Assembly: GCA_014376935.1 (NCBI GenBank)
Contig: JACMQO010000080.1
Coordinates: 1 to 58,108, forward strand
Direction of reading: 5' to 3'
DNA: 58,108 nt
Source of the DNA: Bdellovibrio sp.
GTDB lineage: Bacteria; Bdellovibrionota; Bdellovibrionia; Bdellovibrionales; Bdellovibrionaceae
Part shown: positions 1 through 58,108 of the stretch, piece by piece
Numbering within the stretch: the first letter of the stretch is position 1
How the letters are laid out: the number at the start of each line of letters is the position of its first letter
Made by a program: the position numbers and the translations under genes
The notes under the pieces: model-generated
What the model saw: only the letters and a program-made list of their open reading frames with translations
What the model was told of the DNA's origin: nothing
Databases searched by the model: none

Positions 1-61
1 GGATTTCAAAATTATTTTTTGTCTTGTTTACGTTATAAGATTATTTCGGTACGGTTACCAG

Positions 62-343
62 ATGGCATACATACTTTATGATCAGGGCAAAAAATTAGGC
101 GAAATCGAAAATTGGCAGGTTACAGCCTATGTGCCTAGCTATAAAAATGTTTTAGGAAAAATGGTATTGGCCGTAGCTCAAAAAGATGAGTGTAGTTTTG
201 TTTCTCCGAAACCTGTCAATCGTCGTTCTGAGTTAACGGTGATTGAAAATGGTCAGCTTGAATTCATACTGCAAGTGAAGTCGGTGAAGGGAACGTCGGT
301 TATTGCGGCCATTTCGTCTCAGAAAGAACTATCTAAAAATTAA
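62..343 (+). CDS. Hypothetical protein, 93 aa
   Basis: A 93-codon frame that I do not recognise. It has no signal peptide and no membrane segment. The sequence alternates short beta-like stretches (for example VLGKMVLAVAQ and LEFILQVKSVKG) and looks like a small soluble cytoplasmic protein. No strong ribosome binding site is visible before the ATG. Its stop codon shares the TTAA at 340-343 with the stop of the minus-strand neighbour, so the two genes are exactly convergent. That tight packing is the main support for it being real. Confidence 0.55.
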   Translation: MAYILYDQGKKLGEIENWQVTAYVPSYKNVLGKMVLAVAQKDECSFVSPKPVNRRSELTVIENGQLEFILQVKSVKGTSVIAAISSQKELSKN

Positions 344-1035
344 GACTTTGAAAATTTTGTTAGAATGTCTGCAAAACGATTTAATTCTAATATTTCTTCA
401 TGGCTTCCACCAACGTCGGGGTGAAAAACGCGCGCTAATTTTTTCATCGCAAAGCTAATAGATTCTTTGGTCATATCATCACGTAGCGAGAATCCATTTT
501 CGTAAAAATACTTTAAAGCTTCTTCGACGAATGGTGGAAATAGATTTTCAGGTTCTTTGTCTTTATTTTTTAACTTTAACTTACGATCTTTTATTTTTTG
601 CTTTTGTAATTTGTATTGTTCTTTACGATAGTCTGCTTGCTTGGCTTTGTAGGCCGCTTGAGATTCGTTTTGAGATTGGGTTTTTAATTTTGGGGCCGAT
701 GCAACATCCGCTTCAGTTTGTTTTTCAAGCTCTGTCTTTGAATCTAAAAAATCAGGTTTTTTTTCTTCAACAACTAATAGGGCGGCCCATATGTGTTTAC
801 AGAATTGTCCTTTTTTTGAAACAGGACACGTGCAGCTGACCATAACAATCGGACTACTGATAGATTTACTTTTCAGGCTGACTTTAAAAGATGTCGATGC
901 GCGCACGTAACTTTGGATTTCGGTATCTGACAATTGTGATACCGATACATTTCCTTTTTTAACAAAGGCTAGCCCGCTGCTGCGAACTTCAGGTTTAAAA
1001 AAATGTTCCCACGACTGCACTGACATGATGGTCAT
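340..1035 (-). CDS. SWIM zinc finger protein with C-terminal J-like domain
   Basis: The N-terminal half carries a SWIM zinc finger, C-T-C-P then eight residues to C-K-H (pattern CxC-x8-CxH), a fold that binds nucleic acid or protein. A charged Lys/Gln/Glu-rich linker follows. The last 50 residues hold an HPD motif in the context ARVFHPDVGGSHEEILELN, as in J-domains that stimulate Hsp70 ATPase. A TTG at 1065 would add 10 residues, but GAGGA lies just before the ATG at 1035 and decides that start. The role is unknown; the domain pair suggests a chaperone-linked nucleic-acid or protein-binding factor. Cytoplasmic. Confidence 0.8.
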   Translation of the reverse strand: MTIMSVQSWEHFFKPEVRSSGLAFVKKGNVSVSQLSDTEIQSYVRASTSFKVSLKSKSISSPIVMVSCTCPVSKKGQFCKHIWAALLVVEEKKPDFLDSKTELEKQTEADVASAPKLKTQSQNESQAAYKAKQADYRKEQYKLQKQKIKDRKLKLKNKDKEPENLFPPFVEEALKYFYENGFSLRDDMTKESISFAMKKLARVFHPDVGGSHEEILELNRFADILTKFSKS

Positions 1036-1088
1036 AGTGCCATCCTCTGATGGCAACGTATACAATTTTTCGTGGTTAATAATTCAAA

Positions 1089-1802
1089 CTAATTCTTTAA
1101 ACAAATCTGCGCTTTTTCTTCATCAGTGATCTGAAATTGCGAAAGTGGCTTAAAGGTTTGAATACGATTTTTTATAAAACTATATCCTTCGGAATTGCCA
1201 TCGGTATTTTGAATCCAGTAGTTTAAAGCCTGATCCGTGTCGAAATCGCAGAATTGTTTTAAAGCTAACGTAGAGACTAACCCCGAAGCGTGCCATCCAT
1301 TCCAGCAGTGCATGTAAATGGGCGAAGGAATTTGACCTTTTATAGCTTTATAGATCATTTCTAAAAAAGCTTCGGTATTTTTTTGATCTAAGCCATCCAT
1401 TTGCAGATAGCTAAGCTCATTATTCTTATTTTCAGCGGTAACACATTGAACTGTCTTTGGTGCGGTTGAATAATTCGTGTTGTAAAGGTAAACGGCCGAC
1501 TTAAAATCTTGTTGGCATAGGTTGTTTAATCCGCGTGTTGGTAGGGGATTTTGATTGTTTCTTTTTTCGTACTTATTATAAGAATTGTTGGCGCCGCCTC
1601 GGTAAAGTATTCCGCGTAAAACCATGCGAAAGTTACGAACGCCATATAGGTTTTCGTTTCCATCCCCAAAGTTATCCACAAGTTTTTGGTTCGGTGAATT
1701 TAGCTGATAGCGTTGGTCGAATATTTTAATTTGTTCTGAAGGAGTAGCCGCGGCTACTGAAGCAGCTGTTAAAATCGCAAATAGTATTTTTTTAGATTTC
1801 AT
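1089..1802 (-). CDS. Exported dual-specificity-phosphatase-like protein, catalytic Arg absent
   Basis: A signal peptide of about 20 residues (MKSKKILFAILTAASVAAAT) is followed by a domain resembling cysteine phosphatases. The loop reads YMHCWNGWHASG (Cys166). Active members have C-x5-R, but the arginine position is Ala172. A preceding DGLDQKN segment sits where the general-acid loop is expected. The protein is probably periplasmic and either an inactive phosphatase-like binder or a variant enzyme. It lies 50 bp upstream of the SWIM gene on the same strand and may share its transcript. The fold call is from the motif only. Confidence 0.65.
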   Translation of the reverse strand: MKSKKILFAILTAASVAAATPSEQIKIFDQRYQLNSPNQKLVDNFGDGNENLYGVRNFRMVLRGILYRGGANNSYNKYEKRNNQNPLPTRGLNNLCQQDFKSAVYLYNTNYSTAPKTVQCVTAENKNNELSYLQMDGLDQKNTEAFLEMIYKAIKGQIPSPIYMHCWNGWHASGLVSTLALKQFCDFDTDQALNYWIQNTDGNSEGYSFIKNRIQTFKPLSQFQITDEEKAQICLKN

Positions 1803-1862
1803 TTTTGCAGTACAGCCGCGCGTGCAAATACGTTCAAATTTTGGTTCTGTTAAGTACGTACT

Positions 1863-1926
1863 TTGGTCTAGGTAAAATGATTAAAATAACAAAGCCCTGA
1901 CAAACAACCGTAGACCAATAGGGCTT
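1863..1926 (+). promoter_or_regulatory. Interleaved inverted repeats, possible pseudoknot leader
   Basis: Two perfect inverted repeats interleave: TTGGTCTA (1863-1870) with TAGACCAA (1911-1918), and AAGCCCT (1892-1898) with AGGGCTT (1920-1926). The order a-b-a'-b' is that of a pseudoknot or of two mutually exclusive hairpins. They lie between two divergent genes and about 50 bp before the secreted protein gene. No known RNA family was recognised. Confidence 0.35.
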
Positions 1927-1974
1927 GGCCTTTACAGCACAAAACTTAAAAGAGATAATTGGGCTTCACCCAAG

Positions 1975-2463
1975 ATGTCTACCCGCCATTTTAATTTGAA
2001 TTTATTCGAGGTTATTTTGAACAAGTCGACACAGACTCTAACTATTATTATCTTCTTCTTTTCTGTCACCCTATTAGCCCAGGGGAAAGACAGTCCCAAA
2101 AAAGACAGTCGTATTAAAGAAGAAATGACGACTGTTGAATTCGAAGCTGTGAAGAATTCATGCGGATCTTCTGTCGAAGGTACGACGCGCGAAGGATTTA
2201 GTTCGGAAACAACATCCGGAGCTTTGCCATGCCCGAAAGCGATCCAAACTTGTACTGGTGGTCAATGGGTGGGGCCCAAATTATACTACACTTGCGCGAA
2301 CGACACGAAAAGTTGCGGGCCAACGCCACATGGGGACGTGGTGAATGGCTTTCGTCACGCGACAGCTAGTAAAGGTAAACCTTGCGAACCCGCTTTTAAG
2401 ACATGTTTGAATGGCGCATGGGTGGGGCCTGAAGTTATTCCCAGTTGTGCCGAAGCTCCTTAA
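1975..2463 (+). CDS. Secreted double cysteine-repeat protein
   Basis: A hydrophobic signal sequence (TIIIFFFSVTLLAQG) is followed by a short charged linker and two copies of a cysteine module of about 48 residues. Each has SCG at its start, a C-x6-C pair, a GxWVGP motif and a final C, so disulfides and an extracytoplasmic location are likely. The ATG at 1975 has no clear ribosome binding site and sits beside a short hairpin. A TTG at 2017 preceded by CGAGG (2007-2011) gives a more typical signal peptide starting MNKSTQ and is the better start on context. Function unknown. Confidence 0.7.
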   Translation: MSTRHFNLNLFEVILNKSTQTLTIIIFFFSVTLLAQGKDSPKKDSRIKEEMTTVEFEAVKNSCGSSVEGTTREGFSSETTSGALPCPKAIQTCTGGQWVGPKLYYTCANDTKSCGPTPHGDVVNGFRHATASKGKPCEPAFKTCLNGAWVGPEVIPSCAEAP

Positions 2464-2753
2464 TTTTTGGCGTCTATTGTGTATCTTAATCTGAGACTTT
2501 TTTAAAATTAAATTTAAATCAAAAGCGGTTACGACTTTGCATTTACTAAAATGCAAAGCACGCTAGCGGGGTGATCGCGATAAAATGTAAAGCGTTTTGG
2601 AATAAAGAAGTTTTTCATGCCGGAGCATTTGATTCAAATAAGGTTGAGTCTGAATACGCATTCAAAATTTCTAAACACTCTATTAACGAACTGCCGGGCG
2701 CATACCCCGTTTCTTTAATAAAATCCTAGCGAGCTTAGTTTCGTTACTTTTTT
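2464..2753. other. Spacer with 10-bp hairpin and a doubtful 52-codon frame
   Basis: A perfect hairpin lies at 2535-2558: CTTTGCATTT, a 4-nt loop, AAATGCAAAG. It has no T-tract, so it is not a clear terminator. A GTG frame at 2571-2729 preceded by GCGGG would encode 52 residues with plausible composition but no recognised domain. I do not call it a gene. Confidence 0.35.
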
Positions 2754-3169
2754 AAACTGGTTTTTTAACTTTCTTAAATGCGAGCTCAGTTCAGCCATTG
2801 AACTTAACAGTTAATGCGGATTCGAAAGTAGTCATATTAAGTGCAGCTTCAGACAGACACTTGCCGTAGGCCGAGGCTGTCGATTACTGCCGAAAATTAA
2901 AAGCTAATTGTCAGGTGGTTTCAATGGGGACTTGCGAATCGACGATTTATAATGATGGCTGGCATCTGCCGACATTTGAAGAAATTAGTTTGTTTGCCGG
3001 AACCGATAATCCTGAATTCTTTTGGACAAGTTCGTTACCCGGCGAAAAATACGGTTTTACTTTGCAGACGTCATTTACAGAGTCTTTTATCGCTTCTAAT
3101 TTAAAGGCCGGCCGTTGGAGTGCCAATACCGTTTACGCTAATCGCAATCATGTGAAATGCGCACATTAA
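2754..3169 (+). pseudogene. Broken DUF1566/Lcl-like gene
   Basis: The frame from 2754 reads through a plausible secreted N-terminus, meets TAG at 2867-2869, then resumes without a shift as AEAVDYCRKLKANC and continues to a normal stop at 3169. Downstream is the hallmark of DUF1566 (Lcl) domains: DYC-x5, NDGWHLPTFEE, FFWTSS and a C-terminal VKCAH. These domains occur in secreted proteins of bacteria of this type. The part after the stop could only start at GTG 2915, inside the domain. No in-frame ATG was found upstream either, so the N-terminus is also eroded. Called a pseudogene unless the TAG is a sequence error. Confidence 0.55.
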
Positions 3170-3197
3170 TTAAAAATTTACTTTTTATTTTATAACT

Positions 3198-3809
3198 TTG
3201 GCATTTTCAATTTTGCCATTGGTTCAGTTTTTAAAGTCTCCGGTTCAGAATGGGTTAACGTTTTTAGGTTTTTTACTCAGCGTATTTTTGATTGGCTGGT
3301 CTTTAAAAACAGCGAAGGAAGTAGCTGTTTTCTATAGAAAATCTTCATTCGATGTAAAATTAAGTTTTGTTGTTTTGTCGTCAATAGCTATCGTTCTGGC
3401 GTGTTTCCATTACCCAGGATTAGGTGCCTTGTCAGTTGCCCCACCTTTCGAGCCGGGTAAGGGCTACTTCAAGTATGATGTGCCATCTATTCAAGTTAAT
3501 TTTTTTGAAAAGTCTTATTTATCAATACGTGATTTTATTTTTTATCAAATGCCACACCCGTTTCATCTTATTTTTTCAACTGGATTTTTACCTTTAAGTT
3601 TTCTTATTTATTTACTATTTAGCTGCAAACAGTCATCGGTCTTGGCTTTATGCGCGATGATGCTATTGATGCGTTATTTGATTCTAGATGCGCTGACTCC
3701 GACGGACTGTTTTAAATACGTAACTTCAATCTGGCTGGGCGGTTGGCTTTTATTGCTGGCGAAAAGTTCGATTCATTTGACACAATCAAAAAAGAATTTG
3801 AAAATTTAA
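3198..3809 (+). CDS. Polytopic membrane protein, unknown, possibly truncated
   Basis: About 203 residues with roughly five membrane segments (GLTFLGFLLSVFLIGW, LSFVVLSSIAIVLACF, FHLIFSTGFLPLSFLIYLLF, VLALCAMMLLMRYLIL, WLGGWLLLLA). There is no recognised domain. The start is a TTG with no ribosome binding site, and the N-terminus begins almost at once with a membrane segment, so an upstream portion may have been lost, in keeping with the damaged genes around it. It ends 3 bp before the KdsC-like pseudogene and probably belonged to the same glycan operon. Confidence 0.55.
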   Translation: MAFSILPLVQFLKSPVQNGLTFLGFLLSVFLIGWSLKTAKEVAVFYRKSSFDVKLSFVVLSSIAIVLACFHYPGLGALSVAPPFEPGKGYFKYDVPSIQVNFFEKSYLSIRDFIFYQMPHPFHLIFSTGFLPLSFLIYLLFSCKQSSVLALCAMMLLMRYLILDALTPTDCFKYVTSIWLGGWLLLLAKSSIHLTQSKKNLKI

Positions 3810-3812
3810 GTT

Positions 3813-4321
3813 ATGCAAAAGCCAACTGTTTTTATTCTAGATGTGGATGGTGTCTTAACGACCGGCCAGTTTCTGTATTCAGCGCAAGGAAAAATATTTA
3901 AAACTTTTGGCCCCGATGACAACGATGCGCTAACTTTACTTCAACCTTTTATAGAAATTCGCTTTGTATCTAGTGACCGAAATGGTTTTGAAATTTCTAA
4001 AAAACGGATTGTTGATGATATGGGTTAAAATCGATTTAGTCAGCTCCATAAACCGAGTGGAATGGATTGCAGAAAGCTACCCCCTAGATTCGGTCATTTA
4101 TATGGGCGATGGTATCTTTGATCATTAACGACTTTGAAAAGGCGATAATTTCGGGGTATTATATTTTTTCGACAAACGAATTTAAAATTTTAAAAACTGA
4201 AGCGTGTCGCGAGGCGAACATCACAATAGAAAAGTTAGATCATATTTTATATCAAGCGGTACGTGGAAGTATCGAACGCTTCATGAGTGCTTTTCAACTG
4301 GCTGGTCGTCGGTATGATTAA
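3813..4321 (+). pseudogene. Frameshifted KdsC-like HAD phosphatase
   Basis: KdsC-type HAD enzymes dephosphorylate KDO-8-phosphate or related sugar acids for surface polysaccharides. Three consecutive frames match one such protein. Frame 1 has the nucleophile motif FILDVDGVLTTGQF and FGPDDNDALTLL and stops at TAA 4026. A second frame continues as IDLVSSINRVEWIAESYPLD and VIYMGDGIFDH (the motif III/IV region) and stops near 4128. The third, from about 4109, covers the C-terminal cap with ILKTEACREANITIEK. Two indels therefore separate pieces that are collinear with an intact enzyme. The first piece alone has lost the distal Asp residues and cannot be active. The 3' end overlaps the next gene by 8 nt, a relic of translational coupling. 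Confidence 0.75.
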
Positions 4322-5918
4322 AGTTTTTATACCTTGCGCGGGAACGGGCAGCAGATTAGGCCATAAAACAACTTTTTTAAATAAAGCATTAGTTTCTGTT
4401 GGGTTAAAACCAGCCATTTCGTATTTGATCGATAAAATACCGAAGCATTTTCCAATCGTCATTGCTCTTGGCTATAAAGGCGATACGTTAAAAGATTTTC
4501 TACAATTGGCCTATCCAGACAACATCTTTGAATTTGTTTGGGTTTCAAAATTTGAAGGTCAGGGATCAGGTATTGGGTTATCGACCTTGGTGGCAGAGAA
4601 TAATCTGCAGTGCCCTTTTGTCTTTTGGACCTGCGACACATTATTTTTAGAGCCGTTGCCACAGCTAGATGAAAACTGGGTTGCTTGTCATTCTTTACCT
4701 AAAGGGCGTGATTTGAACGAGTTTCGTTGCGTGGCTGCAAAGCCAATCAACGATCTGGGTGTAGAGCGCGTAATGGGAATTTTCAATAAGGGTCAGCACC
4801 AACAGGATCAACAGCCTTATGTTGGTCTTTTATTTATCAAAGATTATCAAAGTTTTTTCACGGGCCTAAAAGACGGCGGAGCCGCCGCAATAGATCAAGG
4901 CGAGGCCTACGGGGTGGCCGAAATGTTGAAGCGCGGCGATCAATTTATTAAAAAAGAAATGAAAACTTGGTTTGATACGGGCTCACTTATTGGACTGAAG
5001 GAAGCAAATGAGATCTTTCCTGTGGATGAGCCCGCAGTTATTTTAGAAAAATACAATGAGGCTATTTGGTTTCTAAATGAAATGGTCATTAAATTTTCAG
5101 ATGATGCCTCTTTTATAAAAAAAAGAGTTGAACGCGCCGAAATACTAAAAGGTTTTGTTCCTGAGTTGATTTCATCAAAAAAGAATTTGTATGCCTATCG
5201 CAAAGTTAAGGGCGAGGTTTTATCACGAAACCCATCGGTAACAGAGTTTAAAAATTTATTGACCTGGTTACAGTCTTTTTGGAAAAAATTTACGCTGACA
5301 GAGTCGCAAATGGTCAAATTTCAAAAGGCGTGTGATCATTTTTACCGGTTAAAAACGCTTGCGCGGGTTCAAAAATTTCACGATTTATATCCTTCCTTTC
5401 CGCGCGAAGGTCATTTGAATGGAATAAAAGTTTTACCGGTTGATCAGCTTTTATCAAAAGTTCCTTGGGCTCAATTAGCTGACGGCATAGCCATGCGCAT
5501 ACATGGCGATTTACATTTTGAAAATATTTTGCGTGTGGCTGATAGCAGGCAATTTGTGTTGCTTGATTGGCGCCAAGATTTTGCCGGGCTTGATCAGTAT
5601 GGTGATCTTTATTATGACTTGGCAAAATTAAATCACGGTTTTGTTGTTGACCACCATTTGATAGAAAAAGGTCAGTACAAAGTCGATGTCGTCGAAAATG
5701 GAGTCCAATTCGATTTCGCGATCATTCCGGAACTTCAAAAATGTCAGGAAAGCTTAAAAAATTTTGTAGCTAATCAGGGTTACAGCCAGCATAAGGTTAA
5801 TTTGCTAACAGCATTAATTTTTTTAAACAGCGCACCTTTGCATCATGAATCTTACGCGAAATTAATTTATAGCTTAGGACGAAAGATGCTTGCGGATGCA
5901 TTAGTTGAAATGACTTAA
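4314..5918 (+). CDS. Nucleotidyltransferase-choline kinase-like fusion
   Basis: The N-terminal domain of about 240 residues is a sugar nucleotidyltransferase: MIKVFIPCAGTGSRLG nucleotide loop, NKALVSVG, FWTCDTLF metal site and TWFDTGSLIGLKEAN. The C-terminal domain of about 280 residues is an aminoglycoside phosphotransferase/choline kinase-like kinase with the catalytic IHGDLHFENIL and metal-binding LLDWRQDFAG, then DLYYDLAKL. Such fusions activate and phosphorylate a sugar or headgroup for surface glycans. ATG 4314 is chosen because homology starts there; the frame could open at 4287. Both catalytic motifs are intact although the neighbours are broken. Exact substrate unknown. Confidence 0.8.
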   Translation: MIKVFIPCAGTGSRLGHKTTFLNKALVSVGLKPAISYLIDKIPKHFPIVIALGYKGDTLKDFLQLAYPDNIFEFVWVSKFEGQGSGIGLSTLVAENNLQCPFVFWTCDTLFLEPLPQLDENWVACHSLPKGRDLNEFRCVAAKPINDLGVERVMGIFNKGQHQQDQQPYVGLLFIKDYQSFFTGLKDGGAAAIDQGEAYGVAEMLKRGDQFIKKEMKTWFDTGSLIGLKEANEIFPVDEPAVILEKYNEAIWFLNEMVIKFSDDASFIKKRVERAEILKGFVPELISSKKNLYAYRKVKGEVLSRNPSVTEFKNLLTWLQSFWKKFTLTESQMVKFQKACDHFYRLKTLARVQKFHDLYPSFPREGHLNGIKVLPVDQLLSKVPWAQLADGIAMRIHGDLHFENILRVADSRQFVLLDWRQDFAGLDQYGDLYYDLAKLNHGFVVDHHLIEKGQYKVDVVENGVQFDFAIIPELQKCQESLKNFVANQGYSQHKVNLLTALIFLNSAPLHHESYAKLIYSLGRKMLADALVEMT

Positions 5919-6695
5919 GATTTCATTTTTTTGAAGGCAGGCAAATAGAAAACCTGTCATTTTAATGCTTCCTTGACCAATAACGTGGATACCATTTTTT
6001 CTAAAATCAATGCCGGTCAGCTTTTGCTTAGGAACTTCTGAAAAATCAGTCGCTAGATCACACAGTATTGTTTTGTTTCAGCGGCAATATTTCGAACAGC
6101 GTCTGCATATTGGTTATGTAATGGAATAAGTTCATTAATATCCCACAACCACCGCGTACCCAAATAAGTAGCTTCACCCACGCCTGTAAAGACACGTATT
6201 TAATAGCTGGTTCTGCGTCGGAGGTTGAAGGCTTTGCCATGTCATCAGCTTGTATTGACTCAATGATTTGTCATTTCCCGAAGGATTTGTGGAAAATAGA
6301 ATACCGCTATTTAGGAGACTTCAAGATAAATACGGCCATTTCGGGTCGCCCTATTTCTATTGGCCAAGCGGATAGCGGTCAGCAAGTTGTAGGTCTGGCT
6401 GCCGATGAAACCTATTCACGAGCGCGGTTTCTTGAAAGAACGGGGCAGTCCGCGTGCCCCGAATTTTTGATTTATAACCGTGAATTGCTGCAAAGTTTTT
6501 TAAATACTGACTTTGCGCCACCAGTGAAATTAACCGGTTTTGAAAACTTATATAAGCACTTTCAAGAAACCGAATTTGGTAATGAAATCTGGTTGCATCA
6601 TCGTGGCCCCTTAAATTAAGATACCCTAACGCGAAATTAAGAAACGCGATCCCGATTATTTTCGGATAGGTTGATGAAAATATGCCGGTCATCAT
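5901..6695 (-). pseudogene. Multiply frameshifted SGNH/GDSL hydrolase
   Basis: Read on the minus strand, successive frames give pieces of one SGNH esterase. First comes a membrane segment (IIGIAFLNFALGYL) and SKIRGTRTAPFFQETALVNR, then after a shift IGFIGSQTYNLLTAIRLAN, which resembles the GDSxT nucleophile block with the Asp codon lost. After more damage comes LGTRWLWDINELIPLHNQYA and DAVRNIAAETKQYCVI up to a TAG at 6053-6055. After a one-base shift it resumes as LATDFSEVPKQKLTGIDF and NGIHVIGQGSIK, the catalytic Asp-His block, ending at 5901. At least three shifts are needed. Such enzymes often add or remove acetyl groups on polysaccharides. It overlaps the 3' end of the fusion gene on the other strand. 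Confidence 0.65.
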
Positions 6696-6785
6696 AAAAC
6701 CTTATTATGATGGATTTAGTTACAATTACCTATTAAAGAATAGAATAGGAATGTTTCATTAAAGATCATTCTTTTTAGGAAAAAA

Positions 6786-9185
6786 GTGAAAAAAATTTCA
6801 TTGGGTGTTTCTGATTTTGCGGTTCCTGCTCCACGTCGTGGCAGTATTGACGCGCATTCGGGATTTGGCCGTGGGCCACAAACAGGCATTGAAATTCATT
6901 TAAAAATTCAGTCAAAACGAGCCATCGATTTTCCACTTGTTTATAAATCAGAAGTTAGCGTCACCCAAGAATTTAAAAAAGATGGATACGTATTTGAAGT
7001 CGGTGGTCGTATGGATGGTTTTTTTGATTTTGAAAAACCACGCATAGAAGAAATTAAGTCGACCTTTAATATCTATGATTTACTAAGAAATTTAAAAGAT
7101 AAGCAGGATGAGCATCCGTATTGTTTACAGCTTAAAACGTACGGCTACATTTATTGGTTACAAAATAACAAAATTCCTGAGCTTAAGCTTCATATCGTGT
7201 CATCACGAAATGGGGAAACGGTCGACCTTGATTTAAAACTCGATTTAATGCAGTACGAAGCTTGGCTTCAGCTTCGCCTCGAAGAGTTAGTTCATGAAGT
7301 AAGGCTTGATGAAAAAAGAATTGCGCGGCGTATGAAGGCGGCAAAGGCTTTTACTTTTCCATTTGCGAAACCACGTTCTGGGCAGATTGAACTGATTGAA
7401 ACCATCGAGCAAGGTATGAAAGACGATCGTCCTATGCTTCTGCAAGCGCCGACAGGCTTAGGAAAAACAGTCGGAGTATTGTACCCAACGCTGAAAGAGG
7501 CTTTGGGTCGCGGTCAAAAAGTGATTTACATTACGCCCAAAAACAGCCAACACACGGTGGCCGAAGAAGCGATTGAAAAATTACAAGAAGCCGGTGCTAG
7601 CATTAAGTCGTTAACCATTACCGCAAAAAGCAAAATGTGTTTTAAGAATGAACCACTTTGTAATCCAGATTACTGCGAATATGCGAAAGACCATTATACC
7701 AAGGTCGCAGAAAATAAAGTGATTGAACAGTTAGCTAAAAAAAGAAAACTGACATATAGAACTTTTAAAAAAATCGCCGAAGAATATCAGGTCTGTCCAT
7801 TTGAAATTCAGTTAGACGCTGCTTACGACGTCGATACCGTCATCTGTGATTACAACTATGTTTTTGCACCACGATCAGCCTTTGGACGTTTAGCTCGTGG
7901 AGGCTTGGTTCAAGAAGGAAGGCCTAATCTAGTGATTGATGAAGCTCATAATCTGCCGTCACGTACTTTAGATTACTATTCGCCATCACTTTCGACATAT
8001 AACTTAGAAAGAATGCGTGAAGACGCGCAGAGACTGCCCACTAAGTTTCGCAAAGACTTGCAAAACTTAATTGATACATGCATCGCGGTTGTCAAACATT
8101 GTGGGCTTGCCGGTCAAACAAAAGCCCATCAGATCGCAGCGCCGTATGAATTGTTTTTAAATCAAGACGCCGAGTTAAAAACGTTTTTGTCATCGTATTT
8201 ATCATCTGATGTTGATATTCAACCGAAAGATGTTGTCATGCGACTTAGTTTTTATTGGTCAGAATTTACCAGTGCGCTTGAATTCGTTAAAGCCGGGCAG
8301 TTAGACGGACGCAACCGCTTTTTTACGACGTTTAGCCCGAACCCTGCGGCCGTTAAAATCACCTGTTGTGACGCTTCGGATATGCTGAAAGAAAGTTATA
8401 ATGATTACGCGCAAGTCGTAGCTTTTTCGGCCACATTAAAACCTTTCGAATTTTACAGCCAGCTGGCGGGACTTCATTCGAAAGATTTAAAAACAGCCGA
8501 ATTCACAAGTCCTTTTGCGAAAAAGAATCGAAAAATTTTAGTTATTCCACAAATTTCTTCAAAGTATTCAGAGCGTGAGAAAAATTACCCGCGCATTGCC
8601 GATGCGATCGAAAAAATAGCGTCATTAAAACATGGCAATTACATCGCTTTCTTTCCAAGTTTTGATTTTATGGAAAGGGTTTTAGCTAAATTTAAAACTC
8701 CGCCGCATTTTTTGGTCTTAAAACAAGAGCGTTCAATGAAGAAAGAACATATTGAACACACGCTAGATCAACTGAAACAAACTTCTGGGGCGCACATTTT
8801 ATTTGCGGTTCAAGGTGGAGTTTTCTCTGAAGGAGTCGATTACCCAGGACGTATGGTCATCGGAGCCTTTGTCGTGGGGCCACCACTTCCAAACTTCGAT
8901 CTAGAGCGCGAGAAAATGCGTGAATATTATGAAGATAATTATCAAGCGGGTTTTGATTACGCTTACACCTATCCGGCGATGGCTAAGGCCGTTCAAGCTG
9001 CAGGCCGTGTCATTCGTTCCGAGACAGATCAAGGAATTATTGTGCTGATGGATAATCGATTTATTCAACCTAGCTACGTAAAATCAATGCCCCAAGATTG
9101 GTTCGAAAATAATCCGCAAGAGATGGTTTCACAAAGCATACTTAAAGATATTAACGATTTTTGGACTTCGACCGAAGCGGATTAA
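6786..9185 (+). CDS. PD-(D/E)XK nuclease / XPD-DinG-type helicase fusion
   Basis: The 799-residue protein opens with a Cas4-like PD-(D/E)XK domain: GRMDG (Asp77), EEIKST (Glu89, Lys91) and QLKTYGYIYW. The rest is a superfamily 2 helicase of the XPD/DinG group with Walker A APTGLGKT (221-228), four cysteines (about 285, 292, 297, 337) placed as in the iron-sulfur domain, DEAH (385-388) and a motif VI region QAAGRVIRS. It should unwind and cut DNA in repair or replication restart. The GTG start has AGGA six bases upstream. No defence or CRISPR genes lie nearby, so housekeeping repair is the simplest reading. Confidence 0.88.
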   Translation: MKKISLGVSDFAVPAPRRGSIDAHSGFGRGPQTGIEIHLKIQSKRAIDFPLVYKSEVSVTQEFKKDGYVFEVGGRMDGFFDFEKPRIEEIKSTFNIYDLLRNLKDKQDEHPYCLQLKTYGYIYWLQNNKIPELKLHIVSSRNGETVDLDLKLDLMQYEAWLQLRLEELVHEVRLDEKRIARRMKAAKAFTFPFAKPRSGQIELIETIEQGMKDDRPMLLQAPTGLGKTVGVLYPTLKEALGRGQKVIYITPKNSQHTVAEEAIEKLQEAGASIKSLTITAKSKMCFKNEPLCNPDYCEYAKDHYTKVAENKVIEQLAKKRKLTYRTFKKIAEEYQVCPFEIQLDAAYDVDTVICDYNYVFAPRSAFGRLARGGLVQEGRPNLVIDEAHNLPSRTLDYYSPSLSTYNLERMREDAQRLPTKFRKDLQNLIDTCIAVVKHCGLAGQTKAHQIAAPYELFLNQDAELKTFLSSYLSSDVDIQPKDVVMRLSFYWSEFTSALEFVKAGQLDGRNRFFTTFSPNPAAVKITCCDASDMLKESYNDYAQVVAFSATLKPFEFYSQLAGLHSKDLKTAEFTSPFAKKNRKILVIPQISSKYSEREKNYPRIADAIEKIASLKHGNYIAFFPSFDFMERVLAKFKTPPHFLVLKQERSMKKEHIEHTLDQLKQTSGAHILFAVQGGVFSEGVDYPGRMVIGAFVVGPPLPNFDLEREKMREYYEDNYQAGFDYAYTYPAMAKAVQAAGRVIRSETDQGIIVLMDNRFIQPSYVKSMPQDWFENNPQEMVSQSILKDINDFWTSTEAD

Positions 9186-9228
9186 ATGTGGCATTGTCAT
9201 TGAAAGGGCTTTCAGTCAGAGGTGGTTG

Positions 9229-9501
9229 ATGATGAGTTTAAAAGATTATTTTACCGGGCTTATTTCGAAAGTCGAAAATTCCGAAACGATAAGTAATGGC
9301 GGAAAAGATGACAATGGATTTTACAAACCGACAAAAAATGTACTTATACAAAATCTAAATTTGCTAAAAGACCTACACAATAAACCAGGTGCGAAAGCAA
9401 TGGTGCAGGCGTCATGGAAAGCTGTGGTCAAGGATTTACCGCCTGAGTGGCTTATTTTAGATGATCAACAAAAGTCTGAATTAAAGAAAATTTTAACGTA
9501 G
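9229..9501 (+). CDS. Hypothetical small soluble protein, 90 aa
   Basis: I do not recognise this protein. It is about 90 residues, charged and probably mostly helical, with no signal peptide. AGAGG precedes ATG ATG at 9229-9234, which sets the start just after an alternative TTG at 9226. It follows the helicase gene by about 40 bp on the same strand and may be co-transcribed. Confidence 0.6.
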   Translation: MMSLKDYFTGLISKVENSETISNGGKDDNGFYKPTKNVLIQNLNLLKDLHNKPGAKAMVQASWKAVVKDLPPEWLILDDQQKSELKKILT

Positions 9502-9619
9502 ATTACAGTTTCTAAAATCAAGTCTAAGAATTGCAATTCTATTCATAGCGACTTAAGGCAGATGCTCTATTTGTTTTAAGCGTAAACATGGGGAAGAATT
9601 CCCAATTATTGGAGGATAT

Positions 9620-10273
9620 ATGGCTAAAGACGATTTACAAATTCCGTTAACAGAAAAATTAAAAAGCATTCCAGATTTTTTCGGTCTTAATTTCAATGAA
9701 AAGCCAAAGTTCACTTTAATTAAAGAAGATGGTCACTTTGAAATACGCCAATATGAACCCTTATTGATTGCAAAAACGACCGTTGAAGGCGGAGATTTCG
9801 AAAAGGCAAATGAAGAAGCTTTCATGAAATTAGCGGGATATATTTTTGGTAAAAATAAAACATCTGAAAATTTACCAATGACGTCACCAGTTCTAAAGCA
9901 AGAAGGTCAAAAAATTCCAATGACATCTTTTGTTTTACAAGATTTACCAAAAACAAGCGATGCCAAAGGATTAACAATGTCGTTTGTCTTACCATCAGAA
10001 ATTACGGCAAAAACAGCGCCAATTCCTTTGGATTCAAGCATACAACTTCAAGAAATTCCGATGCAAACATGGGCCGTCGTAAAATTTTCAGGTCGCAATG
10101 GCCGACATGAAATCGAAGAAAAAAGCCAAGAATTGCAAAAATGGTTAGCTTTAGATGGACAAAAAGTCGATTTAGAAACCATGCGTGTGGCTCAGTATGA
10201 CAGCCCCATCACGATTCCATTTTTACGTAAAAACGAAGTCCAAATTAGATTATGGAGTAGTGTTATTCACTAA
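9620..10273 (+). CDS. SOUL-family heme-binding protein
   Basis: The SOUL/HBP signature is clear: DGHFEIRQYEPLLIAKTTVE, then FMKLAGYIFGKN and the IPMTSPV-like NLPMTSPVLKQEGQKIPMTS, with a C-terminal RVAQYDSPITIPFLRKNEVQI segment. At 217 residues it is of usual family length. The family binds heme or related tetrapyrroles; its physiological role in bacteria is not settled. There is no signal peptide, so it is probably cytoplasmic. An excellent ribosome binding site (GGAGGA) precedes the ATG. Confidence 0.88.
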   Translation: MAKDDLQIPLTEKLKSIPDFFGLNFNEKPKFTLIKEDGHFEIRQYEPLLIAKTTVEGGDFEKANEEAFMKLAGYIFGKNKTSENLPMTSPVLKQEGQKIPMTSFVLQDLPKTSDAKGLTMSFVLPSEITAKTAPIPLDSSIQLQEIPMQTWAVVKFSGRNGRHEIEEKSQELQKWLALDGQKVDLETMRVAQYDSPITIPFLRKNEVQIRLWSSVIH

Positions 10274-10282
10274 ACCTAAATT

Positions 10283-10311
10283 CGCTAGCTCGTGGGTTAA
10301 CTGAGCTGGCG
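10283..10311 (+). terminator. Weak stem-loop after the SOUL gene
   Basis: CGCTAGCTC (10283-10291) pairs fully with GAGCTGGCG (10303-10311), with one G-T wobble and an 11-nt loop, ten bases after the SOUL stop. The following attgttt is only a poor T-tract, so termination is plausible but not certain. Confidence 0.4.
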
Positions 10312-10390
10312 ATTGTTTGAATACGTTGACTGTTTTAAGCTATCGTTTCTGTTATTGATATTCGTTTCAAACAGGCTAGGATAATCTTAA

Positions 10391-11311
10391 ATGCATGAAT
10401 TAACTTTTCAGAATCATTTTAATTTTGGTCGAAATCCTGAAGATGAAAGTGAATTTCTAGTTTCGTTCGGCCCGTTGCAGCGACCTTGTCGAACGCCCAT
10501 GATGGAGTCGGTCAGCGCGGCTCAGTCAATTTATAATCAGAATCCAAACAAGAAGTTAAACTTACTTCTTTCGGGTGGCATTGATAGCGAGTGTATGGCC
10601 CAAGCATTCATCGCCGCAAAAGTTCCTTTTCAAGCGACCTTTATGCGCTTTAAAAATAATATGAATGCTTTTGATATTCAGACCAATATTGATTTCTGCC
10701 AAAGAAATAATATCAAATACTCATTCGTTGATTTAGATATAATTGAATTTCTTGAATCCGGCGAATACCTTAAGGTTTCGAACAAATACGAATGTCAGTC
10801 GCCGCAACTAGCCGCTCATTTATGGTTATTAGATCAAGTAGAAGGAATTCCAATTTTAGGTGGAAATCCGATGGCGCCCATCTGGAAAAAGGATCATTGG
10901 TTTTTCATTGGTGCGCCGGGCGAATTACACAGCACCTACTTTAAATATTTTTTAGAAAATAATCGATTAGGTGTGCCGTTCTTTTTTTTATACACCCCAG
11001 AATTGATTGCTAGCTTTTTTTCATTGCCGATCATGAAAAGTTGTTTGCAAAAAGAAGTCAACTCAGAGAGCGATTACACGTATGAACATAAGTGTCAGTC
11101 ATATATTCAAGGCGGGTTTAACGTTCAACCAAGACATGATAAATTTACCGGATTTGAATTAGTCAGAAAGCACTACGATGAACGGGAAGGAACCCAGCAT
11201 GGAATTGCCTTTAACCGCTTATTCAGAGAACCTTTAGAAAAACTATTTCCATTTCCTGAATCGTATAAACAACTGGTTCCGCAGAACTATTTTTCTGGCA
11301 GCCCCGAGTAA
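10391..11311 (+). CDS. PP-loop ATPase, asparagine synthase-like, unknown substrate
   Basis: The motif LLLSGGIDSECMAQAF near residue 60 is the pyrophosphate-binding PP-loop of ATPases that adenylate a substrate, as in the synthase half of asparagine synthetase. After it come a Rossmann-like MRFKNNMNAFDIQTNIDFC and ECQSPQLAAHLWLLDQ, which fits the substrate-adenylating pocket. The glutaminase half is missing, so ammonia or another nucleophile would come from elsewhere. The gene stands alone, convergent with the SleB-like gene (1 bp between stops). The substrate cannot be inferred from context. Confidence 0.7.
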   Translation: MHELTFQNHFNFGRNPEDESEFLVSFGPLQRPCRTPMMESVSAAQSIYNQNPNKKLNLLLSGGIDSECMAQAFIAAKVPFQATFMRFKNNMNAFDIQTNIDFCQRNNIKYSFVDLDIIEFLESGEYLKVSNKYECQSPQLAAHLWLLDQVEGIPILGGNPMAPIWKKDHWFFIGAPGELHSTYFKYFLENNRLGVPFFFLYTPELIASFFSLPIMKSCLQKEVNSESDYTYEHKCQSYIQGGFNVQPRHDKFTGFELVRKHYDEREGTQHGIAFNRLFREPLEKLFPFPESYKQLVPQNYFSGSPE

Positions 11312-11312
11312 A

Positions 11313-12566
11313 CTATTTTTTCTCTTTCCAGATCTCAAGGCAAGCGGGGCGATCGATTTTTTTTCCTTCGATCGAAGGAATATGCCGGGTCATCTTATAA
11401 AACTTACCAACGCCAGAAGTATAAAAGTATCCGTCGACTTCTTTGGTACGCTCTTTAAATTTCTTCGGATATAGAATCGCTTCTGTTGCAATCCTCATCG
11501 TATTTTTCCAAATGTCGGCTTCAAATTTAGAAGCTTGATCCGATCCCCAAAATGGTTCATTGGGCTTCAGTGGGGGGCAAAGACCATGATGTAGCGTTTC
11601 ATTAGCCTTACTGTTAATCTTTTTAAGCCACATCGAAAACTGGGTCGGTGAAGTGCAAATTTGTGTTAACGGTGGCGCTTTATCTGAGTGGGGACCCGCA
11701 ATAAATTCGCTTTTTCGGTCTTCGTTTTCAGTTCGATTCATAATAATTTTGGCAACGGCCATTGGGTATTGAAGTCCCCTGCGGTAACAAATAGCCATTT
11801 CACCGTAAAGTGTACGTGCTAGCGTGTCGATCTGAATCATTTCGTCACGGCTCATTAATTTATTATCTTCATTGCGAATTGGTGGAACTTTGCTTTTTAA
11901 AAGCGTGGGTAAAATAGCTTGGTCGTAAACATTTTTATTCTTATCGAAAGGGCCTGGAGGTTTGGTCGGAGGTTTTAAAGGGCAAAAGCCAACGATATTC
12001 GCCAATGCGTCTGCCTTTTTTTCTAAAGATAAATTTGTGATAGAACCGGCCAGGTCTTTTAGCGAATTAGAGATTTCTTTAATTTTGGATTGCGGATCGC
12101 TCTTTTTAACCGCGCAGGGCGCTAAGTCTTTCGTATTTTGGGCGGTGTAAAAACTTTTGGTCTCTTTTTTTTCAATATATTCGCTTTCAATAAAACCGGT
12201 ACCTTTTTGATGGTACATTTTCCCATCGGCGCCCTTACGAGTATATTCGAATTCAATTTCCACATATTCTTCGTTATAACTTTTGCCAGTTTGAAAATCG
12301 CGCGCTTGGGCCGTAACGGGACTGCTAAGAACGGTGATCTTTGCGTCTCGGCCAGGCCATCCAACTGTTTCTGTACAGCCATCTTTTAAATTATTTTGAT
12401 CTTTTTTGCAGTACCGCCAGTTTTGACCCGGAGTTTTAAATACCGTAATTGGCGCATCATCATCTTCAACATTAGTGATGAAGCCACGATAGGGCTTAAA
12501 AGGTTCAGCCGAAAAAGCGCTCGGGCATAAAGCAAAAATAATTAAGAAAAATATTCTAATTTTCAA
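11313..12566 (-). CDS. Secreted SleB-like cell wall hydrolase
   Basis: A classical signal peptide (MKIRIFFLIIFALCPSAFSA) is followed by an N-terminal region of about 110 residues that may be SH3-like, a linker, and a C-terminal hydrolase domain: IDTLARTLYGEMAI, AVAKIIMNR, a CTSPTQFSMWLK segment and a terminal helix. The LARxxYGE and AVAxVIxNR pattern is typical of SleB/CwlJ-type hydrolases that cleave peptidoglycan; the first Glu is the expected catalytic residue. The start is TTG, the only one giving a signal peptide. It may act on the cell's own wall or, if the organism is a predator, on the prey's. Confidence 0.75.
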   Translation of the reverse strand: MKIRIFFLIIFALCPSAFSAEPFKPYRGFITNVEDDDAPITVFKTPGQNWRYCKKDQNNLKDGCTETVGWPGRDAKITVLSSPVTAQARDFQTGKSYNEEYVEIEFEYTRKGADGKMYHQKGTGFIESEYIEKKETKSFYTAQNTKDLAPCAVKKSDPQSKIKEISNSLKDLAGSITNLSLEKKADALANIVGFCPLKPPTKPPGPFDKNKNVYDQAILPTLLKSKVPPIRNEDNKLMSRDEMIQIDTLARTLYGEMAICYRRGLQYPMAVAKIIMNRTENEDRKSEFIAGPHSDKAPPLTQICTSPTQFSMWLKKINSKANETLHHGLCPPLKPNEPFWGSDQASKFEADIWKNTMRIATEAILYPKKFKERTKEVDGYFYTSGVGKFYKMTRHIPSIEGKKIDRPACLEIWKEKK

Positions 12567-12721
12567 TATCAGTTACCAATTTTCTACTTGAGTAAAAAAA
12601 TCCAACTTCCTGGATGATAAAAAACGTCATTTATGTCACGATTCAATTCTATCGAAGAAAGGTATTTGCAGGCTAGAAAGCGATGAATATCTGGCCCAAG
12701 GTCACCCAAGAAAAGGCAATT

Positions 12722-13336
12722 ATGAAGACACGTCTATATCGGCACTATAAAAATAAAATGTACAAATATTTGGGTCCAGTCAGGCACTCAGAAACGCTTG
12801 AAGAAATGGCACTGTACGAGACCCTTTATGAAAATGATCTGGGCCAAACTTGGGTGCGACCGAAAGAATTATTTTTTGGAAAATTAGAAGTGAATAATCA
12901 GTTGGTCGATCGATTTGAAGAGATAGAGTTAAAAGTCCAAGAATTCGAAACCATAACTCCGGAACAATTTCAAATCCTTCAGCTCCTGTGCTCAGAGTGT
13001 TCTGTTAATATCGATCATTCAAAAATAGATGAAGTTATTTTACTTCAGGTTGTGACTGACTTACAGAAGCCAGTTGGGTTTAAACTAGGTTATGCAGAAA
13101 ATTCTAATACTTTTGTTTCGCACGTAACGGCCGTTCGACCTGAGTATCGACACTTGGGAATTGCCACCGGATTAAATGAACGCCAACAAAAATGGTGTCA
13201 GCGGAATAAATTCGGCAAAATTAAATCATATGTTTTTAATAAAAATACCGACTTGTTCAGACTGAATTTAAAAATGGGTTTTCAAGTTATCGCAGTCGAT
13301 TCCGAAAATCGTATAGTACTAGAAAAAAATATCTAA
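12722..13336 (+). CDS. DUF1653-GNAT acetyltransferase fusion
   Basis: The first 65 residues match DUF1653 (LYRHYKNKMYKYLGPVRHSE, LYENDLGQTWVRPKELFF). The C-terminal half is a GNAT acyltransferase with the acetyl-CoA loop region HVTAVRPEYRHLGIATGLNE and a final NLKMGFQVI strand. DUF1653 has no known function; GNAT enzymes acetylate amines of proteins or small molecules. AAGG five bases before ATG 12722 supports this start; an upstream ATG at 12683 would add 13 residues. It is single and convergent with the EEP-family gene, overlapping it by 4 nt. Confidence 0.75.
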   Translation: MKTRLYRHYKNKMYKYLGPVRHSETLEEMALYETLYENDLGQTWVRPKELFFGKLEVNNQLVDRFEEIELKVQEFETITPEQFQILQLLCSECSVNIDHSKIDEVILLQVVTDLQKPVGFKLGYAENSNTFVSHVTAVRPEYRHLGIATGLNERQQKWCQRNKFGKIKSYVFNKNTDLFRLNLKMGFQVIAVDSENRIVLEKNI

Positions 13337-14421
13337 GGAATTACGCCTTCTAAATTAATATCAACGACAATCGGCCGGTGATCACTTACATCGTCGATCG
13401 GAAATATCAAAGTTTGTGAAGACGTTATGCGGCCAGATAATGCGCTGTTGACGAAAACTCCGTCAATTTGGCGCGCTAAAGATGATATTTGATTTGGTTT
13501 AGGAAATATAATATGCGAAACCCTTTTGGGTGACGTCGATGGGATATTAATCTGGTCAAAACTTTCTACCATTTTGGATTTTAGTTTTTGCAATCGATGA
13601 TTGCCATTCACTTCAGTATTTAAGTCACCAGCTAAAATAATTGGATACTGCGCGCCGTACGCATCTTGTAACTTCTGAATCACAGAGACCATTGATTTTT
13701 CTTCTAAAAATTTTAATTCTGAAAATTTAGCTTGTTCGCCGAGTGAGTGGTTATGAGCGCCAATCACCGAAAATAGCGCCATCTTGGTATTGGGATCAAA
13801 GAAACTAATAATGGGTAAGCCGCGATCAAAAAGATATTTTCTTTTTGGGTCTTTTCCTTCGTACGGAATACGTAAGTTCGCTGCAACGGTGTGTTCTAAG
13901 ACCAAAGATTTTTTAATTAAAAAACCAATGTGCCGTGCGGGGCCTCTGTCGCCCTTGTTCATATCGGGGGTGTCATGGCCTTGAATAAGAATAGCATCAT
14001 ACTTTTCATTCGTACTTAGATCAGCCAATTTTTGTAATGAATATTTGCTACCGATTTCTTGTAGAACGATAACATCCGGGTTGGCTTCGAACAAAGTCTT
14101 AGCCACGGCCTTTGCTAATTTTTCAGATTTGGGGGCGGCCCTTGATGATTTAGATTCAGGTTTTTCGTACAATGTAAAATCTTGTGCGTTAAAGGTCGCG
14201 ATTCGTAAATTTTTACGATTCCAGCCCGCCGTTGCTTGTTGGGTGCTTTTGTTTGTTGATGAAACCGCGAAGCTTTTCATCTCAGTTTCGAACAAGTTTT
14301 GACATTGGTGTGCTGGGGATAACGTTGTGAAAAAGAACAGACAAATAAAGGCAGCGCCTGCAAACAGTTTGTTCGCTATTCGAGTCGGATTCGTTTCTGA
14401 ATGAAACAATTTAAAGGCCAT
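13333..14421 (-). CDS. Exported endonuclease/exonuclease/phosphatase family protein
   Basis: The EEP-fold motifs are all present: RIATFNAQDF, VIVLQEIG (metal-binding Glu), GAHNHSLG, ILAGDLNTE (Asp-x-Asn), QIDGVFVN and SDHRPIVVD (catalytic His). An N-terminal hydrophobic stretch (FAGAAFICLFFFTTLSPAHQ) suggests export after a longer n-region. The family includes nucleases, sphingomyelinases and phosphoinositide phosphatases, and the substrate cannot be told. A secreted nuclease that degrades released DNA would fit a predatory or scavenging bacterium, but that is inference. Confidence 0.82.
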   Translation of the reverse strand: MAFKLFHSETNPTRIANKLFAGAAFICLFFFTTLSPAHQCQNLFETEMKSFAVSSTNKSTQQATAGWNRKNLRIATFNAQDFTLYEKPESKSSRAAPKSEKLAKAVAKTLFEANPDVIVLQEIGSKYSLQKLADLSTNEKYDAILIQGHDTPDMNKGDRGPARHIGFLIKKSLVLEHTVAANLRIPYEGKDPKRKYLFDRGLPIISFFDPNTKMALFSVIGAHNHSLGEQAKFSELKFLEEKSMVSVIQKLQDAYGAQYPIILAGDLNTEVNGNHRLQKLKSKMVESFDQINIPSTSPKRVSHIIFPKPNQISSLARQIDGVFVNSALSGRITSSQTLIFPIDDVSDHRPIVVDINLEGVIP

Positions 14422-14431
14422 GCTAAGTAAG

Positions 14432-15634
14432 CTACAACAACTGTGCCCGAAATCTTTGAATATCTAAATGGGCGGGAACATTTTTACCTTTTATATTGTT
14501 TACTAAAGTTAACGCCGCATGAAAGCTTAGCCCCATGCCGTGCCCCGAACATCCGGCCATCAGGTAAACACCTTTTTGACTTGGATGTTCGCCGATCATC
14601 ATTTGACCATCAGAAGTGAATCCCATAACGCCACTCCACTGATAATTGATCTTAACTCCAGACGTATTTTGAAAATAACTATGAGCAAACTCTTTTAAAG
14701 CGGCTTGAATTTTCGGGGTCACTTCATCTTGCTTCGTATTTTCGGCTTCTATGTCGTGGTTTCGAAATCCACCAATTAAAAGTTCGCCAGTTGGTAGCTG
14801 TCTAAAATAACAAAGATGTTTCGTTAGGTAGCACGGGCCTTGTACAAATTTTTTCAATGGCTCGGTGACGATAACTTGTCCGCGCTGTGGTTTCACCAGC
14901 TCTTTGAGCTCAGGCAAAACGGCATCGCTATATCCGTTTAAGCAAAAAATCACTTTATCGGCCGATAGTGTATCTTTCGAGGTTGAGACGATCCAAGAAT
15001 GACTTGCGCGTTTTAATTCAGTGACGTTTGAATCAAAAATAAATTTTGTTTGCCGTAATTTTGATTTTAATAGGCCTAATAGTTTGACTGGATGAATCTC
15101 GCCATCATTTTTATATTGAATTGCTCCTAAGAAATTTCTGACGCCGTACCTGTCGGATAAATATTTTTCGTCAATCAGTTCAACATCAAGCCCGGCAACT
15201 AACATCGTTTGGGATAGCCTGTGATACCGTTGCCAATCAGATTCAGATGCGGCCACCGTGCAAGAACCGGTTTGAGAAAAATCGACCAACGCTGAATCAC
15301 CTTGAATGATTTCTGCTTTCAAAAGCTCACGATTTGCATCTGAAAATTTCCAAATTTGAATGGCTTGCGACAACCCAAATTGCTTTTCTAATTTAGAAAA
15401 ATGCTCTGCCGACCCGCAAGTGACAAATCCTGCGTTGCGGCCACTGGCTCCGCGCCCAAGACCTGCGCGATCAACGATTGCGATCTTTATAGATGGATTT
15501 TCTTTTTCTAACCAGTAGGCCGTTGATAATCCGGCAATGCCGGCACCAACAATGATAACATCAAATGATTTTACTGATGTAAAATCAGAAGAACTAAAAT
15601 GAACGGCGCTATCTAGCCAATAAGAATGAGTCAT
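14432..15634 (-). CDS. FAD-dependent amine/amino acid oxidoreductase (DAO family)
   Basis: The N-terminal dinucleotide fold reads DVIIVGAGIAGLSTAYWLE, followed by GLGRGASGRNAGFVTCG, and a C-terminal FAD contact GVYLMAGCSGHGMGLS. The layout is that of the DAO/DadA-PuuB group, which oxidises secondary amines or D-amino acids, here about 400 residues as usual. Its start overlaps the stop of the upstream GNAT gene by 4 nt (ATGA), so the two are translationally coupled. Exact substrate unknown; cytoplasmic. Confidence 0.82.
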   Translation of the reverse strand: MTHSYWLDSAVHFSSSDFTSVKSFDVIIVGAGIAGLSTAYWLEKENPSIKIAIVDRAGLGRGASGRNAGFVTCGSAEHFSKLEKQFGLSQAIQIWKFSDANRELLKAEIIQGDSALVDFSQTGSCTVAASESDWQRYHRLSQTMLVAGLDVELIDEKYLSDRYGVRNFLGAIQYKNDGEIHPVKLLGLLKSKLRQTKFIFDSNVTELKRASHSWIVSTSKDTLSADKVIFCLNGYSDAVLPELKELVKPQRGQVIVTEPLKKFVQGPCYLTKHLCYFRQLPTGELLIGGFRNHDIEAENTKQDEVTPKIQAALKEFAHSYFQNTSGVKINYQWSGVMGFTSDGQMMIGEHPSQKGVYLMAGCSGHGMGLSFHAALTLVNNIKGKNVPAHLDIQRFRAQLL

Positions 15635-16266
15635 AGAGTTAAGTACATTTCAACCGCCGTGCATTGGCAAGGTTTGCCATCACGCGGACAGGTATAATCA
15701 ATCTTGGACCAATAGTTAGGATGTTCTATGATTTTTTTAAAGCCCACCGATTCTAAATATTTAATCGATGAATTGTACGGAGATTCTTTCCATGAATGCG
15801 TCGCTATGCCTTTTGCGTTTAACTTTATAAAAACCTGAATGGAGATCATAGAAAGCTTGGGGCCATAACCTTGACCTTGAACGTCTTTTGATAAAAATAA
15901 ACTTTGAAAGTAAGCCGTTTCAGAAATTGAAAAAGGCCAAAGATCGTTTCGTAACGAAGATCCTTTTCCGTGGGTCCAATTGTTTGGTGGGTAAGCTAAG
16001 CGTAGTCCTTTAACTGAACCGTCTTTCTCATCGATCAGTAAAAATGAACTAATAAGACCTGAAGAGCTGACAGATTTTTTTTGATTCTGGATCAGCTCTT
16101 CAACTGAATAATAACCGAAACCGATCTCTTGATCCGTAAATTTTTTAACGGCGTCAACGTCAGTTAAAAGAAAGGGCTGGATTCGTAGAATACTAGTCCT
16201 CGTCCTCTTCTTCTTCGTCTTCTTCATCCTCATCGAAATCATCTTCGTCTTCATCTTCGTCATCAA
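15631..16266 (-). CDS. GNAT-family acetyltransferase
   Basis: The domain from SILRIQPFLLTDVDAVKKFT to the C-terminus resembles GNAT enzymes, with the acetyl-CoA loop SKDVQGQGYGPKLSMISI and the YLESVGFKKI strand. A cysteine-rich tail (CPRDGKPCQC) may bind metal. The open frame reaches 16266, but its first 30 residues are a Met/Lys/Arg run produced by reading the acidic repeat of the preceding gene in another frame. The true start is uncertain: ATG at 16266, 16233 or 16227, or a non-ATG codon near 16192 just after the upstream stop. Confidence 0.7.
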   Translation of the reverse strand: MMTKMKTKMISMRMKKTKKKRTRTSILRIQPFLLTDVDAVKKFTDQEIGFGYYSVEELIQNQKKSVSSSGLISSFLLIDEKDGSVKGLRLAYPPNNWTHGKGSSLRNDLWPFSISETAYFQSLFLSKDVQGQGYGPKLSMISIQVFIKLNAKGIATHSWKESPYNSSIKYLESVGFKKIIEHPNYWSKIDYTCPRDGKPCQCTAVEMYLTL

Positions 16267-16585
16267 GATCTGCAGTTGCTTCGATACGAATTAACCATCC
16301 TTCTTCATAGGGATCTTCTTGAATTAAACTTGGATCTTCAATGACAGAAGAATTGATTTCGACAACTTTGCCTTCAACCGGAGAATAAATATCAAGTGGC
16401 CCATCGTCTGTTTCGATTGTACCGATAGCAACATCTTCGGCGACACTTTCGTTTTCTGCGGGTAAATCTAAAGAAGTAATTTCAGTGATATCGGCTAAAC
16501 CTTCTTCGTTAATTCCGATTGTGATCAAGCCGTCTTCTTCGCGGTACCACATGTGATGATTAAAATTTTTAACGTCTGATTCCAT
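16193..16585 (-). CDS. Glycine cleavage H-like protein lacking the lipoyl lysine
   Basis: The fold of GcvH is visible: HHMWYREEDGLITIGINEEG, LADITEITSLDLP, then GTIETDDGPLDIYSPVEGKV, and a C-terminal EEGWLIRIE. In real H proteins the segment before DIYSPV is ESVKAxS with a lipoylated lysine; here it is ETDDGPL, with Asp at that position. It ends in about 20 almost purely Asp/Glu residues. AGGGAG before ATG 16585 decides the start over TTG 16606. No gcvT or gcvP lies nearby, so it is probably not part of glycine cleavage. It heads a three-gene operon with the GNAT and FAD oxidase genes. Confidence 0.8.
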   Translation of the reverse strand: MESDVKNFNHHMWYREEDGLITIGINEEGLADITEITSLDLPAENESVAEDVAIGTIETDDGPLDIYSPVEGKVVEINSSVIEDPSLIQEDPYEEGWLIRIEATADLDDEDEDEDDFDEDEEDEEEEDED

Positions 16586-16779
16586 GGTGTTTATCTCCCT
16601 CGTCAAGATGAATCCTATTTTATTTAAAATAATCCGTCTATTTTAAATAATTTTTAGGGTGGGTCAAAGTTTGTTGTAGTAACGCGATCTTAAAAAATTG
16701 CGATTTCAAAAAAGCTGGGTTAGAACATCCGAACTTTCGCGCTTTAAACTTAAATGCTGTCTGGTTCTGAGGGGGATTC

Positions 16780-17382
16780 ATGACGACAATGCGGTTTTTT
16801 GCAATCGGTTCGTGGACCGAGGGCATGCTCCATTTTGAAAAATTAAAAAATTTCATAGTTAGTTACGAAACTGCTTCAATTGCAGGCTCTGTCTACCGTT
16901 TGCCCGTAGGCTTTCCGGTTTACCTAGACCAAGGTGAAGATGAAGTTTTAGGCCAATTGATTGAGCTTAAAGTTGATCAAACGCTGGTCAGTTTGATGGA
17001 CTCATTTCATGGCGTGCATTTTGTCGACGCGGCGAAGGGTTTGCATCAGCGCATCCAAAAAACCGTTAAGAAAATGTCAGGTCAACTTGAGCAAGCTCAG
17101 GTTTATATTTTTAATCCTAAAAAACTTTCTAAAAAAGCGCAGTTAATAGCTGGCGGTTCGTGGCAGGATTCTTTGGCATTAAATCCACCTGTGACCGCGC
17201 AATTAACCGAAAAGCAAGTTGGCTACATTTTGAAGCTGGGTGCGGTTAAGGGGCGCGATATCGTGCCTATTAATGACCTTTCTTTATACCGTGAATTGAT
17301 AAAGCTTGAACTCATTGTCGACAAGGGTCGCAGATTGGCGTTGAGTTCTTTAGGTAAAGAAGTTTATAACCATCTTGTTTGA
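16780..17382 (+). CDS. Gamma-glutamylcyclotransferase-like (AIG2-like) protein
   Basis: The first 100 residues resemble the GGCT/AIG2 fold (MRFFAIGSWTEGMLHFEKL, ASIAGSVYRLPVGFPVYLD, VLGQLIELK). This group forms 5-oxoproline from gamma-glutamyl amines or acts in related reactions. The usual YGSLR is replaced by IGSWTEG. The C-terminal 90 residues (TEKQVGYILKLGAVKGRD to the end) look like a helical extension absent from simple members. It overlaps trmL by one base (TGATG), so the two are probably translated together. Confidence 0.65.
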   Translation: MTTMRFFAIGSWTEGMLHFEKLKNFIVSYETASIAGSVYRLPVGFPVYLDQGEDEVLGQLIELKVDQTLVSLMDSFHGVHFVDAAKGLHQRIQKTVKKMSGQLEQAQVYIFNPKKLSKKAQLIAGGSWQDSLALNPPVTAQLTEKQVGYILKLGAVKGRDIVPINDLSLYRELIKLELIVDKGRRLALSSLGKEVYNHLV

Positions 17383-17870
17383 TGGAAACCGAAACAAAAT
17401 CACTTTTTAGAATCGTTCTTGTCGAGCCCGAGATTCCTCAGAATACGGGCAACATTGGTCGTACTTGCGTCGGGACCAACTGCGAGTTGCACATCGTAGG
17501 CCCGATGAGTTTTGAAATCAACGACACCCAACTTAAGCGCGCGGGTCTTGATTACTGGCCCCATCTTAAATTTTTTTATTACGCTAGTTACGAAGACTGG
17601 TTCAAAACGGTCGAGAATAAAGAGCGAGTCTTTTACTTCACGACAAAGACCAAAAAAACTTATTACGAAATTGCGTATCAAACGGGTGACTGGATGGTTT
17701 TTGGAAAAGAAACCAAAGGTTTGCCTCCAGAAATTATTCAAAAAAATCCCGATCAAGCCGTGACAATTCCGCAACCGGGTCAGGTTCGAAGCCTAAATTT
17801 AGCGACTGCTGTCGCGATCAGTATTTACGAAGGCTTTCGCCAGATTGAATTTCAGCCAAGTTCGAAATAA
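17382..17870 (+). CDS. trmL: tRNA (cytidine/uridine-34-2'-O)-methyltransferase TrmL
   Basis: A compact SPOUT methyltransferase of 162 residues, the usual TrmL length. It carries LVEPEIPQNTGNIGRTC at the start, FGKETKGLPPEI in the knot and the SAM-binding C-terminal TIPQPGQVRSLNLATAVAI. TrmL methylates the 2'-O of the wobble nucleotide in tRNA-Leu species. ATG 17382 overlaps the upstream stop. Confidence 0.93.
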   Translation: METETKSLFRIVLVEPEIPQNTGNIGRTCVGTNCELHIVGPMSFEINDTQLKRAGLDYWPHLKFFYYASYEDWFKTVENKERVFYFTTKTKKTYYEIAYQTGDWMVFGKETKGLPPEIIQKNPDQAVTIPQPGQVRSLNLATAVAISIYEGFRQIEFQPSSK

Positions 17871-17906
17871 TATTCGTTGGTCATTGAACTTTCATTGATG
17901 CTTCAT

Positions 17907-17973
17907 CCACGATGTAGACCGTTGGTATAATGCATTAAACGCCATATACCAACGGTCTACATCATGGTTGATG
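17907..17973. repeat. Palindromic repeat element, copy 1
   Basis: Two perfect 19-bp arms, GATGTAGACCGTTGGTATA (17911-17929) and its complement (17945-17963), flank a 15-nt loop. The outer ends continue as imperfect complements. The 22 bases from 17907 match 29571-29592 with two differences (CCACGATGTWGACYGTTGGT then AT), and the right ends also match. This marks a dispersed repeat family, possibly REP-like. Confidence 0.7.
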
Positions 17974-18008
17974 CCTGTCTCGCGTAAGTATTCAGCAGGA
18001 CTTTTAGC

Positions 18009-18055
18009 GGGCAAAACTAGGCGTTAACACAAGTGTAACTTGGCTAGTCTTGCCC
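18009..18055 (+). promoter_or_regulatory. Long hairpin in the secA leader
   Basis: GGGCAAAACTAG (18009-18020) pairs with CTAGTCTTGCCC (18044-18055) with one mismatch. An inner repeat, GTTAACAC (18023-18030) with GTGTAAC (18033-18039), extends the stem. It ends 31 bases before the secA ATG and has no T-tract, so a leader structure or operator is more likely than a terminator. Confidence 0.5.
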
Positions 18056-18086
18056 CTGGGGACGACACGTTCTATTCTACCAGGCT

Positions 18087-20762
18087 ATGATACAAAAAAT
18101 TCTAGCACAAATATTTGGTACGCAGCACGAACGTGAAATGAAAAAGATTCAACCGACGGTTGATAAAATCAATTCATTCGAGCCTGCAATGAAAGCTTTA
18201 TCAGACGAGCAATTAAAAGCTAAAACGCCTGAATTCAAAGCGCGCTTACAAAAAGGCGAAACGGTTGATGATATTTTACCGGAAGCTTTTGCGGTTTGTC
18301 GCGAAGCCTCGTCTCGTGTTTTAGGAATGCGCCATTACGATGTGCAAATGATCGGTGGTATCGTTCTTAACCGCGGAGCCATCGCCGAAATGCGTACGGG
18401 TGAAGGTAAAACTTTAGTTGCAACACTTCCTGTTTATTTAAATGCCCTAACCGGCAAAGGCGCTCACGTTGTTACCGTGAATGATTATTTGGTTTCGCGT
18501 GACTGTGAAGAGATGGGTCGTCTTTACAGCTGGCTTGGTCTAACTACCGGAATTATCGTGCACGGTTTAACCGATGATCAACGTCGCGCTTCTTACAATG
18601 CTGATATTACGTATTGCACGAATAACGAATTAGGTTTCGACTATTTACGCGATAACATGAAGTTTGATTTAGCCGAATACGTTCAACGTACTCCGAATTT
18701 TGCGATCGTGGATGAGTGTGACTCGATTCTAGTCGACGAAGCCCGTACTCCACTTATTATTTCGGGTCCCGCTGAAGCGTCAACTGACAAATATTACACG
18801 ATCAATCAAATCGTTCCATTCTTGAAAAAAGATGTTCACTTCACCATGGAAGAGAAGTCAAAATCAGCGACGTTAACAGATGAAGGTAACTTAGAAGTCG
18901 AAAAACTTTTAAAATTAGATAACCTTTACGATCCGCAAAATATCGAACTTCTTCATCATGTGAATCAAGCTTTACGCGCGCATCACTTGTACCGTTTAGA
19001 TGTCGAATACATGATTAAAGATGATGAGATCATCATCGTTGATGAGTTCACGGGTCGTTTGATGCCAGGACGTCGTTGGTCAGATGGTCTTCATCAAGCG
19101 ATTGAAGCGAAAGAAGGCGTCGAAGTTAAAAATGAAAATCAAACTTTAGCGACGATTACTTTCCAAAATTACTTCCGTATGTACGATAAATTATCAGGCA
19201 TGACCGGAACGGCCGACACAGAAGCGGTCGAGTTCAAAAAAGTTTACAACTTAGCAGTTTACGTAATTCCGACGAATATGCCGATTCGCCGTAACGACGT
19301 CGAAGACATCGTTTACAAAACAGAACAAGCTAAATACAAAGCCATCACGCATGATATTCGTGAAAGAAACGCAAAAGGTCAGCCGGTTCTTGTAGGTACG
19401 GCTTCGATCGAAAAATCTGAAACATTATCGGCTTTCTTAAAGCGTGAAGGCATTCGCCATGACGTTTTAAATGCGAAGGCGCATGAACGTGAAGCCGAAA
19501 TCGTTGCGTTAGCTGGTCGTAAAGGTGCGGTCACGATCGCTACCAATATGGCCGGTCGCGGAACCGATATTAAATTGGGTGGTAACATCGAAATCCTTGC
19601 TAAAAAAGAAAGTGGCATGGAAGAAGGACCTGAATTCGAAGCGGCGACTAAAAAATATAAGCAAGTTTGTGAAACAGAAAAACAAGAAGTGATTGGGGCC
19701 GGTGGTCTTTACATCATCGGAACTGAACGTCATGAATCACGTCGTATTGATAATCAATTGCGTGGTCGTTCAGGTCGTCAAGGTGATCCGGGCGAATCAA
19801 GATTTTATCTTTCGTTAGAAGATAATTTAATGCGTATTTTCAATGGTGAACGCATTCAAAAAATCATGGGTATGTTGAACATCCCTGAAGATGAACCAAT
19901 AACTCATAAAATGGTGACGAACGCGATCGAAGGCGCTCAACGTAAGGTTGAAGGGCATCAGTTCGATATTCGTAAGCATTTATTAGATTATGACGACGTT
20001 ATGAACCAACAACGTAATGCGATCTATAAAATGCGTCGTATTATTCTAGAAGGTAAAGATATCGAACGTTCACTTTTAGATATGTTGGGTGACGTTGTAT
20101 CAGTTCTTTTAGATACGCACGTTCCGATGAATATCAAACGTGAAGAGTGGAACTTTGAGGGGTTGAATAATTCTTTGATGACACTATTTGGTTTCAAACT
20201 AGAATTAGGCCCGCAATCAACGGCCGAACAAATTCAAACCGATATCACAAAGCGCGTAAAAACCATTTTTGATCATCAAAAACAATCAATGGGTCCATTC
20301 TTTGAACAGATTTCTAAGATGATTATGTTGAATGCGATCGACCAACGTTGGAAAGAACATTTATATACGATCGATAAAGTCAAAGAGGGCATTAACTTAC
20401 GTGCTTACGGTCAAAAAGATCCTTTGATTGAATATAAAAAAGAAGCGTTTCAAGCTTTTGAATATTTAAATAATTTGATCAAAACTGAAACAGTCGAAAA
20501 AATGATGCGCGTGCAGTTAGTGTCTGAAAATGCTGAAGAAGCTTTAGAAGCCATGAAACCTGAAGAGTCAGAAATGGATGAATTAAACTACTCGGCTCCG
20601 TCAGAGCCCGGTGAAGGGTTTACCACGGACTTAGGTGGTTCGGGGCAAATTGAAACGCAATCTGAAGGTCCACAAAAAAGACGTTTAGTGGCGGGTCCTT
20701 CTCGTGGTGAAAGCGATAAAGTTTTAAACCGTGCGGATCGTCGCAAACAAAAAGGTCGTTAA
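18087..20762 (+). CDS. secA: Preprotein translocase ATPase SecA
   Basis: SecA drives Sec-dependent export through SecYEG. All core features are present: MRTGEGKT Walker A (about residue 104), [20 protein letters not shown], the preprotein cross-linking region, [25 protein letters not shown] and [15 protein letters not shown], then the helical scaffold and wing. At 891 residues it is of usual length. The C-terminus is low-complexity and ends in [10 protein letters not shown]. The cysteine-rich zinc tail that binds SecB in many species is absent. The ribosome binding site is weak, so the leader hairpin upstream may matter for translation. Confidence 0.97.
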
Positions 20763-20768
20763 AAAATA

Positions 20769-21479
20769 ATGATATGCCCCAACTGTCAGTCTGATGTTGT
20801 CGTCGCTGAAAAAGATTTTGGGGCTTTATTTAATTGTCCAAAATGCCAAACCGCTTATTTCTTAAATTTCGACGGGGCTCCAGAATACTCGAACGAGCCA
20901 CCGCCGGATTTATCTTTACCCCAAGATGCAGTTGAAACTTCAGAGCCTTTGTCGGCTGTCGAATCAGCTGATTTTCAAGAGGTTGTTCCTAGTTTCGAAC
21001 AGCCAATTAGCCCCGAAAAAAACGATTTTCCAACTTTTGAAAATAACGATTTTGCCAGTTTTGACCAGAATGGTGATGCAGGCGGGTTAAACTTAAGTTC
21101 TGATTTAAATAGTGATGTAAACTCGTTCTCTTCGAATGAAGCTGCGGGTGTGGGTTCTTTACTTGATCCATCATTCGGAGAATCGGCTTTTTCAAATGTC
21201 GCTTCAGATATTTCAAATTTCGGAAATTCTGAAACGCAAATCACCTCTTTAAATTACGATTTAAAAATTAGTGGTTTAGATACACGCGAAGACCTGTTGG
21301 CCTTTAAAGAAATGATCGAAGACTCTCGATTTGCGTGGGATGTTTCTGATTTAATGAAACAAATAAAAGGTGGCACGTTGTTTTTGCCGCGACTGAATCC
21401 GGTTCGGGCCTACATTCTTGCAAAACGTCTTCATTTTCTAGATTTAGAATTGAAATGGAAACAAAATGTCTTGGAATAA
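20769..21479 (+). CDS. Zinc-ribbon protein of unknown function
   Basis: The N-terminus is a two-knuckle zinc ribbon (CPNCQSD, then CPKCQTAYFL). A long acidic Ser/Asn/Phe-rich disordered linker of about 110 residues follows. A compact C-terminal domain of about 75 residues begins LNYDLKISGLDTREDLLAFK and includes DLMKQIKGGTLFLPRLNPVR. That last domain is not recognised. It lies 6 bp after secA and overlaps the next gene by 14 nt, so all three are co-transcribed. Confidence 0.7.
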   Translation: MICPNCQSDVVVAEKDFGALFNCPKCQTAYFLNFDGAPEYSNEPPPDLSLPQDAVETSEPLSAVESADFQEVVPSFEQPISPEKNDFPTFENNDFASFDQNGDAGGLNLSSDLNSDVNSFSSNEAAGVGSLLDPSFGESAFSNVASDISNFGNSETQITSLNYDLKISGLDTREDLLAFKEMIEDSRFAWDVSDLMKQIKGGTLFLPRLNPVRAYILAKRLHFLDLELKWKQNVLE

Positions 21480-22146
21480 AAAATTAATATTGATCTTAGT
21501 TTTATCTGTTAGTTCACTCGCTTCGTTACCTGCATTTGCGAACGAGCACGGCGAGGCGAAACCAGCGGCGGCCGAAGGTGGTCACGGTGGTGCGGCGTCT
21601 GCGGCAGGTGAACTAAAATATTCTGGTCGTCAAACGGACGAATGGTTAAAGGTTCAAGCCGATTTAACAGCCTTAAAGGGCAAAGTTGAAACCCAAAAAG
21701 GATTGGTCGAAGGATTAATTATGGCTAAAGCCCACGGTGGTGGTCACACAACATCTGAAGAGTCTGAAACCTTAAAAAAAGAACATGAAAATTTATTAAG
21801 AATGATTGAACAATATAACGCTTTAACAACAAGCTTTCAAAATCGCTTTCCGGAAAAAGGCGCAGCTATCGGGCGTGTTTATAAACGCATTGATTCGGAT
21901 AGTGTAGAAACGATCGAAGCCACAATGACGGCAGAAGGCCGCATGCGACAGCTGAATAAAAAAATTAAAAATCAGTACGAAAAAGTCAGTGAAAAAAAGA
22001 AACCAGAATCGGCGCACGGATCCGTAAAAACCGAAGCGGCATCTGAAAAATTAGGTAAAAAAGTTCATATTATTGAATCAACGAAAAGTAAGAAAAAAAT
22101 CACCGAAGAAATTCCGGTCACGGATCAAATTATCTTGCAGAAATAA
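21466..22146 (+). CDS. Periplasmic coiled-coil protein, unknown
   Basis: A signal peptide (KKLILILVLSVSSLASLPAFA) is followed by a His/Gly/Ala-rich segment and long heptad-like helices rich in Lys, Glu and Leu (DEWLKVQADLTALKGKVETQ and TLKKEHENLLRMIEQYNAL). The C-terminus is strongly basic. It looks like a structural periplasmic protein. Third gene of the secA transcript; convergent with and overlapping the end of the minus-strand gene by 17 nt. Confidence 0.65.
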   Translation: MSWNKKLILILVLSVSSLASLPAFANEHGEAKPAAAEGGHGGAASAAGELKYSGRQTDEWLKVQADLTALKGKVETQKGLVEGLIMAKAHGGGHTTSEESETLKKEHENLLRMIEQYNALTTSFQNRFPEKGAAIGRVYKRIDSDSVETIEATMTAEGRMRQLNKKIKNQYEKVSEKKKPESAHGSVKTEAASEKLGKKVHIIESTKSKKKITEEIPVTDQIILQK

Positions 22147-22738
22147 TTTCAAAATCAAAATGTTTAAGTAAGGTTTTTTCAATCTCGAATTCATTGATTG
22201 TAAACGTACTGGGCCCGCTGATTTTGATATCGGTTAAACGCCAATCGTTAGGCAATTCTTCGTCTGAGTAAAGCTGCGACGAGCGTAATTCGCTTCCGAC
22301 CAAAATCATTACTTTTTCGGTGCGTACTTTTTTAAAATCACTGATATTTGTGCTTAACGTTTTTGTCGACAAATCTTTTTTGATTTCATCGCATGAATAG
22401 ATATGTTTAATCGACGGTTGCACTCCTGCGATGGCAATGTTCTGCGCTGAAAATTTCAGTTCAATCAGTGTTGATGTGTCGCAAATTGTCTGCAATTTGT
22501 CGGTCGTAAAGTAGATCCAATCGGGGGTCATTTGAAATTGAAAAGTTTCAACTAAGGCCCATTTGTTTTTTTGCCCTTCGGTTAAATCGCTGGTTTGAGT
22601 TGCGCCATTACTATCCGACGCGGTCGAGCGTTTATTTTTAAATTGAGAATTTGAAGTCATTAGAACCAAGCCGATGAAACCAAAATCTAAAAGCATAAAA
22701 ATCAGCAGCATTTTTTTTATATTCATATTAATACTCAC
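22130..22738 (-). CDS. Membrane-anchored hypothetical protein
   Basis: An N-terminal membrane segment (MLLIFMLLDFGFIGLVLM) anchors an otherwise soluble domain of about 170 residues with two cysteines (TICDTST, IYSCDEI). No family recognised. The GTG start at 22738 overlaps the stop of the metalloprotease gene by 11 nt; an ATG at 22726 is possible. Co-transcription with the protease suggests a partner or inhibitor role, but nothing in the sequence proves it. Confidence 0.6.
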   Translation of the reverse strand: MSINMNIKKMLLIFMLLDFGFIGLVLMTSNSQFKNKRSTASDSNGATQTSDLTEGQKNKWALVETFQFQMTPDWIYFTTDKLQTICDTSTLIELKFSAQNIAIAGVQPSIKHIYSCDEIKKDLSTKTLSTNISDFKKVRTEKVMILVGSELRSSQLYSDEELPNDWRLTDIKISGPSTFTINEFEIEKTLLKHFDFEIISAR

Positions 22739-23405
22739 AACTTAAAGAGCTGGTATCAACCGCACCAGGTTTATTTCGAATGGTTTGTGACTTCAAATAG
22801 GCTTGCATGACGCTGGCCGTTTCTTCGATATGGACTAGACCTACGGCGTGCCCCAGTTCGTGAAGCACTAAGCTTTGCAGATGAACTTTTCCGGCGGTGC
22901 TTTCGTCGCCCTCTTTAAAAAAGGTAAAGTTTTTAGCATTGATACGAATATCAGCATCTTGAAGTTTACTAGAATCCCAGCGAACCGATGTGCGCGCTTG
23001 TTGATTGCTTAAATCAGTGTCCCAATCTGGCATCCAATAAATGGCGTTGACCTTGTCGTAACCTGGATCATTTTTGAACGAATTATCGCGGTATATGTGC
23101 ACAAGTTGTTGGCCTTTAACACTATTCCAAATGTCGGCTGCTTTTAAAATTTCTGAATCATATTCGCTAGGTACGCTTGATGTGATGATGATGTTAACCG
23201 GCGGATCTGACTTCCATGAAACGCGAAAGCCGTTTGAGGTTATAAAGTTGCAAGGCTCTTCTGATCCAAAAGCGTACACATCTTGATCGCCGATTTTTAA
23301 GCCAAAGTTATTTCCGCAGCTTACCAAAAGGCTTAGCAAGCCAATGCCTATGGCAAAAAGCAGAATCCTTGTACTTTTTAAATCAAAAGTTATTAACACT
23401 TTCAC
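22728..23405 (-). CDS. Matrixin-like (M10) metalloprotease lipoprotein
   Basis: The zinc site HELGHAVGLVH fits HExxHxxGxxH of matrixin-type metallopeptidases, followed by a Met-turn candidate (ETASVMQAYL). The N-terminus has a lipobox (LLSLLVSCGNN), so the mature protein is probably lipid-anchored and extracytoplasmic. There is no propeptide cysteine switch. It could process surface or prey proteins. Gene pair with the membrane-anchored protein downstream; divergent from the oxidase operon. Confidence 0.85.
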   Translation of the reverse strand: MKVLITFDLKSTRILLFAIGIGLLSLLVSCGNNFGLKIGDQDVYAFGSEEPCNFITSNGFRVSWKSDPPVNIIITSSVPSEYDSEILKAADIWNSVKGQQLVHIYRDNSFKNDPGYDKVNAIYWMPDWDTDLSNQQARTSVRWDSSKLQDADIRINAKNFTFFKEGDESTAGKVHLQSLVLHELGHAVGLVHIEETASVMQAYLKSQTIRNKPGAVDTSSLSCEY

Positions 23406-23458
23406 ATTGTCTCTTAATTCTAATAGTTCGAAAAGTCTGGTTCTTAGATGCTAAAAAC

Positions 23459-23469
23459 ACACGGCGTGT
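23459..23469. promoter_or_regulatory. Short palindrome in the divergent oxidase/protease spacer
   Basis: ACACGGCGTGT is a perfect 5-bp inverted repeat with a single central base, midway between the two divergent genes. It could be an operator, but this length is not rare by chance. Confidence 0.2.
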
Positions 23470-23517
23470 TGCCCAGCACATAGGCAAGCAAAGGTTAGGG
23501 AAGTTAATAGCTTAGCA

Positions 23518-23546
23518 TTGATCAGCGACTTTAAATAAGTTAAGAT
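23518..23546 (+). promoter_or_regulatory. Sigma-70-type promoter of the oxidase operon
   Basis: TTGATC (23518-23523), a 17-base spacer and TAAGAT (23541-23546) fit a housekeeping promoter about 60 bp before the cytochrome c gene. GGGAG before the ATG is the matching ribosome binding site. Confidence 0.5.
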
Positions 23547-23608
23547 ACGTCGTAAACGAAATTTATTTTTTTTACTCTATTACTCATTACTTACGGGAGC
23601 TGTTACTC

Positions 23609-24121
23609 ATGTCTGAAAATCAGGATCATCATAATCAAGCTGGTTTCATCGCATTTCTTGGTTCATTAGCATTCGTTTTTGTTTTTTTCTTTTACATCGT
23701 ATTCGTCAACAAAGGCGTAACGTTAGATGAAAAAGTTTCTGACCCCGTACCTGCCGGAGCCGTGAAATTTGATTTAACAAGCGTTAAAGAACCATGGGTT
23801 TCTACTCCTGAAGTTGTGACGGCTGGGCAAAAAATATTTAAAGCGAACTGCGCCGTTTGCCACGGTGAAAAAGGTGACTTAGTCGGTGGTATTGCAAACG
23901 CAAGAAACTTGGTTGAAGGCCAATGGAAAATGGGAGCCGGCGAAATCGCCCATTTCAAAGTTTTACAAAATGGTTTACCAGGCACGCAAATGGCTTCCTT
24001 TAAAGCTCAATTGAAAGCCAATGAACGTTGGGCTGTCGTTAATTTTATTAATTCGATCACTAAAAACAAATCAACTGATAAACCAGAAGACGTTGCCGCT
24101 TTCGCAAAAACGGCTGAATAA
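23609..24121 (+). CDS. Membrane-anchored cytochrome c
   Basis: One N-terminal membrane anchor (FIAFLGSLAFVFVFFFYIVF) carries a periplasmic cytochrome c domain with the heme attachment motif C-A-V-C-H (Cys81, Cys84, His85) and a likely axial Met near 128 (GTQMASF). It is the first gene of the oxidase operon and probably delivers electrons to CoxB or stabilises the complex. At 170 residues it is a single-heme class I type. Confidence 0.88.
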   Translation: MSENQDHHNQAGFIAFLGSLAFVFVFFFYIVFVNKGVTLDEKVSDPVPAGAVKFDLTSVKEPWVSTPEVVTAGQKIFKANCAVCHGEKGDLVGGIANARNLVEGQWKMGAGEIAHFKVLQNGLPGTQMASFKAQLKANERWAVVNFINSITKNKSTDKPEDVAAFAKTAE

Positions 24122-24136
24122 GGAAATCTTTAACTC

Positions 24137-24985
24137 GTGAAGTTCATCGTCTTTTCTTTATTACTAATTTCTTGCCAGTGTTGGTCGCAATCCAACGCGG
24201 CTATGGGTATGAAGACAAGCTATACGGGAAAAGATTTAGCTAAAAATTCGTCGGATCGGCCTGAAGAATTAGCGGGCGTCGGAATTGAAGAAAAAATTGG
24301 TTCAAAATTAGATTTAACGACTTTAGTAAAAAATGAAAAAGGTGAAACGGTTCCGCTTTCCTCTTTTTTCAGAGCGCACCATCCGGTCATTTTTAGTCCT
24401 GTGTATTTTAATTGTCCGGGGCTTTGTAACTATCACTTAAATGGTCTGACAGATACTTTGAAGTCAGTTGATTGGTCACCAAGTAACCAATTTGATATTG
24501 TCGCATTTAGTTTTGCCGCTAAAGAAACTCCCGAAGATGCGGCGAAGAAAAAAGAAATGTACATGAAAATGTACCAACGCCCGGGCACAGAAAACGGGTG
24601 GCACTTTGTTACGGCTGATGAAGCGACTGTAAAAAAAGTGACTGACCAAGTTGGATTTAAATTTAAATGGAATGAAAAAGTATCTGAGTGGTCTCATGCT
24701 TCGGCAGCGATCGTGATCGCACCAGATGGCACAATTTCGCGTTATTTGCCGGGAATTCAATTTGAACCGCGCGACGTGAAATTGGCTTTGAACGAAGCTG
24801 CCAACGGTAAAGTCGGTAACCTGGCTGACTCCGTGATGTTGTATTGTTTCAAATATGATCGCCACCAATCAAAGTATGGCTTGCAAGTTTTTCGAGTCAT
24901 GCAATTAGGTGGAGCGGCAACCGTATTGTTGTTAGCTCTGTGGTTGATTCCTGTTTTTTTACGAGCGAAAAGGGAGAATAGTTAA
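24137..24985 (+). CDS. SCO1/SenC-type copper chaperone
   Basis: SCO proteins deliver copper to the CuA site of oxidase subunit II. The thioredoxin-like domain has the copper motif NCPGLC (Cys93, Cys97) and a downstream histidine (SEWSHAS). It has a signal peptide, and a C-terminal membrane segment (AATVLLLALWLIPVFL) that most family members lack. The start is GTG. It directly precedes coxB: its TAA is followed at once by the coxB ATG. Confidence 0.9.
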   Translation: MKFIVFSLLLISCQCWSQSNAAMGMKTSYTGKDLAKNSSDRPEELAGVGIEEKIGSKLDLTTLVKNEKGETVPLSSFFRAHHPVIFSPVYFNCPGLCNYHLNGLTDTLKSVDWSPSNQFDIVAFSFAAKETPEDAAKKKEMYMKMYQRPGTENGWHFVTADEATVKKVTDQVGFKFKWNEKVSEWSHASAAIVIAPDGTISRYLPGIQFEPRDVKLALNEAANGKVGNLADSVMLYCFKYDRHQSKYGLQVFRVMQLGGAATVLLLALWLIPVFLRAKRENS

Positions 24986-25954
24986 ATGACCTTGTGGATG
25001 TTGATGAACCAAGCGATGGCTGGCACTAGTTTTATGCCAGAACAAGGAACGGATATAGCTAAACAGGTGGATAACCTTTACGGGTTTCTATTAGTGGTTA
25101 GTTTTATTTCGTGTGCGATTCTAATCGGTGGGATGATCTATTTTGCGGTGAAATACAAACGCAAAAGCCAAAACGATAAGACAGCCTATATTACTCATGA
25201 CACGCGTCTTGAGATCTTATGGTCTGTGATTCCGTTGGTGATCTTCTTATTCGTATTTGCATGGGGTTGGATCATTTACCACGACATGCGTACGATGCCG
25301 AAAGACGCTTTAGAAATTCACGTGACTGGTAAACAGTGGGCGTGGGCAGCGGAATACAAAAATGGTGTCAGATCAGTTGACGTTGTTGTTCCGGTAAATA
25401 AAGACGTCAAAATTATTTTAACGTCTGAAGATGTGATCCATTCATTCTTCGTTCCAAGTTTCCGTATCAAGCAAGATGCGGTACCGGGTCGCTACACGGC
25501 TTTGTGGTTCCGCGCTGAAAAACTGGGTGAATTCCACGTGTTCTGTGCTGAGTTCTGCGGAACATCTCACTCGGCTATGATGACTCGTTTAAGAGTGGTT
25601 TCTCAAGAAGACTTTGATAAATGGCTAACTGAAGAATCTGAAGTCGGTTCATTACCGTTGGCTCAGCGTGGCGCTAAGATTTTCCAAACGCGCGCTTGTG
25701 CTTCTTGTCACAATGTTGATAATCCAGCCGTAAAAATTGGTCCTTCTTTATACCAAAAATGGGGTCATGAAGAAGAAATGGATGACGGCAAAAAAGTTAA
25801 TGTTGATGAAAATTATGTTCGCGAGTCGATCTTAGAACCTCAGGCTAAAATCGTGAAGGGTTACCCAAGACCTTCTCCGATGCCGGCTTTCCAAGGTCAA
25901 TTGTCTGAAAGTGAACTAACCGCTTTAATTGAATACATTAAAGGTTTAAAATAG
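24986..25954 (+). CDS. coxB: Cytochrome c oxidase subunit II, caa3 type
   Basis: Two N-terminal membrane helices are followed by the cupredoxin CuA domain (HSFFVPSFRIKQDAVPG, CAEFCGTSHSAMM), which accepts electrons from cytochrome c. A C-terminal cytochrome c domain with CASCH gives the caa3 form. GGGAG lies before the ATG, which abuts the SCO stop codon. Confidence 0.96.
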   Translation: MTLWMLMNQAMAGTSFMPEQGTDIAKQVDNLYGFLLVVSFISCAILIGGMIYFAVKYKRKSQNDKTAYITHDTRLEILWSVIPLVIFLFVFAWGWIIYHDMRTMPKDALEIHVTGKQWAWAAEYKNGVRSVDVVVPVNKDVKIILTSEDVIHSFFVPSFRIKQDAVPGRYTALWFRAEKLGEFHVFCAEFCGTSHSAMMTRLRVVSQEDFDKWLTEESEVGSLPLAQRGAKIFQTRACASCHNVDNPAVKIGPSLYQKWGHEEEMDDGKKVNVDENYVRESILEPQAKIVKGYPRPSPMPAFQGQLSESELTALIEYIKGLK

Positions 25955-25963
25955 AGGTAACTA

Positions 25964-27568
25964 ATGGGACATGCATCATCTGGAAAAAATTATTTAAATG
26001 AGCATTCGGGGTTATGGTCATGGCTTACAACGCTAGACCATAAACGTATTGGTATCATGTACTTCGTCACGGTTATGTTTTTCTTCCTTGTGGGTGGAAT
26101 CATGGCATTACTTCTTCGCGCAGAATTATTCGCGGTGAACACGACGGCCAACGTTGGACAAGTTCTAGCAAACGGAGATGTCTACAATCAGGTGTTAACT
26201 TATCACGGTGCGATCATGGTTTTCATGGTTATCGTTCCGGGTATTCCAGCGATTTTGGGTAACTTCTTTTTGCCACTTCAAATCGGAGCTAAAGACGTTG
26301 CGTTTCCAAGACTTAACTTAGCGTCTTGGTACTGTTTAATGGCCGGAGCGATTTTAGCTTTCGCGACTTTCTTCACTAGCAAAATCGATACAGGTTGGAC
26401 GTTCTACACGCCTTATTCAATCCGTACAGGTTCTTCGGTCGTAATGATGGTTGTAGCAGTCTTCATCATGGGTATGAGTTCGATCTTAACGGGTCTAAAC
26501 TTTATCGTAACGGTTCATAAGTTACGTTGCCCAGGTATGTCGATGTACCGTATTCCATTGTTTGTTTGGGCGCTTTACTCAACGGCGATCATTCAAGTTT
26601 TGGCGACGCCGATTTTAGCGATCACTTTATTACTGTTAGCTATGGAGCGCGTCTTCGGTATCGGGATTTTCGATCCTAAATTAGGTGGCGATCCGGTTCT
26701 GTTCCAACATTTTTTCTGGTTCTATTCTCATCCTGCGGTTTACATCATGATTTTACCGGCGATGGGCGTGATTTCAGAGCTACTAACGACATACTCTAAA
26801 AAAACGATCTTTGGTTACACGGCGATTGCTTACTCTTCTTTAGGTATCGCGGCCGTTTCGTTCTTCGTTTGGGGACATCACATGTTTGTGTCTGGCCAAT
26901 CTGAAGTTGCGGGTATTTTATTCAGTTTCATTACCATGCTGGTTGGGGTTCCGACCGCGATCAAAATGTTTAACTGGCTTGCGACTTTGTACAAAGGTTC
27001 GATCGAGTTCACGGCTCCGATGTTATACGCTTTAGGATTCTTATTCTTATTCGCCATCGGTGGTGTGACAGGTATCATGCTTGCGGTTGTTCCGGTTGAC
27101 GTTCATTTCCATGATACTTATTTCGTTGTGGCGCATTTCCATTACGTGATGGTGGGTGGAACATTAATGGCGATCATGGGTGGTTTCTATCACTGGTTCC
27201 CTAAAATGTTCGGAAAAATGTACAACCAAACATCAGCAATTTGGTCTTGGGTCTTTATCTTTATCGGTTTCAACGTGACGTTCTTCCCTCAATTTATTTT
27301 GGGCGCGAAGGGTATGCCACGTCGCTACTTCAACTACGTTGTTGAATTCGAACAATTAAATAGAATCTCGACTGTAGGTTCTTGGTTGATCGCGATCGGT
27401 TTCATTATTGCTTTAATTACGATGGTTCGTGGAGTTTTATCCGGAGCGCAAGCGCCAATGAATCCATGGGGATCGAAAACTTTAGAGTGGACGACATCGT
27501 CTCCTCCACCTCATGATAATTTCATTCACGAACCAGTCGTGACAGCGGGGCCTTATGAGTACAAATAG
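25964..27568 (+). CDS. coxA: Cytochrome c oxidase subunit I
   Basis: The catalytic subunit of 534 residues with twelve expected helices. Visible motifs are TTLDHKRIGIMYF at the N-terminus, the heme a ligand region TYHGAIMVFM, the CuB/Tyr loop FWFYSHPAVYIMILPAMG, WGHHMFVSG, and the heme ligands VDVHFHDTYFVVAHFHYVM. It reduces oxygen and pumps protons in the inner membrane. It overlaps coxC by 14 nt. Confidence 0.97.
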   Translation: MGHASSGKNYLNEHSGLWSWLTTLDHKRIGIMYFVTVMFFFLVGGIMALLLRAELFAVNTTANVGQVLANGDVYNQVLTYHGAIMVFMVIVPGIPAILGNFFLPLQIGAKDVAFPRLNLASWYCLMAGAILAFATFFTSKIDTGWTFYTPYSIRTGSSVVMMVVAVFIMGMSSILTGLNFIVTVHKLRCPGMSMYRIPLFVWALYSTAIIQVLATPILAITLLLLAMERVFGIGIFDPKLGGDPVLFQHFFWFYSHPAVYIMILPAMGVISELLTTYSKKTIFGYTAIAYSSLGIAAVSFFVWGHHMFVSGQSEVAGILFSFITMLVGVPTAIKMFNWLATLYKGSIEFTAPMLYALGFLFLFAIGGVTGIMLAVVPVDVHFHDTYFVVAHFHYVMVGGTLMAIMGGFYHWFPKMFGKMYNQTSAIWSWVFIFIGFNVTFFPQFILGAKGMPRRYFNYVVEFEQLNRISTVGSWLIAIGFIIALITMVRGVLSGAQAPMNPWGSKTLEWTTSSPPPHDNFIHEPVVTAGPYEYK

Positions 27569-28211
27569 ATTAGTAAACGGCGTTCAAGTCGCTTCTCATT
27601 TTAAAGACGAGAAGCACCAGTATTCATCAAACAAAGAAGGTATCTGGCTATTCATGGCGACAGAAATCTTGATGTTCGGTGGTTTATTTGTGGGCTACAC
27701 AATCTACCACACGATGTATCCAGAAATGTTCGCTGAAGGCGCTAAGTATCTTGATTGGAAATTAGGTTTTATCAATACGTTAGTTCTTATCTTGTCTTCG
27801 TTCACGATGGCTTTAGGTATTTACTTTAATCAAATCAATCAATCTAAAAAAGCGACAATGGCTTTAGCCGCAACAATTCTTTGCGGTGCGATCTTCATGT
27901 GTATCAAGTACTTTGAGTACACGCATAAGTTTCATTTAGGAATTTACCCAGGTAAAATGCTAGATATCGCCAAAGTTCATCCAGAGCACGCAAACCTTGG
28001 TTTGTATTTTGGATTCTACTACTGCATGTCGGGTCTACACGGTATTCACGTTTTGATCGGTATGGGTTTGATCACTTGGTGCTTAATTCGCAATATCAAA
28101 GGTGAATTTAACTCTAAATATTACACACCTGTCGAAGGCGTTGGTATTTTCTGGCATATCATCGATTTGATCTGGATCTTTTTATTTCCGTTACTTTATT
28201 TGGTTGGTTAA
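27555..28211 (+). CDS. coxC: Cytochrome c oxidase subunit III
   Basis: A seven-helix subunit III of 218 residues. EGIWLFMATEILMFGGLFVG begins the membrane domain, and the conserved GLHGIHVLIGMGLITW and EGVGIFWHIIDLIWIFLFPLLY close it. It stabilises subunit I. The start lies inside the 3' end of coxA. Confidence 0.95.
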   Translation: MSTNRLVNGVQVASHFKDEKHQYSSNKEGIWLFMATEILMFGGLFVGYTIYHTMYPEMFAEGAKYLDWKLGFINTLVLILSSFTMALGIYFNQINQSKKATMALAATILCGAIFMCIKYFEYTHKFHLGIYPGKMLDIAKVHPEHANLGLYFGFYYCMSGLHGIHVLIGMGLITWCLIRNIKGEFNSKYYTPVEGVGIFWHIIDLIWIFLFPLLYLVG

Positions 28212-28237
28212 ATTTCGTCTGAGCGAAAGAGGCACAT

Positions 28238-28597
28238 ATGGGAAGTCATAATTTCGAAATACATGATAAAGGCGCAAGCGAGCACGATGCTCAGGCCGAA
28301 GGCCACATCACTCCATTTAATGTTTACGTTAAAGTGGCATGTGCTTTATTTGCTTTAACATTCTTAACTGTTGGTGCGCATGCGATCCATGAACACTTGC
28401 AACCGTTTGCAGCTTTAATCGCTTTTGCGATTGCGGCTGTAAAAGCCTACTTAGTTATGGCTTTCTTCATGCATTTAAAATACGAAACGAAAATGAATCG
28501 CGCGATTTTCATCAGCGGATTTTTATTCTTACTTTTGTTATTTACGATTTGCACGTTAGACATTTACACGCGACTTATTCAAACCAGCGTTCTTTAA
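28238..28597 (+). CDS. Cytochrome c oxidase subunit IV, bacterial type
   Basis: A small three-helix membrane protein (VKVACALFALTFLTVGAHAI, AALIAFAIAAVKAYLVMAFF, FLFLLLLFTICTLDIY). The MAFFMHLKYE motif is typical of the bacterial subunit IV (CtaF/CoxD) family. The N-terminus is rich in His and acidic residues. Position directly after coxC supports the call. Confidence 0.88.
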   Translation: MGSHNFEIHDKGASEHDAQAEGHITPFNVYVKVACALFALTFLTVGAHAIHEHLQPFAALIAFAIAAVKAYLVMAFFMHLKYETKMNRAIFISGFLFLLLLFTICTLDIYTRLIQTSVL

Positions 28598-28600
28598 TTT

Positions 28601-29476
28601 GTGTTTAAGACTTTTAGTTCTTTAACTAAATTTGGAATCGTTATATTCGTTTTGCTAACCGGCGTTGCCGGTTACGCAACCGGATACCAGGTTGAAGTTC
28701 CATTCGATTGGAAACATTTTTTCACCTTTATCGCTGGTCTTTATTTTCTAAGTTCAGGCAGTTTGGCTTTGAACCAAGTTCAAGAATATAAACTAGATCA
28801 AAAAATGCCGCGCACGAAAAATCGTCCGATCGCCTCGGGTAAAATTACTCCGGCGGCCGGTCTTATTCTTTCTGTCGCTATGCTGTTTTGCGGTTTTAAT
28901 TTACTTCATAGTCTTTCGCCGATGGCGGGCTACGTTTCTGCTTTTTCGGTCGCTTTATATAATGGATTTTATACGTGTATTTGGAAACCAAAATGGATTT
29001 TCGCGGCGGTACCGGGTGCGATTCCCGGGGCCTTGCCGATTACGATTGGCTATGCGGTTAACAACGAACACATCTTTAACTCAGATTCGATTTACTTATT
29101 TTTAATCATGTTCTTGTGGCAGATGCCGCACTTCTGGACTTTAGCTATTAAGTACAAAGAAGATTACCGATTGGGTGGAATACCTACTTTACCAACGGCA
29201 TTAGGTGTTAAGAAAACAGTTTTTCAAGTTGGCCTTTATACTTTTTGCTATGCGGGTGTCGCTTTAGCGGCACCGTTCTTTCTACACACCAGTTGGTTCT
29301 TTGTCGCCTTGGTATTTCCATTTGCGTTTATGCTACTGAAAGAATTTTTCACGATGTATCGAACCGATGCCGACAAATGGTTACCGTTCTTTATGTGGAC
29401 GAATATAAGTTTGTTAGTATTTACATTCGTGCCCGTGATTGATAAGTGGAGTTTTCTAGTTATTGATCGCGTTTAG
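28601..29476 (+). CDS. ctaB: Protoheme IX farnesyltransferase (heme O synthase)
   Basis: A UbiA-type prenyltransferase of 291 residues with the motif NQVQEYKLDQKMPRTKNRPI, which matches the Asp-rich farnesyl diphosphate site of heme O synthases, and a second region IKYKEDYRLGGIPTLP. It makes heme O, the precursor of heme A, in the inner membrane. GTG start. No heme A synthase gene is present in the window. Confidence 0.93.
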   Translation: MFKTFSSLTKFGIVIFVLLTGVAGYATGYQVEVPFDWKHFFTFIAGLYFLSSGSLALNQVQEYKLDQKMPRTKNRPIASGKITPAAGLILSVAMLFCGFNLLHSLSPMAGYVSAFSVALYNGFYTCIWKPKWIFAAVPGAIPGALPITIGYAVNNEHIFNSDSIYLFLIMFLWQMPHFWTLAIKYKEDYRLGGIPTLPTALGVKKTVFQVGLYTFCYAGVALAAPFFLHTSWFFVALVFPFAFMLLKEFFTMYRTDADKWLPFFMWTNISLLVFTFVPVIDKWSFLVIDRV

Positions 29477-29566
29477 TATTCTTGGCTTCATTCTGAAGTT
29501 AGATTTTCTTTTTGTTCTTATTTTTTAATGCAGAATTAATTGCTGATGTTATGAAGCGGGATTGCC

Positions 29567-29621
29567 TCAACCACGATGTTGACTGTTGGTATGGCGTGGC
29601 GACGGCTAACATCGTGGTTGA
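29567..29621. repeat. Palindromic repeat element, copy 2
   Basis: Perfect 14-bp arms, TCAACCACGATGTT (29567-29580) and AACATCGTGGTTGA (29608-29621), enclose a partly complementary centre. The left part matches copy 1 at 17907-17928 over 22 bases with two differences, and the right end ATCRTGGTTGAT is shared. It lies between convergent genes. Confidence 0.7.
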
Positions 29622-29643
29622 TCGTATTTAGATATTTAACGGA

Positions 29644-30321
29644 CTAGTTTGTTTCTTTTTCTTCCTTCGGCGGCATCATGTGCGGGGCTTTCATATCTTT
29701 AGGTCCCTGATCTTTTCTAGCCATTCTTTCCATACGTTCTTTTTTAGCCTGAGTTACAATTTTTAAAGTTGCTGGATCTACAACGACATCCAATTTTTTA
29801 ACGATTTCAGCCACACGCTGTAAGTTGGGCGTCCAATCAGTAATGATTAGTTGATTGGTTTTAGACGAAGCGACGATTTCGCCGTACGACGAAGTCAGGA
29901 TGCGTATTTGTGATTGAACATCATCAGCCGACACATTTTTTAAAGCAATTACCCACGTAACCATACGCTCTGGCTTCATGGTTGGAACTTCATTAACAAC
30001 TTCGACGTTGTCTCTTTGTGCCGAACGGGCGTTGCGAATAACAAAATTATCGTCTTGTTTCAAGATCGCGAACCCATTTAGGGCTAAAGCTGTTGAAATT
30101 TGATTGTATGCCTCTTCTAGAGAAACTTCGGTCGGATTTAGAATCGTTACTTTTCCGCGAACTGTCGAATCTATAATAAATTTTTTACCGGCTGCTTTGG
30201 AATATTGTTCGATCACTTTGGTGATGTCTTCGTCTTTAAAATTCATTTTCATTTTATCGTCAGCATGTGCGGAAAAAGAAATGATCGTTGCTAGTAACAA
30301 GGCCATTGCGGAAAGTTTCAT
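29644..30321 (-). CDS. Standalone secretin N0-N1 domain protein
   Basis: After a signal peptide (MKLSAMALLLATIISFSAHA) comes an N0 domain (MNFKDEDITKVIEQYSKAAG, FIIDSTVRGKVTILNP) and an N1 domain (VTWVIALKNVSADDVQSQIR, SKTNQLIITDWTPNLQRVAE) as in GspD/PilQ-type secretins. The protein then ends in a basic, Met/Pro-rich tail. The pore-forming secretin domain is missing, so it cannot make an outer-membrane channel alone. It may bind a true secretin or the inner-membrane platform of a type II or pilus system encoded elsewhere. Confidence 0.82.
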   Translation of the reverse strand: MKLSAMALLLATIISFSAHADDKMKMNFKDEDITKVIEQYSKAAGKKFIIDSTVRGKVTILNPTEVSLEEAYNQISTALALNGFAILKQDDNFVIRNARSAQRDNVEVVNEVPTMKPERMVTWVIALKNVSADDVQSQIRILTSSYGEIVASSKTNQLIITDWTPNLQRVAEIVKKLDVVVDPATLKIVTQAKKERMERMARKDQGPKDMKAPHMMPPKEEKETN

Positions 30322-30453
30322 AAAACTCCTTAAGCTAATTAATTTAGCATTTTGTTTTGACTAAATTAGCTGGCCTGATTGAAGTCTGTCAAAATGGGTT
30401 TGAAGTCCTAGACTTCGTTCCCGTTCCAACTTGAAACTAGTTTATTAAAATAT

Positions 30454-31122
30454 TTAAGAGATGCGCATGTCTTCAGGCGTATCGACTTGTCTGAATGGAT
30501 GAGCTTTTTTAAAGGCCTCTAATTCTAAACAGTTTTTATAAATTTTATTTAAAGTTGGAAACGGTGAAAGATCTGTGTGAAATCTTTGGGCCGTAACCAT
30601 CTGCGGAATTAGAAAAATATCGGCGGCCGTAACCGACGATCCGAAACAATAATCTTTAGAAGTTTCGCCAGCCATTTTTTCTACGGCGTGAAAGCCTTCG
30701 GTGATCCAGTGTTGAACCCAGTGTTCGTTTTGTTCTTCAGTTGTTGAAAAATTCTTTTTTAAATATTTTAAAACTTTTAAATTCTGTACGGGGTGAATAT
30801 CGGTATTTATATTTTCGCAGAATTGAATAACTTTCGCTTTTTCAAAAAAATCTTTAGGAAAAAGTTGTTGGGTTTGTGGAAAAGCGTCGTCTAGGTACTG
30901 AAGGATCGCCATCGTTTGCCCGATGACTTTTCCGTCATGAACTAGCGTTGGAATGCCGCCCATAGGATTTAGTTTGCGGTAATCTTCAGAATGCTGTTCG
31001 CCACCATTATTAATTAAGTGAATCGGATAATACTCATAGTTTAATTTTTTTAACTCTAGGGCGATACGTGCGCGGTACGAGGTCGAGCTTCGAAAATAGT
31101 TATATAGAATTAAGTTTTTCAT
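30454..31122 (-). CDS. maiA: Maleylacetoacetate isomerase (zeta-class GST)
   Basis: The zeta-class active-site motif SSTSYRARIAL (residues 12-22) is present, with KLNPMGGIPTLV in the thioredoxin fold and SVTAADIFLIPQMVTAQRF in the helical domain. The enzyme isomerises maleylacetoacetate to fumarylacetoacetate with glutathione in tyrosine breakdown. A fumarylacetoacetase-family gene lies 750 bp away on the other strand, which supports the pathway. Confidence 0.88.
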   Translation of the reverse strand: MKNLILYNYFRSSTSYRARIALELKKLNYEYYPIHLINNGGEQHSEDYRKLNPMGGIPTLVHDGKVIGQTMAILQYLDDAFPQTQQLFPKDFFEKAKVIQFCENINTDIHPVQNLKVLKYLKKNFSTTEEQNEHWVQHWITEGFHAVEKMAGETSKDYCFGSSVTAADIFLIPQMVTAQRFHTDLSPFPTLNKIYKNCLELEAFKKAHPFRQVDTPEDMRIS

Positions 31123-31256
31123 GTGAAATACTGTACGGTAGTGTTCATAAAATTCAAGGCGTGATGTTTTAAGCTCGTTTGCTGCAGGTTGTCTTGGGTT
31201 AAACGGCTTGCGGAAAAAGTGACCTAGTTTTTCTGTGCGGATGTTGTTAATGTTTC

Positions 31257-31275
31257 TTCAGACAAGGAGTCTGAA
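31257..31275 (+). promoter_or_regulatory. Hairpin presenting the ribosome binding site in its loop
   Basis: TTCAGAC (31257-31263) and GTCTGAA (31269-31275) pair perfectly around the loop AAGGA, which is the Shine-Dalgarno sequence of the gene starting at 31278. The structure would expose or restrain the site. Confidence 0.45.
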
Positions 31276-31277
31276 AA

Positions 31278-31841
31278 ATGAAAAAATTATTAGCTTTAGT
31301 TATCGTGATGGCTTCGACAACCGTATTCGCGCAAAAAAATTCTCCGAATTTTTCTTACTCGATGGCTGGTATCGAAGGTGGTTTTAAGTGGAGTTCTGCT
31401 GATGTCGACAATGCAGATTCAAATAAATCAACAATCGGTTACACGGTTGGTGGATCGGCCGTATTTAATATTGCCCCTGCATTTGGTTTAAAAACTGGTT
31501 TGTTCTATAATGAGCGCCCGTTTGAATCGACGGTTGCAGGAACAACTGTAAAAGGTAAAGTTTCTTACGTCGACGTTCCGGTTTTATTTATGTTTAAATT
31601 CGAAGAATATGCAGGTATCTACATCGGCCCTTCACTGTCTATGAAGTTAGCAGACGAAGTGTCTCCGGGTAAATTAAACAGTGTTAAAGGAATGGTTATT
31701 CCGTTAACAGTCGGTGGACAATTTAAATTTGCGCCGAACTTAGGTGTAAACATTTACTTCGAAACAGTCACAAGCGAAATCGCGACAGGTGTTAAGAACA
31801 CACGTGCCGTGGGTGCCAATTTACTTTTAACTTTTGACTAA
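31278..31841 (+). CDS. Outer-membrane beta-barrel protein
   Basis: A signal peptide (KKLLALVIVMASTTVFAQ) is followed by alternating amphipathic strands, for example GYTVGGSAVFNIAPAFGLKT and YAGIYIGPSLSMKL. It ends in LLLTFD with a penultimate aromatic residue, as outer-membrane barrels do. About 8 strands fit the 165-residue mature length. It resembles the PorT-like outer membrane beta-barrel group. Role unknown; the unusual hairpin at its start codon hints at translational control. Confidence 0.75.
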   Translation: MKKLLALVIVMASTTVFAQKNSPNFSYSMAGIEGGFKWSSADVDNADSNKSTIGYTVGGSAVFNIAPAFGLKTGLFYNERPFESTVAGTTVKGKVSYVDVPVLFMFKFEEYAGIYIGPSLSMKLADEVSPGKLNSVKGMVIPLTVGGQFKFAPNLGVNIYFETVTSEIATGVKNTRAVGANLLLTFD

Positions 31842-31869
31842 GCATTAAATCACAGACGGGAATCAGGTT

Positions 31870-32853
31870 ATGAAATTAGGATCACTTAAATCAAGCAAAT
31901 CATTAGATGGTGAATTAGTCGTTGTTAGCCGCGATTTAAAATCGTTCGTGCGGGCTACGTCAGTTGCGCCTTCGCTACGTGAGGCGGTTGAAAAGTGGTC
32001 TGAATCAGAACCAGCTTTGAAAAAGATTTCTGACGAATTAAATGCAGGGGCTATTACGGGAGCTGAAAAAGTCACGGATGAGAAAATATTTCATTCGTGC
32101 TTGCCGCGCACGTGGTTGTTCGCTGATGGGTCAGCTTTTATTCATCATATTAAACTAGTTCGCAAAGCTAGAAATGCGGCTTTACCTGAAACACTTTTAA
32201 CGGTTCCGTTAATGTATCAGGCTGAAAGCGGTCGTTTTTTATCTCCGACAGAAGATATTCCGCAATTTGATTTCGCACACGGCACTGATTTCGAAGGTGA
32301 AGTGGGTGTTATTGTCGATCACGTTCCGGCAGGCACTACGGCTGAAGAGGCCTTAAAACATATTAAACTTTTCGTCATTTTAAATGATGTTTCATTGCGC
32401 GGTTTAATTCCTGAAGAGTTAGCTAGCGGATTTGGATTCTTTCAAAGTAAACCATCAAAAGCTTTATCGCCTGTAGCGGTGACAGCTGATGAATTAGGTT
32501 CAGCTTGGAAAGATGGACGCATTCATTTAAATTTAGATATTCAGTTAAACGGAAAATTCTTTGGTAAGGCGAATGCGAAAGAAATGCATTTTCATTTCGG
32601 TCAATTAATTGCCCATGCTGCAAAAACTCGTAGTTTGGCAGCAGGGTCGTTGATTGGTAGCGGTACAGTGGCCAATGAAGACGCATCGATGGGATCAAGT
32701 TGTTTAGCTGAAAAGCGCACATTAGAACAAATCAATACCGGTAAAATCGAAACTCCGTTTATGAAGGTCGATGACACTGTTCATATGGAAATGAAAAATG
32801 AAAAGGGCGAAAGTATTTTCGGCCGTATTTTTCAAAAGGTTGCCAAAGCGTAA
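31870..32853 (+). CDS. Fumarylacetoacetate hydrolase family protein
   Basis: The FAH C-terminal fold is clear, with the metal-binding region FDFAHGTDFEGEVGVIVD, FVILNDVSLRG, KSFAxS-like FGFFQSKPSKALSPVAVT and the late SGTVANEDASMGSSCLAEKR. It is a two-domain member of 327 residues. Because maiA is near, fumarylacetoacetase, the last step of tyrosine breakdown, is the likely role, but other FAH-family hydrolases or isomerases look similar. Cytoplasmic. Confidence 0.82.
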   Translation: MKLGSLKSSKSLDGELVVVSRDLKSFVRATSVAPSLREAVEKWSESEPALKKISDELNAGAITGAEKVTDEKIFHSCLPRTWLFADGSAFIHHIKLVRKARNAALPETLLTVPLMYQAESGRFLSPTEDIPQFDFAHGTDFEGEVGVIVDHVPAGTTAEEALKHIKLFVILNDVSLRGLIPEELASGFGFFQSKPSKALSPVAVTADELGSAWKDGRIHLNLDIQLNGKFFGKANAKEMHFHFGQLIAHAAKTRSLAAGSLIGSGTVANEDASMGSSCLAEKRTLEQINTGKIETPFMKVDDTVHMEMKNEKGESIFGRIFQKVAKA

Positions 32854-32875
32854 CGATCGTGAAAACTTATAAGTC

Positions 32876-33772
32876 ATGAAGAACTTCACGACTTATTCTA
32901 ATTTTTATTCTGATTATAAATTATTACGTAGCGAATTCGAAGCGAACTTCTCGAATCCTAAAGCCACCCATTCAAAGCGTTTTGTTTGGGATTTTTGGTA
33001 TGATGAGGATCAATACCATTTAATCAGAACTCCGGCCGTTCATTATTTTTCTAAAAAAGCGTATCAAAATTTTCATTCGTATTTAGTGCAATGGGGTCGC
33101 GAGAACTTGGGTTGCCACGATATTTCTCCGCCGTGGTTAAGTTATTACGTTGAAGGATGTTATCAGAATTTACATTCGGATGTTCCGCATGGTCCTTGGG
33201 CTTTTGTGTATTCGTTAACGCCAAATAAAAAAGAATATCGGGGTGGCGAGACTTTAATTTTGAAACCCAATACTTTGAATTACTGGTCTAACTTTGTAGA
33301 TCAAAAAGATCATGAGTACACGAATTTCGTCGATCTTATTCCGTCTAAAATGAATCAGTTGGTTGTGTTTGATCCCCGCTTTCCGCATGGGGTGACTGAA
33401 CTTAAAGGCACGCGTGACCCGATGAAAAGCCGTTTGGTGATGCACGGTTGGTTTGTAAATCCGCGCCCTTACGTTGTAGGTGGATTGTCGACCGCACAGG
33501 TTCAGAAAGCTTTAAATCCGCAATTTGAAATGCTGAATGATTTATTAGGACAAGTGGGGTTAATGAACGGAACATTGTCGTGCCGTTTAAATGTTGATCG
33601 TCACGGACAAGTCAAAAAATACACGTTGGTTTCGAATAGCGTTTTAAGCCTTTCGAATGCTGGGGCTGATGAAAAGCACTTGGTTAAAGAATTAAAAAAT
33701 ATTTTCTCGAAGACAAAATTTTTGTCAGCGAAAGAATCATCTTCGATTACGATTCCTTTGTTATTTAAATAG
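32876..33772 (+). CDS. 2OG-Fe(II) oxygenase with AgmX/TonB-like C-terminal domain
   Basis: The N-terminal 210 residues form a prolyl-hydroxylase-like double-stranded beta helix. The HxD of the iron triad is in QNLHSDVPHGPW, followed by YRGGETLIL, the distal His in DPRFPHGVTEL and the Arg that binds 2-oxoglutarate in SRLVMHGWF. The C-terminal 60 residues (CRLNVDRHGQVKKYTLVSNS to ITIPLLFK) resemble the AgmX/TonB C-terminal fold found in envelope proteins. There is no signal peptide, which is at odds with that tail. It lies 22 bp after the FAH gene and is probably co-transcribed. Confidence 0.72.
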   Translation: MKNFTTYSNFYSDYKLLRSEFEANFSNPKATHSKRFVWDFWYDEDQYHLIRTPAVHYFSKKAYQNFHSYLVQWGRENLGCHDISPPWLSYYVEGCYQNLHSDVPHGPWAFVYSLTPNKKEYRGGETLILKPNTLNYWSNFVDQKDHEYTNFVDLIPSKMNQLVVFDPRFPHGVTELKGTRDPMKSRLVMHGWFVNPRPYVVGGLSTAQVQKALNPQFEMLNDLLGQVGLMNGTLSCRLNVDRHGQVKKYTLVSNSVLSLSNAGADEKHLVKELKNIFSKTKFLSAKESSSITIPLLFK

Positions 33773-33962
33773 TGCAATGGGTTAGTGACTGTCTATCTTG
33801 GACAAAGATGGATAACTTTTTGCCTTTTAAGTTAACTAGAAAAGTTCGGGCGCCGTGTCAGTATGGTTGAAGTTAATTCCTTTAGAAAATTTAATGATAG
33901 ACGTTACCTATTTTGTTTAAAATCGTATAGAAAAAAGATATCATGAATTAAAGAGGGCTTTT

Positions 33963-34916
33963 ATGACTTTAACTCAATTAAGCTATATCGTAGCGGTCGA
34001 CAAACACAAAAATTTCGGAGTGGCCGCACAGAATTGTCACGTCACTCAACCCACTTTAAGTATGCAAATTCAAAAGTTAGAAGAGCAAATAGGATTGATC
34101 TTATTTGATCGCAGCGAACAACCGATCAAGACCACTAAAATTGGCGAAATATTAGTTAAGCAAGCCAAAGCCATATTAAGAGAGTCTGCAAAATTTGACG
34201 AGCTTGTTCTAGAAGATAAAGACGAAACGCGCGGAGAAATCCGCATCGGCGTTATCCCCACGTTGGCGCCGTATCTTATTCCACTGTTTCTAAAAAATTT
34301 CATGAACAGAAATCCAAATCTAAAAGTGATTATCGAAGAATTGCAAACCGCACAGATTTTAAAAAAGATTGATGATGCAGAATTAGATATGGGTTTACTT
34401 GTCACACCGATCGAACACGATGGATTGATCTCGGCCCCTTTATTTTACGAGCCTTTTTTAGCTTACGTTTCAGAAAGTTCAGCCTTGGCGAAAGCCAACA
34501 AGATCGAACAAAAAGAATTAAATTCAAATGACCTTTGGCTTTTGACCGATGGTCATTGCTTCCGGGAGCAGTCGTTACTGATTTGCCGTAACCGTAAAAA
34601 GACGACAGATCAAAACAAACACTTACTTTTCGAAAGTGGTAGTTTAGAGACTTTAAAAAAGATGGTGGATCAAGAACACGGTTTTACTTTATTGCCTTGG
34701 TTGGCGACATTAGATGTTAAAAATCCGAAACGCCTAAAAGAATTTGTAAATCCGGCACCTTCGCGAGAAGTCAGTCTTATTCATAATCACTTCTTTAGAA
34801 AAGAAAAGATCAAACAGTCGTTAATCGACGCAATTCAAGTGAGTCTTCCGAAAGAGATTCCGCATAATTTAATTAAAAGTGTTCAATTGATCGATTTGCC
34901 GATGGGTAAGCACTAA
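33963..34916 (+). CDS. oxyR: Peroxide-responsive LysR-type regulator OxyR
   Basis: The N-terminal winged HTH (QLSYIVAVDKHKNFGVAAQN, then THPTLSxQI-like VTQPTLSMQIQKLEE) is followed by a LysR substrate domain. The redox loop DGHCFREQSLLICRNR places Cys199 and Cys208 at exactly the spacing and numbering of E. coli OxyR, so disulfide switching by peroxide is expected. It is convergent with osmC, a typical peroxide-stress gene. The 190-bp region before it holds a short ATCTT/AAAGAT palindrome but no clear operator. Confidence 0.93.
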   Translation: MTLTQLSYIVAVDKHKNFGVAAQNCHVTQPTLSMQIQKLEEQIGLILFDRSEQPIKTTKIGEILVKQAKAILRESAKFDELVLEDKDETRGEIRIGVIPTLAPYLIPLFLKNFMNRNPNLKVIIEELQTAQILKKIDDAELDMGLLVTPIEHDGLISAPLFYEPFLAYVSESSALAKANKIEQKELNSNDLWLLTDGHCFREQSLLICRNRKKTTDQNKHLLFESGSLETLKKMVDQEHGFTLLPWLATLDVKNPKRLKEFVNPAPSREVSLIHNHFFRKEKIKQSLIDAIQVSLPKEIPHNLIKSVQLIDLPMGKH

Positions 34917-34918
34917 TT

Positions 34919-35326
34919 TTAAAGCGTGTACCTAATTTCAAGCGGAACTAATACATCCGGGTGAAGTGATTTCTTCACCGGGCACGTTTCAGCGACAGTT
35001 AAAATCTTTTTGCGGTAATCTTCAGGAATCGACTTCGATAATTCAATTATCGTTTTTAAGCTGGCGATTCTTCGTGGTGCTGCCGTCATTTCTTTTTCAA
35101 CGTACATTTTTGAATTTAAAATTTCGACACCGTCGCGTTCAGCGACGATGGCGATTGTTGTCATGATGCAAGTACCTAATGCGGTTGCAACTAAGTCAGT
35201 GGGGCTGAAGCTTTCGCCACGCCCTTGGTTGTCCTTAGGCGCGTCGGTGTCTAGCTTTGTTTGTGAAGGCTCATGTATGGCCTGGCAATGTTTTTGTCCC
35301 AAATAAGTCGCTGTTATTTTGACCAT
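34919..35326 (-). CDS. OsmC/Ohr-family peroxide-reducing protein
   Basis: OsmC-fold proteins reduce organic hydroperoxides with two cysteines. Here Cys1 is in VATALGTCIMTT and Cys2 in VAETCPVKKSL, both conserved. GAGGA before the ATG at 35326 selects this start. Its first 56 nt overlap the 3' end of lon in another frame, so lon and osmC are in tandem. It is convergent with oxyR, 2 bp between stops, suggesting a shared stress response. Confidence 0.88.
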   Translation of the reverse strand: MVKITATYLGQKHCQAIHEPSQTKLDTDAPKDNQGRGESFSPTDLVATALGTCIMTTIAIVAERDGVEILNSKMYVEKEMTAAPRRIASLKTIIELSKSIPEDYRKKILTVAETCPVKKSLHPDVLVPLEIRYTL

Positions 35327-37667
35327 ACAGTAAGTCCTCGTTCCAGTTAGATAAATCAATGTTCAAAGCTGCCGAAATCACTTCGTTGATATGTTCAACG
35401 AAAGTGAACTCGATCTGAGATCTTACATCTTCAGGAATATCTTTCAAATCTTTTTCATTACGTTTCGACATAATGATTTTATTTACTCCTGAACGGTGCG
35501 CCGCAATCACTTTTTCTTTAATGCCGCCCACTGGTAAAACCTTGCCGCGTAAACTGATTTCTCCGGTCATTGCTAATCTTGGATTCACCGGCGTTCTTGA
35601 AATCAAGGACGCTAACGAAGTTAACAATGTGACCCCTGCTGAAGGCCCATCTTTTGGGATTGCTCCGGCTGGTAAATGGATATGCACGTCGATTTTATTA
35701 AAGTCGAATGTTGGGTTTAAGGCCGCAACTCTGGCTTTAATTAATGACTTTGCAATTTGCGCGGATTCTTTCATCACGTCACCTAACTGACCCGTAAGAA
35801 TCATATCTCCTTTTCCGGGCGCTAAAGCTGACTCGATAAATAGAATATCGCCGCCCACTGGTGTCCATGCAAGACCCGTTACGACCCCTGGGGTACTTAA
35901 CTGATCTGTCACTTCGTAAGTGTATCTTTCAGAACCGAAGATCTCTTCGATCTGCGCTAAATCAATTTTTACAATAACGTCTTTATTTTTCAAAGACGCT
36001 TGGGCTACGTAACGGCAGATCTCTTGCATCTTACGTTGCAGATCACGAACCCCGGCTTCACGCGTATAGTGTGAGATAACTTTCATTAGTGCCGAATCCG
36101 TAATTTCTGCCGCTTCTTTGCCAAGACCGTGTTCAGCTAATTGCTTAGGCCATAAATGGCTTTTCGCAATATGCAGTTTTTCAGCCGTCGTGTAACCACT
36201 CAGATCAATCACTTCCATGCGATCTAATAACGCCAAAGGAATTGTTTCTAGCGAATTCGCCGTCGCAATAAAAGTAATGTTTGATAAATCAAACGGAGTA
36301 TCAAGATAGTGGTCCGAGAAAGTGTGATTTTGTTCTGGATCTAAAACCTCGAGCATCGCGGCTGATGGATCGCCACCGTAGCTACGACTTAATTTATCAA
36401 TTTCATCTAACACAAATACGGCATCGTTTTGCTCCGCTTTTTTCAAGGCCGATAAAATACGGCCGGGTAGTGCGCCAATGTACGTGCGCCTGTGTCCGCG
36501 AATTTCTGATTCATCACGAACGCCACCTAAAGCAATACGTTGATATTTTTTGCCGATCGCTTTCGCAATACTTTGTCCTAAGGATGTTTTACCAACTCCG
36601 GGCGGGCCTAGAAAAAGTAAGATCGATCCTTTTTTATCTTTTTTAATTTTCATAACTGCTAAATGCTGTAAAATTCTTTTTTTAATTTTATCTAAACCAA
36701 AGTGATCTTGATTTAATATTTGCTCTGCAAATTCTAAGTCGATCTCTTTGTTTTCAGATGATTTGTTCCATGGTAACGCCACCATAAAATCTAAATGAGA
36801 TCTAATCATTTGATATTCAGGTGATTGGGAACTTGAATTCTCTAATTTATTTAATTGCTGGTTCGCTAATTCTAACGCTTCAGGATTCAAATTAAGCGCA
36901 TCAATTTTCGTCCGATAAGTTTCTACTAAATTAGATTCAGTTTTTTCACCGAGCTCTTCTTTAATAGTTCTCATTTGTTCGCGCAAAATATGTTCGCGTT
37001 GGTTTTGGCCCAATTTGTTCGTTAATTTGTTTCGAATATCGACCTGAATTTTCATGCTCTCTTTAAGATCGTTCAACAAACTAAGTAAATGCATCGTTCT
37101 GTTTTTGATCGATGTCATTTCAAGTAAATGTTGTTTTTCGTTCAAAGCAAGATCTGCATTCGCGGCCGCCATGTGCGATAAAAGCGAAATGTCTTCAATA
37201 ACATCCACCATCTCTTGCACAGATTCTGTATTGCCAGGAACTAACTTTAAAACTTCTTTTGAAATTCCGCGAAGACTTGCAAGTAAAGCGGCTTCGGTCG
37301 ATTTGTCGACATCGATGACGTCTTCTAATTGTTCAACGTAAGCTTCAAAGATGCTGCTTTCCGGCTTGAATGAACTGACTTTAACACGGTAGTAACCGCG
37401 AACAACGATGAAGTAGCCAGACTCGCTGGCTGATTTAATAGATTCGACTTTACAAAGGGTTCCGATCTCGTGTAGATCGTCGACATTTTCAACGTTACGG
37501 TCTGGGTTTTTCTGGGCTAGTGTTAGGATCCAGTTATTTTTTTCTTGTGATAAATCAACCGCACGGATGCTTTTATCGCGACCTACGCGAAGGGCTTGCG
37601 TCACGCCTGGATATAAGACCGTGTTCTTAAGTGGTAGTACGGGGAAAGATCCTGTTGGTATCATCAT
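35271..37667 (-). CDS. lon: ATP-dependent protease Lon
   Basis: The three-part Lon layout is complete: an N-terminal substrate domain (PVLPLKNTVLYPGVTQALRV), an AAA+ module with LGPPGVGKTSLGQSIA and VFVLDEIDKL, and a serine-lysine protease domain with GAIPKDGPSAGVTLLTSL (catalytic Ser) and LPVGGIKEKVIAAHRSG (catalytic Lys). It degrades damaged and regulatory proteins. At 798 residues it is of usual length. AAGGAG precedes the ATG. The 3' end overlaps the start of osmC. Confidence 0.97.
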   Translation of the reverse strand: MMIPTGSFPVLPLKNTVLYPGVTQALRVGRDKSIRAVDLSQEKNNWILTLAQKNPDRNVENVDDLHEIGTLCKVESIKSASESGYFIVVRGYYRVKVSSFKPESSIFEAYVEQLEDVIDVDKSTEAALLASLRGISKEVLKLVPGNTESVQEMVDVIEDISLLSHMAAANADLALNEKQHLLEMTSIKNRTMHLLSLLNDLKESMKIQVDIRNKLTNKLGQNQREHILREQMRTIKEELGEKTESNLVETYRTKIDALNLNPEALELANQQLNKLENSSSQSPEYQMIRSHLDFMVALPWNKSSENKEIDLEFAEQILNQDHFGLDKIKKRILQHLAVMKIKKDKKGSILLFLGPPGVGKTSLGQSIAKAIGKKYQRIALGGVRDESEIRGHRRTYIGALPGRILSALKKAEQNDAVFVLDEIDKLSRSYGGDPSAAMLEVLDPEQNHTFSDHYLDTPFDLSNITFIATANSLETIPLALLDRMEVIDLSGYTTAEKLHIAKSHLWPKQLAEHGLGKEAAEITDSALMKVISHYTREAGVRDLQRKMQEICRYVAQASLKNKDVIVKIDLAQIEEIFGSERYTYEVTDQLSTPGVVTGLAWTPVGGDILFIESALAPGKGDMILTGQLGDVMKESAQIAKSLIKARVAALNPTFDFNKIDVHIHLPAGAIPKDGPSAGVTLLTSLASLISRTPVNPRLAMTGEISLRGKVLPVGGIKEKVIAAHRSGVNKIIMSKRNEKDLKDIPEDVRSQIEFTFVEHINEVISAALNIDLSNWNEDLLYGQNNSDLFGTKTLPGHT

Positions 37668-37678
37668 GGTAGCTCCTT

Positions 37679-37696
37679 ACAGATCTTAAGATCTGT
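37679..37696. promoter_or_regulatory. Perfect 18-bp palindrome at the lon ribosome binding site
   Basis: ACAGATCTTAAGATCTGT is self-complementary over all 18 bases and abuts the lon Shine-Dalgarno AAGGAG. A TTGACA -35 element lies upstream on the minus strand (37728-37733). The site could be a repressor operator or, in mRNA, a 7-bp hairpin beside the ribosome binding site. Confidence 0.5.
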
Positions 37697-37797
37697 GATT
37701 TGTTTAAACATGAGTTCCAATATGTAACTGTCAAGGTGACATTAGGACGGCTAAAATTGAGATGACTTAATATTCCTGAGTCAGTATGTTCTGCGTT

Positions 37798-38697
37798 ATG
37801 AAAAAGTTATTGCTATGTATAATGACAGGTTTAATTTTATCGTCGTGCACCAACAAAAACGAGTTGGGATCAAAGGGTAATCCGCTGAAGTTTTATTTGG
37901 TGCCCGCACAAGATATGTTAACGTTGGCCGAGAACGGAAAAATTTTAGAAGCTTATTTAAAAAAAGAAATGCAAATGGAAGTCGTTGTCGAACTTCCAAT
38001 TAATTTCATCGCGGTGGTTGAAGCCTTTGGGGCAAAACGAGCCGACGCGGCCATCATCAATACGTTTGGATATATTTTAGCGAACGAAAAGTACGGGGTT
38101 CAAGCACGCTTAAAATTGATGAACCGGGGGCGTGATGAATATTACGGACAAATCATTACCCGCGTCGATAGCGGAATAAAAACAATTAAAGATATCAACG
38201 GTAAAAAATTCGCATACGTCGATCCGGCTTCAACCTCGGGCTATTTGTTGCCGTTGAAGTTATTTAAAGAAGAAAAGATTACTTTAAAAGAATATCTTTT
38301 TTCGGGCCGACACGACACCGTGGTTAGCGCTGTTTACCAAAAGCAAGTCGATGCCGGGGCTACTTTCTATACGCCGCCAGACGATGATGGAACTCCGAAA
38401 GATGCTCGTATGTTATTAAAAATGCAGTACCCAGATGTGTTTGAAAAAATTAAAATTTTAAAATTAACAGGCCCGATTCCAAATGATCCAATTATTTTTA
38501 GAAAAGATATTCCAGAAGAGATTAAAACGAAATTAACAGCGGCCTTAATCAAGTATATCAAATCGCCAGACGGCTCGAAAGTTCTTCATAATATGTACCA
38601 TATTACAGATTTTAAAGACGCCAAAGATTCAGATTATGATAAAGTGCGCGGTTATTTAAAAGATATTGGACGTACGGCTCAAGAATTTATTAAGTAG
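37798..38697 (+). CDS. PhnD-like phosphate/phosphonate-type binding lipoprotein
   Basis: A lipoprotein signal (MKKLLLCIMTGLILSSC) is followed by a type 2 periplasmic binding fold of the PhnD family: FYLVPAQDMLTL, VVEAFGAKRADAAIINTFGY, KKFAYVDPASTSGYLLPL, RHDTVVSAVYQKQVDAGAT. These proteins bind phosphonates, phosphite or related anions for ABC import, but no permease or ATPase gene is adjacent. The ATG at 37798 is preferred to 37786 because it begins the signal peptide. Confidence 0.82.
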   Translation: MKKLLLCIMTGLILSSCTNKNELGSKGNPLKFYLVPAQDMLTLAENGKILEAYLKKEMQMEVVVELPINFIAVVEAFGAKRADAAIINTFGYILANEKYGVQARLKLMNRGRDEYYGQIITRVDSGIKTIKDINGKKFAYVDPASTSGYLLPLKLFKEEKITLKEYLFSGRHDTVVSAVYQKQVDAGATFYTPPDDDGTPKDARMLLKMQYPDVFEKIKILKLTGPIPNDPIIFRKDIPEEIKTKLTAALIKYIKSPDGSKVLHNMYHITDFKDAKDSDYDKVRGYLKDIGRTAQEFIK

Positions 38698-39093
38698 TTA
38701 AATTTTTCCAACTTTAAGTTCTTTAAACCCGGTCGCGGAATCCATTTCGCGCGTAAAGCTAAAATTTGGAAGCTCTAGAATAACAAGCTCGCACGTTGTA
38801 TAAATCATATTTTGATCCATAAGATGGCCGCCGAAGACGTGGCCCTGTTCGTCTGATACCGAAGCATGTAAGTGAATGCCGTGTACTGAAATCGTTCCGT
38901 TCAGCGAAATGATCTCGAAATTTTCAGTTTTTTCTAAAAATGTTTTTGAATTTGCTAAACGTAATTTTAATTTTTTCAAACTACCGACAGACGAAACGAT
39001 GCAAGCGGCTTGAATGTTCTTTTCTGAACAAATCTGAGCCAGCTTGGCTTTTAAATCATCGTTAGGTTCTAAGCGGTAGCAATGAATAGTCAT
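38698..39093 (-). CDS. PPC/DUF296-domain protein
   Basis: The single PPC (DUF296) domain of about 130 residues has the central AACIVSSVGSLKKLKLRLA, ISLNGTISVHGIHLHASVSD and GHVFGGHLMDQNMI. In plants this fold is fused to AT-hook motifs; bacterial single-domain forms have no agreed function and are probably trimeric. The ATG overlaps the stop of the upstream lipase-like gene by one base, so it is coupled to it. Confidence 0.85.
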   Translation of the reverse strand: MTIHCYRLEPNDDLKAKLAQICSEKNIQAACIVSSVGSLKKLKLRLANSKTFLEKTENFEIISLNGTISVHGIHLHASVSDEQGHVFGGHLMDQNMIYTTCELVILELPNFSFTREMDSATGFKELKVGKI

Positions 39094-40793
39094 TATTGCA
39101 GTTTTGTATAATCTAAAGGTAAGTACGTCGAATACCCTGGCTGAATAACGGCTTCAATATCGACGGCAGGTTGACCTGGTAAATTAATGCTTAATGGAAC
39201 TGTGGTCATTTGGGCTGTCGTTTTTTGCGCGGTTTTATATTTGACGTAACCGACCACATTGATGCGAATGATGTCAAAATCGGTAACCGTCTTAGCTTCT
39301 TTTGAAACGATATCAATTCCACGTCGTTCTGTTTTAGGAGCGATGTAAACCGTTAGTTCATCCGTCGATGCTTTTGAGGTGTCGTTGCCATTTCGTTTTA
39401 AATTAATCACTTTTCCTAATAAACTTGGTTCACGAAGAGTCCAAACATCCATTTCATTCAACGTAGAACGGGTGAAGTACTTAACCGGAAAGGCGCTGAT
39501 CATTCCCGGCTTTAATTTCATTTCGACTTGAATGGTGAATGTTTGCAAGTTCTTCGAAATATTTTTGAATGCATTGTAATCGCTGATTGGATTTCCTTTT
39601 TCGTCGACATGCGACCGATGAATTTTCATTTTCGCATTTAATTCGTCTGCGTACGCCATATCGCAACGAATCGCTTCGTTACTACAATTCGCCAATTCTT
39701 CTAAAATATATCGATACGTTGGGTGCGCACACTGTTCTGGAGCCAAACATGACTTACTGATGTAGGCCATGCTTAAAGTTGAATTAGTATCAAAGGGTAA
39801 ATGAACAGATTCGGTAAAAAAGAATTTCGACCTTTTGTTGTCAGTTAAATGATTAAAATGAGTAAACTGCGATGCAGATACGGTATTCCCACCGGCGGTG
39901 ATGATCTGAGGTTTCGCGTAAATAAAATCCCAGCGACCACTTGGTACCATTACGGCCACGTCAGATTCAATTTGTGTCGTATTGCCAGACTTATCTTGAA
40001 ATAATTCGTAGATTTTGGAAACGATCTTTTTCGTAATATCTTTTACAACGTTTTGATCGTTCTTGATATAAACGTCCTGCGAGTTCGCCGGAAGTACACC
40101 CATGATGTTGATGAGGCGAATTGGTAAAGATTCAATTTTCTGTTCTAACGATGGATCAGTATCCATTTTAATCGCGATCTGACGGAACTTATGAATCACG
40201 TCGCTGCCAAAAGACATATCAACTAATTCTTTGCGGGTTACAAGTCCGTCAGCGAACAATCTAACAAGGGGGATGATGTCGGGGATATTCTTATCAGTCA
40301 GCATGCTGGCTAACTTTGAACCCCAAAACGGAGTTCCTAAGGTAATGATGCTGTCTACTTGACGCATATATTTTTGTTCTAAACTATCATCTAAGATTCT
40401 TGAGAAGAACCAAATATAACTGACGACTCCACCTTGAGAATGTCCTACAAAAGAAATGCGGTCTTCGGGTTGTAGGGGTCGGTCTTTAAATAACCCCTCA
40501 ATATGGTTATTAAGCATGTTCGCGAAATCCATCGTCGAATATTTTTCACTTTTTCCAGTTGGATAAAGAAAGTTGGAAATCACGACTTCGCGGTCAGGTC
40601 TTAACATCGGTAAGTAGTGCTGGGTCACTTCATTAAAAGAACCCCATGTCGTTTCATCACCACTTAATCCATGTACGGTGATAATCACGTGCCGTGGTTT
40701 TTGCGTATTTGCTGTATTGGCTGGGTTACGGTTAAAAAAAGTGGAGCACGATAAAGTTGTCAGCGTTATAAATAGAAGAACGTAATTTTTCAT
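39093..40793 (-). CDS. Alpha/beta hydrolase lipoprotein, lipase-like
   Basis: A lipobox (LLFITLTTLSC) marks an exported lipoprotein. The alpha/beta hydrolase domain has VIITVHGLSGDETTWG (oxyanion loop) and the nucleophile elbow FVGHSQGGVVSY. About 250 C-terminal residues are not recognised and may be beta-rich. Lipase or esterase activity at the cell surface is the likely role. First gene of a two-gene operon with the PPC protein. Confidence 0.8.
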   Translation of the reverse strand: MKNYVLLFITLTTLSCSTFFNRNPANTANTQKPRHVIITVHGLSGDETTWGSFNEVTQHYLPMLRPDREVVISNFLYPTGKSEKYSTMDFANMLNNHIEGLFKDRPLQPEDRISFVGHSQGGVVSYIWFFSRILDDSLEQKYMRQVDSIITLGTPFWGSKLASMLTDKNIPDIIPLVRLFADGLVTRKELVDMSFGSDVIHKFRQIAIKMDTDPSLEQKIESLPIRLINIMGVLPANSQDVYIKNDQNVVKDITKKIVSKIYELFQDKSGNTTQIESDVAVMVPSGRWDFIYAKPQIITAGGNTVSASQFTHFNHLTDNKRSKFFFTESVHLPFDTNSTLSMAYISKSCLAPEQCAHPTYRYILEELANCSNEAIRCDMAYADELNAKMKIHRSHVDEKGNPISDYNAFKNISKNLQTFTIQVEMKLKPGMISAFPVKYFTRSTLNEMDVWTLREPSLLGKVINLKRNGNDTSKASTDELTVYIAPKTERRGIDIVSKEAKTVTDFDIIRINVVGYVKYKTAQKTTAQMTTVPLSINLPGQPAVDIEAVIQPGYSTYLPLDYTKLQ

Positions 40794-40877
40794 GAATCTA
40801 AGTCTCCGTGTTAATACACACTAGATTAATAGAGTGCCCAATTGATGCATAGTCTAGAACTACGAGTTCCAAATTTC

Positions 40878-42308
40878 TTAGATCGACATTTGTGCCACAA
40901 ATGATTCAACCATCGTACGGGCCGAGCTAAAAAATAATCCCATTCCAAACATCAATAGCGAAGCCCCGATGCGAATATTTCGATTCGCCGTATCGCTAGT
41001 ATAATAGTGAAATAGCATGTGAAATCCGAAACAAATGTCATTGATAATACGGGCAAAAAAATTATGAATTCGTTGCGCGACGATACCCAAAATATTGATA
41101 AACTTATGTGTGCCCGCCGTGTATTCGTAGCGCGGCCAATATTCTTTTTGGAACACGACTCGACCCTCGAAAGATAGGATCACAAGTCCGACTAGAATAA
41201 ATGCTCCATCAAATGGAAAGGTTATTAAAAGGAAACCAACGAAGTAGCGAATCAAGGCGTAGATGTTGTAAAGAAAGCGAAAGAAGGCGTTGGGTATTTT
41301 GAAGAATACCGAAGAGTTGTCGTTGTTAAAGAAAGCGTCTCTGGGTTCAATCCAAAGTTTTCTAAAACGATTCTTAAGTCCTTCGGTGGCAATTTCTCTT
41401 TTTGTTTTTTCTGCGTCTTCTGTTAGACCACTTTTGATTTCGTACTTAAATTTAAAGATTCTTGCCTTAGCCGCCGCTTGATTGTCTTCACGAAGAATAT
41501 AAATTTCGTAGGCATTTTTTGCCAGCCGCACTAAGATTTGATTCGTAATATCACGATATACAACTGGATTGGTGGCTTTACGAAGCCCGACCATCGAATA
41601 AGCGGCTAAAAATTTTTCGATACTTTTTTTAAATTCTTCATTCTTTTCGTTTAGCCAAACGCCGCGTAGTTTTTGATTACCCAGTTCGATCAAATCTATC
41701 GGAAAATTCTGAAACCGAGCCCAGATGTAATCCCACCAGAAATCAACCATCGTCACAGTTTCTTTTTGTGAACTGGTGATAAGGCGGCCTTGCTCTAATA
41801 TCAAATTCGTTAAGACAGTGAAGCCATCGTAAGGTAAACCCACTTGAACTTTCTTGATGGATTGAATCGTGTGAAGTAGGCCAATAAAAGCCGTTTGAAA
41901 ATAATTACGAAGGGCCACTTTGCCTTTGATCGCCGAATAATATTTTTTATGAAGTTTTAATAACGTGTTTGTATCCGCCGTTAATTCAGATAAAGAGATA
42001 TACGGTTCAGGCATCGTCGGTCGCAAATGGGCTTCATATTCTAAATCGAAATACTCAGCAGCAAAGCCGCCATCCAGAACCATCGGGTCTGCGACAATTT
42101 TAAATTCAGTATTAAAAAATCCCATAACCGATATCCCCGAAGTCACATATTTATCCACATGTGATTCAGAAAATATTTTTCGAAGATCAGAAAGTTTGGT
42201 GGGCATGGAGACCATCGATGCCGAAATCGGTTTCGATGCAAAAGCAGATATAGAGAAAAAGAGTATAATCCAAGGAACAAAAGATCTCATGAGCTTAAAG
42301 AATAGCAT
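40878..42308 (-). CDS. Large membrane protein of unknown function
   Basis: An N-terminal signal (FVPWIILFFSISAFAS) leads to about 300 mostly helical residues. The C-terminal third has several membrane segments (IRYFVGFLLITFPFDGAFIL, LVGLVILSFEG, SLLMFGMGLFFSS). The N-terminal part is probably periplasmic. No known family was recognised. It is transcribed towards the lipase-like gene, with an 84-bp gap. Confidence 0.65.
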   Translation of the reverse strand: MLFFKLMRSFVPWIILFFSISAFASKPISASMVSMPTKLSDLRKIFSESHVDKYVTSGISVMGFFNTEFKIVADPMVLDGGFAAEYFDLEYEAHLRPTMPEPYISLSELTADTNTLLKLHKKYYSAIKGKVALRNYFQTAFIGLLHTIQSIKKVQVGLPYDGFTVLTNLILEQGRLITSSQKETVTMVDFWWDYIWARFQNFPIDLIELGNQKLRGVWLNEKNEEFKKSIEKFLAAYSMVGLRKATNPVVYRDITNQILVRLAKNAYEIYILREDNQAAAKARIFKFKYEIKSGLTEDAEKTKREIATEGLKNRFRKLWIEPRDAFFNNDNSSVFFKIPNAFFRFLYNIYALIRYFVGFLLITFPFDGAFILVGLVILSFEGRVVFQKEYWPRYEYTAGTHKFINILGIVAQRIHNFFARIINDICFGFHMLFHYYTSDTANRNIRIGASLLMFGMGLFFSSARTMVESFVAQMSI

Positions 42309-42378
42309 GAGCCTAGGTACGAAAGGTACACGAACCCAAAGTAGCCACGACCTAAACCCAGAAATATAAAACTAAAAT

Positions 42379-43128
42379 TTAAGACTGATACGTGCGGAAC
42401 AAAGCTTTAACTAGCCCTTTGATCTCTACCTGAGCTGGACTGTACCACATCGATTTCAATCTTGGATTGGCCGGGCGAAGTTCGATCAGCTTGCCCATCT
42501 CTGGTTTGTCAGGACGTACTTTAAAGAAATATTTCTTAACAGTCGCTTCGTTATCAACGCTAGCGACAACTAAGTCTCCATCGCGCGCGGCTTTCTGTGA
42601 CTGAACGACAAGAGTGTCGCCATCGAAAATACCTTCGTCGATCATCGAGTCGCCTTCAACCTGCAAAGCAAAATGGTCTTTCGCCGACTTAATCAAAGAA
42701 GCGGGGATATTAATAAATTCATTTTCATGAATACGTTCGATCGGCACACCGGCCGCAACTCGACCTAAAAAAGGAATGGGCAGAACCTTCGAGTGGTCTT
42801 CGCGGTCGAAGGAAGACTGACCAAGAGTAGAGCCCATCGAAGGCTCTGCCGAAATATTAAGTCGTTCAATAAGGTCTTTTTTAAAATCTTGAGCCGAGAA
42901 TAAAATTTGAATCGCGCGCTTCTGATTTTGCGGAATGTGCACATAGCCTTTGTTCGACAACTGCTTCAAATAATTCTGGACCGAATTGTAAGAAGCAAAT
43001 CCAAAATGATCGCAGATCTCTTGGTAAGACGGGGAGATCCCCTTTTGCGTAAGTTCAGTTTCAATGAACTGCAAAACTGCGGTTTCTTTTGTTGTCAAAG
43101 GTGGGAGGGGCGAAGTGTTCTTTTTCAT
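42379..43128 (-). CDS. lexA: SOS repressor LexA
   Basis: A winged HTH (TTKETAVLQFIETELTQKGI, SPSYQEICDHFGFASYNSVQ) is joined to a S24 peptidase domain. The self-cleavage site is Ala126-Gly127 in GRVAAGVPIE, with catalytic Ser161 (EGDSMIDEGIFDGD) and Lys198 (NEATVKKYF). At 249 residues it is longer than E. coli LexA because of a linker between the two domains. A TTAC-N3-GTAA site 10 bp upstream supports autoregulation. Confidence 0.93.
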   Translation of the reverse strand: MKKNTSPLPPLTTKETAVLQFIETELTQKGISPSYQEICDHFGFASYNSVQNYLKQLSNKGYVHIPQNQKRAIQILFSAQDFKKDLIERLNISAEPSMGSTLGQSSFDREDHSKVLPIPFLGRVAAGVPIERIHENEFINIPASLIKSAKDHFALQVEGDSMIDEGIFDGDTLVVQSQKAARDGDLVVASVDNEATVKKYFFKVRPDKPEMGKLIELRPANPRLKSMWYSPAQVEIKGLVKALFRTYQS

Positions 43129-43137
43129 ACATATAAG

Positions 43138-43148
43138 TTACAGTGTAA
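43138..43148. promoter_or_regulatory. LexA operator, TTAC-N3-GTAA
   Basis: TTACAGTGTAA lies 10 bp before the lexA start. It is a perfect match to TTAC-N3-GTAA, the LexA target that I recall as reported for Bdellovibrio bacteriovorus. It is also a perfect palindrome around its central base. Confidence 0.65.
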
Positions 43149-43170
43149 AATATGTGTAAGTCAAGTCACT

Positions 43171-43359
43171 TTAGAAAGGTTTTTTGAAATTATATAAGAC
43201 TACTTCTTTGGTCGTGTTTTCGGCCTGAGGCTTTGATTTTAAGCTGTCGGGCGATTCTTTAGAAGCCTGTGGTAGAGCTGAGCAGTTCTGAAAGAACAAA
43301 AGCATGAAAGGATTTACGATCAGTAAGATAGCTAGAAAGAAACTGCTTTTTTTTGCCAT
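43171..43359 (-). CDS. Small lipoprotein
   Basis: A 62-residue product with a signal sequence ending in a lipobox-like LLFFQNC, then a short Ser/Lys/Pro-rich tail. GAGGAG precedes ATG 43359; the upstream in-frame ATG at 43374 overlaps that site and is rejected. It lies 42 bp before lexA on the same strand, with the LexA site between them, so the transcript may be shared or separate. Function unknown. Confidence 0.6.
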   Translation of the reverse strand: MAKKSSFFLAILLIVNPFMLLFFQNCSALPQASKESPDSLKSKPQAENTTKEVVLYNFKKPF

Positions 43360-43462
43360 GAATAAGCTCCTCATCTAAAGTCTAGTAACGTGGTATCGAC
43401 TCTTCGGAGACCTTTAAAAAAACATAAGGACTTTTTCACACTAATGTGATGAACTTCCCAAA

Positions 43463-44278
43463 ATGCTTCGATTAATTTGTATCGCTATTTTGTTTTCTGC
43501 TGTGGCAGCTCATTCAGAGCCAGTCTCTTTGAGACAGTCGTGTATTAATTCGCTCAAAAAATATAAAAGCTTTTTTAAAGATGAGTCTTTGGATAAGGTT
43601 TGCGAGCGAGCTGAAAAGACGGCGGATTGTTCAAGCGCTAATGGCGAGCCGATCTATCACATTGATCAAAAAGGTATATCAAAAACGCCTAAGAAAATTT
43701 TGGTGATTAGTTTAATTCACGGTGATGAAACGCATGCAGGTTCGTTAGGTCGCTTCTGGTTAGAGCGTTTATCAAAGCTTGATGCTCGTAATTCATGGCG
43801 CGTAATTCCGGTCGCAAATCCAGACGGTGTGGCTGCTAAAACCCGTCAAAATTCAGCGGGTGTCGATTTAAATCGTAATTTTCCAACGGCCGACTGGAAT
43901 GAAAATGCGCTTAACTTTTGGAAGAAAGAAGCGAGGTCATCGATTCGTAAATTTCCAGGAAAAGAGTCCGGTTCTGAGCCTGAAGTTCGTTGCTTGATGC
44001 AACACTTAGATGCGTATAAACCTGATTTCGTGATCTCGATTCACACGCCACTAAACGTTTTAGATTTTGACGGACCGAAAGTTAAAAAACCAAACTATTC
44101 CTACTTGCCATGGAAAAGTTTAGGAAACTTCCCGGGAAGCTTAGGGCGTTACATGTGGGTTGAGCGTCAAACTCCCGTTTTAACGACAGAGCTTAAAGAG
44201 ACGCTTCCGGTGAATGCAAATGTTTTCGAGCAGCTTCAAGATTTGATCGGCTCGCTCGTGCAAGCCGATCTTAAATAA
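43463..44278 (+). CDS. Exported M14-family zinc carboxypeptidase
   Basis: The M14 zinc motifs are visible: HGDE (His86, Glu89), PVANPDGV, SAGVDLNRNFP, SEPEVRCL, and ISIHTPL (His194). The catalytic Glu is in VLTTELKETLP. A short signal peptide (MLRLICIAILFSAVAAHS) precedes. This group includes peptidoglycan-cleaving gamma-glutamyl-DAP carboxypeptidases such as MpaA, and the 271-residue size fits that set. A role in wall recycling or prey-wall breakdown is possible. Confidence 0.82.
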   Translation: MLRLICIAILFSAVAAHSEPVSLRQSCINSLKKYKSFFKDESLDKVCERAEKTADCSSANGEPIYHIDQKGISKTPKKILVISLIHGDETHAGSLGRFWLERLSKLDARNSWRVIPVANPDGVAAKTRQNSAGVDLNRNFPTADWNENALNFWKKEARSSIRKFPGKESGSEPEVRCLMQHLDAYKPDFVISIHTPLNVLDFDGPKVKKPNYSYLPWKSLGNFPGSLGRYMWVERQTPVLTTELKETLPVNANVFEQLQDLIGSLVQADLK

Positions 44279-44297
44279 TCAAAAAAAAAGAAATGAA

Positions 44298-44720
44298 TTA
44301 ATGAATTTGGCTGGCGTTGCCGGCCTGTTGAATCGCGTTTAGACGTTCTGTCGGATTTTCAATTTCATTTTGAATTTCGATCAGCTCGGTCACAAGTTTT
44401 TCTTTGGCTAACTTAATCGCTTCATAAATATTTTCGTGAAAAGCTTCGGCCTCGATCGAGCTATCGTTTTCTTTTAAGATGATCGCGATCCGGTGAAGAT
44501 TTCTTTTTTTATCGGCTTCAATTTTTTCATCATCGGTCATTTCCAAACTGTCGGTTTCTGACTCAATTCGGTGCGGGTCGCGCGCCAAAACTAAGATAAC
44601 GGTTTCGGAAGTGACAAACGGATCAAAATCTAGAATTTGCTGATAAATAAAAGATTTAATCTCGGGACTTGTCTCGATAAGGTCGGTGGTGCTTTTCAGA
44701 AAGTTCACATTGATCGACAT
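44298..44720 (-). CDS. Divergent HPF/RaiA-like ribosome-associated protein
   Basis: The 140-residue protein begins MSINVNFLKSTTDLIETSPE and has a central HRIAIILKENDSSIEAEAFH, then NIYEAIKLAKEKLVTELI. This spacing of strand and helix segments resembles the short hibernation-promoting factors that hold ribosomes idle. The usual basic surface is weak and an acidic insert (ESETDSLEMTDDEK) is present, so the function is tentative. AGAAGG precedes the ATG. Confidence 0.5.
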   Translation of the reverse strand: MSINVNFLKSTTDLIETSPEIKSFIYQQILDFDPFVTSETVILVLARDPHRIESETDSLEMTDDEKIEADKKRNLHRIAIILKENDSSIEAEAFHENIYEAIKLAKEKLVTELIEIQNEIENPTERLNAIQQAGNASQIH

Positions 44721-44896
44721 ACATACCTTCTTTCTGAGATCGTTTCAGGTTTATTTAATAATACCATGCTGGAAAGATTCTCAAAAGTCCTATGGGCCAA
44801 AGTCTTTTGGTGACTTTAAAACGCGCTAAATTAGTTATAAATGCAGAACATCAACAGATGTGTATCGACCTAAGTCAGTGTATTAAACTGATCCAT

Positions 44897-45577
44897 ATGT
44901 CTACTTCCTTTTCTACAGCAAAAATAGAACCGTCATGGCTTAAGCATCTTGATTCTGAATTCGAAACACCGCGAATGAAAAACTTGAAAGAGTTTTTGAA
45001 AAGTGAATATGCAGAGGGCAAAACCATTTATCCACCGAAGCCTTTATACTTTCAGGCGCTAAATTTGACGCCGCTCAAAGACGTTAAGGTCGTGATTTTA
45101 GGACAAGATCCTTATCACGGGCCGGGCCAAGCTAATGGTTTGTGTTTTTCAGTCTCTGAAGGTGTTCGTCAGCCACCTTCGCTGCAGAATATTTTTAAAG
45201 AATTAAAATCTGATTTAGAAATCCCTATTCCTGTTTCTGGTGATCTTTCACGCTGGGCCGAGCAAGGCGTGTTGCTGTTGAACAGTGTTCTAACCGTCGA
45301 GAAAGAGCACGCAGCGTCTCATCAAAAAAAAGGATGGGAAGAGTTCACCGATAAAATGATTCGCGTTGTGAATGAAAATTGTGAAAATGTTGTATTTATT
45401 TTATGGGGCGCCTATGCACAAAAGAAGGCTTCCTTCGTCGATACGACGCGCCATCACGTTCTACAAAGTGTGCATCCTTCGCCGCTTTCATCACATCGCG
45501 GATTTTTCGGATCGAAACCTTTTTCGCAGACAAATGCTTGGTTAAAATCTAAAAAACTAAAACCCATTGAATGGTAA
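44897..45577 (+). CDS. ung: Uracil-DNA glycosylase
   Basis: Family 1 UDG: the water-activating loop [18 protein letters not shown] and the Leu loop [18 protein letters not shown] are intact. It excises uracil from DNA to start base excision repair. The ATG at 44897 gives 226 residues, the usual length; the open frame extends upstream to 44792, but the extra 35 residues show no family match and are left out. Confidence 0.96.
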
Positions 45578-45670
45578 AAAAAGTAGCGATTCTTATTGTC
45601 AGGCCGAAATGACTATGTGACTCTCGGCTCAGATTTATATACAAAGAGTCCCCCAACGAAAGAGGAGTTT

Positions 45671-47254
45671 ATGTCGAAAAACTACATTGGTTTGTTTTTT
45701 CTGGTTTTCAGTCTGAATGCGATGGCCGCAAAAACATTAATCTATTGCATGGAGGGTAGCCCCGCTAGTTTCAACCCTCAATTGACAACAGATTCAGTTA
45801 GCTTGAATGCTTCAAGCCAAGCGATCTTTAACCGCCTAGTTGATTTCAAAAAAGGATCAACAGAAGTTGAACCTAGCTTAGCTTTATCTTGGACAGTTTC
45901 TAAAGACCGTAAGTCTTATACTTTCAAATTAAGAAAAGACGTTGCGTTCCAATCCAACGATATCTTCACACCAACACGCACATTTAACGCGAACGACGTT
46001 GTGTACACTTTTAAAACTCAAATGGATCCTAAAAATTCGTTAGCGATTCCAAACGGAAACTACGAATACTTTAAAGGTATGGAGTTAGATAAAATTATTG
46101 CTGATGTTAAAAAAGTAGACGACTACACGGTTGTTTTCGAATTAACAAAACCAGAAGCTCCATTCTTAGCAAATTTAGCGATGGATTTCGCAAGTATCTT
46201 ATCTGAAGAGTACGCTCAATCTTTAGTGAAATCAGGTAAAGGTCTTAAAACTTTAGAAACAAAACCGATCGGTACCGGCCCATTTGTTTTCAAAAGCTAT
46301 CAAAAAGATTCAACTGTTCGTTACACAGCTTTTGATAAGTATTTCAAAGGAAAACCTAAATTAGATAATTTAGTTTTCGTTGTTGTAACGGATTCAACCG
46401 TGCGTTTACAAAAAATGAAAACTGGCGAATGTCACGTGATGAGCGAACCGCAACCACAAGACATCGATCAAATTCAAAAATTACCGGGCATTAAACTGAT
46501 TTCAACAGAAGGTTTAAACACGGGTTACGTGGCTTTTAATACGTCAAAAAAACCTTTTGATAATTTAAAAGTGCGTGAAGCTTTCACAATGGCTTTAAAT
46601 AAAAAATCGTACATCGATGCGATTTACAAAGGCCAAGGAACGATCGCAAAAAATCCAATTCCACCAACAATGTGGTCTTATAGCAAAGCGACTAAAGACG
46701 ATGAATACAGCACAGAAAAAGCGAAAAAGCTTTTAACTGAAGCTGGTTTTCCAAATGGTTTTGAAACTGACCTTTGGACAATTCCGGTTTCACGTCCTTA
46801 CATGCCTAACGGTAAAAAAATGGGTGAGTTGATGCAGGCTGATCTTGCGAAAATCGGTATCAAAGTAAAATTAGTTACTTTCGACTGGCCCACATACTTA
46901 GAAAAAACAAAACAAGGTCTTCACTCGGTCGCGCAAATGGGTTGGACAGGAGATAATGGCGATCCTGATAATTTCTTGAATGTGTTGTTAGGTTGTTCTG
47001 CAGTTGAAGCGGGTAGCAACTTAGCTAGATGGTGTAACAAAGAATTTAACGACGCGGTTCAAAAAGCAAAAGAAGAACCAACTCAAGCGAAACGCACGAA
47101 GCTTTATGAACAAGCTCAGGCTGTTTTCAAAAAAGAAAAACCATGGGTGACTATCGCTCACTCTAGATTAAACAAAGTGGTTAGCGATAAAGTAACTGGC
47201 TACACAATTAATCCTTTTGGACACGAGCAATTTGAAAGTGTTGATATTAAATAA
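45671..47254 (+). CDS. Peptide ABC transporter binding protein (DppA/OppA family)
   Basis: A signal peptide (KNYIGLFFLVFSLNAMAA) precedes a family 5 extracellular solute-binding domain: KTLIYCMEGSPASFNPQLTT, FKLRKDVAFQSNDIF, GTGPFVFKSYQKDSTVRYTA and MGWTGDNGDPDNFL. The last is the glycine/aspartate-rich motif of dipeptide-binding DppA. GAGGAG precedes ATG 45671, which removes a 25-residue upstream extension. First gene of the dppABC-like operon. Confidence 0.9.
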   Translation: MSKNYIGLFFLVFSLNAMAAKTLIYCMEGSPASFNPQLTTDSVSLNASSQAIFNRLVDFKKGSTEVEPSLALSWTVSKDRKSYTFKLRKDVAFQSNDIFTPTRTFNANDVVYTFKTQMDPKNSLAIPNGNYEYFKGMELDKIIADVKKVDDYTVVFELTKPEAPFLANLAMDFASILSEEYAQSLVKSGKGLKTLETKPIGTGPFVFKSYQKDSTVRYTAFDKYFKGKPKLDNLVFVVVTDSTVRLQKMKTGECHVMSEPQPQDIDQIQKLPGIKLISTEGLNTGYVAFNTSKKPFDNLKVREAFTMALNKKSYIDAIYKGQGTIAKNPIPPTMWSYSKATKDDEYSTEKAKKLLTEAGFPNGFETDLWTIPVSRPYMPNGKKMGELMQADLAKIGIKVKLVTFDWPTYLEKTKQGLHSVAQMGWTGDNGDPDNFLNVLLGCSAVEAGSNLARWCNKEFNDAVQKAKEEPTQAKRTKLYEQAQAVFKKEKPWVTIAHSRLNKVVSDKVTGYTINPFGHEQFESVDIK

Positions 47255-48245
47255 ATTATTTAGACTTATTATTTCATTTTTCTTCATCGCGACGGTCAGC
47301 TTTACTATCATAAGGCTGATCCCGGGTGATCCCGTCATTAATTTACTTGGCGAACGTGGAGCCACGGCTGAACGCATGGCCGAGCTGAAGCATTACTATG
47401 GACTGGATCAACCGATCTTGAAACAGTTTTCAATTTTCGTTGGAAACGCAATTCAAGGCGATTTTGGTGAATCTACGGTATCGCATCAGCCTGTCATCAG
47501 CGAGTTTCGCGTGTTATTACCAGCAACGGTTGAATTAGCCTTCTTCGCCTTATTGTGGGCGTCGGTTGTTGGGCTGTGCTTAGGTATTCTAGCGGCGATG
47601 AAAAGAAATTCGATCTGGGATTACGGCGCGGTGACCATTTCGACGATTGGTTTTGCCATGCCAATTTTTTGGTGGGCTTTACTTGGTATTTTCTTTTTCT
47701 CGGTTCAGCTTCAATGGCTTCCGGTTTCAGGACGAATTGATGTCGAATATGATATTCCATTCAAAACAGGTTTTTTCTTAATCGATACGTGGTTTAGCGA
47801 GGCAGGTTTTGCGGCTTTCCGTAGTGCCGTTGTGCATTTAATTTTACCGGCGTTTATTTTAGGTACGATTCCATTAGCTTTAATTACACGTATTACACGT
47901 TCGGCGTTTATTGACGTTGAAAAAGAAGATTACATCCGTACGGCACGGGCCAAAGGCCTTTCACATTTTAAAATTATCTTTAAGCATATTTTGAAAAATG
48001 CGATGCCTCAGGTTGTGACTGCGATTGGTCTTTCGTTAGGTCAATTATTAACGGGTGCGATTATCACTGAAACTTTATTTTCTTGGCCAGGGCTTGGACG
48101 TTGGTTGATTAAAAGTATTGAAGCTCGTGACTACCCTGTGGTTCAAGCCGGTGTTTTCTATTCAATGTGTGTGATTGCGATCACAAATATTTTAGTGGAT
48201 ATGCTAGTTGAAAAACTAAATCCGAAAATGAGAGCTTCAAAATAA
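47238..48245 (+). CDS. Peptide ABC transporter permease (DppB family)
   Basis: A polytopic permease with the DppB signature: FIATVSFTIIRLIPGDPVIN, HYYGLDQPILKQFSIFVGNA, GDFGES, and the EAA loop DYIRTARAKGLSHFKIIFKH that contacts the ATPase. The start is uncertain: GTG 47238 overlaps the end of the binding-protein gene by 17 nt, and a TTG at 47217 would overlap more. It shares a 1-nt junction with the next permease gene. Confidence 0.9.
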   Translation: MLILNKLFRLIISFFFIATVSFTIIRLIPGDPVINLLGERGATAERMAELKHYYGLDQPILKQFSIFVGNAIQGDFGESTVSHQPVISEFRVLLPATVELAFFALLWASVVGLCLGILAAMKRNSIWDYGAVTISTIGFAMPIFWWALLGIFFFSVQLQWLPVSGRIDVEYDIPFKTGFFLIDTWFSEAGFAAFRSAVVHLILPAFILGTIPLALITRITRSAFIDVEKEDYIRTARAKGLSHFKIIFKHILKNAMPQVVTAIGLSLGQLLTGAIITETLFSWPGLGRWLIKSIEARDYPVVQAGVFYSMCVIAITNILVDMLVEKLNPKMRASK

Positions 48246-49105
48246 TGAAACAAAAATCTAAATTTTCAAAAATCTTAAAAAACAGAAATTTAAAAATTGG
48301 CATGTCGTTGTTCGGTTTTTTTCTTTTCTTAGTGGCCCTATCATACGTTGCGGCGCCTTATTCGTACCAAGATGTGTTTCCTGATTTTCAATTAGCAGCT
48401 CCATTTTGGAAAGCGGCTGGCACAAGTCAGTTTTGGTTAGGAACCGATGATCTAGGTCGTGATTTACTATCACGCCTTTTGGTTGGTGCACGCTTCTCGG
48501 TCGGTATTGGTGTTGTTTCAACGGTCTTTTCAATTTTAATCGCGGCCAGCCTTGGTATTATCTCGGCTTATTACAAAGGCCGTACTGATAAAATTCTGAA
48601 TCAAATTATGGAATCCCTTCAAGCGGTTCCAAGTTTGCTTTTAGCTTTGATTGTGATCGTTGTCTTGGGTTCAGGCTTAATCAATACCATCTTAAGTGTG
48701 ACGATCGTGGCATTGCCGTCGATGTACCGCTTAGTGCGTTCAGCGGCGATGGTTGAAGTGTCTAAAGAGTACATCCAAGCTTCTGAAGCTTTGGGGGCCT
48801 CTGATATCCGAATCATGATTCAACATTTACTACCTAATTGCTTAACGCCGATTTTAGTTCAGTCAGCGGTTTGTTTCAGTGACGCGGTTTTAAATACGGC
48901 GGCTTTAGGTTTCTTGGGCTTAGGCGTTCAACCACCGTATCCAGAATGGGGAACTATGCTGAGCGACGCGAAGAACTTCATCGAAGTCGCGCCGTGGTTA
49001 ATGACGATTCCAGGATTTTGTTTACTACTTTTGATTTTATCAACCCAGTTGATCAGCGATGGTCTACGTGATCAGTTAGATCCAAAATTACGTAACCGGA
49101 CTTAG
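48245..49105 (+). CDS. Peptide ABC transporter permease (DppC family)
   Basis: The partner permease: GTDDLGRDLLSRLLVGARFS, the EAA loop EYIQASEALGASDIRIMIQH and LGFLGLGVQPPYPEWGTMLS, all typical of DppC/OppC. Six membrane segments are expected. The ATG overlaps the dppB stop by one base. The operon ends here with a terminator; no ATPase genes (dppD/dppF) follow, so the ATP-binding subunits must be encoded elsewhere. Confidence 0.9.
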   Translation: MKQKSKFSKILKNRNLKIGMSLFGFFLFLVALSYVAAPYSYQDVFPDFQLAAPFWKAAGTSQFWLGTDDLGRDLLSRLLVGARFSVGIGVVSTVFSILIAASLGIISAYYKGRTDKILNQIMESLQAVPSLLLALIVIVVLGSGLINTILSVTIVALPSMYRLVRSAAMVEVSKEYIQASEALGASDIRIMIQHLLPNCLTPILVQSAVCFSDAVLNTAALGFLGLGVQPPYPEWGTMLSDAKNFIEVAPWLMTIPGFCLLLLILSTQLISDGLRDQLDPKLRNRT

Positions 49106-49135
49106 TTTTTTAAAAATAAATGCGGGAATGAAATA

Positions 49136-49168
49136 AAGGCTGTCTTCGGATGGCCTTTTTTATTTTTT
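49136..49168 (+). terminator. Rho-independent terminator of the dpp-like operon
   Basis: AAGGCTGTC (49136-49144) pairs with GATGGCCTT (49149-49157), two G-T wobbles included, around the very stable tetraloop TTCG. A T-rich tract follows to 49168. Confidence 0.85.
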
Positions 49169-49202
49169 CATTGTAGTAGCCGAACTGCTTCGGTGCGCGT
49201 AT

Positions 49203-49775
49203 TTACTGACGCGTGATATTTGTGTTTGGAAGATCGATGATTTTAGCGTCAATCATCTTCGCATAATCAACTAGTGCAATTTTTTTTACCGGATCAATTT
49301 CAACGTTGTAGCGATCGACTAATTTTTTACGATACGTTCTTAAGAACATATCAATGACCGAAAGTTCTTCTTTATAAATTCTTTTAAAAGTTGCATCTGG
49401 AGTCTTCACATTTTCAAGTAGCCATAGGCGATCAATATTTAAAACGGCGATCAATTTATTCGTCGATTCAAATTCGCAGTGGATGTCTTTGTCGCAAATG
49501 GAAGTAATGGCCGGAGAAAAGCCAAAAAGGTCTTGGGCAAATTTAACTTGTTCGTTTGCAATTAAGAAGGCCTGAAAGCAATCGGGCTTGTCGTCAGCTT
49601 TAGTGCAGTAATTACTTTGACGTAGGATTTTAACTTTTCCCTGAAGCTCGACGGTGCGTAGGCTTAAGTGGATGTCGTAGTAGTTTTTTGTTTGAAAATA
49701 CCAAAGCACAGACAAAGCAATACTGATCGTAACAAGAGTTAAAGCGGCTAATAGTACTTTAATTTTTTTAGACAC
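49203..49775 (-). CDS. Membrane-anchored hypothetical protein
   Basis: An N-terminal membrane segment (VLLAALTLVTISIALSVLWY) anchors a soluble domain of about 160 residues. It has four cysteines (NYCTK, PDCFQ, SICDK, IHCEF), which could form disulfides in the periplasm. No family recognised. GTG start with GGGG upstream. The strong icd terminator lies only 21 bp before this start, so the transcript source is unclear. Confidence 0.6.
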   Translation of the reverse strand: MSKKIKVLLAALTLVTISIALSVLWYFQTKNYYDIHLSLRTVELQGKVKILRQSNYCTKADDKPDCFQAFLIANEQVKFAQDLFGFSPAITSICDKDIHCEFESTNKLIAVLNIDRLWLLENVKTPDATFKRIYKEELSVIDMFLRTYRKKLVDRYNVEIDPVKKIALVDYAKMIDAKIIDLPNTNITRQ

Positions 49776-49796
49776 TGAACCCCGTTAAACCAAAAA

Positions 49797-49820
49797 AAAA
49801 GGGACCTTTCGGTCCCTTTT
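49797..49820 (-). terminator. Bidirectional terminator after icd
   Basis: AAAAGGGACC (49797-49806) and GGTCCCTTTT (49811-49820) pair perfectly around TTTC. Reading the minus strand, a run of Ts follows, so it ends the icd transcript. Confidence 0.85.
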
Positions 49821-49826
49821 AGCTTA

Positions 49827-51053
49827 TTACATCATCATCGCTTTTTTCAAATTCTGATCGATAGCGTCCAAGAATGGTTCAGTATTTAAGTACTGATCTT
49901 TGGTTAACTTTTCGCCATAAATACAAACCGCTAAGTCTTTTGTCATTTTTCCTGACTCGACTGTTTCTACGCAGACTTTTTCTAAAGTTTTGCAGAACTT
50001 ATCTAATGCTGGATTGTTATCTAATTTTGCACGGTGCTCTAAACCACGAGTCCAAGCAAAGATAGATGCGATCGGATTCGTCGAAGTTGGTTTTCCTTCT
50101 TGGTGCGCGCGGAAGTGACGAGTCACTGTGCCGTGAGCCGCTTCTGACTCCATAGTTTTCCCATCCGGGGTCACAAGAACCGAAGTCATTAAACCTAAAG
50201 AACCGAAACCTTGCGCAACGGTGTCAGACTGCACATCGCCATCGTAGTTCTTACAAGCCCATACAAAATTACCACTCCATTTTAAAGCTGAAGCCACCAT
50301 GTCATCGATTAAGCGATGTTCATACGTGATTCCTGCTTCTGCGTATTTTGTTTTGAATTCTTTTTGGTAGATGTCTTCAAAGATATCTTTGAAACGACCA
50401 TCGTATTTTTTTAAGATCGTGTTCTTCGTTGATAAGTATAAAGGCCATTTTTTTTGTAAAGCTGTGTTTAAGCAAGAACGGGCGAATCCAGTGATTGATT
50501 CATCCGTATTGTACATAGCCAATGCTACGCCGTCGCCTTTGAAGTTGTAAACTTCGTGGCTGATCTTGCTGCCGTCTTTACCTTCGAAAGTGATTGTTAA
50601 TTTGCCTTCGCCTTTTGTGACAAAGTCAGTCGCGCGGTATTGATCGCCGAATGCATGACGACCTATACAGATCGGTGCTGTCCAGTTAGGAACTAAGCGT
50701 GGAACGTTTTTGCAAATGATTGGCTCGCGGAAAACCGTACCATCTAAAATATTACGGATCGTTCCGTTCGGTGATTTCCACATTTGTTTTAATTTGAATT
50801 CTTTGACGCGGGCTTCGTCAGGTGTGATTGTTGCGCACTTGATGCCAACGTTATATTTTTTAATCGCTTCAGCTGAATCGATCGTCACTTGATCGTTCGT
50901 CGCATCACGTTGTTCCATACCTAAATCGAAATATTTAATGTCGATATCTAAGTAAGGTAAGATTAATTTGTCTTTGATGAATTTCCAGATGATACGAGTC
51001 ATCTCGTCGCCATCAAGTTCTACCACAGGGTTCGCTACTTTGATTTTTTGCAT
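49827..51053 (-). CDS. icd: NADP-dependent isocitrate dehydrogenase, eukaryotic-like type
   Basis: The 408-residue enzyme matches the homodimeric NADP-IDH type of mitochondria: [40 protein letters not shown] (substrate Ser and Arg), [15 protein letters not shown], and [20 protein letters not shown] with the metal-binding Asp. The NADP motif is in [11 protein letters not shown]. It makes 2-oxoglutarate and NADPH in the TCA cycle. AAAGG precedes the ATG; a terminator follows the stop. Confidence 0.95.
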
Positions 51054-51163
51054 GATTCAGCCTTTCTTAGGTTTTTAAAAAACTAGGTTAGTTTAAGTTA
51101 AAACGGCTAGATCATCACGGCCTAATGCTTGATATCAATTATAAATCGGCCTAGATTTGAAGA

Positions 51164-52192
51164 GTGAAAAATAATGTCCTTTTTCAAAGTCATTTACCCA
51201 CACGAAACCAGTTTCCGGTTGAAAGCGTTTTATTTTACGATCAAATCCTAGACTCGAAACCTTTTTTTAAAAAATGGAAAAAAGGTTTTCAGTACCAAAT
51301 GCCTCTGAAAGCCGGAGAATCTTTAAAAACCCTAGAGTCGTTGCAAAAAGTCTTGAAAAAATTAAGCCGCATGAGCTTACCCCAGACTACGCAATTAACT
51401 TTCATTGCAGTCGGTGGCGGTAGCGTCGGCGATTTCGTTGGCTTCTTATCAAGCATATTTTTGAGAGGCCGCATATTTGTGCAAATTCCTTCAACATGGT
51501 TAGCGGCGATCGACTCGGCTCACGGTGGAAAAAACGCCTTAAATTTTGATCATCAAAAGAATCAATTGGGCACTGTTTACACGGCCCATAGAGTTTATAT
51601 CGTTCATCAGTTGTTAACCGCCCAGCCGCAAGTGCGTTTGAACGAAGCGATGGGTGAAGTCATTAAAATGGGTGTGATCAATTCACCTCATTTATTTGAA
51701 CAGGTCGAATCTAATGAAGACGATTTTAAAGAAAAAAATCTAATCTCTATTTTACCTCAATTGATCGCCGCAAAAATGAAAGTCGTTCAAACCGATCTAT
51801 ACGAAACAAAGGGTTTACGGCGTGTATTGAACCTAGGGCACACGATGGGGCACGTTTTTGAAAGTCATTATAAAATGGCTCACGGAGAGGCCGTTCTTTT
51901 CGGAACGTTATTCGCGGCCCGTTTTAGCTTTCATCTGGGTCTTTTAAAAGAAAATGATTTTATTCGAATTTCAAATTTAATTTTCTCGTTCACTTCGAAA
52001 AATTCAATGCAAAATCTTTTACAAAAAATGAAGCGCGCGCAGATTCAAAAACTTTTATTAAAAGATAAAAAAGTAACAGCAGAAAATGTAATGGATTTTA
52101 TTTTCATTAAAAAAATAGGGTTCGTTATTCGCCAAAAAGTTTCGGTTCAAAAAATACTAGACGAAGTTGAAAGACAAGCGACAGAGTTTTAA
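51164..52192 (+). CDS. aroB: 3-Dehydroquinate synthase
   Basis: AroB closes the first ring of the shikimate pathway. The NAD loop GGGSVGDFVGFLSSIFLRG is present, as are QIPSTWLAAIDSAHGGKNAL and the metal-binding histidines in RRVLNLGHTMGHVFESH and MAHGEAVLFG. At 342 residues it is of usual length. The start is GTG. The next gene carries three further pathway steps and starts 26 bp after its stop. Confidence 0.94.
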   Translation: MKNNVLFQSHLPTRNQFPVESVLFYDQILDSKPFFKKWKKGFQYQMPLKAGESLKTLESLQKVLKKLSRMSLPQTTQLTFIAVGGGSVGDFVGFLSSIFLRGRIFVQIPSTWLAAIDSAHGGKNALNFDHQKNQLGTVYTAHRVYIVHQLLTAQPQVRLNEAMGEVIKMGVINSPHLFEQVESNEDDFKEKNLISILPQLIAAKMKVVQTDLYETKGLRRVLNLGHTMGHVFESHYKMAHGEAVLFGTLFAARFSFHLGLLKENDFIRISNLIFSFTSKNSMQNLLQKMKRAQIQKLLLKDKKVTAENVMDFIFIKKIGFVIRQKVSVQKILDEVERQATEF

Positions 52193-52218
52193 TCCAACAA
52201 GGGTAAGCGGGTCTGCAT

Positions 52219-53985
52219 ATGAAAAAAGTCATCATCGGTCACAGAGGCGTCGGCAAAACATCTTTTCTAAAAAGGCACCAGACCTATTGTAAACAACTAG
52301 GAATCGACGCGGTCCATTTTGATTTAGACGAGCAAATCGAACTGTCTGAAAAACAAAGCATCCGAAATATCTTTAAAGATAAAGGCGAAGCCTATTTTCG
52401 CGAACTTGAAGAATCTATTTTTAAAAAATTGACCTCAGAAAATTCATCTTACGTGATTAGTTTGGGTGCGGGGTTCAATTTAAAAAGAATTTCGAACGAG
52501 AATGAAGTTTTACTATTAAGCCGTTTGACCGATAAATCGGGTCGTATTTTTTTAAATCGACCAAGGTTGAATCCGGATGAAAGCCCACTTGAAGAGTACA
52601 AGCAGCGCTACTTAGAACGTAACGAAAAATTTTTAGACAAGGCAACGCAGTTATATTCAATGCCTGAGGGTATTGAAGCTGAAAATGAAACAGAAAAGAA
52701 AATTGTTACGGGCGAATTTTTTATTGATGATGCTTTTTACACTTTAACTGAAAAAGAAATTTCGAACTTAGATTATCTGAAAGCTAGATACAAAGTGATC
52801 GAGCTGCGCACAGATTTAATTAGTCTTGAAAAAATTGTAAACGTTGTGCAGGCCGACTGTGACAAGGAATGGCTTATTTCGGTTCGACGAAACGAAAAAG
52901 TTCCTGAATTTGCGAACGCACGCTACGATTTTGATATCGAGCTTCCGCATAAGCCCAGCTTTTTTGCCAAAAATAAACGTAACATTATTTCTTGTCATAC
53001 AGATCAAATCGATCAGGCCTTGAAGCAGGTGCAAGATATTAAAGATTATCACGTTAAGCTAAGCCCCGCGGTTGAATCCTTTGATGATTTAATAAAAGGA
53101 TACAACTGGCAGCAAGTAGACTCTAGAAACAGAAGTTTTTTACCACGTTCAAAAAATGGTAAATGGATGTGGTACCGCCAGATGGCAAAATACCTTCAAG
53201 AAATTAATTTTATTCGTAATTTTACTTTCTTAAAAGATCAGCCTTCGAAATATCAGTGGCTATCATTACCCTTAGAAAGACCCAATCGCTTCGCTGCCGT
53301 TTTAGGAAAGCCCGTTCTTTTTTCTAGAAGTCCCGAGGCCCATAAATCTTTCTTTGCGAACAAAAGCACGTTCTTTACCGCGATTGAAATCGATGAAACT
53401 GAACTGCAGAAGAATTATAAATGGCTCAAGTCTGTGGGGCTGACTTATGCGGCGGTAACGGCTCCGTTAAAAAAAGTGGCTTATTCAATATCAACTGAAA
53501 GTGACGACAATTCTAAAAAATTTGAATCGGTCAACACCCTTTACTTAACCGGAACAAAAGTGATTAGTTATAATACTGATATTTTTGGCTTTCAGAATTT
53601 AATGAAAGAAGTGACATTAAGAAAAGATGAAACCGTAGCTGTTTGGGGCGGCGGTGGAACCTTGCATATGATGCAATCCGTGCTACCCGATGCCATCTAT
53701 ATGTCGTCGCAAACGGCACTTCAGCGCGATGGAACAGATGTCTCAGATTTGAAGCCTTCGGTATTAGTTTGGGCGGCTCCACGTCATGCCGATACCCAGT
53801 GGCCGCCTGTTGGGTGGAAGCCGGCCTTGGTTGTAGATTTAAACTACGTTGAAAACTCAATGGGATTAGAATACGCGCAAAAAAAGAATCTAAATTATAT
53901 TTCGGGTTTAAAGATGTTTCAGATTCAAGCGCTAGAGCAAAAGAAGTTTTGGAATAAAGTTTCCGAAACTTCCTTTGTTATATAG
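52219..53985 (+). CDS. Shikimate kinase / dehydroquinase / shikimate dehydrogenase fusion
   Basis: Three shikimate domains lie in one 588-residue chain. Residues 1-165 are shikimate kinase (Walker A GHRGVGKTS, FDLDEQIE, GEAYFRELE). Residues about 185-345 resemble type I 3-dehydroquinase, with VIELRTD (Glu195, Arg197), FDIELP, SCHTD (His260) and YHVKLSP (Lys280, the Schiff-base position). Residues about 356-588 are shikimate dehydrogenase (FSRSPEAH, VTAPLK with Lys418, SVNT, YNTD with Asp454, WGGGGT, SGLKMFQIQALEQ). With aroB in front, the order matches fungal AROM except that EPSP synthase is missing. The middle domain is divergent, so its activity is less certain. Confidence 0.85.
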   Translation: MKKVIIGHRGVGKTSFLKRHQTYCKQLGIDAVHFDLDEQIELSEKQSIRNIFKDKGEAYFRELEESIFKKLTSENSSYVISLGAGFNLKRISNENEVLLLSRLTDKSGRIFLNRPRLNPDESPLEEYKQRYLERNEKFLDKATQLYSMPEGIEAENETEKKIVTGEFFIDDAFYTLTEKEISNLDYLKARYKVIELRTDLISLEKIVNVVQADCDKEWLISVRRNEKVPEFANARYDFDIELPHKPSFFAKNKRNIISCHTDQIDQALKQVQDIKDYHVKLSPAVESFDDLIKGYNWQQVDSRNRSFLPRSKNGKWMWYRQMAKYLQEINFIRNFTFLKDQPSKYQWLSLPLERPNRFAAVLGKPVLFSRSPEAHKSFFANKSTFFTAIEIDETELQKNYKWLKSVGLTYAAVTAPLKKVAYSISTESDDNSKKFESVNTLYLTGTKVISYNTDIFGFQNLMKEVTLRKDETVAVWGGGGTLHMMQSVLPDAIYMSSQTALQRDGTDVSDLKPSVLVWAAPRHADTQWPPVGWKPALVVDLNYVENSMGLEYAQKKNLNYISGLKMFQIQALEQKKFWNKVSETSFVI

Positions 53986-55218
53986 TTACGGGCAACTTTC
54001 GATATTCATCAGAACAGAGATCTTTTTAATTTGTGAAGTATTCGCAAGAATACTTTCCGAACCGGTCGTAGTTTGACTGATTACTTTTGAAGTTAAAGTG
54101 TTACTGGTGTTAAGGCGAATCATTTCGGTGGTTCCGCAGCCTGAAGTTAACACATCTGTCTTTCTAAATAAGAAGCTGCGCTCGTCAGAACCTAGGGTAA
54201 TAACCTTAGCGTTCGACGGTTTAATGGTTCCCGCAATGAAAGCTTCAAACTTAATACTTGATGTGGTTTGAAGTTGACCTATTCGGGGAGAAACAACACC
54301 TTGTAGATCAATCAACGAAATGACCAGACGTTTTCCTTTTGGTAACTTGACAGGAATCGCTAGGCTGCAGGCTTTGTTATCGACTAAACGATTCGTATCA
54401 TTTTGCGTGATATAGTTACTTAATGAAATTTCTAACGAATTTTTTGTTAAATCCAGTTCGGTGTAAATTTCTTTTTTCTGTGCCGAACAACCGCTACCAT
54501 TTGAAGCGACGCTTGATAGATCAAATAGCGATTGTATAGAATCGCCTTCAATCATCGGAATCAATGGGACCAAGCGGGTTGCTAATCGAAACGAATTTGG
54601 AATTTGTATCAGATCAGTCGAAATAACGTAATTATCATCATTGACCGAAGCGCTACGAAGTAATTCATGAAAAACTAAATATTGAATATTTCTTTCTTTT
54701 TCAAAGTGCTCTAACCATGCTGAACTATTTAATATAATTAAGCCTGGAATACCAATGGCGTCAACGACAGATCCTGTGTCGTCGAATAAGGTTTCATCCG
54801 TTAAGACAACACGGTTAATATCTAAAGCCGCCTTTAAATCATCCGTATTTAAATTGTTTTTACGAACAATCGTGTTTCCTGCTTCGGTCGTTAAAACATA
54901 CTCAAGAGCTTTTTTTCCGACTTGAATAAATGTCGAACGAATGTAGTCGCCGCCATTTCCAACCTTGTGGCCGATGATATCGATGCGATCGACTTTGAAT
55001 TGGCCGTTCGCACTTCGAATTAATTTAATACTGTCGGGTATAATATAGCCGCGGTTGTCGACAACAATCACGTTTTTCGCGGGAGCCGCGGGTGGAGTTG
55101 TATTGATAACTCCGGGCTTAATATTTAAGGCTTGAGATAAAGTGGTTTGCGAGGCGTGCGCCAGATTTGTAAATAGAGCAGTTGTCATTAAAATCGAAGA
55201 AAAATATTTACTTTTCAT
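53986..55218 (-). CDS. Secreted protein with C-terminal DUF4360-like domain
   Basis: A signal peptide (MKSKYFSSILMTTALFTNLA) leads to an N-terminal region with LVFHELLRSASVNDDNYVIS, which recalls a degenerate HExxH site (Arg in place of the last His). From about residue 245 (ASNGSGCSAQKKEI) to the end is a cysteine-bearing domain with ACSLAIPVKLPKGKRLVISL and SSIKFEAFIAGTI. It is related in pattern to the 185-residue protein at 56118-56675. The gene overlaps the regulator gene upstream by 11 nt, a clear sign of co-translation. Function unknown. Confidence 0.7.
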   Translation of the reverse strand: MKSKYFSSILMTTALFTNLAHASQTTLSQALNIKPGVINTTPPAAPAKNVIVVDNRGYIIPDSIKLIRSANGQFKVDRIDIIGHKVGNGGDYIRSTFIQVGKKALEYVLTTEAGNTIVRKNNLNTDDLKAALDINRVVLTDETLFDDTGSVVDAIGIPGLIILNSSAWLEHFEKERNIQYLVFHELLRSASVNDDNYVISTDLIQIPNSFRLATRLVPLIPMIEGDSIQSLFDLSSVASNGSGCSAQKKEIYTELDLTKNSLEISLSNYITQNDTNRLVDNKACSLAIPVKLPKGKRLVISLIDLQGVVSPRIGQLQTTSSIKFEAFIAGTIKPSNAKVITLGSDERSFLFRKTDVLTSGCGTTEMIRLNTSNTLTSKVISQTTTGSESILANTSQIKKISVLMNIESCP

Positions 55219-56023
55219 AGAGGTCCTCGTTCGCTGGGTGTGTTAACGGATAAATATAAAACGTCATTTTATAAACTTCACTTTTTTCACCGTCTTCTAA
55301 AAACTGCGTCAGTGAATCTTGAAATTCACGAATCATGCGTTTTGCTTCTGGCAACTTATTTTTATCAGCGGCAATCGTAACGGCCGTAAAATCGCGGTCT
55401 TCGACATTGACTTCATCTAATGCTTTTTCGGCTAATTTTAGATCGTTGTAGTGCGATTTTCGAATCGCCGCATCGCAGACATTGTCAGTAGTGATCATTG
55501 GGCCGCCCAATGGAATAAAACGGTTATATTTTTTAGTAATAAGTTTTAAATCCGTTAGACGAATAATCGTTTTTTGTAATTCGTGAAGGCTTAGCGAAAG
55601 GCGAGTCGCCATCCACGGTAAATCAGAAATAAAAGTCACCGTTTCCATTAATGATAATAAGGCAAAGTGCTGCCATTCGCTGATCAGGCTGAATTCATCG
55701 GCTCGTAACTTTAAAAAGTCGATATTTTTTTTGTATTTAATTAACGCTAATTTGCTGCTTGCAGGTTCGACCGTACCTTTTTTTAAAGGTTCAAATTGCG
55801 AAAGTAAGTTTTGAATTTCGGTGGGCTCAATCTGCATGCGATCCAAAATGCGTAAAGCCATTTTTTTTGAAATCTTACGTTTACCGGCGATAATTTCGCT
55901 TAAGGCGCTGGGGCTTAGCTGTAATTTTTTGGCAAAGGCGCGCATCGAAAATGCGGGATTCTTCCGCTGTAAAATTTCGAATTCAGAGCGAATTTTTGTT
56001 TGAATTGCGATTTGTTCATTCAT
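55208..56023 (-). CDS. TIGR02147-family regulator
   Basis: The N-terminal HTH (NPAFSMRAFAKKLQLSPSAL, SEIIAGKRKISKKMALRILD) belongs to the XRE-like type. The remaining 200 residues have the helical layout of TIGR02147 proteins (LKLRADEFSLISEWQHFALL, LSLHELQKTIIRLTDLKLI, AEKALDEVNVEDRDFTAVTI and KRMIREFQDSLTQFLED). The family is common in Bdellovibrio and Fibrobacter and uncharacterised. It sits between two DUF4360-like secreted genes on the same strand and is likely their dedicated regulator. Confidence 0.85.
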   Translation of the reverse strand: MNEQIAIQTKIRSEFEILQRKNPAFSMRAFAKKLQLSPSALSEIIAGKRKISKKMALRILDRMQIEPTEIQNLLSQFEPLKKGTVEPASSKLALIKYKKNIDFLKLRADEFSLISEWQHFALLSLMETVTFISDLPWMATRLSLSLHELQKTIIRLTDLKLITKKYNRFIPLGGPMITTDNVCDAAIRKSHYNDLKLAEKALDEVNVEDRDFTAVTIAADKNKLPEAKRMIREFQDSLTQFLEDGEKSEVYKMTFYIYPLTHPANEDLYEK

Positions 56024-56117
56024 TGTTCACTCCTTTCTTTTTTACAGTTTAGAAACCATGTGGTGTCATCAGTTAAGCCACCCAGTTGACTAAGCAATAG
56101 ATAGGCCGACCTTCAAT

Positions 56118-56675
56118 TTAGTGACATGGCACCAGTCGTAAAGTGATTTGCGATTTGTTAATGGCTAGTTTTGACGAAGTCGCCGGTGCCGCCAATTGCG
56201 CAGTCGCACTTAAATTAAGTCGTAAAATAGTATCTTGTCCGCAGGCCGATTTCACTAATGTGTTCGCGGAGTTCAGTTTACCTAAGGTAAATAATCGATT
56301 CGTCTCAGTTAAGATGGCCGCTTGCGGAACGCCTCTTAATCCCGCTAAAAATAATTCTTGTGATAGGGCTACGCGATCTTTCACCTGTAAGCGCGATAGA
56401 CCTGAAGAAACCGCTGAAGCCAATAATTGAAAACCATCAGGCACGTTGACCGGCACCGCAACTGCGCAAGTGCTGCGAACAAGTGTTCTAGAGCCGTCGG
56501 CTTGAAGTTGAAATTGAGGGTAGACGATCGTGACGCCGCCTGAATTCACAGACACTTTGATATTGCTATTCAAGCAACCTGAACCGCCCGAAGTCACTGC
56601 GCCGATTTGTGAAAGTTGGGCTTGTGCTGCCATCGTTAAAACTAATGTTGCTAACGCCGTGATAAGATTTTTCAT
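56118..56675 (-). CDS. Secreted DUF4360-like protein
   Basis: A signal peptide (MKNLITALATLVLTMAAQAQ) is followed by one DUF4360-like domain: TSGGSGCLNSNIKVSVNSGG, STCAVAVPVNVPDGFQLLAS, and KSACGQDTILRLNLSA. The four cysteines (three in these motifs and one at the C-terminus) are placed as in the C-terminal half of the larger protein at 53986-55218. Probably a disulfide-bonded extracellular or periplasmic protein. First gene of the three-gene cluster; the regulator follows after 94 bp. Confidence 0.7.
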   Translation of the reverse strand: MKNLITALATLVLTMAAQAQLSQIGAVTSGGSGCLNSNIKVSVNSGGVTIVYPQFQLQADGSRTLVRSTCAVAVPVNVPDGFQLLASAVSSGLSRLQVKDRVALSQELFLAGLRGVPQAAILTETNRLFTLGKLNSANTLVKSACGQDTILRLNLSATAQLAAPATSSKLAINKSQITLRLVPCH

Positions 56676-56750
56676 AAATTCCCCCTAGTTTGACTGAGTG
56701 GTTCAGTCTTGTTGTTGATTTAGGTTTAGCCGGGCCGGTTAGTCTTGGCT

Positions 56751-56783
56751 ATCTATTTTGGAACAAAGTGTTCCAAAATAGAT
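56751..56783. promoter_or_regulatory. Perfect 33-bp palindrome, candidate operator
   Basis: Two perfect 15-bp arms, ATCTATTTTGGAACA (56751-56765) and TGTTCCAAAATAGAT (56769-56783), flank the centre AAG. The element lies in the spacer between the divergent DUF4360/TIGR02147 cluster and the lipoprotein gene. It has no T-tract and is not at a gene 3' end, so an operator is more likely than a terminator. Confidence 0.6.
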
Positions 56784-56903
56784 TTGGACTGCTTCTATCA
56801 TGTAAAATGAATCGTGCGAGGGGTGACGATTAAAGGCGCTGTTCGGGTTATAGACGTTCGTAACGTCCTGACTTCATTCTGAAAGGGAGTCTAAATTGCA
56901 AAG

Positions 56904-58108
56904 ATGTCATTTATGAAAACATATCAAATCTTGGTCGTAAAAGTTGTTTCTTACCTAGCAGTTTTGGCCTTAATGCAAAGCTGTGCGAAGCCCACAGATT
57001 CTGGTTTGTTAACCGGAGTTCATACCGATAACACAAAAGCCCAAGAGACTGACCAGCAAGTGCTCGAGCGAATTCAAAAAGAACAAGCGAGGCAAAATCC
57101 AATTCCAGCTAATTCGATCAGCGAAAAAATGACACGTGTGAAAACTGCAGATGATAAAAAAGAAGAAAATAAAACTGTTGTTGTTTTGCCGGCAGTGCCG
57201 ACTACACCTGCACCCGTCGCGAAAGCTGCCGAGAATAAAGTTGAAGCGTGCGTCAATTACACAAATCTTAAATTAGAAAAAGTTGATTACATCGGTGTAA
57301 AATCGCCAGAACAAATCAAGATCGAACAATCAAAAAGAATCGCAAGCAAAGATAAAAAAGATAAGACAGATATCGCAAAAAATGCGATTTCAAAAGACAC
57401 TGAAAGTATTAAGGCGTCGAAAAATACGTATTTAACATTTAAAGATTTAGTCGGTTTAAATAAGATCTCGGATTCAGCCGCGGTGGTTTTTAGAACGAAA
57501 ATCGCCGAAGAAAAATCGGCGTTACCTTTGCTGGCGCGTAGCAACGAAAACACCTATTGCCGCATTGAAGGAGCTTCATCTTTTGCCGCGGGCGATGCTT
57601 TGACTTTTTCAAGCCAAGCTAAAATGTTAATTAGTAAAAGTTTTGATATTTATGAAGACCGCTTAGAATTTGTAAATGCCAATGGAAATTTGTCTTTGAT
57701 TTGTACGCATACAACGGTGGGATTGTTTATTGAAGAAGTCGCAAAAAATTTAGCGGCCTATATCACATTAACCACAGATAACGTCGCGATCAACGGCAGT
57801 CAATTTGTGAATCCATTTACTCAAACTCGAATGTTAAATGCATTCCAGATTTTAGATGTGGCAAAGATGAATCAGATCACGATGTCTGCTAATCCGAACG
57901 ATGTGCTTACGACTGAAAACAAGTCGATTTGTAAAGTCACCCAAAAGATGGGTCAGTACGATCTGAATAAAACGTACTTTAAAGTGGCTACAGGTCCGTT
58001 GGTTAAATCAGCAGACGGTCAAACAAGAATTGAATCGTCAGTCTATCAGGCGGATAAAAATAATTTTTTCGTGATGGCCTGTCAGTTTTCAGCTGAGGTA
58101 AATTCTGA
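56904..58108 (+). CDS. Large lipoprotein, unknown, cut by the window end
   Basis: The frame opens at ATG 56904 and stays open to the last base, so only the first 401 codons are seen. A lipobox (VLALMQSC) shows a lipoprotein; an inner ATG at 56913 begins a more compact signal. A Lys/Glu/Pro-rich linker of about 100 residues follows, then two similar modules: NTYCRIEGASSFAAGDALTF to SLICTH, and SICKVTQKMGQYDLNKTYFK to FVMACQF, each with a leading and trailing cysteine. No family recognised. GGGAG lies 15 bases upstream, a long spacing. Confidence 0.72.
   Translation, partial: MSFMKTYQILVVKVVSYLAVLALMQSCAKPTDSGLLTGVHTDNTKAQETDQQVLERIQKEQARQNPIPANSISEKMTRVKTADDKKEENKTVVVLPAVPTTPAPVAKAAENKVEACVNYTNLKLEKVDYIGVKSPEQIKIEQSKRIASKDKKDKTDIAKNAISKDTESIKASKNTYLTFKDLVGLNKISDSAAVVFRTKIAEEKSALPLLARSNENTYCRIEGASSFAAGDALTFSSQAKMLISKSFDIYEDRLEFVNANGNLSLICTHTTVGLFIEEVAKNLAAYITLTTDNVAINGSQFVNPFTQTRMLNAFQILDVAKMNQITMSANPNDVLTTENKSICKVTQKMGQYDLNKTYFKVATGPLVKSADGQTRIESSVYQADKNNFFVMACQFSAEVNS

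Follow-up and report, generated by a model that had tools for sequence, protein, structure and literature searches.

The CI and Cro proteins of 434 and lambda carry a Cro/CI-type helix-turn-helix (HTH) domain (Pfam HTH_3) and act at two-fold symmetric operators. The TIGR02147 regulators considered here resemble them in both respects, but have a C-terminal DUF4423 domain rather than a LexA-like peptidase, and their putative operator has a 3-nt center, CA/TG borders and a polar extra upstream half-site. Streptococcal ComR/Rgg proteins and their ComR-box likewise pair an HTH with a larger C-terminal domain, but share no evident sequence relationship with TIGR02147, differ in operator spacing and come from a different bacterial phylum; DUF4423 is not known to be a peptide-binding TPR domain. 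By sequence, the nearest solved structures are those of HigA antitoxins, with the similarity confined to the HTH (2icp, E 0.03). Identity with a HigA antitoxin was nonetheless rejected, given a TIGR02607 score of 29.6 bits (below the cut-off of 47.7), DUF4360 genes as neighbors with no toxin gene, and the additional DUF4423. Finally, the Bdellovibrio bacteriovorus LexA motif, TTAC-N3-GTAA (PMC8565304), is an N3-centered palindrome from the same bacterial group, but its half-site differs and the regulator described here is not LexA.

TIGR02147 and PF14394 were not found in the literature searched, which left most subscription papers outside so that absence is not proof, and DUF4423 was found once, in a proteome table. 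This agrees with the first-pass annotation of the locus, which could name no operator for the family.

The palindrome and its gene neighborhood

The window (the whole 58,108-nt stretch of DNA analyzed) contains a perfect palindrome, ATCTATTTTGGAACA AAG TGTTCCAAAATAGAT, whose arms are 100% complementary (Table 1). No other perfect short-spacer inverted repeat in the window is as long, the runners-up being imperfect or overlapping, and the chance expectation for a 15+3+15 palindrome in 58 kb is ~5e-5 (58,108 x 4^-15). The palindrome lies in the 228-bp spacer (56676-56903) that separates two divergent ORFs, with no T-run after either arm and no gene end nearby. The arms, center and spacer, as well as the lack of a T-run and of a nearby gene end, had been described in the first pass and were confirmed from the letters. 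The part common to orthologous sites is only TTTGGAACA-N3-TGTTCCAAA, the outer ATCTA/TAGAT arms of the window not being conserved. This core lies 92 nt before the first gene and has a CA-N3-TG center upstream of the regulator's operon; as GGAACA-N3-TGTTCC, it occurs in a single copy in the 3.27-Mb source genome.

Table 1 Features around the palindrome (window coordinates)
Feature	Position	Strand	Remarks
Secreted 410-aa protein, C-terminal DUF4360, N-terminal GNGGD motif	53986..55218	-	Gene overlaps regulator gene
TIGR02147 regulator (HTH_3 + DUF4423)	55208..56023	-	Recognition helix S37-E43 (SPSALSE)
Secreted DUF4360 protein	56118..56675	-	First gene of putatively controlled operon; PF14273 51.0 bits, cut-off 27
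Predicted -10 element TAAACC	56723..56728	-	17 nt after -35; weak match; predicted transcription start near 56716
Predicted -35 element TAGCCA	56746..56751	-	+16 from operator center; family spacing consensus; weak match
Perfect palindrome, 33 bp	56751..56783	.	15-nt arms + 3-nt center
Putative core operator TGGAACA-CTT-TGTTCCA	56759..56775	-	Reading toward cassette; conserved in 6/6 related cassettes with upstream DNA
Degenerate accessory upstream half-site AGTCCA	56785..56790	-	10 nt before left arm; GTTCCA in the other five cassettes
Divergent putative lipoprotein gene	56904..58108	+	Runs off window; not a conserved neighbor

The genes on either side matched the first-pass description of a TIGR02147 cluster and a divergent lipoprotein gene. 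The regulator scored 107.6 bits against TIGR02147 (NCBIfam cut-off 50) and 122.9 bits against Pfam PF14394 (cut-off 30), both above the curated cut-offs, and is thus a member of the TIGR02147/DUF4423 family. Its gene sits between two DUF4360 genes, all three on the minus strand. The divergent ORF has a lipobox-like LMQSC and, because it is not a conserved neighbor, probably lies outside the regulated unit. Beyond the cluster, a 588-aa ORF (52219-53985) with a shikimate kinase-like N-terminus and a shikimate dehydrogenase-like C-terminus comes after an AroB-like gene (51164-52192) and is apparently a fused aromatic-pathway enzyme.

Exact sites in related genomes

The first-pass annotation had proposed looking for further TGGAACA-N3-TGTTCCA sites beside TIGR02147 genes. 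Our search took in 66 genomes from the family and 141 from the order, and returned 16 exact sites in 15 genomes. Twelve of the 16, from three families, preceded a TIGR02147 gene or an operon that includes such a gene: seven in the family of the window (the window itself, G045, G050, G051 with two, G053 and G057) and the others in two further families (G085, G092, G094, G106 and G114). The remaining four were in G008, in G036 and before guaB in G081 and G093, a number within the background set by a reversed control pattern, which matched six genomes.

The exact site in G008 (L048:7247) is found where a LysR-type regulator gene begins; no TIGR02147 gene is nearby, and the site is probably due to chance. 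The cores upstream of guaB (L057:6172 in G081 and L059:2775 in G093) have a lexA-imuA-imuB-like cluster a few kb away; their conserved position in two related genomes suggests that they are a further target or serve a different regulator.

The nearest relatives are Pseudobdellovibrio MAGs and Bdellovibrio sp. qaytius. Upstream DNA was available for six cassettes (those of the window, G045, G050, G051, G053 and G057), and in these the first DUF4360 ORF starts 70-98 nt after the palindrome. The G054 cassette was left out as uninformative, its contig starting inside the cassette. In all six, palindrome and DUF4360-TIGR02147-DUF4360 genes stay together while the genes across the spacer vary, so the site belongs to the cassette and not to the lipoprotein gene. 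G051 has an extra DUF4360 gene, and each of the two DUF4360 genes is preceded by its own site; the operator copy of this tandem duplicate (L044:6139-7709) has an ACC center and a direct-repeat half-site. DUF4360 itself was rejected as the partner of the site: most DUF4360 genes elsewhere are without an exact site, and sites also precede TIGR02147 genes that have no DUF4360 neighbor.

A probable shared operator type

We scanned the DNA upstream of TIGR02147 genes for palindromes, using no predefined motif, and saw an excess at 3-nt spacing. Palindromes with a 3-nt center and arms of at least 7 preceded 26 of 98 TIGR02147 genes, compared with 1.8 in shuffles, and 37 of 166 compared with 4.5 in Markov sequences; the same scan upstream of neighboring genes, some of which share sites with TIGR02147 genes, gave 11.6 per 166. 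A CA...TG center was present in 27 of the 37 innermost-unpaired palindromes at 3-nt spacing and in 0-5 at other spacings. In an enlarged set, 83 of the 297 TIGR02147 genes had a CA-N3-TG palindrome upstream, compared with 2-12 for each other inner dinucleotide, and the center read along the operon was mostly CTT (33 of 83 sites). The arms vary among paralogues (CGGAACA, CGAAACA, CGCAACA, CGGGACA, TGTAACA, TGCTACA, GTCCACA and GGACTCA), and different paralogues within one genome have different sites. Based on about 300 relatives, a single operator type appears to be used across the TIGR02147 family in predatory bacteria.

A recognizable N3 palindrome within 260 nt was seen for only ~28% of TIGR02147 genes, leaving ~70% without one; some of the latter have 1- or 2-nt centers and some show nothing, and for others control may come from the start of an operon that begins farther upstream. 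A shorter-centered site, TGAAACA-C-TGTTTCA or one with a 2-nt center, often doubled, goes with regulators whose helix is SPAQLSQ or SPGQMSQ. These sites lie upstream of TIGR02147 genes in L023, L037, L093, L110 and L118 and represent a spacing variant of the operator. With respect to gene order, 256 of 295 TIGR02147 genes are followed by a same-strand gene within 60 nt, 189 of them overlapping or abutting, and 120 of the 256 genes directly downstream have a GNG[GD] motif (GNGGD/GNGDD) near the N-terminus, marking a common cargo family without a Pfam name here.

Promoter geometry

When sites were aligned on the operator center, 25 of 61 had TTG at +16, against a mean of 1.4 elsewhere, and 24 of the 61 had TA at +39. 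Read as -35 and -10 elements with 17-nt spacing, these put the operator center at about -51, immediately before the -35. An extra upstream half-site accompanied 58 of 77 sites, compared with an expectation of 9.5, and the gap measured 6-8 or 12-13 nt, while the downstream mirror position held a half-site in only 10. The window has its own predicted -35, -10 and accessory half-site at the family positions, but as weak matches. The nonpalindromic CTT center and the -35/-10 spacing indicate that the site is directed toward the DUF4360-TIGR02147-DUF4360 cassette. Reading the GGAAC of the palindrome as an ECF-type -35 was dropped because the conserved -35/-10 pair is downstream of the palindrome.

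Covariation of recognition helix and operator

Next, we ranked the mutual information between each of 241 protein columns and the half-site bases against permutations. With 45 representatives sharing <45% identity, E43 came first (z 6.9), followed by S39, E127, P38 and A40. With 58 representatives, the order was E43 (8.7), S39 (7.1), A40 (5.5), S37 (5.4), F212 (5.0) and P38 (4.6) among the 241 columns, although the F212, T179 and E127 columns also rank high and the covariation is partly ancestry, which was reduced but not removed. The covarying residues 37-40 and 43 form the recognition helix and align with contact positions 27-30 and 33 of the 434 repressor. Because sites were chosen without the outer arm bases, this covariation is not circular.

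Of the 30 representatives at <45% identity that have an acidic residue 43, 26 carried G at -6, compared to 2 of 28 for other residues (Fisher p 4e-10); C accompanied Arg/Lys in 7 of 11 cases, and A accompanied Gln in 5 of 8. Glu/Asp-C, Arg/Lys-G and Gln-A are classic amino acid-base pairings, and the TIGR02147 pairings match them on the complementary strand. Between nearest relatives by the C-terminal domain alone, the -6/-5 bases changed in 26 of 29 cases when the residue-43 class changed and in 18 of 60 when it did not (contrast p 8e-8). The window, with E43 and TGGAACA, has the half-site expected for an acidic residue 43.

A separate collection scan later yielded 78 loci, 53 of them new and 15 of those with a recognizable site. 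Loci fitting the residue-43 expectation included L349 and L358 (LSE, TGGAACA), L325 (LSD, CGGAACA), L346 (LSK, GTCCACA) and L335 (LSK, AACCACA); L342 and L350 (LSK, GGACACA) have C at -5, yet A at -6. Co-occurrence of site and gene, fixed promoter spacing and helix-base covariation are direct results of the sequence statistics.

Discussion

The palindrome is very probably the operator of the TIGR02147 regulator encoded beside it. By analogy with other Cro/CI-type HTH proteins, each subunit of a dimer would insert its recognition helix (residues 37-43) into one TGGAACA half-site, where Glu43 would read base pair -6 from the center and residues 37-40 the adjoining pairs. The site would be directly upstream of the -35 of the minus-strand operon promoter and, as it adjoins that element, the regulator would control its own operon and with it two secreted proteins. 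We consider this proposal as a whole (operator, dimer reading the half-sites and control of its own operon) highly probable, with binding itself, dimerization and the sign of activation inferred from the patterns above. The first-pass suggestion that the palindrome is the target of this regulator is therefore strongly supported, both by the exact sites beside TIGR02147 genes and by the helix-base covariation.

A global regulator or LexA-like repressor could instead read the palindrome, with the TIGR02147 gene a mere neighbor, and a few sites do lie elsewhere (guaB in G081 and G093, the LysR gene in G008); nonetheless, the stray sites do not exceed the control-pattern background, it is with the TIGR02147 recognition helix that the operator bases covary and paralogues in one genome differ in site, making this reading very improbable. 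A LexA box in particular was rejected, as TTAC-N3-GTAA half-sites are absent from the window palindrome and the DNA upstream of lexA in G081 showed no TGGAACA-type palindrome. The 15 perfect pairs and 3-nt loop could also form an RNA hairpin (a terminator, attenuator or 5'-UTR structure), but orthologous cassettes keep the core while their outer arms drift without compensation, and the site is upstream of the inferred promoter and hence outside the cassette transcript. Together with the missing T-run and gene end, this leaves the hairpin with almost no probability; an intrinsic terminator was likewise rejected, the palindrome lying between two gene starts.

More weight attaches to two readings that keep the operator. 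Control of both sides, as claimed in the first pass, would have the site act on the divergent lipoprotein gene as well as on the DUF4360 operon, in keeping with its place in a shared spacer and with weak plus-strand promoter-like hexamers with TATCAT or TAAAAT. We consider it unlikely, since the divergent gene varies in relatives and the CTT center and promoter spacing point toward the cassette, and that part of the earlier claim was not borne out. Alternatively, the regulator could be an autorepressor that binds beside the -35, hinders RNA polymerase and is freed by a signal. Repression of their own operons is common among XRE-type regulators, and several family promoters have a near-consensus -10 (for example, TATAAC and TATATT). 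However, the sites overlap neither -35 nor -10, the center being 16 nt before the -35, accessory half-sites are found upstream far more than downstream, and the -35 hexamers are weak (TTGCG, TAGCC), a layout usual for an activator. Autorepression is thus possible but rather doubtful, and from the position near -51 and the polar layout we lean modestly toward activation.

TIGR02147/DUF4423 regulators were present in 127 of the 144 Bdellovibrionota genomes searched, with up to ~40 copies in one. We suggest, with confidence a little short of even, that each paralogue is an autoregulated activator with a private operator, its specificity residing in a few recognition-helix residues while the CA-N3-TG scaffold stays fixed, and that each switches an adjacent secreted-protein gene independently, giving orthogonal, readable addresses. 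The DUF4360 protein Bd1399 of B. bacteriovorus, whose structure and predation links have been described, was the sole protein common to a predation-upregulated and a predation-required set (PMC10792529). The present comparison links the TIGR02147 regulators to secreted DUF4360-type proteins, of which the window cargo comprises two. It also supplies a putative operator, the geometry of its promoter and a code relating residue to base that single-residue swaps can test, and this code would let the regulons of many uncharacterized TIGR02147 paralogues be predicted from sequence.
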